From: Microbulbifer halophilus
GTDB taxonomy: Bacteria > Pseudomonadota > Gammaproteobacteria > Pseudomonadales > Cellvibrionaceae
DNA length: 64,000 nt
Assembly (NCBI RefSeq): GCF_026183675.1
Contig: NZ_JAPIVK010000002.1
Coordinates: 43,765 to 107,764 of the forward strand
Reading direction: 5' to 3'
The notes under the pieces were generated by a model. That model did no database searches, was not told the origin of the DNA, and saw only the letters and a program-made list of their open reading frames with translations. The translations under genes were made by a program, and so were the position numbers. Positions 1 to 64,000 of the stretch are shown one piece after another. The stretch's first letter is position 1. Every line of letters begins with the position of its first letter.

Positions 1-50
1 TTATCGGGCCTTGAACCAGAGCGTGAAAAGAATAGTGGAGTCGATGCGAA

Positions 51-162
51 GGCCCTGATACCGGGAGCTACTTGTGGGACTGTCCGCGAGAGGGACCTCG
101 CGGACAAGCCTACAGGGACGTATACACGGCGTGTCCCACAAGTAGCTCCCGGTAGCAGGGCC
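51..162 (+). repeat. Long-hairpin element, copy 1 (forward)
   Basis: The left arm (51-80) and right arm (133-162) are complementary at 29 of 30 positions and enclose a 52-bp core. The core opens with a perfect 10-bp inner hairpin (81-90 with 97-106, loop AGGGAC). The flank to the left (about 20-50, ending GATGCGAAGG) also flanks copies 4, 5 and 6. A GTGCCACAAA...GGGCG mini-palindrome follows at 202-240, in the same place as next to copies 4 and 5. The full unit therefore probably spans about 1-240 and may continue off the left edge. No gene is evident in 1-254. Confidence 0.85.
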
Positions 163-254
163 GCCACGGGGTTGGCTTAAAGGCACCAGATCGAGGTCTG
201 AGTGCCACAAATAAACAGGGCGACCCCAAAGGTTCCGCCCTGCCGCTCCCCAAC

Positions 255-1100
255 TTATTCAGCAGCCGTCTCAGCCTGCCACTCGAACAGGTTCATTTCG
301 ATGAAGAAGAAGGCCACCAGCCACAGGAAGGCGTCCCAGAAATCCAGGAAGCTGCCATTGACGCCCCAGTAGATGGCACATAGCAGCAGGGTGGAATACA
401 GCAGTACCTTGACGATCTGGCCGTAGCGCATGATCTTGTCGGACAGCTCGTGACGGAGCTGCAGCCACACCTCGAACGCCAGCAGGAACACCACCACCAG
501 CCAGGTGCCGGCGTTGATCACATCGGTCCAGGCCAGCCACCTGATCTCGCCCCAGGTCGCCGCGTCGCCGACGATCTTGGCGTCCGCCGGCCGCAGCATC
601 TGCGCATCCCCCAGGGCCGCGCAACTCTGCGCCGTCAGTGGCACATAGTCGTCCTGCTCGAGCACCAGCTTCCAGTCACCGCTGGCCGCCAGCTCACAGG
701 CGCTCTGCGCCATCGGCGCCAGATCGGTGAGATACACCATCTCCGCCACATAGCCGTAGAAAGAGTAAATGATGAAGACATAACAGAAAGCGGAAACGGC
801 ATTCAGCGACCACTTGACCCAGCCGCGGATCTTTTCGTCCGCGAGGACAAAGGTCTCCAGCTCGAATACCAGCAGCAACAGCACCCAGGCCAGGGTGTCG
901 ATGGAATCGTTGTAAGCCTCGATCACCTTGCCGAGCTGTACGCCGTCGGCAAAGACTGCACCGGCGGCGGCGTGATTTTCTACGAAGAAGGCGTAAACAT
1001 TGTACGCCAGCAACAGGTAGACAGCGTATTTGAATACCCGGAAGAGCAAATAACGGTTGACAGGGAACCCTGCCAAAGTGGCCACCTCGGACATCTGCAC
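255..1100 (-). CDS. Six-span membrane protein of unknown function
   Basis: I do not recognise this 281-aa protein. It has about six hydrophobic segments, near residues 19-40, 68-84, 97-120, 197-217, 230-250 and 255-275. A roughly 70-residue polar loop between the third and fourth carries two cysteines (in QSACEL and AQSCAAL) that could form a disulfide outside the membrane. The C-terminus is short and acidic. A second Met two codons in (MSEV) is an alternative start. It lies downstream of yhdP on the same strand, separated by 172 bp, and is followed by hairpin copy 1 rather than by an obvious terminator. An inner-membrane location is inferred; no function is claimed. Confidence 0.7.
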   Translation of the reverse strand: MQMSEVATLAGFPVNRYLLFRVFKYAVYLLLAYNVYAFFVENHAAAGAVFADGVQLGKVIEAYNDSIDTLAWVLLLLVFELETFVLADEKIRGWVKWSLNAVSAFCYVFIIYSFYGYVAEMVYLTDLAPMAQSACELAASGDWKLVLEQDDYVPLTAQSCAALGDAQMLRPADAKIVGDAATWGEIRWLAWTDVINAGTWLVVVFLLAFEVWLQLRHELSDKIMRYGQIVKVLLYSTLLLCAIYWGVNGSFLDFWDAFLWLVAFFFIEMNLFEWQAETAAE

Positions 1101-1272
1101 GGACCTCTGTTTGATTATTGTTTTACATCTCGTACACGGTCGGGCCGACCGCAGACAGGTCTAATATCGAATAATCATTCGGTTTTTGCAATACCCGACA
1201 CGGGATCGGTCGACGAAAAAACCGGAACTGGCGATCGGTTCGCAGCCGCGCCCGTCTGCCCCGGATTCGCGA

Positions 1273-4200
1273 TCACTGCCCGCCGGCCGCCGGCGCAGCA
1301 CTCGATTCCCGCTCCGGCCGACTGCCAGAGACTTCAGTCGGCGCCCGTGACTCTTCGTCTGGCGGCGGCTGCCGACGGGCCTCCGCCTCGGAACCCTGTC
1401 GCTGGGCGCCATCGCCGTCGAACAGCTTGTCGAAGCGTACCTGCGGCTCCTCCCAGTTGCCGCTGATGCGGTAACTGACACTGGCCATATTGTCCACCTG
1501 CTTCTTGAACGCCTTACTGATCAGGTAGACCCCGGCCGCCGCCGGCAGGCCACCGGCCAGCGCCGCCACCAGTGCCAGGTTGTTGCCCACCGGCAGCGTT
1601 GCCACCAGCGTCAGGTTCAGGTCCTCGCGTTTCAGATTGACCCGCCCGGCCATCTGCAGCTCACTGGTGGGCCCCTCCACCTGGATCGGCACCGCAATCA
1701 ACAACCGGCCATCGCCCTCGAAATAGACTTCGCCGCTCACCCGATCGAAGGCCATGCCGTTCTGGTAAAGATCGGAGAAATCCAGCCGCAGGCGGCGTGC
1801 CCAGGTGTCGAAATTGAACAGCGACAGCAGGCGCAGCAGCGCGGAACCGGCACTGTCGGTGGCGCGCAGGAAGCGGCCGTCGCGAATGTCGATCTTCAGT
1901 TCCCCGGACAACTGGTCCGCCGCTACCTGCGCCGGCGAGCCATCCCAATGCAGCGCCGTATCGAAAATGGCCGACTCGCTCTCGATCGCCGGCTCCTGTC
2001 CCCAGGCCCGCTGTACAGCGGCCAGGTCGTCCGCCAGCAGGCGACCGATGAACTGCGAGGACTCGGTGCCCTGCTCATCGCGACGCCAGACCAGCTGCGC
2101 GCCCAAGTCATTGTCGCGACCGCGGCCCTTCACTCGCACGCCTCGCGCGGCGCCGCGAATATCGCTGATCACCAGCCGCGACGCCGACGGCTGCAGGCGG
2201 AAGGACCAGCGGCCCAAATCCTCTTCGCCGACACGCAGGCTGTCGGTACTGAAATCCACCTGCGGCAACTGGGTGAAGTCGAAACCCGCCCAGGGATCGG
2301 CGTCTGCTTCGGTCTCCCCCTCTGCCGGGGACTCGCCGGGCGGCTCGCGCGCCGGCAATTGCAGGTGGCTGAGATCCATCTGCAGCGGTTCGGCCCCGTC
2401 CATAACGCCGCTCACGGTGCCCGCTGCCATCTCGCTGTCGAACTGCAAGCGCCAGTCCGGCCCCAGGCCGCGGCCGCGAATGTGGATATGCTCGATATCC
2501 GTCGCCCCCAGCCGCAGCCGGTCGGTACTCAGGTCCAGCCTGATCGGCAACGACTTGCCGAGATCCGCGGCGGCGACACCGCCGTTGTCGTCGCTCCCAT
2601 TCTTCTGCTCCCCGAAAACCTGCAGCAGCTCGCGCCAGCGCGGCAGATCGATCTGGGACAGATCGCCGGTGATCGCCAGACCCCGCTCTTGCGGCAACCC
2701 GGCCTCGGCATTGAGCGCGATAGCGGCCCGGTCCACGACACCGTCCACCTGCCAGAACTGGCCCTGCAGGTGCTCGCCGTAACTGAGATTGAACAGGCTG
2801 CCCTGCTCGCCGATCGGCACCCGCAGCACATAGCGGCTTTTTTCGTCCGCCACCTTGCCCAGCGGCGCCGGCAGGTCGACTTCGACACCCTCCAGGTCGG
2901 ATGTCATTTCGAAGACGGCCGAATAGGGTTTTTCCCTGCCGGGCGCGGGAATCGTCACCAGTGCCCGATAGTCGAAGACACCGTCCAGCCAGGCCAGCTC
3001 GGGGCGGCCACTCCAGTCCTGTACCGCGTCGATGCTGTTGCTGCCGTCAATGATGACCTGGGTGTCGCGCTCTTCACCCTCGCCGATATGCTCGATACGC
3101 GCCTGCAGGCGACGCTCCCAGAGCTCGCCGTTCAATCGGGTACCAGCCAGGCCATTGTCGCTGTCGTAGTGCACGCGCCCGTTCAGGCCGTCGATATCCA
3201 GGCGCAGATTGTCGAGGCGCAGGTGGCCACCCCGCAGGTCCAGCTCGACGCTCTGGCGCTTCGGCAGCTCGGCGCCGCCCAGTGGCTGGGACAGTGTCAG
3301 GTCGCCATTGATGTGGCCGTCCAACTGCCAGTCGTCGAAGGCGCCGCCCAGCCGCTCGCGCAGCGGCGACTCGCGCAGCAGCTTCAGGCCATCCGCTGCC
3401 GGCCCCTCCAGGCGAGCGCGCACGCCCAACAGGGAGCCGTCGCCCGCGGGGCTGGGAGTCACGCCTACCTCGATATCCCGGGCATCGATATTCCACAGTT
3501 TCGCCGCCTCGGCGTTGACCAGCACATTGCGATCGTTGACCAGCAGGCGCGCGTCGACATCCCGCGCTGCCGGCCAGCCGGGGGCATAGTCCAGCGCGCC
3601 GTCGGTCACATCCGCCGTCAGCTGCACCGTCTGCCGCTCGGGATGGTCCCCCAGGGCCAGGAATTCGGGATCCTCACCCTCGCGGTAGTGGCTGCCGCGG
3701 TAGACGAAACCGGCGCGCGATACCCGGCCCGGGTTGTCGCTGCCCAGGCCGTCCGACAGCCAGCGGCGCAGATCGTCGCCGACGGTGAAAGGCACCAATT
3801 GCCCCTGGGCGGAGACGGGCGCATCGCGCAGCCCCAGCGCCAGGGTGAACTCGGCCGGGCGGGTACGGGGTATGAAGGGCAGCTGCAACAGGAACTGGCC
3901 GCTGATATCGCCCAGTTCGCCAGTCAACCTCAGCGGGCCGGAGTGGACCTCCACGGCGTTGTTTTCGCGATCCACCTGCCAGGCGACGGTACCGCCGGCG
4001 CGGGCAAATTCAAACGCATCTTCATACAGTTTGGGGAAACGGACACGGAGGCCATCGCCGCCGTCCAATTGCAGGAAACCGTCGCGACCACGCATTTCCA
4101 GGTAACCATTCAACCCCTGCACCGCGGGGGCACCGCGGTGGGCGGCGGCCGTCAGGTCGCGCAGGTTGGCGCTCAGCGCGATGTCGCCATCGGCGTCCCG

Positions 4201-5463
4201 GACAAACTGCACCCGCTCGAGGCGACCGGACGGCTTCAGGGCGCGCAGCCACTCGTCCGCTGGGCCTTCCAGCAGTGCCACCCGCTCCAGGATCCGGCTC
4301 CAGGCGCCCAGCTCGATACTGTCCACTGCGAGCTGCAGGCCACTCTGCGCACTGCTGCGCGCCTGCAGGTTAAGTGGCGGCACCGGCAGGTCGCGCCAGT
4401 CCAGTTGGATATTCTGCAGCGCCAGCCGCCAACTGCCGCCGGGCTGCCAGCGACCGGAGAGATCCCCGGACAGGTCCCGCAGGGGCCCGAGCAACGATGG
4501 CTCGGCTTTTTCCTCCCCGCCTTCCCCTTCGTCCGGCTTCTCCGGTCCGGCCTCTGCCGCCACCTGGGCGAGGTTGAGGCGGCCGCGCAGCCGGTAGCCG
4601 CTGTCGCTATCGCTGTGCAGCCAGAGGCTGCCGCGGGCCATCTTGCGGCCGCGCCAGTGGTATTTATCCGGCAGCGGTGTCAGTTGGTGCAGCAGCGCGA
4701 TGGTGTCCGCGTCCACCAGCAGGTCGTTGAGCTGCACATAGCCGTCCAGGGAAAAGTCGTCGCGGTCGCGCGGGTTGCCGCGCCCCTCCAGCACCAGGCG
4801 CAGCGTCTCGCCCTGCCCTGGCGTCACCTGGCCGACGGCAACGCCGGGGGCGATGAAGGCGCGGGCGGTGAGGCGGTGGAAGCCGCCGGCGTTTTCCAGT
4901 TGGATCTGCGGCAGGTTCATCTCCGCGCTCTCGCCGTCGGCGAGACGCAGCCGGATACTGGCGTTGCGCACCTGGACCCTGGGGCCCAGCTGGAAGATGC
5001 GCGCCGGGTCGCCGAGACGCCCACTGGCGGCGCCTTTTTCTTCCGGCGCGGTTTCCGCCCCGGGGGGAAAGCCCTCGATATGCCAGCCGCCGTTTTCGGT
5101 GCGGCTCAGTTCGGCGGAAAAATCCCGCACCTGCAGGTTTTTCCACACCAGTTCGCGGTTCCACAGGCTGGCGAGCAGATCCAGGTGAAACAGGCCGTAG
5201 CCCATATGCACTTCGCCGCCCTCTCCCAGGCGCAGCTCGTCCAGCCGCAGCGCCACTTCCAGCGCCTGCCAGCGCAGCGACAGCCGCTCCATCTGCACCG
5301 GCACGCCCAGGCGCTCCGAGAGCCAACCGCTGATCTGCGGCCGGTAGTCCTCCACCAGCGGCGACAGCATGCGGCCGGTCTGCACCAGGATGGCGAGGCA
5401 GATGACCAGGATCACGGCCAGCAGCCAGAATTTGCGCGCGAGCCAGCGCAGTGCCCCCATCAC
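1273..5463 (-). CDS. yhdP: YhdP, AsmA-like phospholipid-transport protein
   Basis: This 1396-aa protein has a single N-terminal membrane anchor (about residues 10-30) followed by a very long periplasmic region of alternating beta-strand character. That matches the DUF3971/AsmA-like architecture of YhdP. Together with TamB and YdbH, YhdP is known to bridge the periplasm and move phospholipids to the outer membrane. The AsmA-like C-terminal part (LRLLSLFNFDTWARRLRLDF, then LPVGNNLALVAALAGGLPAA) is clear. The last 70 residues are a low-complexity Glu/Arg/Pro/Ala tail. The gene ends the mreBCD-maf-rng-yhdP series, as in E. coli, 72 bp after rng. Start: MMGAL, with either Met usable. E. coli YhdP is about 1270 aa, so this one is somewhat longer. 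Confidence 0.93.
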   Translation of the reverse strand: MMGALRWLARKFWLLAVILVICLAILVQTGRMLSPLVEDYRPQISGWLSERLGVPVQMERLSLRWQALEVALRLDELRLGEGGEVHMGYGLFHLDLLASLWNRELVWKNLQVRDFSAELSRTENGGWHIEGFPPGAETAPEEKGAASGRLGDPARIFQLGPRVQVRNASIRLRLADGESAEMNLPQIQLENAGGFHRLTARAFIAPGVAVGQVTPGQGETLRLVLEGRGNPRDRDDFSLDGYVQLNDLLVDADTIALLHQLTPLPDKYHWRGRKMARGSLWLHSDSDSGYRLRGRLNLAQVAAEAGPEKPDEGEGGEEKAEPSLLGPLRDLSGDLSGRWQPGGSWRLALQNIQLDWRDLPVPPLNLQARSSAQSGLQLAVDSIELGAWSRILERVALLEGPADEWLRALKPSGRLERVQFVRDADGDIALSANLRDLTAAAHRGAPAVQGLNGYLEMRGRDGFLQLDGGDGLRVRFPKLYEDAFEFARAGGTVAWQVDRENNAVEVHSGPLRLTGELGDISGQFLLQLPFIPRTRPAEFTLALGLRDAPVSAQGQLVPFTVGDDLRRWLSDGLGSDNPGRVSRAGFVYRGSHYREGEDPEFLALGDHPERQTVQLTADVTDGALDYAPGWPAARDVDARLLVNDRNVLVNAEAAKLWNIDARDIEVGVTPSPAGDGSLLGVRARLEGPAADGLKLLRESPLRERLGGAFDDWQLDGHINGDLTLSQPLGGAELPKRQSVELDLRGGHLRLDNLRLDIDGLNGRVHYDSDNGLAGTRLNGELWERRLQARIEHIGEGEERDTQVIIDGSNSIDAVQDWSGRPELAWLDGVFDYRALVTIPAPGREKPYSAVFEMTSDLEGVEVDLPAPLGKVADEKSRYVLRVPIGEQGSLFNLSYGEHLQGQFWQVDGVVDRAAIALNAEAGLPQERGLAITGDLSQIDLPRWRELLQVFGEQKNGSDDNGGVAAADLGKSLPIRLDLSTDRLRLGATDIEHIHIRGRGLGPDWRLQFDSEMAAGTVSGVMDGAEPLQMDLSHLQLPAREPPGESPAEGETEADADPWAGFDFTQLPQVDFSTDSLRVGEEDLGRWSFRLQPSASRLVISDIRGAARGVRVKGRGRDNDLGAQLVWRRDEQGTESSQFIGRLLADDLAAVQRAWGQEPAIESESAIFDTALHWDGSPAQVAADQLSGELKIDIRDGRFLRATDSAGSALLRLLSLFNFDTWARRLRLDFSDLYQNGMAFDRVSGEVYFEGDGRLLIAVPIQVEGPTSELQMAGRVNLKREDLNLTLVATLPVGNNLALVAALAGGLPAAAGVYLISKAFKKQVDNMASVSYRISGNWEEPQVRFDKLFDGDGAQRQGSEAEARRQPPPDEESRAPTEVSGSRPERESSAAPAAGGQ

Positions 5464-5535
5464 CAGGGCCCCCCGCAGGCGCGCAGCGACGCCGTCCGCG
5501 ATACCCGCGGCCGGCGATCGGCAAATTTGCAGACG

Positions 5536-7026
5536 TCAGACCAGAACAATGTCGTACTGCTCCTGGTTGTAGATGGGCTCCACCTGGAACTGGATCGGCC
5601 GCCCGATAAACTCCTCCAGATCGGCCACGTTGGCCGATTCCTCGTCCAGCAGCAGGTCGATCACCACCTGGCTGGCGAGCACCATGATCTTTTCGCTGTC
5701 GTAGGCCCGCGCCTCGCGAATGGTCTCGCGGAATATCTCGTAGCAGGCGGTCTCCGGGCTCTTCAGGGTGCCGCGCCCGCCGCACACCGGGCAGGGTTCG
5801 CACAGGAACTGGCCCAGGGATTCCCGTGTGCGCTTGCGGGTCATTTCCACCAGCCCCAGCTCGGACACGCCGGTAATGCTGGTCTTGGCGTGGTCCCGAT
5901 CCAGCGTCTTCTCCAGGGTGCGCAGCACCTGGCGCTGGTGCTCGGTATCCTTCATATCGATGAAGTCGATGATGATGATGCCACCCAGGTTGCGCAGGCG
6001 CAGCTGGCGGGCGATGGAGGTGGCCGCCTCGAGGTTGGTCTTGAATATGGTTTCTTCGAGGTTGCGGTGGCCGACGAAGGCGCCGGTATTCACGTCGATG
6101 GTGCTCATGGCCTCGGTCTGCTCGACGATCAGGTAGCCGCCGGATTTCAGCGTGACCTTGTTGTGCAGCGCCTTGTGGATCTCCTCCTCGACACCGTAGA
6201 GATCGAACAGCGGCCGCTCGCCGGGATAGTGTTCCAGGCGCCCGGCAATCTCCGGCGCATACTTGCCGGCAAACTCCGCCGCATGGCCGTGGGCCTCGCG
6301 GGAATCGATGCGGATCTTCTCCGTGTGCGGCCGCGCCAGGTCGCGCAACGCGCGCATGAACAGCGGCAGGTCCTCGTAGATCACCGACGGTAGCGGACGC
6401 GACTTGATACGGTTTTCGAGTTCGCTCCAGAGTTTGTACAGGAAGGGGATATCGCGCAGGAGCTCGTCCTCGCTGACACCCTCAGCCACGGTGCGCAGGA
6501 TGAAACCGCCGTCGCCGCTCTGTCCCTCGCCCTCCAGGGTGGCCGCGGCCTGTTCCACCAGTTCACGCAGGCGTTCGCGCTCGCCGCCGTCCTCAATGCG
6601 GTTGGAAATGCCAATATGGCGCGTCTGCGGCATATAGACCAGATAGCGGGCAGAGACCGACAGGTGCGTGGTCAGGCGGGCGCCCTTGCTGCTGATCGGG
6701 TCCTTGACCACCTGCACCACCAGCGACTGCCCCTCGCGCACCAGCGCGCGGATATCCGCCACTTCCGCCGGCTCGCGGGACTCCATGCCCTCCTCGTCCA
6801 GCGGCGCGATATCCGAGGCGTGGATAAAACCGGCCCGCTCCAGACCGATATCGACAAACGCCGCCTGCATGCCCGGCAGCACGCGCACCACCTTGCCCTT
6901 GTAGATATTGCCGACGATACCGCGGCGGGCGCTGCGTTCCAGGTAGACTTCCTGCAGCACGCCGTTCTCCACCAGCGCGACGCGGGTTTCCATGGGCGCG
7001 ACGTTGATCAGCAGTTCTTCGCTCAC
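5536..7026 (-). CDS. rng: Ribonuclease G
   Basis: RNase G is an endonuclease of the RNase E/G family that matures 16S rRNA 5' ends and cuts some mRNAs. The 496-aa length is typical. An N-terminal S1 domain (about residues 39-130) is followed by the DNase I-like catalytic region. The metal-binding aspartates are visible as D311 in STIDVNTG and D354 in IIIIDFIDM. The zinc-link cysteines are C412 and C415 in CPVCGGRG. No RNase E-type C-terminal scaffold is present. The start codon overlaps the last 4 bp of maf, so the two are almost certainly translationally coupled; yhdP follows after 72 bp. Confidence 0.97.
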
Positions 7027-7706
7027 GCTTGGTCCCTCCCGCCCGGGGCCGTTTCATCCCCGTTCAGGGCTGTTTTATCCCCGCTCAGGGCTGTCGCCTG
7101 CGTCGTCCAGTAGGGAATCGCCGCTTTCTCCAGCATCGACACCAGCGCTTCCAGCGGCAGGCCCACCACATTGCTGTAGCTACCGCTGATGGATTCCACC
7201 AGCGCCGCTCCAAAGCCCTGGATGCCGTAACCACCGGCCTTGTCGGCAGGTTCGCCGGTGCGCCAGTAGGCCTCGATCAACTGCCTGTTGAGATGACGGA
7301 AACGCACCCGGGTTTCCACCAGCTGCTCGAACTGGCGCCCGTCGCCGCGCAGGCAGACGGCAGTCAGTACCGCGTGCTCGCCGCCGGACAGGGAGTGCAT
7401 CATGGATTCAAAATCGGCGAAGTCCCGCGGCTTTTCCAGCACGCGAGTACCAGCCAGTACCAGTGTGTCGGCGCCCAGGGCCCAGAGGCCATCGGCGGGC
7501 CCAGCGGCCAATTCCAGCCCGGCCGCGGCCTTGCTCCGCGCCAGGCGCGAGACATAGTCGCGAGCCCTCTCGTCCGCGCCCTGCGATTCCGGCACCGAGG
7601 GAGCACGGCTGGTAAAAGGCACACCGAGCTGCGCCAGCAGTTCCGCGCGGCGCGGCGAGCCGGAGGCCAGGAGAAGTCGACTGTGGGGGGCTGGGGTATT
7701 TGACAC
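7023..7706 (-). CDS. maf: Maf-family nucleotide pyrophosphatase (YhdE type)
   Basis: Maf proteins hydrolyse dTTP, UTP and modified nucleotides to monophosphates; this position in the operon corresponds to E. coli YhdE. The phosphate-binding N-terminus [13 protein letters not shown] is intact, followed by GADTLVLAG and the conserved [10 protein letters not shown] block. The family core ends around residue 198. The last 25-30 residues are an extension containing a seven-residue unit repeated twice ([14 protein letters not shown]), encoded by a 21-bp tandem repeat at 7051-7092. The gene overlaps rng by 4 bp. A TATAAT match at 7741-7746 on the minus strand lies 35 bp upstream, but I see no matching -35, so an internal promoter is only possible. 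Confidence 0.95.
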
Positions 7707-7829
7707 TGTACTGCTTATTGTTGGTTCGGGTCGGCCACCGATTATAGCGCTATCGATCGAAAAATGATCGGTCTTTACCTGCCTTTACGCTCGAATCGGG
7801 CGCCGGATTGCGACCGGCTGGTCTCCACT

Positions 7830-8312
7830 TTACCTGACCTGCAGTCGGCCGGCCATCAGGCCTAGCCAGGGCGCCACCCAGGGCCAGAGTAGCGCGCTGG
7901 TGATGGCGGGCCACAGGAACGTCAGGCCCGGCACCGGCTTGCCCGCCAGGCCGTGCACCCAGTTGCCCACCACCTGGTTGATGCCCACGAGGATGAATAC
8001 CCACATCAGTTGCTGGGCGGGGTTGAAGGCCCGGGTGCGCTGGTAGGTGAGCAGGCTGAAATAGGCCAGCACCCCCAACGCCAGGGCGTGAGTGCCGATC
8101 GTCGCACCGGTGACCAGGTCCTCGAGTAGGCCCACCAGCCAGGCGAAACCGACACCGAGGTTCTGCGGCATCCGCGTAATCCAGAAGATTACCAGCAGCG
8201 CAGTGAAAGAGGGGCGGAACCACAACCAGTTGTGCGGCAGCGGCATCACCGCCAACAGCAGCGCCAGCAGTACCGTGACGGCGATAAACCAGCGGTTATT
8301 CGCTTCCACGGT
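7830..8312 (-). CDS. mreD: MreD, rod-shape membrane protein
   Basis: MreD is the integral membrane partner of MreB and MreC in the elongasome. The protein is almost entirely hydrophobic, with five or six spans and the family segment NLGVGFAWLVGLLEDLVTG. I chose the GTG start (VEANNRWF), which gives 160 aa, the usual length, and a 17-bp overlap with the end of mreC. An in-frame ATG at 8366 would add 18 polar residues (from MKSATAKTA) read out of frame through mreC, which is less likely. A 123-bp gap separates it from maf. Confidence 0.9.
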   Translation of the reverse strand, partial: TVEANNRWFIAVTVLLALLLAVMPLPHNWLWFRPSFTALLVIFWITRMPQNLGVGFAWLVGLLEDLVTGATIGTHALALGVLAYFSLLTYQRTRAFNPAQQLMWVFILVGINQVVGNWVHGLAGKPVPGLTFLWPAITSALLWPWVAPWLGLMAGRLQVR

Positions 8313-9180
8313 CCCGCTCTCTCTCGATGCTGTCGGCGGCGCCGTTTTCGCTGTCGCGCTCTTCAATCACCGCCAGCACGAAGCGGCTGCGATTCATGCG
8401 ACCGCGCGGCTGTACCTCGGCCTCGACGAAGGCCCGGCCCGGGTCGCGCTGCACGGAGATGACCTCACCTACCGGATAGCCGTCCGGGAAACGCCCGCCG
8501 AGGCCGGAGCTGAGCAGCAGGTCGCCCTCGCGGATATCGCTGGTATTGGCCAGGTGTCGCAGTTTGAGACGGTACAGGTCACCGGTGCCCTCAGCCACGG
8601 CACGCACACTGTTGCGCAGTACCTGTACCGGGATGGCGTGGCTGGCGTCGGTGATCAGCAGCACGCGGCTGGCGGAGTCGCCGGCCTCGATCACCTGCCC
8701 CAGCAGGCCGCTGGCATCCATGATCGGCGTACCCAGCCCGACACCGTCGTCGCGGCCCTTGTCGATCACCAGCACGTGTTCGAGCGGGTCCGGCGATACG
8801 CCGATGATCTGCGCCACCAGTACCCGTTCGTCGACGGCGTCCGCCGAGTTCATCAGTTCCTTGAGCTGGGTATTCTCGGCCTTCAAGGCGGCCAGCAGCT
8901 GGCTGCGTTGCTCCAGCAGCAGTACCTGGCGCTTGAGGCGGCCGTTTTCCTCCAGCAGCTCTTCGCGCGTGCGCAACTGCTCCCCGGCCCAGTCGCCGAC
9001 GCGCTCGGGGGTGTCGGTAATCCAGTAAAAGGGAGCCACCAGCCCGGTGACGCGCTCGCGCAACGGCTGCAGCCAGTCGGTATAGATGCCGATTACAATC
9101 AGTGCCGCCGCCACCAGGCCCAGCACAAGGATGCGGGATTCCGGCGAGGGGCCGCGGGTAAATAGCGGTTTGATGGGCAG
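8296..9180 (-). CDS. mreC: MreC, rod-shape determining protein (non-ATG start)
   Basis: MreC is a bitopic periplasmic protein that links MreB to the peptidoglycan elongation machinery. A single N-terminal membrane span (LVLGLVAAALIVIGIY) is followed by a coiled coil (about residues 60-100, LLEENGRLKRQVLLLEQR) and the beta-barrel domain (VIGVSPDPLEHVLVIDKG, then SGLGGRFPDGYPVG). The first conventional start is a GTG at 9126, inside the membrane span. Upstream in the same frame the DNA still encodes PIKPLFTRGPSPESRI, which is the conserved N-terminal motif of MreC. I therefore place the start at an in-frame CTG at 9178-9180, just after a GGGGG run, the only plausible initiator I can find there. 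The start is uncertain; the identity is not. Confidence 0.92.
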   Translation of the reverse strand: MPIKPLFTRGPSPESRILVLGLVAAALIVIGIYTDWLQPLRERVTGLVAPFYWITDTPERVGDWAGEQLRTREELLEENGRLKRQVLLLEQRSQLLAALKAENTQLKELMNSADAVDERVLVAQIIGVSPDPLEHVLVIDKGRDDGVGLGTPIMDASGLLGQVIEAGDSASRVLLITDASHAIPVQVLRNSVRAVAEGTGDLYRLKLRHLANTSDIREGDLLLSSGLGGRFPDGYPVGEVISVQRDPGRAFVEAEVQPRGRMNRSRFVLAVIEERDSENGAADSIERERDRGSE

Positions 9181-9282
9181 ACCCCCGTCTACAGGTCAGT
9201 TCAGTGTGTTGTTGTTATCGGATTTGTGGCCCGGTGTCGACTTTGGCATCCCTCTCAGGTGCCTGTAAGCGGAGATCCGGGC

Positions 9283-9394
9283 GGCACTGCTGCCGGTGGC
9301 CCTTTGCGGGACACGCCGTAAATACATCCCTGTAGGCTTGTCGGCGAGGTCCCTCTCGCCAACAGTCCCGCAAAGGGCCACCGGCAGCAGTGCC
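9283..9394 (-). repeat. Long-hairpin element, copy 2 (reverse)
   Basis: The arms 9283-9312 and 9365-9394 are perfect 30-bp complements around a 52-bp core. The core is the reverse complement of the copy 1 type: its end begins ACGCCGTAAATAC and its inner hairpin lies next to the right arm. The element sits inside the mre operon, between mreC and mreB, and pairs tail to tail with copy 3. Confidence 0.88.
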
Positions 9395-9474
9395 TTAGCT
9401 TTGTACTTTCGCAGTTCTTTTCACACTCTTCATCCACGATCAGGGTGGGTAGAACACGAAAGTCCAATGCAAAA

Positions 9475-9586
9475 GCCCTGGTACCGGGATTCATTTGCGG
9501 GACTGTCTGCGAGAGGGACCTCGCGGACAAGCCCCCATGGATGGGTTCACGGCGTGTCCCGCAAATGAATCCCGGTGCCAGGGCCG
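9475..9586 (+). repeat. Long-hairpin element, copy 3 (forward)
   Basis: The arms 9475-9504 and 9557-9586 match at 28 of 30 positions around a 52-bp core that begins TGTCTGCGAGAGGGACC. Its stem middle (GGATTCATTTGC) differs from that of copy 2 (GGTGGCCCTTTGC), although both stems are self-complementary. It lies 80 bp from copy 2 and 35 bp downstream of the mreB stop codon. Any mreB-mreC transcript must contain both hairpins. The whole 9181-9621 gap is explained by the two elements and their tails. Confidence 0.88.
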
Positions 9587-9621
9587 TCTCGGGACCTGCT
9601 AACCAGGTACGAACCCGAGCG

Positions 9622-11007
<1,386 letters not shown>

Positions 11008-11295
11008 ATGGCCGTAGATGCGCAAACTGTAGAAAAACTGGCGGAGCTGGCCCGCATCGCCATCTCCGAGGAAACCGTCGAGGAAGTCAGCAGCCGGCTG
11101 GGCGATGTACTGCAGCTGGTAGACAGGCTGCAGGCCGTCAATACCGAAGGCGTGCCGCCGATGGCACACCCGCTGGACGCCGTTCAGGTGCTGCGCCCGG
11201 ACGAGGTAACCGAGCCCAACCGGCGCGAGGAATTCCTCGCCCTGGCGCCCCAGTCCGAGGAAGGCCTCTACCTGGTCCCCAAAGTCATCGACTGA
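11008..11295 (+). CDS. gatC: Asp/Glu-tRNA amidotransferase subunit C
   Basis: GatC is the small subunit that clamps GatA to GatB in the amidotransferase converting Glu-tRNA(Gln) and/or Asp-tRNA(Asn) to the amidated forms. The 95-aa protein shows the family pattern: an N-terminal helix VEKLAELARIAIS, then LGDVLQLVDRLQAVNTEGVP and PLRPDEV-like LRPDEVTEP. It opens the gatCAB operon; gatA follows after 49 bp. Confidence 0.97.
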   Translation: MAVDAQTVEKLAELARIAISEETVEEVSSRLGDVLQLVDRLQAVNTEGVPPMAHPLDAVQVLRPDEVTEPNRREEFLALAPQSEEGLYLVPKVID

Positions 11296-11344
11296 CCGAA
11301 ACATCCCTATTCAAGGAACCCACACAGAATAACGCGGGAATCCC

Positions 11345-12790
<1,446 letters not shown>

Positions 12791-12801
12791 GGAGAATTCA
12801 A

Positions 12802-14265
12802 GTGGAATGGGAAATCGTCATCGGGCTGGAAGTGCACGTACAGCTCGCCACCAAGTCGAAACTTTTCTCCGGCGCCGGCACCCGCTTCGGCGCCCCCCCC
12901 AACACCCAGGCCTGCGCCGTGGACCTGGCCATGCCCGGCACCCTGCCGGTGCCCAATGCCGAGGCCTTCCGCTACGCCGCCATGTTCGGCCTGGCCATGA
13001 ACGCAGAGATAGGCCGCCGCTCGGTATTCGAGCGTAAGAACTATTTCTACCCGGACCTGCCCAAGGGTTACCAGACCACCCAGTTGGCGGAACCGATCGT
13101 CGGTCCCGGTGAAATCGAGATTCACCTGGAAGACAACAGCAGCAGAAAGGTGCGCCTGCACCACGCGCACCTGGAAGAGGACGCCGGCAAATCACTGCAT
13201 GAAGCGGTTTTCGAAAGTGGTCAGGGCATGTCCGGCATCGACCTGAACCGCGCCGGCACACCGCTGATCGAAATCGTGTCCGAACCGGATATGCGCAGCG
13301 CCGCCGAGGCGGTCGCCTACCTGAAAAAGATCCACAGCATCGTCACCTACCTGGGCATTTCCGACGGCGATATGTCCCAGGGCTCCATGCGTTGCGACGC
13401 CAACGTCTCCGTGCGTCTGAAGGGCGAGAAGGAGCTGGGCACCCGCACCGAGCTGAAGAATATCAACTCCTTCCGCTTTGTGGACAAAGCCATCAAGGTG
13501 GAGGCGGAGCGCCAGATCGATATCCTCGAGGACGGCGGCAGTATCGTGCAGGAAACCCGCCTGTACGATTCCGACAAGAACGAAACCCGCTCCATGCGTA
13601 GCAAGGAAGTGGCCAACGACTACCGCTACTTCCCCTGCCCGGACTTGCTGCCGGTGGAACTGGACGAGAATTATATCGAAACGCTGCGCAGCGACATGCC
13701 GGAACTGCCCGACGCCAAGGCCGCGCGCTTCCGCGAGCAGTATCGGCTATCCGCCTACGACGCCGACCAGTTAACCCAGGAGCTCGCCACCGCCGAGTTT
13801 TTCGAAACCGTGGCAAAACAGTCCGGCGAACCCAAGCTGGCCGCCAACTGGATGACCGGCGAACTGGCCGCACTGCTGAACCGCGAGGAAATCTCCATCG
13901 AGCAGTCCCCGGTCTCCGCAGAACATCTGGCCGGCCTGATCGCGCGGCTGAAAGACGGCACCATCTCCAGCAAGATCGCCAAGCAGGTGTTCGAGGCCAT
14001 CGCCGATGGCGAGGGCGACGCCGACACGGTGATCGAAAAACGCGGCCTCAAGCAGGTCTCCGACACCGGCGCCATCGAGAAAATGGTGGACGAGGTGATC
14101 GCCAACAGCGCCAAGCAGGTTGAAAACTACCGCAACGCCGACGAATCAAAACGCCCGAAGATGATGGGCTACTTCGTCGGCCAGATCATGAAGGCATCCA
14201 AGGGCCAGGCCAATCCGCAGGTGATCAACAGAATCCTGAAGGAAAAGCTGGACGCATTGCTTTAG
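12802..14265 (+). CDS. gatB: Asp/Glu-tRNA amidotransferase subunit B
   Basis: GatB binds and activates the misacylated tRNA (kinase and transamidase steps). The 487-aa length is typical. The GTG start is preceded by AAGGAGAA, a strong Shine-Dalgarno sequence. The N-terminal [19 protein letters not shown] and [16 protein letters not shown] blocks mark the catalytic cradle. The tail domain ([16 protein letters not shown] to [16 protein letters not shown]) is complete. The stop codon lies within a hairpin (14264-14284). Confidence 0.98.
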
Positions 14266-14284
14266 CGGGACCGCGGGTCCCGCT
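14264..14284 (+). terminator. GC-rich hairpin at the gatB stop codon
   Basis: A perfect 9-bp stem (AGCGGGACC with GGTCCCGCT, loop GCG) covers the gatB stop codon. It lacks a following U-tract (TGCCAAAAAATT comes next), so it is more likely a partial attenuator or an mRNA end-protecting structure than a full terminator. Confidence 0.5.
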
Positions 14285-14310
14285 TGCCAAAAAATTACCG
14301 GATACGAATT

Positions 14311-14610
14311 ATGACGCTCAAAAAAGACAAACAGAAAGTCCTCGGCGAAGTCTTCGACGACGACCGTATCGCCGGCTTCCTGATCGGCGAGCCACCGGAG
14401 GGCATCGAGCGCGACTACCACCTGCTGGAGCGCGCCTACCGCAGCATGAAGGCAGAAAACTTCGGGACCTTCGTGCGCATGTTTCAGGAGCAGGGCCTGG
14501 ATATCGACTGCCCCGGTCCGGACGGCAAGACACTGCTCGCACGTATCCAGGGGCACCGCCAGGGTACTGAGTACGCGGCTATTCTGAAGGCCGCAGGCGC
14601 AAAAGCCTGA
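14311..14610 (+). CDS. Small PA4642-like protein
   Basis: This 99-aa soluble protein resembles the family I know as PA4642-like in pseudomonads. It has a basic N-terminus (MTLKKDKQKVLGE), a FLIGEPPEGIERDYHLLERAYR core and a C-terminal ankyrin-like half (DIDCPGPDGKTLLARIQGHR, AAILKAAGAKA). I chose the ATG at 14311 over a TTG at 14284, because the family begins with the Lys-rich motif and the longer version would run into the gatB hairpin. Molecular function is not known to me. It lies 13 bp before cysZ. Confidence 0.72.
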   Translation: MTLKKDKQKVLGEVFDDDRIAGFLIGEPPEGIERDYHLLERAYRSMKAENFGTFVRMFQEQGLDIDCPGPDGKTLLARIQGHRQGTEYAAILKAAGAKA

Positions 14611-14623
14611 GCGGAGTAATCCC

Positions 14624-15466
14624 ATGACCTCCAACCCGGTACACGGTGTCGATGCGCTGATGCGAGGCGCCCGGCTGCTGACAAGGCGGGAGCTGCGCCC
14701 GTTTATCATCATCCCGCTGCTGATCAACCTGGTGCTGTTCGTCGCGCTGACGGCGATCATGCTGACCCAGATCGACGGACTGGCGGAATACCTCGGCAGC
14801 CTGTTGGCCCACGAGCCGGTCAACACGGAAAACATGTCCTGGTGGGAATCCCTGATGGCCAGGGGCGCCGCCTGGGCCGCCAACGTTATCCAGTGGCTGG
14901 CTTGGCTGATCGCCATTTTAGTAGTGCTGTTTTTCCTGTTCGTCTACGGCTACCTGTTCGGCATCATCACCAATATCATCGCCGCGCCCTTCAACGGTTT
15001 CCTGGCGGAGAAAGTCGAGGAACTGCTCACCGGCAAGGCGCCACCGGCGGAAACCATCGGCAGCATGGTCTGGCGCACACTGGGGCGGGAGCTGCGCAAG
15101 CTGCGCTACTTTATCGGCTGGGGCCTGGTGGTGCTGGTGATTTCCCTGTTCACCAGTTGGACGGTGTTTATTCCGGCGATACTGACGGCACTCTGGGGCG
15201 CCTGGTGCATGGCGATTCAGTATGTCGACTATCCACTGGATAACCACCAGCGGCCCTTCGACGAACTGAAGAATGTGTTATTGCGGCGCAAATTCACCAC
15301 GCTCGGTTTCGGCGGTGCGGTGATGCTGGCAAAGATGGTGCCGATACTGAACATTTTTGTGATGCCGGCGGCGGTGGCCGGCGGTACGGCGCTGTGGATT
15401 GAGCGGCTACGGCAGGAGGGGGATCCGGGGACGGATTCGCAATCCACTGAATTGCAAAACCGATAA
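14624..15466 (+). CDS. cysZ: CysZ-type sulfate transporter
   Basis: CysZ (EI24 superfamily) is an inner-membrane protein supplying sulfate for cysteine synthesis. The 280-aa protein has four or more long hydrophobic segments (about residues 26-48, 85-115, 163-188, 235-260). It carries the family block FGIITNIIAAPFNGFLAEKV and the signature AIQYVDYPLDNHQRPF. The tail after residue 262 is polar. The start is preceded by a GAGCGGAG-type ribosome binding site. No other cys gene is nearby, so the assignment rests on the sequence alone. Confidence 0.9.
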   Translation: MTSNPVHGVDALMRGARLLTRRELRPFIIIPLLINLVLFVALTAIMLTQIDGLAEYLGSLLAHEPVNTENMSWWESLMARGAAWAANVIQWLAWLIAILVVLFFLFVYGYLFGIITNIIAAPFNGFLAEKVEELLTGKAPPAETIGSMVWRTLGRELRKLRYFIGWGLVVLVISLFTSWTVFIPAILTALWGAWCMAIQYVDYPLDNHQRPFDELKNVLLRRKFTTLGFGGAVMLAKMVPILNIFVMPAAVAGGTALWIERLRQEGDPGTDSQSTELQNR

Positions 15467-15561
15467 CCGGCGGATCCACTCCGTTCATGTAGGGGCGAAC
15501 CTTGTGTTCGCCCTGTTTGTTTGTGGCACTTTGGGCGGGGGCTGTAAGAGAACTCAGAGGC

Positions 15562-15673
15562 GGCCCTGCTACCGGGAGCTACTTGTGGGACACGCCGTAA
15601 ATCCATCCCTGGAGGCTTGTCCGCGAGGTCCCTCTCGCAGACAGTCCCACAAGTAGCTCCCGGTAGCAGGACC
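15562..15673 (-). repeat. Long-hairpin element, copy 4 (reverse)
   Basis: The arms 15562-15591 and 15644-15673 match at 29 of 30 positions around a 52-bp core of the conserved type. Its arm sequence (ACCGGGAGCTACTTGTGGGAC) is the same as that of copy 1. It is followed by the tail CTTCGCATCGACTCCAC, which copy 1 carries in inverted form on its left. Confidence 0.88.
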
Positions 15674-15749
15674 TTCGCATCGACTCCACTATTCTTTTCA
15701 CGCCCCCCCCCGGTTCGGAGCCCAATAAAAACTCCAAAGCCGATGCGAA

Positions 15750-15874
15750 GGCGCTGATACCGATAGCGGTTTGCCAGACCTTATGAGACAGGGATGTCGA
15801 TTAGAGCGTACAGGGACGTATTCACAGGGGGGCGCCTAGCCCGTGTCTGGCAAACCGCTATCGGTAGCAGTGCC
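15750..15874 (+). repeat. Long-hairpin element, copy 5 (forward, 65-bp diverged core)
   Basis: The arms 15750-15779 and 15845-15874 match at 28 of 30 positions, but the stem (ACCGATAGCGGTTTGCCAGAC) and the core differ from the other copies. Only ACAGGGACGTATTCAC of the core is recognisably shared. The inner hairpin is lost and the core has grown to 65 bp. Confidence 0.8.
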
Positions 15875-15977
15875 GCCACCGAATCTGCTTAGTCGCACCA
15901 ATGGAGGCCGGGTGCCACAAACAAACAGGGCGAACACAAGGTTCGCCCCTACGATAGATTGAGCAGTTCGGGGAGGG

Positions 15978-17486
15978 TTAAACCGCCCCCTCCTCAATCT
16001 TCGCCTTCCAGATCAACGGCCCGGTCTGGTGCACCGATTCGCCCTGGCTATCCACAGCCACGGTCACCGGCATATCCTCCACCTCGAACTCGTAGATGGC
16101 CTCCATGCCCAGTTCCGGGAAGGCCACCACTTTCGAGTCCTTGATCGCCTGGGCCACCAGGTAGGCAGAACCACCGACGGCCATCAGGTAGACAGCCTTG
16201 TTGTCGCGGATCGCCTCGATCGCCGCCGGGCCGCGCTCGGCCTTGCCAATCATGCCCAGCAGGCCGGTCTCTTCCAGCATGGTGCGGGTGAACTTGTCCA
16301 TGCGGGTGGCGGTGGTGGGGCCGGCCGGGCCCACCACTTCCTCGCGCACCGGCTCCACCGGGCCCACGTAGTAGATAAAGCGGCCGGCCAGATCCACCGG
16401 CAACGTCTGGCCCTTAGCGAGAAGGTCGACCATCTTCTTGTGCGCTGCGTCGCGGCCGGTGAGCATCTTGCCGTTCAGTAGCAGGGTGTCGCCCGGCTGC
16501 CAGCTCTGCACATCCTCGCGGGTCACCTCGTCCAGGTTAACGCGGCGGGTATTGCCGCCGGCCTCGCGGGTGATCTCCGGCCAGTCTTCCAGCTTCGGTG
16601 GCGTCTGGCGCGCCGGGCCGGAGCCGTCCAGGGTGAAATGCGCGTGGCGGGTGGCGGCGCAGTTGGGGATGATGGCGACGGCCTTGTTGGCGGCGTGGCT
16701 CGGGTAATCTTTTACCTTCACATCCAGCACGGTGGTCAGACCGCCCAGGCCCTGGGCGCCGATACCCAGCTTGTTGACCCTGTCGTACAGCTCCAGGCGC
16801 AGCTCCTCGGCGCGATTGGCGGCGCCGCGCTCCTGCAGATCCTGGATATCGATCGGATCCAGCAGGGATTCCTTCGCCAGCAGCATCGCCTTCTCGGCGG
16901 TGCCGCCGATACCGATGCCCAGCATGCCCGGCGGGCACCAGCCGGCACCCATCTTCGGCACCATGTCCAACACCCAGTCGACCACCGAGTCGGACGGGTT
17001 CAGCATCGCGAACTTGCTCTTGGCCTCGCTGCCGCCGCCCTTGGCCGCCACATGCACCTCGACGGTGTTGCCCGGCACGATTTCGTAGTGGATTACCGCC
17101 GGGGTGTTGTCGCCGGTATTCTTGCGGGCGCCGTCCGGGTCCTCGAGGATGGAGGCGCGCAGCACATTGTCCGGATGCTGGTAGGCCCGGCGCACGCCCT
17201 CGTTGACCATGTCGGTCACGCCCATGTCCGCGTCCCACTGCACATTCATGCCCACTTTCAGCTTCACGGTCACGATACCGGTGTCCTGGCAGATGGGGCG
17301 GTGGCCCTGGGCGCACATGCGTGAGTTGATCAGGATCTGGGCCATGGCGTCCTTGGCCGCCGGGTTGGCCTCTTTTTCATAGGCCTTGTCCAGGGCCTGA
17401 ATGAAATCCTGCGGGTGGTAATAGGAGATGAATTGCAGTGCGTCGGCGACGCTGTCGATCACGTCATCCTGGCGAATAGTGGTCAT
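15978..17486 (-). CDS. fumA: Class I (iron-sulfur) fumarate hydratase
   Basis: This enzyme interconverts fumarate and malate in the TCA cycle, using an oxygen-sensitive [4Fe-4S] cluster. The 502-aa protein carries the class I signature CAQGHRPICQDTG (two of the three cluster cysteines), the glycine-rich GGGSEAKSKFAMLNPSD and the C-terminal beta domain with MDKFTRTMLEETGLLGMIGK. I place the start at ATG 17486 (MTTIRQDD). The open frame extends 45 codons further upstream, but those residues are not family-like. The Shine-Dalgarno sequence is weak (GGA close to the ATG). It is a monocistronic gene with repeats on both sides. Confidence 0.96.
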   Translation of the reverse strand: MTTIRQDDVIDSVADALQFISYYHPQDFIQALDKAYEKEANPAAKDAMAQILINSRMCAQGHRPICQDTGIVTVKLKVGMNVQWDADMGVTDMVNEGVRRAYQHPDNVLRASILEDPDGARKNTGDNTPAVIHYEIVPGNTVEVHVAAKGGGSEAKSKFAMLNPSDSVVDWVLDMVPKMGAGWCPPGMLGIGIGGTAEKAMLLAKESLLDPIDIQDLQERGAANRAEELRLELYDRVNKLGIGAQGLGGLTTVLDVKVKDYPSHAANKAVAIIPNCAATRHAHFTLDGSGPARQTPPKLEDWPEITREAGGNTRRVNLDEVTREDVQSWQPGDTLLLNGKMLTGRDAAHKKMVDLLAKGQTLPVDLAGRFIYYVGPVEPVREEVVGPAGPTTATRMDKFTRTMLEETGLLGMIGKAERGPAAIEAIRDNKAVYLMAVGGSAYLVAQAIKDSKVVAFPELGMEAIYEFEVEDMPVTVAVDSQGESVHQTGPLIWKAKIEEGAV

Positions 17487-17613
17487 TTCCGGCTCCGATT
17501 GGCATCTCGAGGCGGGCGATTTTACACGATTTGTGGGGTTATTGGCGGGGATTGCATTTGCCGGTGCCCGATACAAAAACCGGACCCCGATTGGAACCTG
17601 CGCCAGTGACCGG

Positions 17614-17650
17614 GGCCACAAACAGAAAGGGCGAGCACAAGGCTCGCCCC
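17614..17650. repeat. GGGCGA...CGCCC mini-palindrome
   Basis: GGCCACAAACAGAAAGGGCG followed by AGCACAAGGCTCGCCCC resembles the 41-bp repeats at 15489 and 15912, and the related copies at 202-240 and 42392-42469. It is a dispersed short palindrome just downstream of the coiled-coil gene. Confidence 0.7.
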
Positions 17651-17672
17651 GCTTCCTAATGACCAGCCGGTT

Positions 17673-18440
17673 TTACATGGACGAAGCTGTGGAGTCGCCG
17701 GACTGCAGGTTGCGGATGGCGTCGCGCAGCTGCACCAGGTCCTGGTTTACCGAACGACGGTAGGCATCGACAGACTCTATCGCCTCCTCGTTGGCGCCGA
17801 CGCGGGCGGTCAGGTCCGAGCGCACGGAGGCCAGCTGGCGCTCCAGTTTCGCCAGTTTATCGGCGGTTTCGCGGCGGTTCTCGGTGCTGGATTCGCGCAG
17901 CTGCGCCAGCTGCATCTCCACCGCGCCGATCTTCTTCACGCTGTCGGACAGACCGTTGACCTTGCCGGACAGGGCCGCCACCTCCTTCTTGACCGCGGCG
18001 GCGTCCTTGGCCGCGGAAGCCGCCGCACTCTTGTTGGCGGCGATACTCTTGCGGTTGGTGTCGTAGGATACCCCCCACAGCTTGCGGATCTCGGAGGCAT
18101 TCTCCTTGGCTTTGGCATTCAGCACCTCGACCGACGCGGAGGACTCCTCGTCCGACATCTCGAAACGCTTCTCCAGCTCGGCGATGCGCTGGTCCGCCTC
18201 GATCAGCTCGCCCCGCGTAGCCTGCCACTGGTTGTACAGGAAGGCCGCCGCGCCGATACCGGCCAGGGCCAGGATCAGCGCCGCCAGGGCCAGGAAGGAC
18301 GAACCGCCACCGCTGCGCTCCTCCACCGGCTCCGGCGCCGCCGTGCGGGCGCTGCGGCCGATCGGCCCGGTGTCCAGTTGCGGATCGATGGGGGCGCTGC
18401 TGCCATCCAATGTGGGCTCTCTGCGTTGCATGTTTGACAA
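17673..18440 (-). CDS. Membrane-anchored coiled-coil protein, function unknown
   Basis: The 255-aa protein has a cytoplasmic Pro/Arg-rich N-terminus (about residues 1-45) and one membrane span (FLALAALILALAGIGAAAFLY, about residues 48-68). Heptad-rich helices follow to the C-terminus (ELIEADQRIAELEKRFEM, KLAKLERQLASVRSDL). A central Ala/Lys segment (AANKSAAASAAKDAAAVKKE) resembles long helical rods of envelope proteins. The alternative start MQRREP lies three codons in. I know no catalytic motif in it. A periplasmic rod anchored in the inner membrane is inferred. A similar gene next to class I fumarase occurs in related genomes as far as I recall. Confidence 0.7.
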   Translation of the reverse strand: MSNMQRREPTLDGSSAPIDPQLDTGPIGRSARTAAPEPVEERSGGGSSFLALAALILALAGIGAAAFLYNQWQATRGELIEADQRIAELEKRFEMSDEESSASVEVLNAKAKENASEIRKLWGVSYDTNRKSIAANKSAAASAAKDAAAVKKEVAALSGKVNGLSDSVKKIGAVEMQLAQLRESSTENRRETADKLAKLERQLASVRSDLTARVGANEEAIESVDAYRRSVNQDLVQLRDAIRNLQSGDSTASSM

Positions 18441-18750
18441 TACCCGATATTTTTAACTGGTCTGCGCGCGGATTCTGCCCGCCCGCAGTGCTGTGATTGG
18501 TCGATTTCAGCGGCAGTTATACCAAAAATTGACGAAAAAGTAATCGGTTGCAGTATCAAGACTAGCAGTAGCGTCGAGCTGTCCGGACCGGATTGTCGAC
18601 CGCTGGCCAGGGAAAAATGGCCCCCGCACACTTGCCATCGCGAAAATCGTCCCAACCTCAGCCAATTGAGAGGCCGCTGCGGCTTAATTCAACCCGGCGG
18701 CGCGTGTAGAATGCCCCTACCGATAACCGAGACAAAGGAAGGAAAACACC

Positions 18751-19332
18751 ATGGCTTTCGAACTGCCCGACCTCCCCTACGCGAAGAATGCCCTGGAACC
18801 GCACATCTCCGAGGAAACCCTGGAGTATCACTACGGCAAGCACCACCAGACCTACGTAACCAAACTGAACGGTCTACTGGAAGGCACTCCCGATGCCGAC
18901 AAACCCCTGGAAGAGGTGATCAAGAGCGCCTCCGGCGGTGTATTCAACAACGCCGCGCAGATCTGGAACCACACCTTCTACTGGAACTGCCTGAGCCCCA
19001 ACGGCGGCGGCGAAGCCACCGGTGCCGTGGCCGAGGCCATCAACGAGGCCTTCGGTTCCTTCGACAAGTTCAAGGAAGAGTTCACCAACAGCGCAGTGAA
19101 CAACTTCGGTTCCGGCTGGACCTGGCTGGTCAAGAAAGGCGACGGCTCCGTGGCCATCGTCAACACCTCCAACGCCGGCACCCCGCTGACCGAAGCGGAC
19201 CAGACTCCGCTGCTGACCTGCGACGTCTGGGAGCACGCCTACTACATCGACTACCGCAACGCGCGGCCGAAGTACATGGAAGCCTTCTGGGCCCTGGTGA
19301 ACTGGGACTTCGTGAACCAGAACTTCGCATAA
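18751..19332 (+). CDS. sodB: Superoxide dismutase, iron type
   Basis: SodB dismutates superoxide to peroxide and oxygen in the cytoplasm. The 193-aa protein has all four metal ligands: H27 (LEYHYGKHH), H74 (IWNHTFYW), D158 and H162 (DVWEHAYY). Gln at position 70 (NNAAQIWNH), on the N-terminal side, is the iron-type position rather than the manganese type. A strong AAGGAAGG site precedes the ATG. A TAGAAT at about 18707 may be the -10 box, with only a weak -35. The gene ends in a clear intrinsic terminator and appears monocistronic. Confidence 0.98.
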   Translation: MAFELPDLPYAKNALEPHISEETLEYHYGKHHQTYVTKLNGLLEGTPDADKPLEEVIKSASGGVFNNAAQIWNHTFYWNCLSPNGGGEATGAVAEAINEAFGSFDKFKEEFTNSAVNNFGSGWTWLVKKGDGSVAIVNTSNAGTPLTEADQTPLLTCDVWEHAYYIDYRNARPKYMEAFWALVNWDFVNQNFA

Positions 19333-19348
19333 GCGAAGTTATCCGGAA

Positions 19349-19372
19349 AAGCGGGCCAAGAGCCCGCTTTTT
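19349..19372 (+). terminator. Rho-independent terminator of sodB
   Basis: AAGCGGGC and GCCCGCTT form a stem around a CAAGA loop, followed by TTTTT, 17 bp after the sodB stop codon. Confidence 0.9.
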
Positions 19373-19422
19373 AGTTAGTACCTTACAAAAACCACAATAG
19401 AATCTTCCGGGAACACACAACC

Positions 19423-21306
19423 ATGAAACTGAAGATGACCCTGCTGGCCGCCGCCATAAGCGCGCTGGCCGCTACCGGTTGCGAACGGAGCGAGCAATCC
19501 CAGGCTCCGGAACAGGCCGCCCAAAACAAAGCCCAACAGGCAACTGCCGCCGCCGACAGCAAACCGGCGGAGCAAACCGACCCCGAAGCCATCGCCCGCG
19601 CCAAGCAGATGTTCGAGGACTTTTTCCAGGAACACCTGGACCGCAGCCCGGAATTCAAGACCTTCCTCGGTATCAAGGAAGACTACGGCAAGTGGGGCGA
19701 TATCTCCCCCGAATTCGAGAAAGAGACCCTCGAGATCAACAAACGCCAGTTGGCCGAACTAGACAAACTGGACCCGGCCAAGCTGGACGACGCCACCCGC
19801 CTGAGCCTGAAACTCTACAAACGCAACCTGGAACAGGATATCGAAGGCTACAAGTGGCGCCTGCATAGCTACCCCGTCAACCAGATGTACGCCGCCCATA
19901 CCAGCGTGGCATCACTGCTGATCAACCAGCACCGTATCGACAGCACCGGGGACGCGGAAGCCTATATCGCGCGACTCAGCGCCCTGCCCGCTCACTTCGC
20001 GCAGCTGCAGGAAAACCTGGAAGCGCGCGCCGAAGCCGGCACCATCGTGCCCAAGTTCGTATTCCCCTATGTGATCAGCGACGGTGAAAACCTGATCAGC
20101 GGTGCGCCCTTTGACGACGGCGACGACAGCACCCTGCTCGCTGACTTCAAGGGCAAGGTGGAAAAGCTGGAAATCCCCGACGAACAGAAAGCCGAGCTGA
20201 TCGAGCGGGCCAAAACCGCCATGCTCGAAAAGATGCAGCCGGCTTACCGGGACCTGATCGCCTACCTGAAGGAACTGGAGAAACGAGCCACCACCGACGA
20301 CGGCGCCTGGAAACTGGCCGACGGCGACGACTTCTACAATTTCCGCCTGGGCGTCTACACCACCACGGACATGACAGCCGATGAGATCCACGAGACGGGT
20401 CTCAAGGAAGTGGCCCGCATTCACGACGAGATGCGCGCGATCATGGAAGAGGTGGGCTTCGAGGGCAGCCTGCAGGAATTCTTCGAATTCATGCGCACCG
20501 ACGAGCAGTTCTACTATCCGAATACCGAGGAAGGCAAAAAGCAGTACCTGGCAGAAGCCACCGACATCATCAATACCATGAAGGGGCACCTGGACGAGCT
20601 GTTCATCACCAAGCCCGAGGCGGAACTGACTGTCAAGGCGGTGGAGCCCTTCCGCGAAAAATCCGCCGGCAAGGCATTTTACCAGCGCCCTGCCCCCGAC
20701 GGTACACGCCCGGGCATCTACTACGCCAACCTCTACAACATGGCGGATATGCCCAAATACCAGATGGAGGCGCTGGCCTACCACGAGGGTATCCCGGGCC
20801 ACCACATGCAGCTATCCATCGCCCAGGAACTGGAGGGGCTGCCCAAATTCCGCAAATACGGCGGCTACACCGCCTACACCGAGGGCTGGGGCCTTTACTC
20901 GGAACTGGTGCCGAAGGAGATCGGTTTCTACAAGGATCCCTACTCCGACTTCGGCCGCCTGGCGATGGAACTCTGGCGCGCCTGCCGCCTGGTGGTCGAC
21001 ACCGGCATGCACAGCAAGAAATGGACCCGCGAGGAAGCCATCGACTACCTGGTGGAAAACACCCCCAACCCGAAAGGCGACGTGGTCAAGGCGATCGAAC
21101 GCTATATCGTGATGCCGGGCCAGGCTACCGCTTACAAGGTCGGCATGCTGAAGATCGTCGAGCTACGGGAAAAGGCCAGAAAAGAACTGGGCGACCAGTT
21201 CGACATCCGCGCCTTCCACGACACGGTGCTGGCCAACGGCGCCGTGCCGCTGGATGTGCTGGAGGAACTGGTGGACGAGTGGATTGCGGAGACCAAACGC
21301 AGGTAG
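19423..21306 (+). CDS. DUF885-family metallopeptidase lipoprotein
   Basis: This 627-aa lipoprotein begins with a signal peptide ending in LAATGC, so Cys20 would be acylated, followed by a Gln/Ala/Glu-rich linker to about residue 60. The family's zinc-site motif HEGIPGHH is at residues 454-461, with the conserved [16 protein letters not shown] downstream and the C-terminal [10 protein letters not shown] block. DUF885 proteins are putative metallo-carboxypeptidases; the substrate here is unknown. Periplasmic or outer-membrane anchoring is inferred from the lipobox. It lies 50 bp after the sodB terminator, so it has its own promoter. Confidence 0.9.
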
Positions 21307-21355
21307 CCGCAGTCAGTGCAACGGACTGCCACCACATTGCCGTAGGGGCACCTCC

Positions 21356-21494
21356 GTAGGATGGGCAAAGCGGAGCGTGCCCATCAGCGGTGGTTGATGG
21401 GCACGTCGCTGCGCTCCTTTGCCCATCCTACAAATCTATCCGACGCTCCTCCAGGCAGGAACAGTAGGATGGGCAAAGCGCAGCGTGCCCATCA
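21356..21494. repeat. REP-like palindromes (GTAGGATGGGCAAAGCG type)
   Basis: The sequence starting GTAGGATGGGCAAAGCGGAG and its inverted partner ending CCTTTGCCCATCCTAC (21356-21431) form an imperfect palindrome. A single half-copy follows at 21463-21494. This is a dispersed extragenic repeat, placed between the convergent ends of the DUF885 and Usp genes. Confidence 0.85.
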
Positions 21495-21524
21495 CAGCGC
21501 CCACTGCGACCATCCTCCCCCCCT

Positions 21525-22463
21525 TCAGCCGGGCTTGACCGGCGAAGTGAAGTCACTCGGCTTCAGCGCCAGCAGTGAACAGCTCACTTTCTGCAGCAGG
21601 TTTTCCGCCGTATTGCCCATAATGAAGCCGGGAATACCGGTGCGGGCCACGGTGCCCATCACCAGTATATCGAACTTTTTCTCCTCTACCAGCAGCGGGA
21701 TAAACCGCTCCGGCTGGGCAATGGTGTGGTGCACTTCGATTTCACCGCCGATGCCCGCCGCGTGGATCAACGTATCCAGCTTGCCGCGGTGCTTGGAGCC
21801 CGCCTGCTCGATAATCCGGTCCAGTTCCTCGTCGGAAACATGTAAGGGCACATGATGGCGTAGATACTCGTCCACATCGTATTCCCAGCAGGAAACGACA
21901 TGCAGCGTGCCGCTGCAGATATCGGCCAGGGAGCGGGACAGGCGCAGCAACCGGATGGCCAGATCGTACGCCGTGGCCTCTTCGCACTCCGGGTCCACCG
22001 CCACCAGCACGCGCATGTCCGCGCGCGAGTTCCGGATGGGCCGGCACAACCACACCGGGCAGGGACACTTGCGCAGCAACTCCATATCCATGGCCCGGAA
22101 GCCCTTGCGCTGGGTGTGCCCCTCGACATTCTTGATCACCAGGTCAACCCCCTCCCCCTGCACCCGCCGGATCACCCGCTCCGCCGGTGTGCTGCCGCAA
22201 TCCACCTCAATGGTCACGGCCAGCTCGTCCTCGCCCAGGTTCAGGTTGGCCCGCGCTGCCTCCAGTTCATCGTTGACATCCTTTTTCAGTCCATCGAAAT
22301 AGGCCTCGCTGTAATCGCCGAACTCCTCCGGCAGCGCCGGGCAGACCACCAGTACCCGCAGCGCAGCGCCACTGTAGCGAGCGACACTGAGCGCCTGCAT
22401 GAATCCATCGCTCTCGTCGCCGACGGCGTGGCTGACAAAGAGAATGTTATGAAAATTCCGCAT
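21525..22463 (-). CDS. Tandem-domain universal stress protein (UspE-like)
   Basis: The 312-aa protein has two Usp domains (about residues 1-145 and 150-305), the size and layout of UspE. The second domain keeps the ATP-binding pattern GTVARTGIPGFIMGNTAE. The first has lost most of it, ending CPCPVWLCRP. Such proteins act in stress tolerance; the specific role is unknown. The gene is convergent with the DUF885 gene and is preceded by about 220 bp without a gene. Confidence 0.88.
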   Translation of the reverse strand: MRNFHNILFVSHAVGDESDGFMQALSVARYSGAALRVLVVCPALPEEFGDYSEAYFDGLKKDVNDELEAARANLNLGEDELAVTIEVDCGSTPAERVIRRVQGEGVDLVIKNVEGHTQRKGFRAMDMELLRKCPCPVWLCRPIRNSRADMRVLVAVDPECEEATAYDLAIRLLRLSRSLADICSGTLHVVSCWEYDVDEYLRHHVPLHVSDEELDRIIEQAGSKHRGKLDTLIHAAGIGGEIEVHHTIAQPERFIPLLVEEKKFDILVMGTVARTGIPGFIMGNTAENLLQKVSCSLLALKPSDFTSPVKPG

Positions 22464-22693
22464 AAGCGATCCCCGGGAGCTATAGGCACAATCTGAAACA
22501 GCAGCCCGACAAAAGCTGCCCGGCTGCCCACTATTGATATTGTGGCAGCTGCGCGATGCAAACCGGCGCCGGGAAGGGTCGATGGGTAAATCGTCTGGAG
22601 CGGGTAGCTGGCTGGGGGCGCGAGCGCGGCTGAAGGCAAGGACTGGAATACCCGCCGGCGGGAGCCCGCCCGCAGGCGGGCCACCGGGGCCCC

Positions 22694-23419
22694 TCAGATA
22701 TCCAGCACCTGCTTCACAAACGGAATGGTGATCTTGCGCTTGGCCATCAGTGAGGCGCGATCCAGCTCTTCCAGGCAGGCGAAGAGCGCGCCCGTGTGTC
22801 GCGGCGCGCGGTGGAGTATGTAGAGGGCCACATCCTCCGGCAAGTCAAAGCCCCGCAGGCGGCTGCGGTTCTGCAGCGCGGCCAGCTTGTCGCTGTCGCT
22901 GAGCGGCTGCAACTGGAACACCAGGCCCCACTGCAGGCGCGAGCGCAGGTCGGCCAGCTCGATATCCAGCCCGCGAGGGGACCTGCGTGCGCCCAGCAAC
23001 AACTGGCCGCCGCCGTCCTTGACCCGGTTGTAGAGGTGGAACATGGCTGTCTGCCAGCGGGGATGCCCCTCGAGCAGGTGCAGGTCGTCGATGCAGACCA
23101 GTTCCAGTTCTTCCAGACCGTCGAGGATCACCGATGGCTCCATCGGCAGCAGCTCCGCCAGCGGCAGGTACTGGAAACTTCGACCGGCGGCCTCGGCGTT
23201 CTGGCAGACGGACTGCAACAGGTGGCTGACGCCGCTGCCGGCCTCGCCCCAGAGATAGACGGCCGGATCCGCGCTGTCGCCGGCGGCAAACGCCCTGAGC
23301 GCCATCACCACCTGGCGGTTGGGATCCGCCTCCGGCAGGAAGAAGTTGTCGAAGGTGGCGTCATCCCGCAGGGATACTCCCAGAGACAACTGCTGCGGCG
23401 CGCCTTTATCGGGGGTCAT
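22694..23419 (-). CDS. hda: Hda, DnaA-inactivating AAA protein
   Basis: Hda binds the sliding clamp and triggers ATP hydrolysis by DnaA, preventing re-initiation. The clamp-binding peptide QQLSLGV is at the extreme N-terminus. The P-loop is degenerate, GEAGSGVSHLL without the usual Lys, as in E. coli Hda. A DnaA-like Walker B (LELVCIDDLHLLEG) and sensor regions follow. I use the ATG at 23419 (MTPDKG, 241 aa); a TTG two codons earlier is possible. The upstream DUF2066 gene ends only a few bases before the start, so the two are co-transcribed. Confidence 0.95.
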   Translation of the reverse strand: MTPDKGAPQQLSLGVSLRDDATFDNFFLPEADPNRQVVMALRAFAAGDSADPAVYLWGEAGSGVSHLLQSVCQNAEAAGRSFQYLPLAELLPMEPSVILDGLEELELVCIDDLHLLEGHPRWQTAMFHLYNRVKDGGGQLLLGARRSPRGLDIELADLRSRLQWGLVFQLQPLSDSDKLAALQNRSRLRGFDLPEDVALYILHRAPRHTGALFACLEELDRASLMAKRKITIPFVKQVLDI

Positions 23420-23425
23420 TATCAA

Positions 23426-24520
23426 TCAGTGCCAGCGGTAGCGCAGCGGGTGCTGTGCGCTGCCCAGGGGCGCGCGGTAACCGCTCAGGTCAATGGGGTC
23501 CGCATCGGCCTGCGCCTTCAGCTGGCGATTCAGCGCCAGCGCATCGCGCAGGTTCTGCATACGGGCGGCGGTAGTCAGGGCGAAGCGCATACGGTCGCCG
23601 TCCACCGACAGCAGCTCGGCACTGCTCACCTGTGCCAGCCCCTGCAGGTAGTCGGATGCCCGGGAGTAGTCGGCGAAGCTGTCGACACCGGAGATCTCCA
23701 GGATCACCGCGTTCTGTTTGCCGCTGCTATCCGGGCGCACGGCGTAGCGCTCGGCGAGCAGATCGGCGGCGCCGTCGATACCGCGTATGGCCACCTCCTC
23801 GAGGGAATCGCCGCTGGCATCAAAAGCGTAGCTGCGGCCACCGTGAATCAGCAGCCAGTCCGCCTGCCAGCGATCGCCGGACAGCTCCAGCAACCGCCCC
23901 ATCAGGGTGGCATCGGGACCGTAGCGCACCGCGGCGCGCTCGGCGGCCCGCTCGTCCTGGGCCCAGAGGTTGCCCAGGGGCATATTGCGCAAGTCGTTCA
24001 GGTCCATCACCGGGAATTCCACCGGCAGGCCGCGCTCCATGGCCATGGCATCCAGCGCGGCGAACAGCTCGGGGGAATCCTGCTCGCTCAGCCCGCTGCG
24101 CCCGTTCCGCAGTGTGTCCACGGCCATCCACACCAGGGTGCCGGGGCGGTTGTTGGGCCACACGGGCAACTGCAGCTCGCGGACCCGATCGGAAATGGCG
24201 CGGGGATCGTAGGAAAGGTGTAGAAACAGCTCGTTGTCTTCGCGCCCGTAGCGGTAGCTCTGCAGGTACTGCTGGGCCTCCTGCAGCACCGGCTGCACGC
24301 GGGGATCGCTGCCGATGTCGGTGTCGCCGGTCACCCGCACGAAAATGCGCTCCAGGCCGCGGCTGCCGGCGGCGGCGCGGTCCGAGGCACCGCGGCTGGG
24401 CACCGCCTCGATCACCTCGTACAGATCCGGAATCACGCGGGCCTGGGCGGGCATTACCAGTGCGCAGAGCAGCAGCACCGCCAGTAGCGATGCGGCTCCG
24501 GATCTGGGCAACTGAGCCAT
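23426..24520 (-). CDS. DUF2066-family exported protein
   Basis: The 364-aa protein has an N-terminal signal sequence (LLAVLLLCALVMPAQA) and the DUF2066 arrangement (LERIFVRVTGDTD, YLQSYRYGREDNELFLHLSYD). It sits between hda and the divergent purM, the usual position in pseudomonads and relatives. Function is unknown; a periplasmic location is inferred. The gene abuts hda. Confidence 0.85.
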   Translation of the reverse strand: MAQLPRSGAASLLAVLLLCALVMPAQARVIPDLYEVIEAVPSRGASDRAAAGSRGLERIFVRVTGDTDIGSDPRVQPVLQEAQQYLQSYRYGREDNELFLHLSYDPRAISDRVRELQLPVWPNNRPGTLVWMAVDTLRNGRSGLSEQDSPELFAALDAMAMERGLPVEFPVMDLNDLRNMPLGNLWAQDERAAERAAVRYGPDATLMGRLLELSGDRWQADWLLIHGGRSYAFDASGDSLEEVAIRGIDGAADLLAERYAVRPDSSGKQNAVILEISGVDSFADYSRASDYLQGLAQVSSAELLSVDGDRMRFALTTAARMQNLRDALALNRQLKAQADADPIDLSGYRAPLGSAQHPLRYRWH

Positions 24521-24698
24521 GGAAGTCTCCCCAATACTGCTTATCTGTGGAAGCGGCCGGCTCCGCGGCTGACAACGGAAGGGGCCGATTTGCGGCTATT
24601 GTATCAGTGTCGGCTATTTCTCCCAGTCCCGAGTTCGCACAATTGGCTGAATTTCCACTAGAATACGCGCCTTTTCAACGCCCACCGCAGGATGAATC

Positions 24699-25748
24699 AT
24701 GAGCGATTCCAAGCCGCAACCCCTTTCCTATAAAGATGCCGGCGTCGATATCGATGCGGGCAACGCCCTGGTCGAGCGCATCAAGCATGTGGCCAAACGA
24801 ACCTCGCGCCCGGAAGTCATGGGCGGGCTGGGCGGTTTCGGTGCCCTGTGTGAACTGCCCGCCGGCTACCGACAGCCGGTGCTGGTATCCGGCACCGACG
24901 GCGTGGGCACCAAGCTGCGCCTGGCGATGGACCTGGGGATTCACGACTCCATCGGCATCGACCTGGTCGCCATGTGCGTCAACGACCTGGTGGTGGCCGG
25001 CGCCGAACCGCTGCTCTTCCTCGACTACTACGCCACCGGCAAGCTGAACGTGGATATCGCCGCGGATGTGGTCACCGGCATCGGCCGCGGCTGTGAGCTG
25101 GCCGGCTGCGCCCTGGTGGGTGGCGAGACCGCGGAAATGCCGGGCATGTACGAGGGAGACGACTACGACCTGGCCGGCTTCTGCGTGGGCGTGGTGGAAA
25201 AATCCGAAATCATCGACGGCAGCAGGGTCAGGGCCGGTGACAAGCTGATCGGCCTGGGCGCCAGCGGTCCCCACTCCAACGGCTACTCGCTGATCCGCAA
25301 GGTGCTGGAAGTCAGCGGCGCCGACCTGCAACAGGAGATGGGCGATAAGACCCTGGCCGAGGCGCTGATGGCGCCCACCCGTATCTACGTCAAGAGCCTG
25401 CTCGAACTGATGAAGAGCCGCCAGGTCAACGCGCTGAGCCATATCACCGGCGGCGGCCTGCTGGAAAACCTGCCGCGGGTACTGCCGGAGGGTTGCAGTG
25501 CGCGCATCGACGTGAACAGCTGGGAGCTGCCACCGGTGTTCCGCTGGCTGCGCGGCGCCGGCAATATCGCCCCCCTCGAGATGTACCGCACCTTCAACTG
25601 CGGTGTCGGCATGGTCATCTGTGTGCCAGCAGACGAAGCCGACAGCACCGTCGAGACACTGGAAAAGCTGGGTGAAGACGCCTTCGTGATCGGCGGGATC
25701 GAATCCGCCGCCGAAGGTACCGAAGCCGTCGAACTGGCGGGTCTCTGA
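24699..25748 (+). CDS. purM: Phosphoribosylaminoimidazole synthetase (AIR synthetase)
   Basis: PurM closes the imidazole ring of FGAM with ATP in purine synthesis. The 349-aa protein shows the N-terminal [20 protein letters not shown], the ATP/Mg motifs [15 protein letters not shown] and [20 protein letters not shown], and the C-terminal [24 protein letters not shown] near 24657 may be a -10 box. It is divergent from the DUF2066 gene across 178 bp. Its stop overlaps the purN start by one base. Confidence 0.98.
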
Positions 25749-26413
25749 TGGTTCGGGCACAAAATGGCGGCAAGTGCCGCGTGGCGGTGCTGATCTCCGG
25801 CAGCGGCACCAACCTGCAGGCGCTGATCGACGCGGCCGCCGGGGAAGACGCCGTCTTCTCCATCTGCGCAGTGATCAGCAACAAACCCGGCGCTTACGGC
25901 CTCACCCGCGCCGGCGACGCCGGTATCGCCGCGGTCACCATCAACCACCGCGATTACAGCGACCGCGAGACCTTCGATCGCGCCCTGATCGAGGAAATCG
26001 ACTGCCACACCCCGGACCTGGTGGTGCTGGCCGGCTTCATGCGCATCCTCACCCCGGAATTCGTGCGTCACTTCAGCGGCCGCCTGCTGAATATCCACCC
26101 TTCCCTGCTGCCAAAATACCAGGGCCTTCACACCCACGCCCGTGCGCTGGAAGCGGGAGACCGGGAGCACGGTGCCACTGTGCACTTCGTCACCGAAGAG
26201 CTCGATGGCGGCCCGGCCATCATACAGGCGGTAGTGCTGGTGGAAGCCGGCGATACCCCCGATTCCCTTGCCGGGCGCGTACAGCGACAGGAGCATGTGA
26301 TCTATCCGCTGGCGGTCCGCTGGTTTGCCGAGGGCAGGCTGCGCATGGTGGAGGACCGCTCGGAGCTGGACGGGGAATTGCTCCCGCGCAGCGGCCACCG
26401 GATACAGGGGTAA
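25748..26413 (+). CDS. purN: Phosphoribosylglycinamide formyltransferase
   Basis: PurN transfers a formyl group from 10-formyl-THF to GAR in purine synthesis. The N-terminal VAVLISGSGTNLQALID phosphate-binding loop, the catalytic Asn/His/Asp region (LLNIHPSLLPKYQGLHTHARAL, then HFVTEELDGGPAIIQA) and the normal 221-aa length are all present. Start and stop of the neighbours overlap (TGATG), indicating translational coupling with purM. Confidence 0.97.
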   Translation: MVRAQNGGKCRVAVLISGSGTNLQALIDAAAGEDAVFSICAVISNKPGAYGLTRAGDAGIAAVTINHRDYSDRETFDRALIEEIDCHTPDLVVLAGFMRILTPEFVRHFSGRLLNIHPSLLPKYQGLHTHARALEAGDREHGATVHFVTEELDGGPAIIQAVVLVEAGDTPDSLAGRVQRQEHVIYPLAVRWFAEGRLRMVEDRSELDGELLPRSGHRIQG

Positions 26414-26683
26414 ACAATGGCACTTCTGGCAGTCGGCCGGGTCTACATGACTCGGGGCTCGGTTTCTGAAGCCGGGGCGGGGGCTATCGGCGCATCCTGT
26501 GAGTAAAAAAAGAATATTTCCAATTAATCGAGGCGCCTTTTTACACTCAACACCGCAGGATTCAGTCCCGGTATAGGTTCCGTGGCCCACAATACGCTAT
26601 TGGAGCCCGCTTGCAGGCTCCTACAAGTTGACTTCATCTCACGCCCGCCGTCCGAAGCGGGACACAGACAACCGGAGGTCGCA

Positions 26684-27397
26684 GTGTCGTTTCGTTTGAT
26701 CACCCTCTCTGCCTTCCTGCTCGCCATCACATCCATTCCCGCTCATGCGCAGGAGCTCAAGCCTTTCGAGGCCACCTACGAAGCCAGCTATAGCGGCATC
26801 GGTGTCACCGCCGTGCGCAAGCTCTCCGGCGAGGCCGACAACTGGCGGCTGCAATTCAACGCGGATTCTTTCTTCGCCGATATCCGCGAGTTCTCCCGTT
26901 TCGACAAACGGGGCGGGCAGCTCACCCCGCAACACTACGAATACCACAAGACCGGCCTCGGCAGCGACAGGCACAAGGTACTGCGTTTCGAGCCCGAAGA
27001 GCACCGTGTGATCAATGTCCGCAAAGAGGACCGCACCCTGGAGAATGTGCCAGCGCGGATACAGGACAAACTCAGCTATCAGCTGCAGCTGGCGCTCGAC
27101 ATCGCTGCGGGAAAGGAGGAGTTGCAATACACCGTGGCCGACGGCAAGAAAATCCGCCATTACAAATTTGCGGTAATCGGCAGCGAAACCGTGAAGACGT
27201 CCCTCGGCCCGGTGAAGGCCACAAAAGTGGAGCGCGTCCGGGAAGAGGATGCAGACCGTGAAACCACAATCTGGTTTGCGCCACAATGGGAATACGCACT
27301 GGTAAAACTGGAGCAACAGGAGGAGGATGGCAAAAACTACCAGATCTCTTTGACCAAATTGCTCATCGACGGAAAAACCATCAACGCCAGAAAATAA
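26684..27397 (+). CDS. DUF3108-family exported protein
   Basis: The 237-aa protein has a signal peptide cleaved after AHA (SIPAHA-QELKPFEATYEASYSG). A beta-rich body of the DUF3108 type follows, with LQFNADSFFADIREFSRF and a C-terminal half ending KLLIDGKTINARK. I chose GTG at 26684 because it has a perfect GGAGGT site 6 bp upstream and puts the signal peptide at the N-terminus; an open frame continues to 26582. It often follows purMN in relatives. Function is unknown; a periplasmic location is inferred. A hairpin terminator follows at 27494. Confidence 0.85.
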   Translation: MSFRLITLSAFLLAITSIPAHAQELKPFEATYEASYSGIGVTAVRKLSGEADNWRLQFNADSFFADIREFSRFDKRGGQLTPQHYEYHKTGLGSDRHKVLRFEPEEHRVINVRKEDRTLENVPARIQDKLSYQLQLALDIAAGKEELQYTVADGKKIRHYKFAVIGSETVKTSLGPVKATKVERVREEDADRETTIWFAPQWEYALVKLEQQEEDGKNYQISLTKLLIDGKTINARK

Positions 27398-27493
27398 CCA
27401 TCGCTCCCAAGAACGGGGTTCGGCGCGAAGGAATAACCGTCAACACAAGGGAATAAACGTCAGCGCCAACCAAAAAAGTTCTCACTCCACCGC

Positions 27494-27539
27494 AAAAGCC
27501 GAAAAAAAATGGCATCATTCCATGGATTTTTCGGCTTTT
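27494..27539. terminator. Bidirectional-type terminator
   Basis: AAAAGCCGAAAAA (27494-27506) pairs with TTTTTCGGCTTTT (27527-27539) around a 20-nt loop. A T-rich stretch follows on the plus strand. It ends the purM-purN-DUF3108 unit. The rest of the 311-bp gap before fadL is AT-richer and probably carries the fadL promoter, which I cannot pin down. Confidence 0.7.
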
Positions 27540-27708
27540 AATCTTTATAAAGTCGTCCGCTTCCACTGTTGCTTTTGTTTGGCGCTGCTAGACTTCCGCA
27601 ACATGGAATTCATTGCAATAACTGAAAGCCCGCCAGGGTTTTCCCGCCGCGCGCAGTTGTGGTTTCTGTCTGCGGCGAATCGAAATCAGCAATCTAGAGT
27701 GGGATCTC

Positions 27709-29094
27709 ATGAATAAAAGACTTCTGCGCCGCACTGTTCTGGCCGCGGCAATCAGTACCGCATCCAGCGGCTCCATGGCCGCCGGCTTCTACCTGCAGGA
27801 AACCAGTGCTTCCGGTCTAGGCCGTGCCTTCGCCGCCGAAAACACCATCGGCGACAACGCCGCAATCCTGGCCCGCAACCCGGCGGGCTCCGCTCTGTTT
27901 GATTCCTATACCATTTCCGGCGGCGTCACCTACGTGAATCCGGAGATCGACGCGGAAGGCGATGTCACCTATATTACTCCACTGGGTAACACCACCTTCA
28001 GTAGCAGCGATGACGACTACGCCACCAGCGCCTGGGTACCCAACGCCTATCTGGCCGCGCCCATCAATGACAGCTGGTCCTACGGCCTGGCAATGTACAC
28101 CGACTACGGTCTGGAAACCGACTTCAGTAACAATTTCCTCGTCAGCTCCATCGCCAACAAGACCGAACTGCTGACGGTCAATGTCGCTCCTTCTATCGCC
28201 TACGATTTCAATGACCAGTTCAGCATCGGCCTGGCCGCAAACTTCCTCTACGCGGACGCCACCCTGAAAACCACCATCCCCAACGACTTCCCGCTGGATT
28301 CGGCACTGGGTACCGACCTGGCTGGGTCTACCATCCTGAATCTCGAGGGCGATGACTGGGATGTGAGCTGGACCCTCGGTGCCCTGTGGAATATTAGCGA
28401 ACGCACCCGTTTCGGTATTTCCTACCATGCCGAGCTGGATCCGGAGCTGGAGGGCGACGTGAACTCGGACCTGCTGCCCTCCGCAGTGGTGCCGACACTA
28501 CCGCCATTCGACGACGCCAAGGGCAAACTGACTCTGGACCTGCCAGACACCCTTGAACTGGGCTTCCACCACCGCTTTAACGAGAACTGGGGCCTGGCAC
28601 TGGGCGCTATGTGGACCGACTGGGACGACTTCGAGCGCCTGGAAGCCAATATTCCCAGCGCCAGGCTGGGCGTGAACCCGGAGCCGTTCAACCCGCTGCA
28701 TATCAAGGAAGAAAACTTCGAGAGCGGCTGGCGCTACAGCATCGGCGGTGAATACTACCCCTGCGAGGAAGTCACCTGGCGCATCGGCTATGCCTACGAC
28801 GAAGGCGCCGCCCGCGACGGCCTCAACCCGACCGATGAGACCGCCAATGCTCTCGGACTGCCGATCACCTGGCGCACCCTTTCCATTCCGGACACCGATC
28901 GCCAGTGGATCACCTTCGGCGGCACCTACGAGTTCAACAACCAGTTGAGCGTCGACGGCGGCTTCGCCTACCTGTGGGGCGACGACGAAACCATCCAGGA
29001 GTTCACCGATATTCCGGTACCCACCTACTTTGACGGCGGCACCACCAATATCGAAGCCTGGCTGGCCAGCGTTTCCCTGAACTACGAGTTCTGA
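27709..29094 (+). CDS. FadL/OmpP1/TodX-family outer-membrane transporter
   Basis: FadL-type porins pass long-chain fatty acids or other hydrophobic compounds across the outer membrane. The 461-aa precursor has a signal peptide of about 24 residues (ending SGSMAA). The mature N-terminus GFYLQETSASGLGRAFA and the following NPAG segment form the FadL hatch signature. The rest is beta-barrel, with WGLALGAMWTDWDDF and a final Phe. Unlike E. coli fadL it stands alone, with a strong terminator after it. The substrate is not predictable from the sequence. Confidence 0.93.
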   Translation: MNKRLLRRTVLAAAISTASSGSMAAGFYLQETSASGLGRAFAAENTIGDNAAILARNPAGSALFDSYTISGGVTYVNPEIDAEGDVTYITPLGNTTFSSSDDDYATSAWVPNAYLAAPINDSWSYGLAMYTDYGLETDFSNNFLVSSIANKTELLTVNVAPSIAYDFNDQFSIGLAANFLYADATLKTTIPNDFPLDSALGTDLAGSTILNLEGDDWDVSWTLGALWNISERTRFGISYHAELDPELEGDVNSDLLPSAVVPTLPPFDDAKGKLTLDLPDTLELGFHHRFNENWGLALGAMWTDWDDFERLEANIPSARLGVNPEPFNPLHIKEENFESGWRYSIGGEYYPCEEVTWRIGYAYDEGAARDGLNPTDETANALGLPITWRTLSIPDTDRQWITFGGTYEFNNQLSVDGGFAYLWGDDETIQEFTDIPVPTYFDGGTTNIEAWLASVSLNYEF

Positions 29095-29123
29095 TCGCCA
29101 GTCCCGATCGGCAACTGCCAGGA

Positions 29124-29153
29124 GGGCCGGACAGAGATGTCCGGCCCTTTTTT
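29124..29153 (+). terminator. Rho-independent terminator of the FadL gene
   Basis: GGGCCGGACA and TGTCCGGCCC form a 10-bp stem with a GAGA loop, followed by TTTTTT, 30 bp after the stop codon. Confidence 0.92.
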
Positions 29154-29384
29154 ATGGATGGATACTGCTCCAGTATCGCGTCCGCACGCCGAAGCAACCC
29201 CAGCCCCACATCACAAACCTCCCCACAACAGCACTGCGCCCCTTGTGGATTATTGGCACACTCTGTGCAAAGCATAATGACAAGGATCGAACGGGACCGC
29301 TTTTCAGGCTTTGCCAACGCAGGGCCCGGCGATTTGGTAAAGCGAACTGCTCTTTACGGACCACAAGCTTTCAGGGGAGACCAT

Positions 29385-30599
29385 ATGAAGCGATGTAACC
29401 TTTCACCGCGCCAGCTATTACTGGCGATGGCGATTTGCGCGGCTGCAAACGCCTCCGGTCAGGCCGCCGATACCGTCGAGGTAGAGGAGCTCACGGCCGC
29501 ATCCTTCGGCGAAGCCCTCGACCTTGGCGAAGCCACGCTGGGCTTTCGCGCACGCACCGAACGGGTGGACACCGACGGCACCGGCGCCCTGGACCTGACC
29601 AGCCTCAAGACCCGCCTGACCTATCAATCCGACAACTACCGGGGATTCAGTGCCCTGATCGAAATGGACGATGTCACCCACCTGAGCGATTTCGAGGGTG
29701 GGGTAGGAGATCCCGAGGGCACCGAGGTCAACCAGGTACTGCTCGCCTATGCACTGGGGGAAACGGCGATCAAATATGGGCGCCAGCGCATTCTGCTGGA
29801 CAACCAGCGCTTCGTCGGCGGTGTCGGCTTTCGCCAGAACGAACAGACCTACGACGGCCTTTCAGTAACCGACCAGAGCTTCACCGATACCACCCTGTTT
29901 CTTGCCCATATCGACAATGTGAACCGCATTTTCGGCGAGGACAGCCCGGCGGGCGACCACGGGAATGACAGCTACCTGCTGAACGCAAAGTACAGCGGTT
30001 TCGCCGCCGGCGACCTGTCCGCCTACGCCTACCTGCTCGAAAACGACGATGCCGCCGCCTTTTCCACCGATACCTACGGCCTGCGCTTTGCCGGCAAAAC
30101 CGGGGCAACCGACTACGCCCTGGAATACGCCATCCAGTCCGATGCAGCCGACAACCCGGCCGGTTACAGTGCGGACTACCTGTTGGCGGAGGGCGGCTAC
30201 AGGCTGGGTGACCTCACGCTGAAAGCCGGCTACGAACTGCTGGGCGCGGACGGTGTCGACGGCCAGTTCATCACGCCGCTGGCGACACTGCACAAGTTTC
30301 AGGGCTGGAACGACATGTTTCTCGGCGGCGGCACCGGCAATATTCCCGGCGGTATCGAGGATGTGTACGCGTCGCTGGGGAACTCGCTGGGTGGGGTCGA
30401 GCTGGCCGTCAATTATCACCAGTTGAGCAGTGACGACTCCGGTGTTTCCGGCATGGACGAACTGGGCAGTGAATACGGTTTCGCTGTCGGAGGCAAATTG
30501 GGCTTTGGCAAGCTCAGCCTGAAATACAGCCGCTACACCGCCGACGATTTCAGTGTGGATACCGACAAACTCTGGCTGACGGCCCAGGCGAAGTTCTGA
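29385..30599 (+). CDS. Alginate-export-type outer-membrane porin
   Basis: The 404-aa precursor has a signal peptide ending near ANASGQA. The mature protein starts with an acidic segment and then strands in the order seen in alginate-export (AlgE-like, PF13372-type) porins: RARTERVDTDGTGALD, LKTRLTYQSDNYRGFSALIE, and KYGRQRILLDNQRFVGGVGF with QNEQTYDGLSV. It ends in the barrel-closing aromatic KF. I chose ATG 29385 because GGGGAGA lies just upstream. Whether it exports a polysaccharide or acts as a general porin is not known; no alg genes are nearby. Confidence 0.8.
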   Translation: MKRCNLSPRQLLLAMAICAAANASGQAADTVEVEELTAASFGEALDLGEATLGFRARTERVDTDGTGALDLTSLKTRLTYQSDNYRGFSALIEMDDVTHLSDFEGGVGDPEGTEVNQVLLAYALGETAIKYGRQRILLDNQRFVGGVGFRQNEQTYDGLSVTDQSFTDTTLFLAHIDNVNRIFGEDSPAGDHGNDSYLLNAKYSGFAAGDLSAYAYLLENDDAAAFSTDTYGLRFAGKTGATDYALEYAIQSDAADNPAGYSADYLLAEGGYRLGDLTLKAGYELLGADGVDGQFITPLATLHKFQGWNDMFLGGGTGNIPGGIEDVYASLGNSLGGVELAVNYHQLSSDDSGVSGMDELGSEYGFAVGGKLGFGKLSLKYSRYTADDFSVDTDKLWLTAQAKF

Positions 30600-30618
30600 C
30601 CCGGACGAACCTTTTCGC

Positions 30619-30684
30619 AGGGTGCGCCGTACGCACCGGAGAGGTCCCGCCCCGGGTGGATCGACGGTGCGCACGGCGCACCCT
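30619..30684. repeat. REP-like palindrome (GGGTGCGCCGTACGCACC type)
   Basis: CAGGGTGCGCCGTACGCACC (30619-30638) and GGTGCGCACGGCGCACCCT (30666-30684) are inverted copies of a dispersed repeat. It occurs again at 47118-47221. Confidence 0.8.
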
Positions 30685-30761
30685 ACACCCTTCGGGGAGT
30701 TCGATCGGCCCCGGCCCGGCCATCCCTGGCCGGTCGAGTAATCACGCAGCGAGCATGCTCG

Positions 30762-32657
<1,896 letters not shown>

Positions 32658-32842
32658 TGGCTCCCTCTTTATTAAGCGTTATTGGAATAGCTGTCGCAAT
32701 TTATAGCATAGCTGCCGCGAAAATCGGTCCGGCGGCGCTCGCATCCGCGCAACAACGGCACAAAATTCGCCAGAAAGGGGAGTTTTTGGGGAGATATTCC
32801 AATCGACCGCGGGGCCGGATGGACAGGGAGGGAAATCAAGGA

Positions 32843-32953
32843 GGCAGCCCAACCAGCAACACCCCCGGCACATGATACCACTGCTACCGTTGCTCCCTTC
32901 CGGGCCTGGCGGAGTTCACAGCTGTTCATTGCGGGGGGACCGGAAGGGCCGCC
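32843..32953 (-). ncRNA. ffs: Signal recognition particle 4.5S RNA
   Basis: Read on the minus strand, the ends GGCGGCCC and GGGCTGCC pair over 8 bp. The SRP domain IV signature, CCAGGCCCGGAAGGGAGCAA, includes the GGAA tetraloop region and the conserved AGCA of the internal loop (complement at about 32891-32910). The CCCCCCGCAA and CCGGGGGTGTTGC strands form the lower stem. The boundaries are set by the terminal pairing. A TATAAT (33006-33011, minus) lies about 50 bp upstream, so a longer precursor is likely. This RNA binds Ffh for co-translational membrane targeting. Confidence 0.93.
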
Positions 32954-33005
32954 ACAACATCCTCCGGCCCGGTACACGAAGCACCTCACAACCGAAGAGG
33001 GCGCG

Positions 33006-33011
33006 ATTATA
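33006..33011 (-). promoter_or_regulatory. -10 box of ffs
   Basis: A perfect TATAAT on the minus strand lies about 50 bp before the mature 5' end of ffs. At the right distance upstream is TGGAAC, a poor -35. The queD -10 box (TATAAT at 33048-33053, plus strand) lies only about 40 bp away, so the two divergent promoters share about 90 bp. Confidence 0.55.
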
Positions 33012-33047
33012 GAGACTCAAGGGCGCGAGTTCCAGCCCTGTAACCGT

Positions 33048-33053
33048 TATAAT
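33048..33053 (+). promoter_or_regulatory. -10 box of queD
   Basis: A perfect TATAAT on the plus strand lies 33 bp before the queD ATG. No convincing TTGACA-like -35 is visible. Confidence 0.5.
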
Positions 33054-33085
33054 GTGCCCCGCAATTTCGTTAGCCAGAGAGACCC

Positions 33086-33922
33086 ATGCATCTGTTCGTC
33101 GACAACCTCACCAATGTAGATTTCAGCTACCTGGACCACCGGCGCGGCCTGGTCGGGGAGACCTGGCTGGCCAACGCGGTGCTGGACGGCGCCCTGGACG
33201 AACAGGGCATGGTGTGCGATTTCGGTATCGTCAAGAAAACCCTGCGCAGCTGGCTCGACGGGCAACTGGACCACCGCCTGCTGGTGCCGACCCATTCCCC
33301 CCAGCTGGCGCTCGAACGGGACGGACAGCAGATCGAACTCGACTGGCAGATGGCCGGCGGCGAACAGATCCGGGTCAGCGGCCCGGAACAGGCGTTCGCG
33401 CTGGTGGAAGCGGAAAGCATCGACAGCCACAGCGTGGCCCGCTGGAGCGTAGGGCAACTGGCGCCGGCCTTCCCCACCAGTGTGGAAAAGCTGCAACTGT
33501 CCTTCGACAGCGAGGACATCGGCGACGCCTACTACCACTACAGCCACGGCCTGAAAAAACACGCCGGCAACTGCCAGCGCATCGCCCACGGCCACCGCTC
33601 GCGCATCCGGGTTTTTGTGGACGGCAAGCGCAGCGCCGAGTGGGAAGCGAAATGGGCCGAGCGCTGGCGGGATATCTACCTGGGCACCCGCGAGGACCTG
33701 GTATCGCGGGACGACGCCGAACTGCGCTTCGCCTACCGCGCACAACAGGGGGACTTCGCCCTGGCGATTCCCGCACGCCGCTGCGAGCTGCTGGACTGCG
33801 ATACCACCGTCGAGCAACTGGCCCAGTATATCGCCGGCCAGATCGCCGCCGGGGAGCCGGACGCACGGGTTGAGGTTCGCGCCTACGAGGGCCTGGGCAA
33901 AGGGGCAATCGCCCGCGCCTGA
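33086..33922 (+). CDS. queD: 6-carboxytetrahydropterin synthase-like protein, double length
   Basis: QueD converts 7,8-dihydroneopterin triphosphate to 6-carboxytetrahydropterin in queuosine and deazapurine synthesis. This protein is 278 aa, about twice a normal QueD, and reads as two PTPS domains. The first keeps the C-terminal half signature (GMVCDFGIVKKTLRSWLDG, then QLDHRLL, residues 41-66) but not the zinc histidines. The second carries HAGNCQRIAHGHR (H159, C163, H168, H170) but lacks the DF and LDH motifs. Together they may build composite active sites. The long form is known in gammaproteobacteria as 6-carboxytetrahydropterin synthase-like; activity is inferred. rsmE follows after 52 bp. 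Confidence 0.82.
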   Translation: MHLFVDNLTNVDFSYLDHRRGLVGETWLANAVLDGALDEQGMVCDFGIVKKTLRSWLDGQLDHRLLVPTHSPQLALERDGQQIELDWQMAGGEQIRVSGPEQAFALVEAESIDSHSVARWSVGQLAPAFPTSVEKLQLSFDSEDIGDAYYHYSHGLKKHAGNCQRIAHGHRSRIRVFVDGKRSAEWEAKWAERWRDIYLGTREDLVSRDDAELRFAYRAQQGDFALAIPARRCELLDCDTTVEQLAQYIAGQIAAGEPDARVEVRAYEGLGKGAIARA

Positions 33923-33974
33923 GCGATCCACTCATTTGCGGCGGGCCCCGCCGATTGTCGACGAGCGTATCGAA

Positions 33975-34691
33975 TTGAACCTGATCATTCTGGAAACGGA
34001 CGATTTTGTCGAACCCGGCCGCGCGCGGCTGCGCGGCCGGCGGCTGCAGCATATCCTCGAAGTCCAGCGCGCCGCGCCCGGCGACTCGCTGCGGGTGGGG
34101 CTGCTGGACGGCCGGATCGGCAACGGCCGCGTGATCGCCCAGAGTGGAGATTGCATGGAACTGTCGGTGGCGCTGGATCGCCCGGCCCCCGCCCCCCTGC
34201 CGCTCACGCTGGTGCTGGCATTGCCGCGACCGAAGATGCTGAAGCGCGCCATCCAGCATGTCACTGCCCTAGGCGTGAAAAGGCTCTACCTGATCAACGC
34301 CTGGCGCGTGGAGAAATCCTACTGGCAGACACCCTGGCTGGAAGCGGACAGGCTGCGAGAGCAGTGCCTGTTGGGGCTGGAACAGGCGGTGGATACCGCC
34401 ATGCCGCAAATCGAACTGCGCAAACGATTCAAACCCTTTGTCGAGGACGAACTGCCGGAAATTGCCGCCGGTTCGCGAAAGCTGGTTGCACACCCGGTAA
34501 CCGAGACATCCTGCCCGGTGGATGTGGATGAAAGCACGACACTGGCGGTGGGGCCCGAGGGTGGCTTTATTCCCTACGAGGTGGAAAAGCTTCGGGAACA
34601 GGGATTTGCGGTCGTGCACCTGGGGCCGCGAATCCTGCGGGTGGAGACGGCAATTCCGGTGCTGTTGGGCCGGCTTTTTCCCGGGCGCTGA
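33975..34691 (+). CDS. rsmE: 16S rRNA m3U1498 methyltransferase
   Basis: RsmE methylates N3 of U1498 in 16S rRNA, with SAM bound in a SPOUT trefoil knot. The knot motifs LALPRPKMLKRAIQHVTALG, LAVGPEGGF and LGPRILRVETAI are present. I place the start at TTG 33975 (MNLIILETDDF, 238 aa), because this RsmE subgroup begins MNLI and no ATG or GTG is available. The open frame continues far upstream through queD in another frame and is not meaningful. Hairpin copy 6 lies 88 bp downstream. Confidence 0.9.
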   Translation: MNLIILETDDFVEPGRARLRGRRLQHILEVQRAAPGDSLRVGLLDGRIGNGRVIAQSGDCMELSVALDRPAPAPLPLTLVLALPRPKMLKRAIQHVTALGVKRLYLINAWRVEKSYWQTPWLEADRLREQCLLGLEQAVDTAMPQIELRKRFKPFVEDELPEIAAGSRKLVAHPVTETSCPVDVDESTTLAVGPEGGFIPYEVEKLREQGFAVVHLGPRILRVETAIPVLLGRLFPGR

Positions 34692-34779
34692 TTCCCCGGT
34701 CTCGGCCGTCGGTTGTAAAAACTAACTATCCTTTTTGCTCAGGGCGCCTCCACCTATTTCTGTTAGATAACTGAGTGGC

Positions 34780-34891
34780 GGTCCTGCTGCCGGGGAAGGG
34801 TTTCGGGACACGCCGTGAATCCATCCTTGGAGGCTTGTCCGCGAGGTCCCTCTCGCAGACAGTCCCGAAACCCTTCCCCGGCAGCAGGACC
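34780..34891 (-). repeat. Long-hairpin element, copy 6 (reverse)
   Basis: The arms 34780-34809 and 34862-34891 are perfect 30-bp complements with their own stem middle (GGGGAAGGGTTTCGGGAC). The core is the standard 52 bp, with the inner hairpin beside the right arm. The tail TTCGCATCGACTTTAG follows directly. Confidence 0.88.
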
Positions 34892-34950
34892 TTCGCATCG
34901 ACTTTAGATTTCTATCTGGCTCAGGTAGATAGCTCGATAAGACCACTGAG

Positions 34951-34992
34951 GTTGATGTAAAGGCCCGGCTACCGGGAGCACACAAGAGGCCA
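34951..34992 (+). repeat. Truncated long-hairpin element, copy 9
   Basis: GTTGATGTAAA followed by GGCCCGGCTACCGGGAGC reproduces the tail and the outer half of the left arm of the family. Core and right arm are missing. It faces copy 6 tail to tail across 70 bp. The rest of 34993-35193 holds the ald terminator and a G-rich run, and no gene. Confidence 0.6.
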
Positions 34993-35013
34993 TCCCGTGA
35001 ATCGGGGCAGCCA

Positions 35014-35039
35014 TAAAAAAGCCGCGCAATCGCGCGGCT
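35014..35039 (-). terminator. Rho-independent terminator of ald
   Basis: On the minus strand AGCCGCGCGATTGCGCGGC forms an 8-bp stem followed by TTTTTTA, about 155 bp after the ald stop codon. Confidence 0.85.
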
Positions 35040-35193
35040 GGAAAATGGTGGCTCCCGCCACCGGGTCTCACAGAGCGGGGCGCGGGGGGGCGCGCCCGTT
35101 GGGGAGAAAAACTGCAACAGACGACAAGCGCGTTACTGTTTGTATTCTGTTTCAGCTATTCCTCTGCGACCGCCGGAGCGGCCACTCGTTCAA

Positions 35194-36339
35194 TCAGGCC
35201 GCAGCGCCCTCATCAGCGGAGGATTTCTGCAACGCCAGTTTCGGATCCACGAACTCGTAGCCGAGCACGTCGGCCACCGCCTCGTAGGTCACCATGCCGG
35301 CGTGGACGTTCAGGCCTTCCAGCAGGTTGGCGTCGTCCAGCAGCGCCTGCTTGGCGCCCTTGTTGGCCAGCGCCACGGCGAACGGCAGGGTGGCGTTGTT
35401 CAGGGCCATGGTGGAAGTGCGGGCGACACCGCCGGGCATGTTGGCCACGCAGTAGTGCACCACGCCGTCCACCACATAGGTCGGCTCCTGGTGGGTGGTG
35501 GGCTTGGAGGTCTCGAAGCAGCCGCCCTGGTCGATGGCCACGTCCGCGATTACCGCGCCCTTCTTCATGCGGCCAATCATCTCGCGGGTCAGCAGCTTCG
35601 GCGCCGCGGCACCCGGAATCAGTACCGCACCGACCACCAGGTCGGCTTCCAGCGCATGGGTCTCGATCGCATCGTTGGTGGAATACTCGGTGCGCACGGC
35701 GCCGCCGAAGATATCGTCCAGCTGGCGCAGGCGCGGCAGGGACTTATCCAGAATGGTTACGTCGGCTCCCATACCCAGGGCCATCTTGGCCGCGTTGGTA
35801 CCCACTACCCCGCCGCCGATAATCAGTACCCTGGCCGGGGCCACACCGGGCACACCGCCCAGCAGTACGCCCAGACCGCCCTGGGCTTTCTCCAGGTGGT
35901 GCGCGCCGCACTGTACGGACATGCGGCCGGCAACCTCGGACATCGGCGCCAGCAGCGGCAGGCCGCCGCTGCGGTCGGTAACGGTTTCATAGGCAATGCA
36001 GGTGGCGCCGGACTTCACCAGCAGTTCGGTCTGCTTGGGATCGGGCGCCAGGTGCAGGTAGGTGTACAGCAGTTGGCCCGGGCGCAGCATTTCGCACTCG
36101 TGGGGCTGCGGCTCCTTCACCTTGACGATCATATCGGCGCTGGCAAAGATCTCTTCCGGCGTGTCGATGATTTTGGCACCCGCCTGTTCGTACATCTCAT
36201 CGGTAAAACCGACGGCGGAACCACCGTCCTTCTGCACGATCACTTCGTGACCGTGACCGATCAGTTCGCGCACGCTCGCCGGCGTCAGGCCGATGCGGTA
36301 TTCGTGGTTCTTGATCTCTTTCGGGACACCAATCAACAT
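35194..36339 (-). CDS. ald: Alanine dehydrogenase
   Basis: Ald catalyses NAD-dependent oxidative deamination of L-alanine to pyruvate. The 381-aa protein (usual 370-375) has the substrate residues R15 (EYRIGL), K75 (VKVKEPQ) and H96 (YLHLAPD). The Rossmann motif is VLIIGGGVVGTNAAKMALGM, followed by DVTILD. The C-terminus carries a short Ala/Glu tail. It is divergent from an Lrp-family gene, the common arrangement for amino-acid-inducible ald. Its promoter and a dyad lie in the 198-bp gap. A separate terminator follows. Confidence 0.97.
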   Translation of the reverse strand: MLIGVPKEIKNHEYRIGLTPASVRELIGHGHEVIVQKDGGSAVGFTDEMYEQAGAKIIDTPEEIFASADMIVKVKEPQPHECEMLRPGQLLYTYLHLAPDPKQTELLVKSGATCIAYETVTDRSGGLPLLAPMSEVAGRMSVQCGAHHLEKAQGGLGVLLGGVPGVAPARVLIIGGGVVGTNAAKMALGMGADVTILDKSLPRLRQLDDIFGGAVRTEYSTNDAIETHALEADLVVGAVLIPGAAAPKLLTREMIGRMKKGAVIADVAIDQGGCFETSKPTTHQEPTYVVDGVVHYCVANMPGGVARTSTMALNNATLPFAVALANKGAKQALLDDANLLEGLNVHAGMVTYEAVADVLGYEFVDPKLALQKSSADEGAAA

Positions 36340-36436
36340 TTTTTGTACTCCTCTTCCGAGCCGATACCCGCGGGTTCAATCGACGGGGCCACCGGCCCTG
36401 TCTCTGTGATTTCACCCAGTATAGAAGCACTTCCCA

Positions 36437-36480
36437 AGTGGATTTATAATAGATTTCACCAGCAACCAGTTGAATCCACT
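36437..36480 (-). promoter_or_regulatory. Probable ald promoter within an 8-bp dyad
   Basis: On the minus strand TTCAAC (complement of 36469-36474), a 17-bp spacer and TATTAT (complement of 36446-36451) make a fair sigma70 promoter about 100 bp before ald. The promoter is flanked by AGTGGATT (36437-36444) and AATCCACT (36473-36480), an exact inverted repeat that could bind the adjacent Lrp-type regulator. The regulatory role is inferred. Confidence 0.55.
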
Positions 36481-36537
36481 ATTCCGGGCATCAGGACGCC
36501 CACTTTTTAAACGGAACGGCCAGCCGGAGAACAGGCA

Positions 36538-37023
36538 ATGCAAAGACGCGCCAACGAACTGAGTACCATCGACCGCAACATACTGCGGGTCCTGCAGAAA
36601 AACGGCCGCACCAGCTACGCGGAGCTGGCCCGCCAGGTGGGCCTCACCGCCACCCCCTGCGTGGAGCGGGTCAAACGCCTGGAGAGCGACGGCGTCATCC
36701 AGGGCTACACCACCCTGATCGACCCCGAGTATCTCGACGCCGCGCTGGTGGTATTCGTACAGATACGCCTGAACCGCTCGGCCCAGGATGCCTTCGAGGA
36801 GTTTCGCAGCGCCGTGGCGGCGCTGCCGGAAGTGCAGGAGTGCTATCTGGTATCGGGCAACTTCGACTACCTGATCAAGGCCCGGGTCGCCGACATGAGC
36901 GCCTACCGCCGGTTCTACGGCGAGACGCTACTGACGCTGCCGGAAGTGCAGGAATGCACCAGCTATGTGGTGATGGAACAGGTGAAGGAGACGTTGGAAG
37001 TGCCGGTGCACTATAACCGCTAG
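36538..37023 (+). CDS. Lrp/AsnC-family transcriptional regulator
   Basis: The 161-aa protein has an N-terminal helix-turn-helix (LSTIDRNILRVLQKNGRTSY, then AELARQVGLTATPCVERVKRL, about residues 8-55). A C-terminal RAM ligand-binding domain follows (ALVVFVQIRLNR, VQECYLVSGNFDYLIKARVADM). It is divergent from ald and most likely regulates it in response to alanine, as Lrp-type AldR proteins do in other bacteria. A GGAGAACAGGC site precedes the ATG. Confidence 0.93.
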   Translation: MQRRANELSTIDRNILRVLQKNGRTSYAELARQVGLTATPCVERVKRLESDGVIQGYTTLIDPEYLDAALVVFVQIRLNRSAQDAFEEFRSAVAALPEVQECYLVSGNFDYLIKARVADMSAYRRFYGETLLTLPEVQECTSYVVMEQVKETLEVPVHYNR

Positions 37024-37065
37024 CGCGATGCGGTTGGTGGCCAGTATTCACTGACCACCGACCAC

Positions 37066-37530
37066 TCAATACTTAATCCCGAGCTGGCGATAGACAAACC
37101 CGATCACCCAGGCCGGGCCGATCAGCAGGAACTGCAGGTCCTTGAAAAACGAAGGTTTCTTACCCTCGATATGGTGGCCGACGAACTGCAGTATCCACAT
37201 GACCACAAACAGAGCGATCGACGTCAGCCAGACGGAGATCCCCAACCGCTCGACCACCGACCAGCCCCACAGGCAGACCACACTCATGGCCGCCATCCCC
37301 AATGCCAGCGGAAAAGACATCAGCAGGTAGAAGAGCAATGTTGGAATCAACGCCACCACGGCCCAGTTCAGCCACGGGATCTGTGCCATCAACGCCGGCT
37401 GCGGAATGGCCCACAGCAGCCCCACCACCGTGGCGTAGATCACCGGCACGGCGACCCAGTGAATGGCCTTGTTGACGGGGTTCCGGTGACTCTCGCCGTA
37501 TTCGTCAAACCACTGTTGGGCGCTGCGCAT
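37066..37530 (-). CDS. Mpo1-like (DUF962) membrane protein
   Basis: The 154-aa protein has the DUF962/Mpo1 signature: N-terminal WFDEYGESHRNPVNKAIHWV, four membrane spans, and C-terminal QFVGHHIEGKKPSFFKDLQF. Yeast Mpo1 is an iron-dependent dioxygenase of 2-hydroxy fatty acids, with the conserved histidines of these blocks as likely ligands. Whether the bacterial protein does the same is inference. I use ATG 37530 (MRSAQQ) with a GGACGAGA site before it; the frame stays open 19 codons upstream. It is convergent with the Lrp gene. Confidence 0.88.
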   Translation of the reverse strand: MRSAQQWFDEYGESHRNPVNKAIHWVAVPVIYATVVGLLWAIPQPALMAQIPWLNWAVVALIPTLLFYLLMSFPLALGMAAMSVVCLWGWSVVERLGISVWLTSIALFVVMWILQFVGHHIEGKKPSFFKDLQFLLIGPAWVIGFVYRQLGIKY

Positions 37531-37660
37531 GGTCTCGTCCTCTTCCGTTTTTATTTTTTGACGGCATCCATGATCAAATACCAACAATCAAATATCAATG
37601 ACCCGCTATGAACCATCAGTCACAGACTATCAATCACCAATTCTTTTATATTTAATTTCC

Positions 37661-38058
37661 GGCCCCACCGGCGCACCATACCAGCCCGTTCACTGCATCC
37701 CAGGCGATACCGCACAAGCTGGAGCCCCTGCCGGTATCAATCAGTCTGGCTTGCCTGGCATCCATATAGCCCGGTACAAGCCAATAGACATACCCGCGGC
37801 GGCATCGCTGACCCAGACGGCCTCGACCGTATTATCCGCTTTTGTCTGCAGAGCAATATGGGATGGCTCGGGGACACGATTATTGCCCGCCGCGGGAGGC
37901 AAAGCATATGCAACGGGGTGGCTGTCCTCACCCGGCGCAATAGAAAAGACGTGCCCAGGAAGCCCACTGAAGGGTTCATCCACGCAATAGCCCCCGGCCC
38001 ATACGGTCCCATCTGGCGCAACGGCGACGCAGGTGCTCTTTGTATGGGCTGGCAGCAA
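37661..38058 (-). pseudogene. Decayed beta-propeller (virginiamycin B lyase-like) gene, fragment 1
   Basis: The minus strand encodes TCVAVAPDGTVWAGGYCVDE, then SIAPGEDSHPVAYALP and SHIALQTKADNTVEAVWVSD up to a stop at 37741. The frame then shifts and continues as LCGIAWDAVNGLVWCAGG to about 37661. VAxDGTVWxG and GIAWDAVNGLVW are blade motifs of SMP-30/virginiamycin-lyase-like propellers. The 5' end is lost in a perfect 18-bp inverted repeat at 38059. It is a pseudogene by truncation and frameshift; the family call is tentative. Confidence 0.55.
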
Positions 38059-38122
38059 AGCGGCCGTTGGCCGCGAATAGTTGTGGGGCGCCGCCGGGCA
38101 TCAATCGCGGCCAACGGCCGCT
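38059..38122. repeat. 18-bp inverted repeat (AGCGGCCGTTGGCCGCGA)
   Basis: AGCGGCCGTTGGCCGCGA (38059-38076) and its exact complement (38105-38122) have 28 bp between them and CTCCTACGGG following. This looks like an extragenic palindromic repeat. It sits where propeller fragment 1 is broken. Confidence 0.75.
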
Positions 38123-38199
38123 CCTACGGGCGCCATGGATGGCCTCGTCAGTGGGTTTAGGGAGAGGGGAGAGTCGTTACGATTAATTTTGGGGAGTTG

Positions 38200-38440
38200 A
38201 AAACGTGAAGCGGATATTGCCAGTTGTATATTCAGTAAGCCAGACGCCGCTACCGTTCCCTGCAACGGCTATATCAGAAATCCTGCTCCACGGACAAGGC
38301 GCTTTGTAGTGGATTTTATGATTATCGGCATCAATTTGAATCAGCTGCTCTCCCTGCTTGTTGGCACACCATACCCAGCCTGTTCACCGCATCCCAGGCG
38401 ATGCCGTGCGGGCCGGAATCCTTACCGGTATAATCGCCTT
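38200..38440 (-). pseudogene. Decayed beta-propeller gene, fragment 2
   Basis: Read on the minus strand with one frameshift, the segment gives SGPHGIAWDAVNRLG, then WCANKQGEQLIQIDADNHKI and IAVAGNGSGVWLTEYTTGN. The GIAWDAVN block is almost the same as in fragment 1, so these are two paralogous remnants in tandem. No intact start or full-length frame exists. The rest of 38441-38696 contains a GCCCCCTCTCC/GGAGAGGGGGC hairpin (38631-38660) and no gene I can support. Confidence 0.5.
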
Positions 38441-38696
38441 CGCCTGACAGTTCCCTCCGTATATTATTGGGGCCTTGGGCAACCAACATTGTCACCAACT
38501 GACAAATTGTTCAGCCGGCGTTTTTGGCAAATTTGAAACGCGTCACGGAAACAGGCACTGCAAGCATTGAAAGAATACTTCCGGCGCCATTTACAGGTGG
38601 GCGGGTGTGATGACTAGGTTTTTGATCAGCGCCCCCTCTCCCGGAGAGGGGAGAGGGGGCTTTGGGGGAATGGTTATTGGGAAAGTACGGTCTTTC

Positions 38697-41600
38697 CTAC
38701 GGGGTCGTCACTTCCAGGTTCGCGTCGGTACTGACGACCGAGGTGCCATCTTGGAACGTTACATCTGCATTGATGGTCACAGTACCGTCGGCTACCCCCG
38801 TTGCCACACCTTTCGAATCATCCTCGTTGCTGATGTCGGCGATGTCTTTGTCGGTAGTGTGCCAAAGCACTTGATCCGTTAAATCCAGCGTGGTTCCGTT
38901 GCTGAAGGTGCCGATTGCGGTGAACTCCTGCTCTTCGCGCACTTCCACCGAGGGATTGACCGGCGTCACCTCGATCGACTGGAGTTCCGTGTTCGTCACC
39001 GTCAGTGTCGTGCTCTTGCTGACCACCGAGCCGTTTTGGCGCATGAAATCCGCGGCGATGGTCGTCGAGCCACTGTCTATCGTCGTTGCTAAGCCTTCCG
39101 AACCCGCCGGCGCGTTGCTGATCGTGGCGACGTCCGGAGTGTCTGAGGTCCAGCTCACCTGGCCGGTTATATCCTGCGTGGTTCCGTCGCTGAGTTGACC
39201 GGTGGCCGTGAATTGCTGATCGAAGAGCGCCGACACCGAGGGATTTTCGGGCGTCACTGTGATACTTTGGACTGTTGCCGGCGTCACTGTCAGCGTCGTA
39301 TTGCCGCTCACTCCACTATTTTTCTCGCGGGCCGCAATGGTCGTGGTACCGGCGGCACGAGGTATCGCCTTGCCCTGAAGATCCAGCACGTTGTCGGTGC
39401 CGATGACGGCGACACCCGTGTCAGACGAGGACCAGTCCACCTGCGTGGTTAAATCCTGCGTGCTGCCGTCGCTGAAGGAGCCGGTGGCCGTAAATGTCAG
39501 CTGCAAGCCCAGTGCCACCGAGGGGTCGGACGGCTCCACGAGGATTGCCTCGAGCTCCGCGTCCGTTACCGTCAGCAGTGCCTCGCCGCTGACTTGGTTG
39601 CCGCTGGCCGAGTCCATGGTCGCGGAGATGGCCGCCGTGCCTGTGGCTTGCGCCGTTGCCTGGCCCTCGAAACCCGGCGCATGGTTCACCGTGGCAACAC
39701 CTTCGTCAGACGAGGCCCAGCTCACTTGGCCGGTTATATCGTGCGTGCTGCCATTGCTGAAGATGCCGGTTGCGGTGAACGGCTGCTGCAAACCCACCGC
39801 CACCGACGGATTGGGCGGCGTTACCTCGATCGTCTCGAGTTCCGCTGCCGTCACCGTCAGTGTCGTGTCGTTGCTCACCTCACTCTCGGGCTCGAGGGCC
39901 ACGATGGTCGTTGTGCCTTCGCTATCGGTCGTCGCCCAGCCATGCGAACCGTCGTCGTTGCGAATGGTGGCGACGCCCGTGTTGGACGAGGACCAGGTCA
40001 CCTGGTCGGTTATTCTGTGCGAGCTGCCGTCGCTGTAAAAGCCGGTGGCGTAGTACTGCTGCTCGAGGCCCTGCGGCAGCGAGGAGTTTTCCGCATCTAT
40101 CTCGATCGACTGGAGTTCCGCCGCCGTTACCGTCAGCGTTGCCTGGCCTTCGATCTCGGTGCCGACATCCGTATAAAGGGCCCGGATGATGGCGGTGCCT
40201 TCGGCAAGAGTCGTGGCCAGGCCGTCCGATCCCTGGGCGTTGCTGATGGTGGCGACGCCCGTCTTGGACGAGGACCAGATTACCTGCTTCGCCTCCGTCA
40301 AATCCTGCGTGCTTCCGTCGCTGAAAACGCCGGTGGCGACAAACCTATATTGCAGGCCCAGCGGCACCGAGGGATTGAATCGCGATACCTCGATCGACTG
40401 GAGCTCCGCGTCTGTCACGGTCAGTGTTGTATCGCCGAACTTCGTGTTGTCCTCGGTCACGATAAGCGCGGAGATGGTCGCGGTGCCCTTGACCAGGGTC
40501 GTTGCCAGACCCTGCGAAGGCGAGGTGCTGCTGATCCTGGCGATATCGTCGTCGGACGAGGTCCAGGTTGCCTGTTCGGTTACATCCAGCTGGGTGCCGT
40601 CGCTGAAGGTGCCGGTGGCCGTGAACTGCTGTTCGAAACCTGCCGCTACCGAGGGATTGGCGGGCGTTACCTCGACCCTTGACAGTTCCGCTGTCGTCAC
40701 CGTCAGCGTTGTCTGGCCGACGACCTCCTGGGTGCCCACATCCTGATACCGGGCCCGGATGATCGTGTTGCCTTTGCGATCAGCCTTGGCCAGGCCGTCC
40801 GATCCCTGGGCGTTGCTGATGGTGGCAACTCCGGTGTCGGACGAGGACCAGATCACCTGCTCCGTCAAGTCCTGCGCGGTTCCGTCGCTGAAGAGGCCCA
40901 TGGCCGTAAACCGCAGCTCGAAGTCCATCGGCAGGGAGGGATTGGGCGGCGTCACTTCGATCGACTCGAGCACCGCCTGGGTCACCGTCAGCGTGGTCTC
41001 GCCGCTGACGGAATCGACGCTCGCGGAGATGGTGGTCTCGCCGCTGGCCACCGAGGTTGCCAGGCCTTTGGAACCGGAATCGTTGCTGATGGTGGCAACG
41101 CTCGTGCTGGACGAGGACCAGCTCACTTGCGTGGTCAGATCCAGCGAGGTGCCGTCGTCGAAGAGACCGGTGGCGGTGAACTGCTGATCGAAGCCCTTGG
41201 CCACCGAGGGGTTGGTCGGCGTTACCTGGAGCGATTCCAGTTCTGCCTCGGTGACCGTCATCTCTGCCTCGCCGCTGATCGAGTCGATGCTCGCGGAGAT
41301 GGCGGTGGTGCCCTCGGCTTCGGCCGTTGCCAGGCCTTCGGAGTCGTCATCGTTGCTGATGGTGGCGACGCCTTCGTCGGAGGAGGCCCAGGTCACCTGG
41401 GTGGTCAGGTCCTGCGAGGTGCCGTCGTCGAAGATGCCGGTGGCGGTGAATTGCTGGTCGAAGCCGGCCGCTACCGTGGGGTTGTGGGGGGTCACGCCGA
41501 TGGATTCGAGCACCGCGTTCGTCACCGTCAGGGTGGTGTCGCCGCTGATCGAGCCCAGGCTCGCGGCGATGGTGGTGGTGCCCACGGCCAGCCCCGATGC

Positions 41601-42170
41601 CAGGCCCTTGGAGCCGGCCTCATTGCCGATGGTGGCGATCTCCGTGTCGGAGGAGCTCCAGGTCACCAGCTCGGTCAGGTCCTGCTCGCTGCCGTCGCCG
41701 AAGATACCGGTGGCGGTGAACTGCCGCTGGAAGCCCATCGCCAGCGATGGGTTGCTGGGGGTCACCTCGATGGTTTCGAGGTCCTCGGCGATTACGGTAA
41801 ACGAGGCCTGCGCGGTCAGGGGCTGACCGCCCTGCCGATTGAGCCTCGCGGAGATGGTGGTGGTGCCGCGGGACCGGGTTTGCACCAGCCCGCTGTCCAC
41901 CGTGGCAATGTCAGGATCGGAAGAAGACCAGACTACGAAGTTGGTGACGTCCCGCTGCAGGCCGTTGTTGAATGTGGCGGTGGCCCTGAGTTGCCGACTG
42001 TCGCCCAGCCTTGCCGCGGCCGGATCGGGGGTGACCGACAGCCCGGTCAGCCTGGTGCGCTCGCCACCGTCGTGGTGGCTACTGCCGTCACAGGCGGACA
42101 GCGCGAATACGCTGAGCAATGCGGCCGCGCGGATAATCCAGCGCCAACCGAAATCCCTTTCTCTCTTCAC
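38697..42170 (-). CDS. Surface lipoprotein with 12 bacterial Ig-like (BIG_2) repeats
   Basis: The 1157-aa protein has a lipoprotein signal (LLSVFALSAC, acylated Cys27) and an Asp/His/Ser-rich linker. It then has twelve repeats of 85-100 residues, each opening with a form of IEVTPxNPSVAxGF, continuing QQFTATGxFSDGTxQDLT and WSSSDTGVATISN, and closing TTLTVT. This is the Ig-like group 2 fold seen in invasin/intimin-type adhesins and cell-surface proteins. There is no catalytic domain, no C-terminal anchor and no secretion-system domain, so it is probably displayed by its lipid. Adhesion or spacer function is inferred. The gene shows 260-290-bp imperfect DNA repeats, so copy number may vary between strains. 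Confidence 0.88.
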   Translation of the reverse strand: MKRERDFGWRWIIRAAALLSVFALSACDGSSHHDGGERTRLTGLSVTPDPAAARLGDSRQLRATATFNNGLQRDVTNFVVWSSSDPDIATVDSGLVQTRSRGTTTISARLNRQGGQPLTAQASFTVIAEDLETIEVTPSNPSLAMGFQRQFTATGIFGDGSEQDLTELVTWSSSDTEIATIGNEAGSKGLASGLAVGTTTIAASLGSISGDTTLTVTNAVLESIGVTPHNPTVAAGFDQQFTATGIFDDGTSQDLTTQVTWASSDEGVATISNDDDSEGLATAEAEGTTAISASIDSISGEAEMTVTEAELESLQVTPTNPSVAKGFDQQFTATGLFDDGTSLDLTTQVSWSSSSTSVATISNDSGSKGLATSVASGETTISASVDSVSGETTLTVTQAVLESIEVTPPNPSLPMDFELRFTAMGLFSDGTAQDLTEQVIWSSSDTGVATISNAQGSDGLAKADRKGNTIIRARYQDVGTQEVVGQTTLTVTTAELSRVEVTPANPSVAAGFEQQFTATGTFSDGTQLDVTEQATWTSSDDDIARISSTSPSQGLATTLVKGTATISALIVTEDNTKFGDTTLTVTDAELQSIEVSRFNPSVPLGLQYRFVATGVFSDGSTQDLTEAKQVIWSSSKTGVATISNAQGSDGLATTLAEGTAIIRALYTDVGTEIEGQATLTVTAAELQSIEIDAENSSLPQGLEQQYYATGFYSDGSSHRITDQVTWSSSNTGVATIRNDDGSHGWATTDSEGTTTIVALEPESEVSNDTTLTVTAAELETIEVTPPNPSVAVGLQQPFTATGIFSNGSTHDITGQVSWASSDEGVATVNHAPGFEGQATAQATGTAAISATMDSASGNQVSGEALLTVTDAELEAILVEPSDPSVALGLQLTFTATGSFSDGSTQDLTTQVDWSSSDTGVAVIGTDNVLDLQGKAIPRAAGTTTIAAREKNSGVSGNTTLTVTPATVQSITVTPENPSVSALFDQQFTATGQLSDGTTQDITGQVSWTSDTPDVATISNAPAGSEGLATTIDSGSTTIAADFMRQNGSVVSKSTTLTVTNTELQSIEVTPVNPSVEVREEQEFTAIGTFSNGTTLDLTDQVLWHTTDKDIADISNEDDSKGVATGVADGTVTINADVTFQDGTSVVSTDANLEVTTP

Positions 42171-42495
42171 GATCTGACTCCTCTTCCATGGATACCTTGG
42201 CTTTGAGCGTGTACTGCTTCCCTACAGTACAGTGCTTTGGAGCATAGACACGGATTGGGAACCGGTCAAAGAAGGGCAGTATCCTCCGGAGAGTGCTACG
42301 TATAGAACTATGATTCTTTTTCTTTTTGTGTAATGGCCAAATATTTTTGGCCATTAGCTTTACAGTTCTACACAACTAAGGAGCCAGCACATGCAGGGGC
42401 GCACCTTGTGTTCGCCCGGCCCGGAGGTGGCAACTGCAACCAGGGCGAACACGAAGCTCGCCCCTACGGCAACGTCCGCATAGCGGTGTTGTCGC
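42171..42495. other. Intergenic region with hairpins and mini-palindromes
   Basis: The 325-bp gap holds a TGTACTG/CAGTACA dyad (42210-42231), close to the Ig gene start and a possible operator. A perfect 11-bp hairpin TAATGGCCAAA/TTTGGCCATTA lies at 42331-42356 without a U-tract. Two mini-palindromes of the GGGGCGAACC type lie at 42392-42417 and 42441-42469. No ORF is supported. Confidence 0.6.
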
Positions 42496-43008
42496 TCACC
42501 GCCGCACGCAGGCCTCCAACTGCAGTCGGTACAGCTCCGCCATCGCCTCGTCGAAACAGCAGAAAATCACCTGCCGGGGCTGGCTGTCTCGGTCCAGGTG
42601 TTCCTGCACCTGCTCCACGGCGATTTCCACCGCCTGTTCCGGCGGGTAGTCGTAGATACCGCAGCTGATGGCCGGGAAGGCGATGGAACGCATGTGCTCG
42701 CGCCGGGCCAGGGTCAGGCAGTGGCGGTAGCAGCTCGCCAGCAGTTCCGGTTCACCCAGGCTGCCGCCGCGCCACACCGGCCCCACCGTGTGGTAGATGC
42801 GTTTTACCGGAATATCAAAGGCGGGTGTCGCGCGCACCTCGCCGGCCGGGCAGCCGCCGATCCCGCGACAGGCTTCCAGCAACCGGGGCCCCGCAGCGCG
42901 GTGGATGGCCCCGTCTACCCCACCGCCACCCTGCAGGTGCTGGTTGGCGGCATTGACGATTACATCGACTTGTAATCGAGTGATATCACCGACATGGACT
43001 TCGATCAC
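42496..43008 (-). CDS. Macrodomain protein (O-acetyl-ADP-ribose deacetylase, YmdB-like)
   Basis: The 170-aa protein is a single macrodomain that hydrolyses O-acetyl-ADP-ribose and related ADP-ribose esters. The signature is complete: GDITRLQVDVIVNAANQHLQ, GGGGVDGAIHRAAG, YHTVGPVWRGG and IAFPAISCGIYDYP. The length matches E. coli YmdB. It stands alone, upstream of the Ig gene on the same strand but with 325 bp of repeats between, so co-transcription is doubtful. Confidence 0.94.
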   Translation of the reverse strand: MIEVHVGDITRLQVDVIVNAANQHLQGGGGVDGAIHRAAGPRLLEACRGIGGCPAGEVRATPAFDIPVKRIYHTVGPVWRGGSLGEPELLASCYRHCLTLARREHMRSIAFPAISCGIYDYPPEQAVEIAVEQVQEHLDRDSQPRQVIFCCFDEAMAELYRLQLEACVRR

Positions 43009-43144
43009 TCAGTATCTCCAACCGCTTTGTTACATAATGGCTGCGGATGGAATTCCATTTCGCCTCACAACAGGAGCGTCTGATCTTCCCCGAAGGGGCC
43101 GGACAGCGCTCTGGCGCACTGTCGCGCAACCGTCTGTCGCCGAC

Positions 43145-44617
43145 TCAGCCCACCAGTTTGCGGTGGCGCTCGACGACAGCGGCGGGACATTTCGTCACTG
43201 CGCTAACTATCACGATAGCAGCTGCGGAGAGAACGAAGCCCGGCAGCAGTTCGTAGAGCTCGAAGATACCGCCCGAGAGCTGCTTCCAGATCACCACCGT
43301 GAGGCCGCCGACGACCACACCGGCGATGGCGCCGGCGCCGGTCATGCGCGACCAGTAGACGCTGATCAGTGTCGCCGGGCCGAAGGCCGCGCCCAGGCCG
43401 GCCCAGGCGTAAGCCACCACCTCCAGCACCTTGGACTCCGGGTCCATGGCCACCGCCACCGCGATCAGCGACAGACCGACCACCGCCCAGCGGCCCACTT
43501 TCACCATCGCCTCCGGGCTTGTCTCGCGGCCGAACCAGACGTGATAGATATCCTCCGACAGCGCCGCGGAGGACACCAGCAGCTGGGAATCCGCGGTACT
43601 CATGATCGCCGACAGAATCGCGGCCAGCAGAATCCCCGCCACTACCGGATGGAAAAGCGCCTCCACCAGCGCCATAAAGACCTGCTCGCTCTCCTTGTCC
43701 GACAATACCGGCTGTATCTCCAGGTGGCCGAACAGACCCACGGACAGGGCCCCGATAAAGCCGAACAGCGACCAGACCGCCGCCACGCCCGCGGCCGTCG
43801 GCACATCCTCCGGCCGGCGCACCGCCATGAAGCGCGCCACGATATGGGGCTGGCCGAAGTATCCCAGCCCCCAGGCCAGCGAACTCAGCACCGCCACTAT
43901 CCCCAGCGCCTGGCCGGTATTGTCGCTCATCCAGTGCATCAGTTCCGGCACCTTTTCGTGCAGCCTGTCCCAACTGGCGGTAAAGCCGCCCTCGCTGTTG
44001 ATCACTACCAGCGGCACCGCCACCAGTGCCAGGCTCATCAGCAGCCCCTGGAACACATCGGTCCAGGACACCGCCAGGAAGCCACCGAACAGGGTGTAGG
44101 AGATCACCGCCGCGGCACCGATAACCACCGCCCAGCGGTAATTCCACTCGAATACCGCCTCAAACAGAATGCCGCCCGCCTTCAGCCCCGAAGCCACGTA
44201 AAAGAGGAAAAACAGCAGGATGAAAAGCGCACAGACGGAGCGCAGATAGGGATGCTTCAGATTGAACCGGCGGTGCAGGTAAGCGGGTACCGTGAGCGCA
44301 TCCTCCAGCCCATAGGTATAGATCCGCAAACGCCGCGCCATAGTGGTCCAGCTCAGTACGATACCGGCAAACAGGCCGATGGCCATCCAGCCCGAAGACA
44401 GACCCGAGATGTAGGCAGCGCCGGGCAGCCCCATCAGCAGCCAGCCGCTCATATCGGAAGCGCCGGCAGACAGCGCCGCCACCGCCGGCGGCAGCGAGCG
44501 ACCGCCGAGAAAATAGTCACTGGCATTGCGGGTGCGCAGATAGGCGTAGAGGCCGATTGCCAGGATAAACACCAGGTAGGCGACGAAGGTCAGTGCGACC
44601 AGCCATTGAGAGGTCAT
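43145..44617 (-). CDS. putP: Sodium/proline symporter
   Basis: PutP imports proline with sodium. The 490-aa protein has about 13 membrane spans. The N-terminal sodium-site region is YFLGGRSLPPAVAALSAGAS, then DMSGWLLMGLPGAAY; the SSS-family block GYFGQPHIVARFMAVR and the segment ILSAIMSTADSQLLVSSAAL follow. These are diagnostic for PutP. No putA lies in the window. It is divergent from the lysozyme-like gene across 194 bp. Confidence 0.95.
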   Translation of the reverse strand: MTSQWLVALTFVAYLVFILAIGLYAYLRTRNASDYFLGGRSLPPAVAALSAGASDMSGWLLMGLPGAAYISGLSSGWMAIGLFAGIVLSWTTMARRLRIYTYGLEDALTVPAYLHRRFNLKHPYLRSVCALFILLFFLFYVASGLKAGGILFEAVFEWNYRWAVVIGAAAVISYTLFGGFLAVSWTDVFQGLLMSLALVAVPLVVINSEGGFTASWDRLHEKVPELMHWMSDNTGQALGIVAVLSSLAWGLGYFGQPHIVARFMAVRRPEDVPTAAGVAAVWSLFGFIGALSVGLFGHLEIQPVLSDKESEQVFMALVEALFHPVVAGILLAAILSAIMSTADSQLLVSSAALSEDIYHVWFGRETSPEAMVKVGRWAVVGLSLIAVAVAMDPESKVLEVVAYAWAGLGAAFGPATLISVYWSRMTGAGAIAGVVVGGLTVVIWKQLSGGIFELYELLPGFVLSAAAIVIVSAVTKCPAAVVERHRKLVG

Positions 44618-44811
44618 GGAAATTCCCTGTTGTGAGAGAGCGCCCGGAGCCAGAGCAGCCCTGCACGGATGGTTTTTGGTGCAGGAAAGGCTGCCACATT
44701 GGGCGCCGCGGCCAATATTTATGTTTGTTGCGCGTAAATCTACTAATTTGCTGGCAGCAGCTCAATCCGCAAACTACATATTGGGGAACACATGGAAAAG
44801 CAGACAAGACT

Positions 44812-45408
44812 ATGGGTATCTGTCTGGACGAGCTGCGACAGCTGGTTATTCGTCCGACCCTCAAGCATCTGCGCAACTGGTCACAGGGAATGGAAAACCT
44901 GCTGCTGGGCACCGCCGCCCAGGAATCACAGTTGGGCTTCCACCTGAAACAGGGGCGCCGCCACGGACTCGGAATCTACCAGATTCAGCCGCACACGCAC
45001 CGCGAGATCTGGGACGACTACCTGATCCACCACCCCGCGCTGGCATCCAAGGTACGCGGCCTCGCCAGCCAGCGGGACTTCCTCGACCACCCCCACAACG
45101 AGCTGGCCACCAACCTGCGCTACGCCACCGCCATCGCCTGGCTGATCTACCGCTCGGCGCATATCTACAAAGTGGACGAAAATGACGTGGACACCATGGC
45201 GCGGCTCTGGCACCAGCACTTCCACCACGGGCCGGCCGCCTCAGCGAGGGATTTCCAGCATAGCTACGCGAAGCTGGTCAGCGGCGCCGACCCTACAGAT
45301 TCCGCGCCTCGATATACCGGGGTGGCTCGTCCACCGCGTCATCGGGCACCCAGGAGTGGACCTGACGCTCGATTGAATGGTCAGGCTTCCCGGCAGCCTC
45401 TGGCGTAG
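44812..45408 (+). CDS. Lysozyme/transglycosylase-like protein, phage type
   Basis: The 198-aa protein begins [20 protein letters not shown] and has a lysozyme-like core, [15 protein letters not shown], then [20 protein letters not shown], where Glu of AAQES is the likely catalytic acid. [10 protein letters not shown] and [12 protein letters not shown] follow. It has no signal peptide, as in phage-derived muramidases. I start at ATG 44812; the open frame begins upstream but is not protein-like. Its last 116 bp run through the 3' end of ttcA on the other strand. That tail ([11 protein letters not shown]) looks non-domain, so the reading may have been extended by loss of an earlier stop. Confidence 0.7.
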
Positions 45409-46210
45409 AGCGATCCAGTTCCAGGTTCCCGAAATCGTACAGATCCCGATCCGCCAACTGCGACGGCGACACCCGCGTCAGTGAGGCAAAGATATTCTCG
45501 CTGCGGCCGGGAAACTTCTCGTCCCAGTCCCGCAGCATCTGCTTGATCGCCTGGCGCTGAAGGTTCTCCTGGCTGCCGCACAGGTTGCAGGGAATGATCG
45601 GGAACTGCTTGATCTGCGCGAACCGCTCGATATCCGTCTCGCGGCAGTAGGCCAGCGGGCGGATCACGATATTGCGGCCATCGTCCGCGCGCAGCTTCGG
45701 CGGCATCGCCTTCAGGCGCCCGCCATAGAACATATTCAGGAACAACGTCTCGACGATATCGTCCTTGTGGTGCCCCAGCGCCACCTTGGTCGCGCCTATC
45801 TCCTCGGCAAAGCCGTACAGGGTGCCCCGGCGCAGGCGCGAGCAGAGCCCGCAGGTGGTCTTGCCCTCCGGCACCACCTCCTTCACCACCGAATAGGTAT
45901 CCTTCTCCACGATGTGGTACGGCACCCCCAGGGACTGCAGGTACTCCGGCAGCACATGCTCCGGAAAGCCCGGCTGCTTCTGGTCCATATTCACTGCCAC
46001 CAGCTCGAACTGCACCGGTGCGGTCCGCTGCAGGTTGAGCAGGACATCCAGCATCGCGTAGGAATCCTTGCCGCCGGACAGGCACACCATAATTTTGTCG
46101 CCCTCTTCGATCATCCTGAAATCGACGATGGCGCGGCCCACATTGCGGCGTAAGCGCTTCTGCAGCTTGTTGAATTCCAGCCGCTCGCGGCGGTTTTCCA
46201 GTTCGGACAT
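45293..46210 (-). CDS. ttcA: tRNA 2-thiocytidine synthetase
   Basis: TtcA thiolates C32 in some tRNAs, using ATP and an iron-sulfur cluster. The PP-loop SGGKDS is at residues 45-50. Two CxxC pairs, CGLC (120-123) and CNLC (208-211), are in the expected places. The 305-aa length is normal. I use ATG 46210 ([13 protein letters not shown]); the frame is open for 25 more codons but they are not family-like. The C-terminus overlaps the lysozyme-like gene tail to tail. A GC-rich 196-bp gap separates it from tesA. Confidence 0.97.
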
Positions 46211-46406
46211 GGTGTTTCTCTTACAAACGGGACTGGAGCGCGGAGCTCCAGCTCCGCACGCGGGCCGCAGGCCCGCCATTGTCAATGTCCAGAGGTTCTA
46301 TCTCAGGAGACTCCCTTGCGGAAGCCGCCACAATTCTCGGCACCAGGGCCGCCACGGAGCTCGAACGCGGCCCCGACAAATTTGGCGGCGATTGTACGCA
46401 TTTCGA

Positions 46407-47075
46407 TCACGGAGTACACGACTGCGCGTTCACCTCCTCGACCAGCATCGCCTGCACACAGGGCCATACATGGTCCAGCAGCGCCGGCTGGGCCTCTGCC
46501 GTGGGATGGATACCGTCGGTCTGCATGGCGCCCTCCTGCAGCGCCACCGGCTCCAGGAAGAACGGCAGGAACGGGATCTCCTCCGACTCCGCCACCCGCG
46601 GATAGACCGCCGCAAACGCCTCGGTATAGGCGCGCCCGTAGTTCGGCGGCATACGCATGCCCAGCAGCAACACCTCGACGCCGGCCTCCTCGGCCAGCTT
46701 CACCATCCGCTGCAGATTGTGCTGCAGCGCCTGCGGCGGGTAACCGCGCAGGCCGTCGTTGCCGCCCAGCTCCACAATCAGCCAGCGCGGATTGTGCTCC
46801 GACAGCAACCGCGGCAGCCGCGCCAGGCCGCCGGAGGTGGTCTCGCCGCTGACACTGGCATTCACCACCTCCACCGGGCTCTCCTGCGCCTCCAGCCGAT
46901 CCCGCAGCAACTGCACCCAGCCCCGGGCCTCGTCGATACCGTAGGCCGCGCTGATACTGTCCCCCAGCACCAGCAGCTTGTCCGCCGCCGACGCCTGCGT
47001 CCCGCCCAATGGGATCAACAGCAGCAGACACAAGCCGAATCGCGCGGGCAGCTGCCGGAAAAAATCTGTTGTCAT
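46407..47075 (-). CDS. tesA: TesA-type acyl-CoA thioesterase/lysophospholipase (SGNH)
   Basis: TesA is a periplasmic SGNH esterase acting on acyl-CoA, lysophospholipids and arylesters. The signal peptide ends near GGTQASA. The catalytic Ser is S40 in LGDSISAAYG; block III is GGNDGLRG (N106) and the Asp/His pair is in DGIHP (D187, H190). The protein is 222 aa. It is divergent from ybbA and ybbP, the same arrangement as in E. coli, which supports the assignments of all three. Confidence 0.96.
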   Translation of the reverse strand: MTTDFFRQLPARFGLCLLLLIPLGGTQASAADKLLVLGDSISAAYGIDEARGWVQLLRDRLEAQESPVEVVNASVSGETTSGGLARLPRLLSEHNPRWLIVELGGNDGLRGYPPQALQHNLQRMVKLAEEAGVEVLLLGMRMPPNYGRAYTEAFAAVYPRVAESEEIPFLPFFLEPVALQEGAMQTDGIHPTAEAQPALLDHVWPCVQAMLVEEVNAQSCTP

Positions 47076-47117
47076 GTCATACTCTCCGTTCCAGACAACT
47101 CAGTAACCTTGTGGCCG

Positions 47118-47221
47118 TAGGGTGCGCCGTGCGCACCGGCCCAGTCGATGGTGCGAGACCGCCAAGGACGGCGGTCATGCAGAGAACGCATGGAGCAGTT
47201 GTCTGCCACAGCGCACCCTAC
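47118..47221. repeat. REP-like palindrome (GTAGGGTGCGCCGTGCGCACC type)
   Basis: GTAGGGTGCGCCGTGCGCACC at 47118 and an inverted remnant GCGCACCCTAC at 47211-47221 match the repeat at 30619-30684. It lies in the 408-bp tesA-ybbA gap together with hairpin copy 7; no gene is present there. Confidence 0.75.
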
Positions 47222-47290
47222 CCGCTCCTTTGAGCGTATCAATTTGCACAACTCAGGTTTTCGAATCCGGGGGACCTGAGATTGGCACAA

Positions 47291-47434
47291 GCCGGAGCGG
47301 GGTATGCCTTTCTGGGACTGTCTGCGAGAGGGGCCGAAGGCGCCGTGAATACCTGGAGCGGCCGGGACACCTCGCAGACAAGCCTCCAAGGATGGATTTA
47401 CGGCGTGTCCCAGAAAGGCATACCCCGCTCCGGC
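47291..47434 (+). repeat. Long-hairpin element, copy 7 (forward, 88-bp expanded core)
   Basis: The arms 47291-47318 and 47407-47434 are perfect over 28 bp with a stem sequence not seen elsewhere (GGAGCGGGGTATGCCTTTC). The core begins and ends like the others (TGTCTGCGAGAGG ... GGATTTACGGCGT) but has about 36 extra bp in the loop of the inner hairpin. It lies 49 bp before ybbA, within its leader. Confidence 0.85.
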
Positions 47435-47483
47435 TCCCAGAACAGAACCCCAGAATCTGGAACTGCAAAATAAGGAATCCAGC

Positions 47484-48215
47484 ATGTCCGTAGTGCTCAG
47501 GGCCGAAAATTTACACCACTGCGTGGCCACCGGCGAGGGCCCGCTGACGCTATTGAACGATATTTCCCTGCAACTCGCCCGCGGCGAGAGCCTCGCCATC
47601 ACCGGCGCCTCCGGCTCCGGCAAGTCTACCCTGTTGGGTCTGCTGGCCGGCCTCGACGTTCCCACCGGGGGCAGAATCTGGCTCGCCGGCGAAGAGATTA
47701 CCGCCATGAGCGAAGAGCAGCGCGCCGCCGTGCGCGCCCGCTGCGTCGGCTTCGTGTTCCAGACCTTCCAGCTGCTGCCGGGCCTCACCGCGCGCGAGAA
47801 CGTGATGCTGCCCAGCGAACTGCGCGGCGAGCGCGGCGCCGCAAAGCGCGCGGAGGAATTCCTCGCCCGCGTGGGCCTCGAGCACCGGCTGCACCACTAC
47901 CCGCGCCAGCTCTCCGGCGGCGAGCAGCAGCGCGTCGCCCTCGCCCGCGCCTTTTGCAGTATCGCCGGCGACGGCAGTGAGAACCACGGCATCCTGTTCG
48001 CCGACGAACCCACCGGCAGCCTCGACGCAGGCAACGGCGACAAAGTGATCGACCTGTTGTTCCAGCTCAACGCAGAGTCCGCCACCACCCTGGTGCTGGT
48101 CACCCACGAGCAGCGCCTGGCCGAGCGCTGCCAGTCCCACCTGCGCATGGCCGCCGGCGAAATCGAGATTGCCGGTTCCGCCCCCGGGGACAGCCTCTCG
48201 GAGGTGTCCGCCTGA
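47484..48215 (+). CDS. ybbA: ABC transporter ATP-binding protein, YbbA family
   Basis: The 243-aa ATPase belongs to the LolD/MacB-like group. It has Walker A GASGSGKST, the Q-loop FVFQTFQLLPGLTARENV, the signature LSGGEQQRVALARAF, and Walker B with D-loop ILFADEPTGSLD. With YbbP it forms a MacB-type transporter next to tesA whose substrate is not settled. Stop and start overlap with the permease gene by one base, so the two are coupled. A hairpin element lies directly upstream. Confidence 0.93.
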   Translation: MSVVLRAENLHHCVATGEGPLTLLNDISLQLARGESLAITGASGSGKSTLLGLLAGLDVPTGGRIWLAGEEITAMSEEQRAAVRARCVGFVFQTFQLLPGLTARENVMLPSELRGERGAAKRAEEFLARVGLEHRLHHYPRQLSGGEQQRVALARAFCSIAGDGSENHGILFADEPTGSLDAGNGDKVIDLLFQLNAESATTLVLVTHEQRLAERCQSHLRMAAGEIEIAGSAPGDSLSEVSA

Positions 48216-50674
48216 TGCTGCCGCTCAAGCTACTCTTCCGCGACTGGCGCGGCGGCGAACTGGCCCTGATTGCCACCGCCCTGGTACTGGCCGTGAGCTG
48301 TGTCACCGCCATCGCCCACTTCGGCGACCGCCTGACCCGCGCCATGCATATCCAGTCGCAGACCTTCCTCGCCGCAGAGCGCGTGGTGCGCAGCAGCCGC
48401 CCGGTGGAAGAGGCCTGGCTCGACGCCGCCCGCAAGCGCGGCCTGCAACAGGCCGAGACCGTCAGCTTCGCCTCCATGCTGTCCGCCGGCGAGCAGTTCC
48501 AGCTCGCCGCCATCAAGGCCGTCAGCGGGGCTTACCCACTGGTCGGCCAGCTGGAAATGCGCCCCGAGCCGAGCGCCGCCAGCCGCGCCGTCGAGGGCGG
48601 TCCGGCCCCCGGCCAGGTGTGGCTGGAACCGCGCCTGCTGCCGCTGCTGAACCTCGACATCGGCGACCCACTGCAGGTGGGCGACGCCGAACTCACCGTC
48701 AGCGGCCTGCTCGACCACGAGCCGGACCGCAGCGACAACCTCTTCTCCATGGGCGCCCGGGTACTGATCAACCTGGGCGACCTGGCCGCCACCAACACCG
48801 TGCAGCCCGGCAGCCGCGTGCGCTACCGCTACCTGTTCGCCGGCGACGACACCGCCCTGGAAGACTACTTCAACTGGCTCGAACCGCAGCTGACCGAACA
48901 CCAGCGCGTGATCGACCTGCAGGAGGGCCAACCGCGGGTGGCATCGGCGCTGGAGCGCGCCGAGAGCTTCCTGTATCTCGCCGGCAGCCTCGCCGTACTG
49001 CTCGCCAGCGTCGCCGTGGGCCTGGCCGCGCGCCGCTACAGCCTGCGCCACACCAGCTACGTGGCGGTGATGAAAAGCCTCGGCGCCGGCCGCGGCCAGG
49101 TGCTGCGCATCTATCTCGGCCAACTGGCCGGCCTGGCCCTGCTGGCCACCGCCGCCGGGCTACTGATCGGCAGCGTCATCCAGGCCCAGGCCGTGTCGCT
49201 GATGGCCGACTTTTTCCCGGCGGAACCGCCGCCCAGCCGCGCCCAGCCGCTGCTGGTGGGGCTGGTGACCGGCCTCGCCTGCGCGCTGGGCTTCGCCCTG
49301 CCGCCGCTGACCCGCCTGGCGCGCACCGACCCGATGCAGACCCTGCGCCGCGACTGGAGCAACCCGGACCGGCGCGAATGGCTGGGGCTGGTGCTCGGCC
49401 CCACCTCGATGCTGCTGCTGATCTGGTGGCTGTCCGGCGATATCGCCATCACCCTGGCGCTGTTCGCCGGCATGGCGCTGCTGGTGGGCGGCGCCGCGCT
49501 GATGAACCAACTGCTGGTGCGCGGCCGCCTGGCCAATCTCGGCGGCGCCTGGCGCATCGCCCTGGGCAGCCTGCAGCGCCGCGCCGCCTTCAACACCCTG
49601 CTGATCGCCGCCTTCGGCACCGGCCTGCTGGCGATGCTGGCGCTGGTATTCGCGCGCACCACCCTGATCGAAGAGTGGCGCATGCAGTTGCCGGAAAACG
49701 CCCCCAACCACTTCCTGTTCAATATCGCCCCGCACGATGCCGAAGGCATGGAAGCCATGCTCGCCGAGCACAATGTCACCAGCACCGAGTTCTACCCGAT
49801 GGTGCGCGGCCGCTTGGTGGCCATCAACGACATACCGGCGAAGGAATACAACGAGGGCAGCGAGCGCGTCGGCGCCCTGCGCCGCGAACTGAACCTGAGC
49901 TGGACCGAAAACCTGGCCCCGGACAACCGCATCCTCGAAGGCCAGTGGTGGGATGAGACCGACGAGGGTGTCAGCGTGGAAGTGGAACTGGCCGCGCGCC
50001 TGAATCTGGCGCTGGGTGATCAGTTGCGCTTCTCCATCGGCGGTCTGGAAGTGGAGGCGCCGGTCGCCAGCTTCCGCTCACTGGACTGGAACAGCATGCG
50101 GCCGAACTTCTTCATGATCTTCGCCCCCGGCACACTGGAGGACTTCCCGGCCACCTATATCACCAGCTTCTACCTGCCGCCGGAGAAGAAACTGTTCGTC
50201 AACGAACTGGTGCGGCAATACCCCAGCGTCAGCCTGATCGAACTGGACAAGATCATCGAGCGCATCCGCGACACCATCGGCCAGGTCTCCCTGGCGATCG
50301 AATCGGTGATGGCGCTGATGCTGGTGGCCGGCGTGCTGGTACTGATCGCCGGCGTGCGCGCCAGTATCGCCGAGCGATTGCAGGAAGCGGCGATTATCCG
50401 CACACTTGGCGGCCGCCGGCGCCTGCTGGTCCAGAGCCTGCTGGTGGAATTCGGCCTGCTCGGCACCGCCGCCGGCCTGCTCGCCGCCGCCGGCGCCGAA
50501 CTGACACTGGCGGTACTGTCGCAGCGTGTCTTCGAACTGCCGTTCGCCTGGCACCCGCTGCTGTGGCTGCTGGGCCCGGTCGCCGGCGCCCTGCTGGTAG
50601 GCACAGCCGGCACACTCGCCTGTCGCAGCTCCGTCAGCCAACCGCCGCTGAAGGTACTACGCGAACTGGCTTAA
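48215..50674 (+). CDS. ybbP: ABC transporter permease, YbbP/FtsX-like
   Basis: The 819-aa permease has a double FtsX arrangement: an N-terminal span (LALIATALVLAVSCVTAIAH), a large periplasmic region, a first set of spans (about residues 250-430), a second periplasmic domain, and a final FtsX set (about 690-810, IAGVRASIAERLQEAAIIRT, then LGGRRRLLVQSLLVEFGLLG). Size and layout match YbbP. The coupled ATPase and the neighbouring tesA support the call. Involvement in lipid or lipoprotein handling is speculation. Confidence 0.93.
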   Translation: MLPLKLLFRDWRGGELALIATALVLAVSCVTAIAHFGDRLTRAMHIQSQTFLAAERVVRSSRPVEEAWLDAARKRGLQQAETVSFASMLSAGEQFQLAAIKAVSGAYPLVGQLEMRPEPSAASRAVEGGPAPGQVWLEPRLLPLLNLDIGDPLQVGDAELTVSGLLDHEPDRSDNLFSMGARVLINLGDLAATNTVQPGSRVRYRYLFAGDDTALEDYFNWLEPQLTEHQRVIDLQEGQPRVASALERAESFLYLAGSLAVLLASVAVGLAARRYSLRHTSYVAVMKSLGAGRGQVLRIYLGQLAGLALLATAAGLLIGSVIQAQAVSLMADFFPAEPPPSRAQPLLVGLVTGLACALGFALPPLTRLARTDPMQTLRRDWSNPDRREWLGLVLGPTSMLLLIWWLSGDIAITLALFAGMALLVGGAALMNQLLVRGRLANLGGAWRIALGSLQRRAAFNTLLIAAFGTGLLAMLALVFARTTLIEEWRMQLPENAPNHFLFNIAPHDAEGMEAMLAEHNVTSTEFYPMVRGRLVAINDIPAKEYNEGSERVGALRRELNLSWTENLAPDNRILEGQWWDETDEGVSVEVELAARLNLALGDQLRFSIGGLEVEAPVASFRSLDWNSMRPNFFMIFAPGTLEDFPATYITSFYLPPEKKLFVNELVRQYPSVSLIELDKIIERIRDTIGQVSLAIESVMALMLVAGVLVLIAGVRASIAERLQEAAIIRTLGGRRRLLVQSLLVEFGLLGTAAGLLAAAGAELTLAVLSQRVFELPFAWHPLLWLLGPVAGALLVGTAGTLACRSSVSQPPLKVLRELA

Positions 50675-50785
50675 GTAATCTGCTGCATCGTCATTCCGGC
50701 GAAGGCCGGAATCCAGTGCCCATCGAGGTCATCTGGGCTCCCGCATCCGCCGTAGTGACGACAGACTGACAAGAATTTCTCTGTT

Positions 50786-52054
50786 ATGGATCTGGATTTC
50801 GACCGCAACCACCTCTGGCATCCCTACTCCTCCCTGATCGACCCGCCGCCGGTCTATCCCGTCGAGCGTGCCGAGGGCGTGCGGATTTACCTGGAAGACG
50901 ACCGCGGCCTGATTGACGGTATGTCGTCCTGGTGGTGCGCCCTGCACGGCTACAATGTGCCGGAACTGAACGCCGCCGCGCAGCGGCAGCTGGAGAAGAT
51001 GTCGCACGTGATGTTCGGCGGCCTCACCCACGAGCCGGCCATCGAACTGGGCAAGCGGCTGGTGGACATCACCCCGGAACCGCTGCAGCGGGTTTTCCTG
51101 GCCGACTCCGGCTCGGTGGCGATGGAAGTGGCCATCAAGATGGCGCTGCAGTACTGGCAGTCCCGAGGCCGCAGCGAAAAAAACAGGCTGCTGGCGCTGC
51201 GCAACGGCTACCACGGCGATACCTTCGGCACCATGGCCACCTGCGATCCGGTCAACGGCATGCACCACCTGTTCGCCGGCCAACTGACGCAGCATTTCTT
51301 TGCCCCCGCACCGAAGCCGAAATTCAACGAACCCTGCGGCGAAGAAGATATCGCCGAGCTGCGCCAACTGATCGAACAGAATCACGCGCAACTGGCGGCG
51401 GTGACGCTGGAGCCCATCGTGCAGGGCGCCGGTGGCATGCGTTTCTATTCGCCGGAATACCTGAAGCGCGTGCGTGAACTCTGCGACGAGTACGAGCTGC
51501 TGCTGATCGCCGACGAGATCGCCACCGGCTTCGGCCGCAGCGGCAAAATGTTCGCCTGCGAACACGCCGGTATCAGCCCGGATATCCTCGCCCTGGGCAA
51601 GGCGCTCACCGGCGGCACCATGACCCTGGCGGCCACCCTCTGCACCGACAGGGTCGCCGACGGTATCTGCCGCGGCGAGGCCGGCGTCTTCATGCACGGC
51701 CCCACGTTTATGGGCAACCCGCTCGCCTGCGCCGTGTCCAACGCCAGTATCGACCTGCTACTCAACAGCCCCTGGCAGAAGCGCGTCGCCAATATCGAAA
51801 AGCAATTGAAAACGGAACTGGCACCGCTGAAGGAATCGGAGGCGGTGGCCGACGTGCGCACACTCGGCGCCATCGGCGTGGTAGAGATGCACGAGCCGGT
51901 GGATATGATGCAGGTGCAGGAAGCGCTGATCGACCGCGGCGTCTGGTTGCGCCCCTTCGGCAGACTGGTCTACGCCATGCCGCCCTATGTGATTTCCGAA
52001 CAGGACCTGGGCCAGCTCACCGGCGCCATGATGGAAGTGCTCGGCAACCCCTGA
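50786..52054 (+). CDS. bioA: Adenosylmethionine-8-amino-7-oxononanoate aminotransferase
   Basis: BioA makes 7,8-diaminopelargonic acid from KAPA in biotin synthesis, with SAM as amino donor. The 422-aa PLP enzyme has WHPYSSL and the substrate block GMSSWWCALHGYNVP. Other motifs are SGSVAMEVAIKMALQYW, IADEIATGFGRSG (Asp243) and the Schiff-base lysine K272 in LALGKALTGG. It stands apart from other bio genes, and no BirA site is apparent. A dispersed repeat GTCATTCCGGCGAAGGCCGG lies between ybbP and bioA at about 50690. Confidence 0.97.
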   Translation: MDLDFDRNHLWHPYSSLIDPPPVYPVERAEGVRIYLEDDRGLIDGMSSWWCALHGYNVPELNAAAQRQLEKMSHVMFGGLTHEPAIELGKRLVDITPEPLQRVFLADSGSVAMEVAIKMALQYWQSRGRSEKNRLLALRNGYHGDTFGTMATCDPVNGMHHLFAGQLTQHFFAPAPKPKFNEPCGEEDIAELRQLIEQNHAQLAAVTLEPIVQGAGGMRFYSPEYLKRVRELCDEYELLLIADEIATGFGRSGKMFACEHAGISPDILALGKALTGGTMTLAATLCTDRVADGICRGEAGVFMHGPTFMGNPLACAVSNASIDLLLNSPWQKRVANIEKQLKTELAPLKESEAVADVRTLGAIGVVEMHEPVDMMQVQEALIDRGVWLRPFGRLVYAMPPYVISEQDLGQLTGAMMEVLGNP

Positions 52055-52158
52055 ATCGGGGTGAGGCGACCGGGATATCCCACGGATCGGGGCGTCGGAC
52101 TCCCCCTCCCGGCCCATCCTGCCTATACTGAGTCCAGCGCGGATGTTTGGGAGGCATC

Positions 52159-52572
52159 ATGTACCGTTTTCTACCCTTGGCGGCCCTGCTACTGTCCCTG
52201 GGCCTTTCCGGCTGCGGACGCCAGAGCGACACCCACGACCCGGCCGAAACCGAGCGCACCCCACCCGGTGAAACCGCCACCGAGGCAATGGACACGCCGG
52301 TCGCGCCACCCGACAAAAACGAAAGCGACACCGAAACCGAGGCCCCGATCTGCACCGAAGAATGGTTCCAGTGGGTGAACGATCAGGTTGTCGCCATGCA
52401 CGACGGCGATATGGCGCAACTCTATCCGAGTGGCCTGCCGGATGTGGGCACCGCCGAGTGGTTCCTGGCCGTAGACAAACTCACCGGCGGCGACGGCGCC
52501 CACGGCCCCGACGGCGGCAGTGCCGAATGGTGCAGCATGGTGCAATATCGCCTGGAGCAATCCTCCCCCTGA
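52159..52572 (+). CDS. Small lipoprotein, function unknown
   Basis: The 137-aa protein has a lipobox (LLLSLGLSGC) and a disordered Thr/Glu/Pro linker to about residue 65. A compact C-terminal domain with cysteines (APICTEEWFQWVN, GSAEWCSMVQYRLE) could hold one disulfide. I chose ATG 52159 because GGGAGG lies 5 bp upstream. I know no family for it. It may be co-transcribed with the following PepSY gene, 40 bp away. Confidence 0.72.
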   Translation: MYRFLPLAALLLSLGLSGCGRQSDTHDPAETERTPPGETATEAMDTPVAPPDKNESDTETEAPICTEEWFQWVNDQVVAMHDGDMAQLYPSGLPDVGTAEWFLAVDKLTGGDGAHGPDGGSAEWCSMVQYRLEQSSP

Positions 52573-52612
52573 GCCTCCACTATCCTCCATTGCAGCAACC
52601 GAGGAGATATCG

Positions 52613-52879
52613 ATGCGTACCATCAGACACCTGCTCCTTGCGAGCCTCGCGGCCGCGGCCATGCAACCCGCACTGGCCGATGACAAGCCCCCGGCCGGCG
52701 CCATGGCACTGTCCATAGTACTGACCAAACTGGAACAGCAGGGCTTTACCCCGATCATCGATGTCTCGCTGGACAACGGCCGCTGGGAAGTGGAAGCCTA
52801 CAAGGAATCGGAGAAACGCGATCTGGAAGTGGATCCCAACAGCGGCAAGATCCTGTCGGACCAGCCCGACAACGACTGA
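52613..52879 (+). CDS. Small exported PepSY-like protein
   Basis: The 88-aa precursor has a signal peptide ending near MQPALA and one PepSY-like unit: LSIVLTKLEQQGFTPIIDVS, then WEVEAYKESEKRDLEVDPNSG and KILSD. Such small periplasmic proteins are thought to bind or inhibit proteases or sense ligands. GAGGAGAT precedes the ATG. An in-frame extension upstream is read through the preceding gene and is not real. Confidence 0.83.
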   Translation: MRTIRHLLLASLAAAAMQPALADDKPPAGAMALSIVLTKLEQQGFTPIIDVSLDNGRWEVEAYKESEKRDLEVDPNSGKILSDQPDND

Positions 52880-52906
52880 TCCCGGCGGTGCGGCCGTACC
52901 GGCTGC

Positions 52907-53419
52907 CTACTCGGTCACCCGCCCCAACCAGAGCTTGAGCAACTGTTCCAGTTGATCGCGCTCGCGTCCGCCGACACCCTCGAGCAGTTCCCGCATGGTG
53001 CGCAGATGCGCCGGCAGCGCCCGGTCGACCAACTGCAGCCCCGCTCCGGTCAGGCGCACCTCGACGCTGCGCCTGTCTTCCTCGCTGTGGCGGCGTTCGA
53101 TCAATCCCTTCCGCTCCAGCCGGTCCAGCCGGTTGGTCATGGCCCCCGAACTCAACAGCATCGACTGGAACAACTGCGACGGCGTCAGGCAGTGGGGCGC
53201 CCCGGCGCGCCGCAGTGTCGCCAGCACATCAAACTCCCCCTGCCCCAGGCCGAAGTCACCATGGCAGCGGAGCTGTGCCGCTTCCACCACTTTTACCAGG
53301 CGCAACAGGCGGCCGATCAGCTTCATCGGTGTCAGGTCATCGTCGATACCCTGCTCGATCCACTGCCGGGCAATCCGGTCCAGATCGTCGTCTTCTGTTC
53401 TTGTCATCGTGTCGACCAT
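52907..53419 (-). CDS. MarR-family transcriptional regulator
   Basis: The 170-aa protein has a winged helix-turn-helix of MarR type: GEFDVLATLRRAGAPHCLTP, SQLFQSMLLSSGAMTNRLDR, and wing RHSEEDRRSVEVRLT. Dimerisation helices lie on both sides. MTRTEDD, four codons in, is an alternative start. It is divergent from a CynX/NimT transporter. Two matching palindromes in the 104-bp gap are the probable operators, one adjoining its own start, suggesting autoregulation and control of the transporter. Confidence 0.92.
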   Translation of the reverse strand: MVDTMTRTEDDDLDRIARQWIEQGIDDDLTPMKLIGRLLRLVKVVEAAQLRCHGDFGLGQGEFDVLATLRRAGAPHCLTPSQLFQSMLLSSGAMTNRLDRLERKGLIERRHSEEDRRSVEVRLTGAGLQLVDRALPAHLRTMRELLEGVGGRERDQLEQLLKLWLGRVTE

Positions 53420-53420
53420 T

Positions 53421-53438
53421 TATCTTGACGCAAAGATA
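53421..53438. promoter_or_regulatory. Probable MarR operator 1
   Basis: TATCTTGACGCAAAGATA is an inverted repeat (TATCTT, 6-bp spacer, AAGATA), 1 bp from the regulator start codon. The same sequence with two changes recurs at 53475. Confidence 0.75.
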
Positions 53439-53474
53439 CTTTACCCCGACGCCGCTGAACCCGTAAACTGAAAG

Positions 53475-53492
53475 TATCTTGATGTAAAGATA
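53475..53492. promoter_or_regulatory. Probable MarR operator 2
   Basis: TATCTTGATGTAAAGATA differs from operator 1 at two spacer positions and has intact half-sites. It lies 54 bp centre to centre from operator 1 and 31 bp before the transporter start. Confidence 0.75.
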
Positions 53493-53523
53493 TAACCGGA
53501 AACTGAAAAAGGAAACCACCGGC

Positions 53524-54720
53524 ATGCGAACGCCGTCCCCCGCCCATCCGCTGTTGCTCGGCGCAGTGATCGTACTGGTCGCTCTCAATCTGCGGCCGGT
53601 ACTCGCGTCGGTAGGCCCCCTGTTGCCGGCCATTCAGCAGGATATGCCCATCAGCTTCAGCGCCGCCTCATTGCTGACCACCTTGCCGGTGCTGGCCATG
53701 GGCCTGGCCTGCTTCGTGGGCTTCCGGATAGCGCGGTACCTGGGCACGGCACAGACCATCGGCTACTCCCTCCTGTGCCTGGCACTGGCCACCGGCGTGC
53801 GCTTCTGGGTCGGCTCCACCACCGGCCTGTTGGCCACTGCCCTGCTCGCCGGCCTGGGCATCGCCATCGTGCAGACACTGATACCGGCCATCATCAAAGC
53901 CAACTTCGGCAGCCGGGTGCCGGCGGTGATGGGGTTCTATGTCACGGCCATCATGGCCGGCGCCACCTTTGCCGCCGCGGGAGCACCGGTGATCGCCGAT
54001 TTCAGCGAGTGGCGCGGCGGCCTGGCCCACTGGGCCTGGCTGACCCTGGCGGCCTGCCTAGCCTGGGCCTGGCTCACCCGCAAACGCGCACTGGCGATAC
54101 CGGCCAGCGGCACCGAACCGGGCCCGCGCTTCTGGAAAAACCGCCGCTCGTGGAAACTGGCCAGCCTGTTCGGGCTGGGTACCGGCGCCTATGTCTGCGT
54201 ACTGGCCTGGCTGGCCCCCTACGCCATTGAACAGGGCTACAGCGACAAACAGGCGGGCCTGCTGCTGGGGTTCCTGACACTGATGGAGGTGGTCGCCGGG
54301 CTGGTATTCCCCGCCTGGGCCAACCGCGGGCGCGACCGCAGGCCGGTCCTGTTTACCCTCTGCGCACTGCAACTGCTGGGTTTTGGCGGCCTGGCCCTGG
54401 CGCCGGAGGCCGGCCTGCCGCTCTGGGCCGGCATTATCGGCCTGGGTATCGGCGGCTTCTTCCCGATGTCCATGATCGTCACCATGGATCACCAGGACGA
54501 TCCGCTGCAGTCCGGCAGGCTGACAGCCTTCGTCCAGGGGATCGGCTATATCATCGCCGCTGTCACGCCGTGGATCAGCGGCATCATGCGCGACCAGTTG
54601 CACAGCTTCGAGTTCGCCTGGCTACTGCTGGTTGTCGGGGCCATCGTTATTTTTATCCTTTCCCTGAACCTCGGCCCGGCGAGCTATCGCCGCGCCTTCC
54701 CTTCCACCCACCGCGGCTAA
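53524..54720 (+). CDS. CynX/NimT-family MFS transporter
   Basis: The 398-aa protein has 12 predicted spans. The family N-terminus is VALNLRPVLASVGPLLPAI, followed by LLTTLPVLAMGLACF. CynX/NimT members transport cyanate, nitroimidazoles or other small compounds. No cyanase gene is nearby, so the substrate is open. Divergent transcription from the MarR gene with shared operators points to derepression by a small toxic or aromatic ligand. The 242 bp after it (54721-54962) contain only dispersed repeat fragments (GGATCAAGTCCGGAATGAC). Confidence 0.88.
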   Translation: MRTPSPAHPLLLGAVIVLVALNLRPVLASVGPLLPAIQQDMPISFSAASLLTTLPVLAMGLACFVGFRIARYLGTAQTIGYSLLCLALATGVRFWVGSTTGLLATALLAGLGIAIVQTLIPAIIKANFGSRVPAVMGFYVTAIMAGATFAAAGAPVIADFSEWRGGLAHWAWLTLAACLAWAWLTRKRALAIPASGTEPGPRFWKNRRSWKLASLFGLGTGAYVCVLAWLAPYAIEQGYSDKQAGLLLGFLTLMEVVAGLVFPAWANRGRDRRPVLFTLCALQLLGFGGLALAPEAGLPLWAGIIGLGIGGFFPMSMIVTMDHQDDPLQSGRLTAFVQGIGYIIAAVTPWISGIMRDQLHSFEFAWLLLVVGAIVIFILSLNLGPASYRRAFPSTHRG

Positions 54721-54962
54721 GCACTCTCGCCTACGGCCACCCGCAATGCCGGCGGCCCGGTACTCCGGGCCACTACAGCCGATCGAGCCGGCAATCCAGG
54801 CCACCCGGGCACCTTCGCTGGATCCCGGATCAAGTCCGGAATGACGGCTCCGGAGGGCGGGCTTTGGTCATAACAACTTTGAGACGACTAATATGTGGCA
54901 TTCCGGCTTCAGTAGCCACTGATTGCCCACTTCTGACTCGCGACGGCTCGTGAAGATAATCG

Positions 54963-55856
54963 TTATTCCCTGCAGCGCAACGCATTGAGCAATAGCGAAA
55001 ACGCGGGCGACGCGTGGCGGCGGCTCGGATAATAGAGGTGGTATGGTTCAAAGGTTTTTCGCCAGTCGCCCAGCACTTCGGCCAACTCCCCGGACTCGAG
55101 CTCTTTGTGCAGGTATGCCTGCGGCAGGTAGGCCAAACCGAGTCCGGCCAGAGTGGCGTCGCGTACGGATGCGATGCTGTTGGTAATCAACGGACCTTCC
55201 ACCTTCACGCGCATCTCCTTCCCTGATTCAACAAACAACCATTCAAATTGCTCGCCGTGCGTAGGCAGACGCAGATTGATGCAGGCATGCTCTGTGAGCT
55301 CGCGCGGGTGTGCCGGCTGCGACCTACCTTCAAAATAGGACGGCGACCCGACCACCGCCATCGGGTGCGGGTCGCTGATCCGTACCGCAATCATGTCCTT
55401 CTCCACCAGGCCACCACGACGGACGCCCGCATCGAAGCGGCCGCTGACGATATCAGTGAGGCCGTAATCGACGGCCAGCTCTACCCGGATGTTCGGGTAT
55501 TCAAGGAGGAAACGCTCCAGCACCGGCTGAAGCACGCTATGCACTGCGTACTCGTCAGCGGTGAGGCGGACCGTCCCGGCGGGCTTGTCCCGCAACGCGG
55601 TCACCTGCTCGATGCCCGACTCAATCTGGCGCATCGACGGGGCGATTAGCGCGAGCAGCCGTTCGCCGGCCGAAGTCATCGAGACGCTGCGCGTCGTGCG
55701 CGAGAACAGCCTCAGGTCAAGCCGTTCCTCCAATCCTCGGATGATCTGGCTCAACGCCGATTGCGAAACCCCGAGACGCGCGGCCGCGCGAGTGAAGCTG
55801 AGTTCCTCAGCCACTGCGAGGAAAGCGACCAAGTCCTGCAGCTGACGTCCATCCAT
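54963..55856 (-). CDS. LysR-family transcriptional regulator
   Basis: The 297-aa protein has the LysR N-terminal helix-turn-helix (LQDLVAFLAVAEELSFTRAA, then ARLGVSQSALSQIIRGLEER) and a type 2 periplasmic-binding-like effector domain (VELAVDYGLTDIVSGRFDAG). It is divergent from an alpha/beta hydrolase gene across 135 bp. A short dyad AATATTGCCGTATT (55885-55898) in that gap could be part of its binding site. Control of the hydrolase is inferred. Confidence 0.92.
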   Translation of the reverse strand: MDGRQLQDLVAFLAVAEELSFTRAAARLGVSQSALSQIIRGLEERLDLRLFSRTTRSVSMTSAGERLLALIAPSMRQIESGIEQVTALRDKPAGTVRLTADEYAVHSVLQPVLERFLLEYPNIRVELAVDYGLTDIVSGRFDAGVRRGGLVEKDMIAVRISDPHPMAVVGSPSYFEGRSQPAHPRELTEHACINLRLPTHGEQFEWLFVESGKEMRVKVEGPLITNSIASVRDATLAGLGLAYLPQAYLHKELESGELAEVLGDWRKTFEPYHLYYPSRRHASPAFSLLLNALRCRE

Positions 55857-55991
55857 TAATGAGCTCCACTAATAAAGGTATTCGAATATTGCCGTATTAT
55901 CAAATAATTTGCCAGTGCCTACCATGTCTTCACGCTGGCATCTGCCAGTAGAAAAACGTGCAACCACCAACACTTTCACGAGGAGTCAGTT

Positions 55992-56936
55992 ATGGATAAC
56001 CCCATCGAAACCATCCGCATCCGCAATCCGGGCATGGCTTGGGACATTGCGGCCAACATTCATTTTCCGCCGGACTTTGATAAAAGCAAGAAGTACCCGA
56101 CAGTCATCAGTGCGCATCCTATTGGCAGTTGCAAGGAGCAGACTTCCGGCAATGTCTACGGGGCCGCGCTAGCGAGGGAAGGCTTTGTGGTGATCGCCTT
56201 CGACGCCAGCTACCAGGGTGCCAGTGGCGGAGAGCCGCGCCTCACAGAAGACCCCGGTCAGCGCGTGGAGGATTTCCGGCAGGTTTCCGACTACCTCGTG
56301 ACCCTCCCCTACGTGGACGCTGATCGTATCGGCGTGCTTGGTGTCTGCGGCGGTGGTGGCTATTCCATCAGTGCTGCAAAGTCCGAGCGCCGAATCAGGG
56401 CGGTAGTCACGATCACAGGAGCCAACTTCGGGCGTCTCAGCCGCGAAGGCTTCGGCGGCTATGATCCAGTCGGCACGCTGGAAGCCATCGCTCAGCAGCG
56501 AACCACTGAGGCACGTGGCGGCAAGGCGCGGGTGGACGACGTTCTGCCAGCATCGGTGGAGGCTGCCAAGGAGGCCGGCGTCACCGATATAGATGTTCTC
56601 GAAGCTACCGACTATTACAAGACGCCACGCGGTCAAACCGCTCATGGGTTGACCAGCTTTCTGTTCTCGCGCCGGGCCGCCGCCATGGACTGGGACGCGT
56701 TCCACCTCGCCGAAGTGCTACTGACTCAGCCGTTACTGGTAGTGGTAGGTGACAAGCCCGGTGGATTCGGGGCCTACCGCGACGGCCTGGAGATCTATGG
56801 CCGCGCGGCATCGAAAGACAAGGAGCTGCTGGTGCTTCCGAATACCTCGCACTATGAGCTGTACGACCAGCCGGAGGCCACCACCAAGGCACTGGAAAAA
56901 GTCGTGCCGTTCTTCAAAAAGCACCTGGCTGCATGA
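55992..56936 (+). CDS. Alpha/beta hydrolase with cysteine nucleophile
   Basis: The 314-aa protein is of the dienelactone-hydrolase/YcjY-like type. The nucleophile elbow reads GVCGGGGYS, so C119 replaces the usual Ser. D254 (VVGDKPGGF) and H287 (PNTSHYEL) complete a plausible triad. The N-terminal YPTVISAHPIGSCKEQ and FDASYQGASGGEPR are typical of this subgroup, often found beside LysR regulators. There is no signal peptide, so it is cytoplasmic. AGGAG precedes the ATG. The substrate is unknown. Confidence 0.88.
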   Translation: MDNPIETIRIRNPGMAWDIAANIHFPPDFDKSKKYPTVISAHPIGSCKEQTSGNVYGAALAREGFVVIAFDASYQGASGGEPRLTEDPGQRVEDFRQVSDYLVTLPYVDADRIGVLGVCGGGGYSISAAKSERRIRAVVTITGANFGRLSREGFGGYDPVGTLEAIAQQRTTEARGGKARVDDVLPASVEAAKEAGVTDIDVLEATDYYKTPRGQTAHGLTSFLFSRRAAAMDWDAFHLAEVLLTQPLLVVVGDKPGGFGAYRDGLEIYGRAASKDKELLVLPNTSHYELYDQPEATTKALEKVVPFFKKHLAA

Positions 56937-56947
56937 TTGACACTATC

Positions 56948-56976
56948 GCGCCCGTCGCCGTGGCGGCGACGGGCGC
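56948..56976 (+). terminator. Strong hairpin after the hydrolase gene
   Basis: GCGCCCGTCGCC and GGCGACGGGCGC form a perfect 12-bp stem with loop GTGGC, 11 bp after the stop codon. No U-tract follows, so termination is probable but not canonical. Confidence 0.6.
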
Positions 56977-57164
56977 ATGGAGTAGAGAGCAGAAATTTTA
57001 CACACGCTGGATCTTAGCTGCTTTTTCAGGCCAAAAACGGCCACTACGGGGCCAATCCTGCATGGTGATGCAATGACGCATCTCGCCGCGCTCACCGGCG
57101 GACAATGAGAGCGAAGCGACTGGCACAAAGGTGCATAGTATTGTCCCTTCAGTGTAGCGCCCGA

Positions 57165-58004
57165 TTAGCCTCCCGCCGGCTCCAGACCCTGCTTCTGTTC
57201 CTCGCCAGATAGGGTGCTTTCGATCCACGCTATGTAATGAGAAATACGAACGTTATTTCCGCCATCACCGTAAAGTGGACCGCGATACGTGCGTAAATCT
57301 CTTTCGCTGGAATCCCAGGAAACAAGCCCGGCAAGCTGCCATTGCTGTTCCTCCCTGATAAGGACGGGGCCTCCACTATCACCATTACCCGACACGCCCT
57401 CGAGTGGAACGGCAGATTCCGGTGAGTCAAACGTGTAGGAAATCCAACGTTCATCAACACTAGAAATGATGTTGAAGGCTCTGCGCAAAGTGGTGCGATG
57501 TGGGCTGTGAGGTTCCACCCCCTCACTGCCATTGCCAGTGGCCCCCTTGCCGATCAGCTGGACAGTCCTGCCAATTTCGTTGCTGCCACGATAAAGAGAG
57601 ACTGGTTTGGCATCAGTAACAGGCGCTTTCAACTTAATAAGCGCAATGTCGTCGGACGACGCGAGAAAAGCTCTTAACTCAGAACCGTCACCAGAGGCTA
57701 ACGCCTCTTTGACAAGCATCTCAGGAGGCATCCTGTATCCAGAATGAACGACTACAGATTCAACTTTACGTGACAGGCCGTTAACAAGGATCTTTTGGAC
57801 GTGTTGCATATGAACCACGTGCGCGGCTGTAACAACCCATTGAGGAGAAATCAGGACACCGTGCCCTTCGCCTGGGAAATCGGCCAATGCTGGTAGCGTA
57901 GAGGCGGGAACCTGATACTGCTCATCTTCAACGTCGTCACGAATGACAATGGCGCTGGTCGTGAATGATACGGCAAACAAGGCCAAGAAAAAGCATTTCT
58001 TCAT
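57165..58004 (-). CDS. Exported trypsin-like serine protease
   Basis: The 279-aa precursor has a signal peptide (MKKCFFLALFAVSFTTSA) and a chymotrypsin fold with the full triad: H62 (TAAHVV), D119 (SSDDIALIKL) and S210 (GNGDSGGPVL). There is no C-terminal sorting or PDZ domain. I start at MKKCFF; the open frame extends 18 codons further, but the signal peptide fixes the N-terminus. No clear Shine-Dalgarno is seen. The gene is visibly AT-richer than the core genes, which suggests recent transfer. The 188 bp to the left (56977-57164) contain an open frame on the minus strand that I cannot assign. Confidence 0.88.
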   Translation of the reverse strand: MKKCFFLALFAVSFTTSAIVIRDDVEDEQYQVPASTLPALADFPGEGHGVLISPQWVVTAAHVVHMQHVQKILVNGLSRKVESVVVHSGYRMPPEMLVKEALASGDGSELRAFLASSDDIALIKLKAPVTDAKPVSLYRGSNEIGRTVQLIGKGATGNGSEGVEPHSPHRTTLRRAFNIISSVDERWISYTFDSPESAVPLEGVSGNGDSGGPVLIREEQQWQLAGLVSWDSSERDLRTYRGPLYGDGGNNVRISHYIAWIESTLSGEEQKQGLEPAGG

Positions 58005-58058
58005 ATTGTTAATATCTTTTATCTGTTCGAAAAAATCGTATGAGGGTTGACGTCGCAA

Positions 58059-58270
58059 TCACCCGCTTGTCGGGGGCATTGCTTTGTTAACCCCTGTGAA
58101 TGGACGCTCTTCATGTTGCGGGATTTTATCATTAATCTCGTGCCATGGGGTTTTTGAGCCAATGTATATATGCGCTCCAGGACCTTCAGAAGTTTTGATA
58201 TCCAGCGCTCCCATAAAAACACGTATATCCGGTAGACCGGGTCCGGCAACTGCGTACTTAATTCGGTGAA
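58059..58270 (-). pseudogene. C-terminal remnant of a GFA-family gene
   Basis: The minus strand in one frame encodes FHRIKYAVAGPGLPDIRVF, MGALDIKTSEGPGAHIYIGS and KTPWHEINDKIPQHEERPF, ending in a stop at 58059. GALD...AHIYIGSKTPWHEI...LPQHE-like is the C-terminal half of GFA (glutathione-dependent formaldehyde-activating enzyme-like) proteins. The N-terminal half with the CxC zinc cysteines is missing: the frame meets a stop a few codons upstream. It is truncated and almost certainly inactive. Confidence 0.65.
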
Positions 58271-58360
58271 ACTTTGGTCCGTATTAACCACCCCACCTGC
58301 AGCTGGTCTGGCAGGCCTGCTCCCAATGGCTCTTGGACTGCATACGTTTTTTGGACGGCC

Positions 58361-58768
58361 TCAGGTCGCCCCCTGGTCTTCAATACCGGCCCACTCTAGA
58401 GCATCCGAACGTTTCCCAAATGAAATATACTGGGTGATCTTGCCATTGCGAAACACAAAGCCATCGGCAAATTGCCCACCAACCCAATCAGACGAATCTT
58501 TTAAGCGGACCCTGGCATGGAGATATACGACGACTTTATCTCCATTCACTAAGAATTTTTCGGGTTCGCAGGTTCCTTCGGCCCAAGTCTCGCGTCCTTT
58601 CGCGACATGATCTTGCACTTCCGTGATACCACGGTAGGTGCCGGCTGCTGGAAAGCCTTCGGGCTCAATGCGCACAATGTGCGGATCAAAATTTTTAGCT
58701 ATGGCCTGCATGTCATTGCGATTGATTGCAGCGAAGAAGTGCTCGAGTGCATCAGTTTCGGTGCTCAT
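58361..58768 (-). CDS. SnoaL/NTF2-like protein
   Basis: The 135-aa protein (MSTETDALEHFFAAINRNDM, then DPHIVRIEPEGFPAAGTYRG and ADGFVFRNGKITQYISFGKR) has the NTF2-like fold of SnoaL-type polyketide cyclases and ketosteroid-isomerase relatives. Catalytic residues cannot be fixed from the sequence alone. ATG 58768 has GGAG 12 bp upstream; the open frame starts 13 codons earlier. It lies between a GFA remnant and an integrase remnant, in a setting typical of integron cassettes or small mobile genes. Confidence 0.8.
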   Translation of the reverse strand: MSTETDALEHFFAAINRNDMQAIAKNFDPHIVRIEPEGFPAAGTYRGITEVQDHVAKGRETWAEGTCEPEKFLVNGDKVVVYLHARVRLKDSSDWVGGQFADGFVFRNGKITQYISFGKRSDALEWAGIEDQGAT

Positions 58769-58830
58769 AGTTCTTACTCCAGCCTCCAGCGTATTTGTAC
58801 TCGCCATTCAACTATCTACTTATTAATACG

Positions 58831-58944
58831 TGCATAAGTAGCCCGACATGAAATTTCAGACACGCTGTGAATACATCCGTGTACGCTCGTAATCGGCATC
58901 CATGCCTCATACGGTCCGAAATTCCATGTCGGGCTACTTATGCA
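58831..58944 (-). repeat. Long-hairpin element, copy 8 (reverse, diverged)
   Basis: The arms 58831-58861 and 58914-58944 match at 29 of 31 positions with a private stem (AAGTAGCCCGACATGAAATT). The core is again exactly 52 bp and starts ACGCTGTGAATACATCC, close to copies 2, 4 and 6. The rest of the core has changed and the inner hairpin is not obvious. The tails are not recognisable. Confidence 0.75.
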
Positions 58945-59252
58945 CTCCTTAGTAAGGTCACCGTGGCAAATTCTGGCTATGCGAGGCGGCTAACAAGCAT
59001 ACGCGGTTTGATACAACCGCCCAGCATTTATATCGTGGTCGTGACGACCAATATCCCCTGCCTCATATCTCAATTGAGACAAGTTGACTAAGAATGCGCT
59101 GCAACACCCGCACCGTCAATCCTCCAGATCAATTGGTACTTTTGTACATCTCTGTAAAAACGATCATTGCGCCTCATATCCCCTTTTTCAGGTACTTCCA
59201 GTAAGCTATTTATTCTAATGACTTTTTACATGATCGGGCGTCTGTGGCCAGG
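58945..59252. other. AT-richer intergenic stretch upstream of the integrase remnant
   Basis: I find no protein of recognisable family in these 308 bp. If the neighbouring integrase came from an integron, its attI and first cassettes would lie here, but I cannot identify an attI or attC site. Confidence 0.4.
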
Positions 59253-59640
59253 AACATATGAGACACCCGGAATCCATGGGAGCAATCGAAGTCAGCGGCT
59301 GGTTGATCCATCTGGCGGGTAGGTGTTCGGTGGCGATCAATACACAGAAGACCGCGCTGAACGCTGTTGCCTTCCTGTACAAGCAGTTTATCCGCCTCGA
59401 TATCGGCGACCCGGAATTCAATAGAACCAATAGAGCGCGCACTGGTTGGCAGCGTCACTGATGTACGGCTCGGGCCTTCGCGTGATGGAAGCAGTGCGTT
59501 TGCGGGTACAGGATGTGGACTTTGGCCACCAGTGCCGGTTTGTACAGGGGACCAAGGGGGAGAAGTGACGGCGCACCCTGTTGCCAAGATTCGCTCTGGA
59601 GCCCCTGCGTGCGCAGATCGATTATGCCCTGGCCCGGCTA
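59253..59640 (+). pseudogene. Integron-type tyrosine integrase remnant
   Basis: Two fragments are visible. The first (frame of 59258) reads HMRHPESMGAIEVSGWLIHL, then VAINTQKTALNAVAFLYKQF, which is the core-binding domain of IntI-like integrases, up to a stop at 59461. The second (from about 59458, shifted frame) reads LMYGSGLRVMEAVRLRVQDV, DFGHQCRFVQGTKGEK, a stop, then RRTLLPRFALEPLRAQIDYA, which is the start of the catalytic domain with the GLR arginine. About 40-50 residues between them, the N-terminus and the catalytic HxxR and Tyr region are missing. It is therefore a frameshifted, deleted pseudogene. Confidence 0.75.
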
Positions 59641-60069
59641 GTCGTTATCGGTCACCTCAACCATATACCGATCTGCCGCCTGCCGTATCACATCGGGAAT
59701 CGGTGTAGCAGTGCGCTTCTTCAGATCAAACAGGACCGAGGTGGCCCTGTTGACTGCGGCCACTTCGGCGGTCTCGCTCAGGATCAGCGTCTGTCGGTAG
59801 GTAATGGAGCTGTTGCCTACCCGCAGAGCTTCGCACTCGACATGCACCAGGGCGCCTTCGGGCACCTCGGCTATATAGTCGATCTCGTGGCGCACGTCGG
59901 CCCAGCCGAGGCGGCGTTCGCCATCGACCGTGGCCTTGTGGCCGAGAATCAGCATGAAGTGCTGCATGGCGTCGTCGAACATACCTACATAGTTGCGGGT
60001 ATTCAGGTGTCCCATCTCGTCGCACAGCCAGGTATGTGCGACGCCGGAGTGGGTTCTGACACTCGCCAT
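59638..60069 (-). CDS. Hotdog-fold acyl-CoA thioesterase
   Basis: The 143-aa protein is a 4-hydroxybenzoyl-CoA thioesterase-type hotdog protein: DEMGHLNTRNYVGMFDDAMQ contains the catalytic Asp/Asn region, and ALVHVECEALRVGNSSITYR is the central sheet. The substrate is an acyl-CoA of unknown kind. The start overlaps the stop of the dienelactone-hydrolase-like gene (TGATG type), so the two are co-translated. Its 3' end abuts the integrase remnant. Confidence 0.88.
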   Translation of the reverse strand: MASVRTHSGVAHTWLCDEMGHLNTRNYVGMFDDAMQHFMLILGHKATVDGERRLGWADVRHEIDYIAEVPEGALVHVECEALRVGNSSITYRQTLILSETAEVAAVNRATSVLFDLKKRTATPIPDVIRQAADRYMVEVTDND

Positions 60070-60959
60070 CAGCGGTTGCCCTCAATCATTTTCAGCATGG
60101 TTTTCCAGGCGTCTTCGGTGGCGTCCGGATCGTACTTGGAGCCGGCCTCGATATTGGCCCGATTGGGGTTGGCGTGGTCGAAGGTGTGGGTGGCGCCCGG
60201 GTAGATTTTCACTGTCAGCGCACCGGCCTGCTGCGGATGTTTGGGTTCATACGCCTGGCAGGTTTCCTCTTCGATATAGCGGTCGTCGGTCCCCAGGAAC
60301 ATGGCCGCGTCCACGTCGGTGGTCCAGGGCTGCATACAGGTGCCGTAGAACATGAAGGCGCCCTGTACATGCTGTTCGAAACCCACCTCGGGCCATTCGG
60401 GCAGGCCGATCGGCGGGGTCCGGGTGGAAGCCTGGGCCAACGCGGCCCAGATTGTGACGGCACCGTGGGAGAAGCCGGCCAGGTACAGCTGGTCCGCGTC
60501 GACGCGCGGGTCGGCTTTGATATCCTCGATGGTGGCGAGGATATCGGCAGAGCGCTGCCAGGGGGTCATCACCTTGAAGTCACACGCCTGGCGCCATTCG
60601 ATACCGCGACCCTTGTAGCTGTCGACGGCAACCAGGCCGATGCCGGCGTCGTTGAAACGCTTCGCCCAGTCCTGTTCGTGGCTGGCGGTGGGACCGCTGC
60701 AACCGTGGAAGAACAACACCGTGGGCAGCGGCTGTTCCGAGGCCGGGAAGTAGGCTTTGTCATAAGGTCGCAGCGCATCGCTGATGGCTTCGAGCGAGGT
60801 GTCCTTGACGGTGGCTTTTGCATGGGTAATCGCTTTGGCTACAAAGGCTTCCACCGAGCCTTCTTCCACCACATCTTCCAGCTCGCCACGGTTATCGTCG
60901 GTTGTCGCCAGCACCTGGGCGCTGAGCAGTACCGTCAGCAGCAGAAACACTCTATACAT
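60069..60959 (-). CDS. Exported dienelactone-hydrolase-like protein
   Basis: The 296-aa protein has a signal peptide (MYRVFLLLTVLLSAQVLA) followed by an alpha/beta hydrolase with VLFFHGCSGPTASHEQD, the nucleophile S164 in LAGFSHGAVTIWA and the histidine in YPGATHTFDH. Unlike true dienelactone hydrolases it is exported and uses Ser. I use ATG 60959, with GAGGA upstream, lying 1 bp after the BCCT stop codon. It forms an operon with the thioesterase and the transporter. The substrate is unknown, perhaps an ester whose product is taken up. Confidence 0.85.
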   Translation of the reverse strand: MYRVFLLLTVLLSAQVLATTDDNRGELEDVVEEGSVEAFVAKAITHAKATVKDTSLEAISDALRPYDKAYFPASEQPLPTVLFFHGCSGPTASHEQDWAKRFNDAGIGLVAVDSYKGRGIEWRQACDFKVMTPWQRSADILATIEDIKADPRVDADQLYLAGFSHGAVTIWAALAQASTRTPPIGLPEWPEVGFEQHVQGAFMFYGTCMQPWTTDVDAAMFLGTDDRYIEEETCQAYEPKHPQQAGALTVKIYPGATHTFDHANPNRANIEAGSKYDPDATEDAWKTMLKMIEGNR

Positions 60960-60960
60960 T

Positions 60961-62532
60961 TTATGATTCCTCATCAGTCGCCCGGACCACCAGTGCGCTT
61001 TTGCGCACCCGCGATCCGAAGTCATTGTTGAGCACCCGTAGCAGGGCACGGAAAATCAGGAACAGCACTGCGGTCAGGGGCAGCGCCAGGATAATGGTCA
61101 GGGACTTGACCGTTTCCAGGGCGCTGGCAAACAGCAGCCCCACGGCGATCAGCGCCAGTGCGAATGCCCAGGCCAGGCGATTCGCTTTGGCCGGCTCCTG
61201 TTCGCCGGACAGGTTTCTGGTGCTGATGCTGGCCAGTACATAGGCGGAGGAGTCCAGCGTAGTCGCCAGGAAGACAAAGCTCAGCAGAGTAAACGCGGCC
61301 AGTATCAACTGGCTGAAAGGCAGTGTCTGAACAATCGCCACCACTGTTGCCGGGATACCGCTTTCATCCAGCAGTTGCGTCACCGGCAGCGTTCCGGACA
61401 ACTCCAGGTCCAGCGCGTAGGCGCCGCAGATGCTGAGAAAGGCAATGCAGCCGAGACTGCCCCAGGTCATGATGCCCAACACGGTCTGGCGGATGGTGCG
61501 CCCGCGCGAAATACGGCCGAAGAACAGCCCCATCAGCGGCGCGTAGGCGATCCACCAGCCCCAGTAGAACAGGGTCCAGGTATCCGGGAAACCACTCTGC
61601 TCGATCGGGTCCAGCCAGAAACTGATGCGGGTAAAGTTGTCCAGCATCAGGCCGAGGCTGTTGGCAGACATGGAAAGAATGAACACCGTGGGGCCGGCCA
61701 GCAGTACTACCAGTACCAGGGCGATCGCCAGGAAAATATTGATGTCGCTGAGAATGCGAATCCCCGCTTTCAGCCCCTTGTAGGCGCTGGCACCGAAAAT
61801 CAGAGTCCAGAAGCCGATAACGCCGAGCCGGGTCAACAGGGTTTCCTCGATGCCCAGCAGGGAGGTGGTGAGTGCGGAAACCAGTGGCACTCCCAGCCCC
61901 AGTGAGGTACCGGCACCGCCGAGCAGACCGAGAATAATCAACGTATCGATCACCGACCCCATCCATCCGTCGGCGCGGCGGCCCAGCAACGGGCGACAGA
62001 CTTCGGAAATACGCAGGAAGGGGCGGCGGTCCACGTGCAGCATATAGGCCACGGCCACCGACGGTACCGCGTAGAGCGCCCAGGGCACGAAGCTCCAGTG
62101 GAACTGCGCATACATATGTCCCCACTCCGCGGCAGAGGGCGAATGGGGGTCGAGATGCAGCGGCGGTGTGGACAGGTAATAGATGGGTTCGACAAACGAC
62201 CAGCTGACCAGGCCTATGCCGATACCGGCAGAAAACATCATCGCCGCCCAGCTCAGTTCCGAAAATTCCGGCGGCTCGTCGGTACGGGAGAGCTTCACCT
62301 GGCCGTAGCGGCCGAAGGCCAGCCACAGGGCAAAGACAAAAGTGCCGAAACCGAAAATGACAAACAGCCAGCCGAAATGGCCGGTGACGAGGGACATCAG
62401 GTTACTGGCCCAGGTCTCCGCCTGTTCCGGTTTCAGGATCAATACACAAGCTACCAGCAAGGCGATCCCGAATGCCGGGATAAAGGCCGTGAGGTCGAGC
62501 CTGGGTTTTGTCTGGGAGGAGTTCAAGTACAT
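60961..62532 (-). CDS. BCCT-family transporter (betaine/choline/carnitine type)
   Basis: The 523-aa protein has 12 spans. It has the glycine-rich AGIGIGLVSWSFVEPIYY of TM3 and the BCCT signature WTLFYWGWWIAYAPLMGLFF with GRISRGRTIR. These carriers import quaternary ammonium or sulfonium compounds such as betaine, choline, carnitine or DMSP. No bet or dmd genes are in view, so the substrate is open. The long C-terminal osmosensing domain of BetP is lacking. It is the first gene of a BCCT-hydrolase-thioesterase operon, 72 bp after the receptor gene and its terminator. Confidence 0.94.
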   Translation of the reverse strand: MYLNSSQTKPRLDLTAFIPAFGIALLVACVLILKPEQAETWASNLMSLVTGHFGWLFVIFGFGTFVFALWLAFGRYGQVKLSRTDEPPEFSELSWAAMMFSAGIGIGLVSWSFVEPIYYLSTPPLHLDPHSPSAAEWGHMYAQFHWSFVPWALYAVPSVAVAYMLHVDRRPFLRISEVCRPLLGRRADGWMGSVIDTLIILGLLGGAGTSLGLGVPLVSALTTSLLGIEETLLTRLGVIGFWTLIFGASAYKGLKAGIRILSDINIFLAIALVLVVLLAGPTVFILSMSANSLGLMLDNFTRISFWLDPIEQSGFPDTWTLFYWGWWIAYAPLMGLFFGRISRGRTIRQTVLGIMTWGSLGCIAFLSICGAYALDLELSGTLPVTQLLDESGIPATVVAIVQTLPFSQLILAAFTLLSFVFLATTLDSSAYVLASISTRNLSGEQEPAKANRLAWAFALALIAVGLLFASALETVKSLTIILALPLTAVLFLIFRALLRVLNNDFGSRVRKSALVVRATDEES

Positions 62533-62546
62533 CTTCTTAATACCGG

Positions 62547-62583
62547 TTAAAAAAACGGGGGCACCACAAAGCTGTGGTGCCCC
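62547..62583 (-). terminator. Rho-independent terminator of the TonB-dependent receptor
   Basis: On the minus strand GGGGCACCACAG and TTGTGGTGCCCC form a stem followed by CGTTTTTTT, about 20 bp after the receptor stop codon. Confidence 0.88.
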
Positions 62584-62603
62584 GAAGCAGCACTATTATC
62601 CGG

Positions 62604-64000
62604 TCAGAAGAATTCCTTGGTGACACTCACACCCCAGGTTCTGGGTTCGCCCTGGATTGCAAAGCCCATTCCGGCCTGTTCGAACGCGTGAGCCACGTAC
62701 TCTTCGTCCGTCAGGTTTTTGCCCCAGAAAGCCACCTTCAGGCCATCGAAGTTTCTCCAGGCGATGTTGGCATTGACCAGCGTACGCTCCTCGTCGGCAG
62801 CCGCTTCACTGTTATCAACGCTGTAGTATACCTCGCCCTGGTACATGGCGTTGGTGTTGAAGTTGATGGCGGATCCGCCATCCAGCATCCACTCGTAGTT
62901 GATATTCGCCGATGCCGTATGCTCCGGAGTGCGGGCCAGGCGGTTGCCCACGATTGCGGGGTCCGATTCAAAGCTCACATATTCGGAATCGGTGTAGCCG
63001 TAGTTGAGCCCCATACGCAGCGCTTCGGTGACATAGGCCGTGGCTTCCAGCTCGATACCCTTGATCTCCGCATCGCCAGTAGCGGTAACCACTTCGCCGG
63101 TTCCCAGGTCTACGGTAAAGCTCTGCAGGTCGGAGTAATCCATGAAGAAGGCGGCACCGTTCAGGCGTACGCGCTGGTCCAGCAGGTTGGATTTGAAGCC
63201 CAGCTCGTAGTTGGTGGCGTTTTCCGGGTCGAATGCCACGGTGGCGCCCTGCTCTGTCGCGGCGATACCGTTGAAGCCACCGGCCTTGTAACCCTGTGAG
63301 ACGGTCGCATAGACGATATCCGAATCGTCGCTGGTATAGGTCAGGGTTGCCTTGGGCGTGAATTCATTCCAGCTCTCGTCGGCGGCCACATCGTAGTTTT
63401 CGGACAGGAAACCGAGCAGGTCCGGTCCGCCGGTGGCGGTACTGGTGAAGTCTTTGTGGTCATAGGTGTAGCGGCCGCCCAGTGACGCACTCCAGAAGGG
63501 GGAAAAGTGGTAGGTGGTCTCACCAAACACTGCGTAGCTGGTGGTTTCGTTGCTCGCGTCCCACACCGGGCGCGAGCTCAGGCCCTCGACACCCATCAGA
63601 TCGTAAATCAGGGAGGAATCGAAGCTTTCAACGCGCTCCACTTCTTCATTGAAGAAATACAGGCCGGTGGTCCACTCCAGTTTATCCGCAGAGGTGGACT
63701 GCAGGCGCAATTCCTGCGTGATCTGGCTGGACTCCTCGGTGGCATCGTTGGTCATCGCAGTGTCGGCTGCCGCCAGGTACTTACCCATCAGGTCATCGTT
63801 GAAGGCGTAATCCTGGGTGCGGTAGGAGGTAATCGACACCAGGTCCACGTCGCCCATGCCGTGGGTCAGCTTGGCGGAGACACCACCCATCTCGCGATCG
63901 GTATAACCGTCCGTGAACAGGTCCACCTTGTCGTGCTGGTTTTCAGTCGGGTGCTCTACACCGAATGCCTCTTCGTAGCCCACAATGCTGCGCGCACCGG
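62604..64000 (-). CDS. TonB-dependent receptor, N-terminus beyond the window
   Basis: The C-terminal 465 or so residues of an outer-membrane receptor are present, and the frame runs off the right edge. Barrel motifs are visible: GLYFFNEEVERVESFD, SASLGGRYTYDHKDF, YATVSQGYKAGGFNG, the conserved NYELGFKSNLLDQRVRLNGA, and the C-terminal VAFWGKNLTDEEYVA with final Phe. The pattern YATVSQGYKAGGFN with ATNYELGFK is typical of receptors for non-siderophore substrates in marine bacteria. The plug domain and TonB box lie outside the window, so the ligand is unknown. The position before a BCCT carrier and hydrolase suggests uptake of a degradable compound. Confidence 0.93.
   Translation of the reverse strand, partial: GARSIVGYEEAFGVEHPTENQHDKVDLFTDGYTDREMGGVSAKLTHGMGDVDLVSITSYRTQDYAFNDDLMGKYLAAADTAMTNDATEESSQITQELRLQSTSADKLEWTTGLYFFNEEVERVESFDSSLIYDLMGVEGLSSRPVWDASNETTSYAVFGETTYHFSPFWSASLGGRYTYDHKDFTSTATGGPDLLGFLSENYDVAADESWNEFTPKATLTYTSDDSDIVYATVSQGYKAGGFNGIAATEQGATVAFDPENATNYELGFKSNLLDQRVRLNGAAFFMDYSDLQSFTVDLGTGEVVTATGDAEIKGIELEATAYVTEALRMGLNYGYTDSEYVSFESDPAIVGNRLARTPEHTASANINYEWMLDGGSAINFNTNAMYQGEVYYSVDNSEAAADEERTLVNANIAWRNFDGLKVAFWGKNLTDEEYVAHAFEQAGMGFAIQGEPRTWGVSVTKEFF

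Follow-up and report, generated by a model that had tools for sequence, protein, structure and literature searches.

The gap between the converging genes for cysZ and a fumarase in Microbulbifer halophilus is filled by a block of 464 bases whose two ends are the same sequence in inverted orientation; the question raised by this locus is what kind of element the block is and how its ends came to be identical. The analysed stretch (the window; 64,000 nucleotides) lies in contig C22 of the source genome (G000; 4.66 Mb, draft, 109 contigs), which was compared with other Microbulbifer genomes (G017, G036 and G041), G017 being the closest relative found. The block is described here as a REP doublet with a structured spacer and as a putative bidirectional terminator, which was probably flipped in place between its ends.

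Anatomy of the block

The arms of an exact inverted repeat (41/41 bp, 15489–15529 and 15912–15952) are separated by 382 bp and enclose two hairpins, A and B, which lie tail to tail and 76 bp apart (15674–15749). The earlier note had described two complete tail-to-tail hairpins at this distance inside a perfect 41-bp inverted repeat, and both coordinates and order were confirmed. Arms are 97% complementary in hairpin A and 93% in hairpin B, and the predicted fold of the whole block is much more stable than that of 100 shuffled sequences (z = −17.5 as ssDNA, z = −16.9 as RNA). The features are as follows.

14624–15466, plus strand: cysZ (EI24/CysZ); stop 22 bp ahead of the block
15489–15529, plus strand: left end, made up of a GTAG REP (15489–15513; stem GGGCGAAC/GTTCGCCC, loop CTTGT) and a T-rich tail; terminator-like for cysZ
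15530–15561, plus strand: left subterminal stretch with the half-unit border gtaagagaactcagaggc, like the borders before many other genomic copies
15562–15673, plus strand: hairpin A; 30-nt arms (15562–15591 and 15644–15673), 52-nt core, inner hairpin at 15618–15643
15674–15749, no strand: 76-bp centre joining the hairpin tails (ttcgcatcgac...ttcttttc and a mirrored gccgatgcgaa)
15750–15874, minus strand: hairpin B; 30-nt arms (15750–15779 and 15845–15874), core of a different subfamily
15875–15911, minus strand: right subterminal stretch
15912–15952, minus strand: right end, the same 41-mer; REP at 15928–15952; terminator-like for the fumarase gene
15978–17621 (start putative), minus strand: fumarase (Fumerase and Fumerase_C domains); stop 25 bp from the block

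A half-unit consists of a border (e.g. gtaagcaaactcagtggc), a hairpin of 112–125 nt and a tail (ttcgcatcg...ttcttttc), and the tails of the two half-units meet; A and B are two core subfamilies of the hairpin. The core of hairpin B in the block carries a 14-nt insertion that the G017 copy lacks; insertions like GGCTAGGCGCCCCC recur at the same place of the core in different hairpin copies (hairpin B of the window, at columns 35–48 of the hairpin alignment, L022 and L118).

Further repeats were observed in the window. Its start (1–243; L130 4473–5010) lies in a REP-ended composite between converging genes, in which both half-units are of type A and the ends are degenerate, and at the same site G017 keeps one B half-unit. 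Copies 2 and 3 of the hairpin (9283–9394 and 9474–9585) form a tail-to-tail pair, both of type A, with no recognisable GTAG REP ends. Of other kinds are a separate 43-nt inverted repeat (58819–58956; 86% complementary) and direct repeats, mostly 270–288 bp apart, within a long minus-strand gene (38772–41867).

REP ends and repeat family

Each end of the block is a 25-nt GTAG-type REP palindrome, GTAGGGGCGAACCTTGTGTTCGCCC, with a T-rich tail. In line with the GTAG REP superfamily, the palindrome is short and GTAG-ended, occurs in two exact copies in the block and is found in many, mostly intergenic copies, gene position having been checked for 22 REPs only. With up to 3 mismatches the outer 25-mer has four matches in the window, two of them within the block (0.00 expected, 100 shuffles). 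A 62-base query with the REP end gave 46 matches in G000 at E up to 10, several of them inverted pairs; exact palindromes number 24 in G000, 15 in G017, 79 in G036 and 22 in G041, and the same REP is found in a record of Microbulbifer sp. YPW16. The two inverted REPs of the block fold together, as in a REPIN or REP doublet; the spacer of 382 bp lies outside the 20–100 bp given for most REP dimers (PMC3733652). Outside the genus the exact 25-mer was found in many phyla; it occurs in at least 120 stretches, mostly of other phyla, and among those listed 42 of 47 head-to-head neighbour pairs span 54–126 bp end to end. REP pairs about 113–115 bp apart with inward GTAG ends were also seen in contig C1 of G036 (e.g. 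1267245/1267358 and 2441440/2441555).

A search of G000 with the block returned at least 67 matching pieces (40 of 146 candidates scored). Full-length composites, the block included, number four in G000 among the matches listed and four in G017, which additionally has one double hairpin without recognised REPs; in all eight the order is REP, hairpin, inverted hairpin, inverted REP. All of 14 double composites from four or more genomes are tail to tail, 12 being A-B and 2 A-A, a share that is biased upward for A-B by retrieval with an A-B query. Hairpins also occur singly, outside composites. A B-type hairpin lies in G017 in the gap between gatB and the next gene upstream of cysZ (L114, about 907–1159), and the same gap in G000 is without it.

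For the hairpin alignment, 53 hits were reduced to 33 distinct copies, of which 31 (all from G000) were aligned; L022 and L129, with unclear bounds, were omitted, and L020 and L025, with longer arms, were kept despite being slightly out of register. Standard pairs fill 94.3% of cells, and double changes were observed in 167 cells vs 44.8 in shuffles (0 of 500 shuffles reach 167; slid versions 9–27). This strong covariation indicates that the arms change together.

A known RNA family was rejected as an identity for the block: Rfam gave six matches in 15300–16100 at E up to 1, all under the gathering scores. Carriage by plasmids or phages was likewise rejected, with no block match there at E up to 1e-5 and no exact match of REP plus tail in viral contigs.

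Position at gene ends and predicted termination

At both ends of the block a stem-loop of the intrinsic-terminator type (9-pair stem, loop of 5) is followed by a T run, which in the tail GTTTGTTTGT is broken by a G. A terminator scan of 15300–16100 returned three sites, against a mean of 0.7 in shuffles (sd 0.9); the block ends, pointing inward, account for two of them, and the third is a weak site in hairpin A. Among 22 distinct REPs in the G000 loci examined (up to 3 mismatches, duplicates removed), 20 have a called upstream gene, which is on the same strand in 18 cases; 14 of these 18 lie 12–28 bp past the stop codon. Downstream of these 22 REPs the share of T is 55–73% at every one of the first five positions; over 9 nt, T accounts for 103 of 198 bases past the REP vs 48 of 198 ahead of GTAG. 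For at least 148 exact REP occurrences, mostly from other phyla, the share of T in the first five positions is 28–42%.

Flanking genes could be classed for 27 of 32 hairpin stretches (three without a class, two called inside genes), genes being called by a home-made hexamer score and degenerate REPs counted as REPs. Stretches with an end REP lie in convergent-gene gaps at 9 of 12 sites, those without a REP at 1 of 15 (one-tailed hypergeometric about 4e-4; three site pairs are G000/G017 orthologues, so that the sites are not all independent). Most REPs found between converging genes of two other species lie within 20 bp of both 3′ ends, according to PMC3733652, which makes the position of the block one already known for REPs.

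Judged by position, orientation and tail, the block is a putative bidirectional terminator, in which each REP with its T-rich tail would serve as the intrinsic terminator of one converging gene. A flip of the block would leave the predicted termination intact, because both ends are the same.

Inversion relative to G017

In G017 the block lies at the same cysZ–fumarase junction but is turned around, with flanks collinear with those of G000. Aligned after flipping, the two blocks are identical at 425 of 444 positions (20 gap columns), compared with 296 of 439 (30 gap columns) in direct orientation, and the direction switch falls at or within the 41-mers. The arms match at 41/41 positions in G000 and at 39/41 in G017.

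The junction had been proposed as a place to look for an empty site in relatives. cysZ is present in all 48 genomes of the genus; a fumarase gene was found beside it in three (G000, G017 and G036) and not in the other 45 (about 1.5 kb of flank, downstream side only in 18 genomes). The junction of G036 holds a remnant, one REP and the apparent foot of a half-unit followed by a 226-aa open frame before fumarase. The search thus yielded an inverted block and a remnant, and no exact empty site. Rather than being present with unchanged ends in all relatives, the block is inverted in one and truncated in another, and other loci are without the composite. Use of G036 to polarise the inversion was abandoned, since by eye the remnant fits both half-types.

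The earlier note had observed that the ends are alike and the interior diverged, and had suggested recent homogenisation of the ends. The contrast holds at this block. As a general trait of the family it failed: over 11 double-ended loci, mean similarity was 0.700 between the two ends of a locus and 0.695 between ends taken from separate loci of one genome (shuffle p = 0.28), and concerted end evolution as a family rule was rejected. Identity at the cysZ–fumarase block thus calls for a local event. Recent homogenisation is supported, and the inversion seen in G017 gives it a likely cause in recombination or template switching.

The explanation that we hold to be probable is that the block, a head-to-head GTAG REP doublet whose spacer carries the diverged half-units A and B tail to tail, was flipped in place. 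Since G000 and G017 diverged, its interior would have undergone one turn, or some odd number of turns, with respect to the flanks, by an exchange between the inverted ends through either homologous recombination or polymerase template switching, and the same kind of event can leave both ends identical. Two papers provide precedents, both of which fit the flip and the identical ends of the block: IS elements are turned around in situ when their 23-bp ends recombine, and conversion makes these ends identical (Ling and Cordaux 2010, PMC3004938); template switching homogenises arms and inverts spacers (Abraham and Hazkani-Covo 2021, PMC8604942).

Several observations count against this explanation. 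The two assemblies form a single clean inverted pair, and the second composite present at full length in both G000 (C29:24092) and G017 (C1:717179) has the same orientation in the two (353 of 433 positions identical directly, 280 of 432 flipped). Homogenisation of ends is not general over loci, and the 382-bp spacer is far longer than the few-base spacers of template switching in yeast. A further double hairpin, orthologous between G017 (C7; L118 1741–2091) and G036 (C1, 4.61 Mb; L381 1763–2101), has its A/B order reversed (250 of 335 positions identical flipped, 213 of 328 direct); it was rejected as a second proven inversion, having no REP ends and a spacer that aligns poorly, and any flip there used other repeats, since REP ends are missing.

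Mobility and transposase evidence

According to the alternative that fares best, a RAYT-type enzyme moves the whole REP-bounded unit as a non-autonomous transposon, and the reversed orientation reflects re-insertion; we consider it possible and on balance doubtful. The earlier note had likewise proposed a mobile unit of about 460 bp, whose ends might be what a mobilising enzyme recognises. In favour of such a unit the family is multi-copy, and of the six sites at which G000 or G017 has a full-length composite, two are shared and four are occupied in one genome only (C29:18577 and C29:74440 in G000; C16:48178 and C1:209999 in G017). The sites compared differ beyond the insert, however: where the composite is missing, relatives also differ in neighbouring bases. 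One REP-like hairpin is retained at C29:18577 in both G017 and G041. At C1:209999 a REP-like hairpin stands alone in G036, and G041 combines a REP-like end with one hairpin. For C16:48178 the left flank alone matched G000. Composites confined to one genome show gain or loss, not transposition.

No target-site duplication abuts the block, and of the eight composites, the block included, seven are without an abutting direct repeat, G000 C29:74440 alone having one of 4 bp. Against a mobile unit stand, besides this missing duplication, the failure to find an exact empty site and the occurrence of hairpins singly; re-insertion in reverse at the same base is also less simple than inversion.

As to an enzyme, GTAG REPs are the substrate class of TnpA-REP/RAYT enzymes according to a section of PMC8266576, which makes recognition of the ends plausible. 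Among 57 stretches of the genus with Y1_Tnp genes, none contained the REP (6 mismatches allowed) or the hairpin, and no cognate REP-flanked RAYT gene was found in them; flanks were about 1.5–2 kb (shorter at contig ends), the four G000 genes and some others were counted twice, and more genes were listed than examined. Of these four Y1 genes in G000, two are IS200-like (one with a stop) and one is a long solo gene; another, L124 (C29:67005), is a frameshifted RAYT-like Y1 gene that contains, and is accompanied by, copies of a different palindrome, GAGCTGGAGCTCGGC. Outside the genus, four of the stretches listed for the exact 25-mer have a transposase-like hit, and in two of these the 25-mer is an in-frame part of that gene and encodes GEHKVRPY.

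L162 536–1231: REP-transposase-like gene bearing the 25-mer, deltaproteobacterial MAG
L275 3829–4590: REP-transposase-like gene bearing the 25-mer, Geobacter argillaceus

Both proteins resemble the REP-associated tyrosine transposase family NCBIfam NF047646 (70.5 and 47.1 bits, cut-off 80), and their Pfam Y1_Tnp matches are also under the cut-off. Mobility of the block, with past spread by a transposase of the REP type, is plausible and unproven.

Unusual similarity of the block between species

After flipping, 19 of 444 bases of the block differ between G000 and G017 (96% alike), compared with 60 of 304 fourfold sites of cysZ and fumarase (about 80% alike; Fisher p about 2e-11) and with 80 of 433 bases in the shared C29:24092/C1:717179 composite (about 1e-11). 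Of 112 positions, 101 are identical in one further shared single hairpin and 91 in another. Whole-sequence identity in each 100 bp of the fumarase flank is 85–97%, and it is 90 and 93% in the 100 bp adjoining the block on its two sides; the block is thus unusual when set beside silent sites and other copies, and not when set beside coding sequence. A simple old inversion does not account for the identity of the block, which counts against the flip. Family-wide constraint would not explain it either, given the lack of conservation in the other full-length copy; constraint confined to the cysZ–fumarase locus could be the cause.

It is also conceivable, and in our estimate unlikely, that the block is an exchangeable terminator cassette, swapped whole and in either orientation wherever converging genes have REP terminators, and across species as well. 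Such exchange, if true, would explain the placement at gene ends, the flip, the identical ends and the 96% of the block against the roughly 80% of fourfold sites; the case comes from one locus.

That the interior was flipped by a short-read assembler at a perfect repeat in one of the genomes is improbable. In its favour are the draft state of G000 (109 contigs) and the exactness of the 41-bp repeat there; against it, the arms in G017 differ at 2 of 41 positions, so that shorter words resolve them. Repeats of 41 bp are also shorter than the usual read length, which counts against an artefact.

Separate insertions of the composite at the same site in opposite orientations are very improbable. 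The unit is indeed multi-copy with symmetrical ends; against this, the G000 and G017 blocks have locus-specific subterminal sequence in common and are 96% alike, whereas other pairs among the eight composites reach 73–89% in the better orientation, and the G036 junction retains a remnant.

A programmed invertible switch (phase variation) worked by a site-specific recombinase, to which the differing orientation in relatives and the perfect end repeats might point, is hardly credible, as a simple sigma-70 scan found no promoter-like site in 15300–16100 and flipping would alter little between two ends of the same terminator-like sequence.

Relation to known systems

Flipping in place between the REP ends, the explanation favoured here, would combine components that are all of known kinds: GTAG REPs, REP doublets, structured spacers and inversion at short inverted repeats. 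Like the GTAG REP dimers and REPINs treated in PMC3733652 (Di Nocera 2013) and PMC3116915 (Bertels and Rainey 2011), the block has outer GTAG ends, head-to-head units and a place near converging 3′ ends, and dimer spacers with stem-loops, as in the block, are also among the material of PMC3733652. Unlike them it has a 382-bp spacer whose two long hairpins belong to a separate repeat family; the spacers of most dimers in PMC3733652 measure 20–100 bp. The word 'inversion' is absent from the main text of PMC3733652.

Inversions of IS elements, as far as the cited part of PMC3004938 goes, resemble that of the block in the flip in place, the ends made identical and a sufficient homology of 23 bp, but an IS has a transposase gene and the block is a gene-less REP doublet. 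Template switching (the portion of PMC8604942 concerned) shares with it the homogenised arms and inverted spacer; the yeast cases differ in being coding sequence with spacers of a few bases. The Pseudomonas REP-like units in the corresponding section of PMC3733652 are alike in that degenerate GTAG-1 units are joined to unrelated stem-loops, with hundreds of such GTAG-1/stem-loop units in the P. putida and P. fluorescens genomes. They are unlike the block in being inverted repeats that flank transposase genes, and section 16 of that paper has no doublet with two half-units.

No prior description was found, in the open-licence literature at title and abstract level, of a long double-hairpin unit that is bounded by REPs and flipped from one species to another at a fixed site. 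The usual picture of REP doublets is one of tiny mobile hairpins; the present doublet has a long structured spacer and is flipped between two species. Identical ends are what a flip in place predicts, and the rate and route of REP-mediated inversion thereby become testable. The block suggests one route by which bacterial repeats may be kept palindromic while their interiors diverge.
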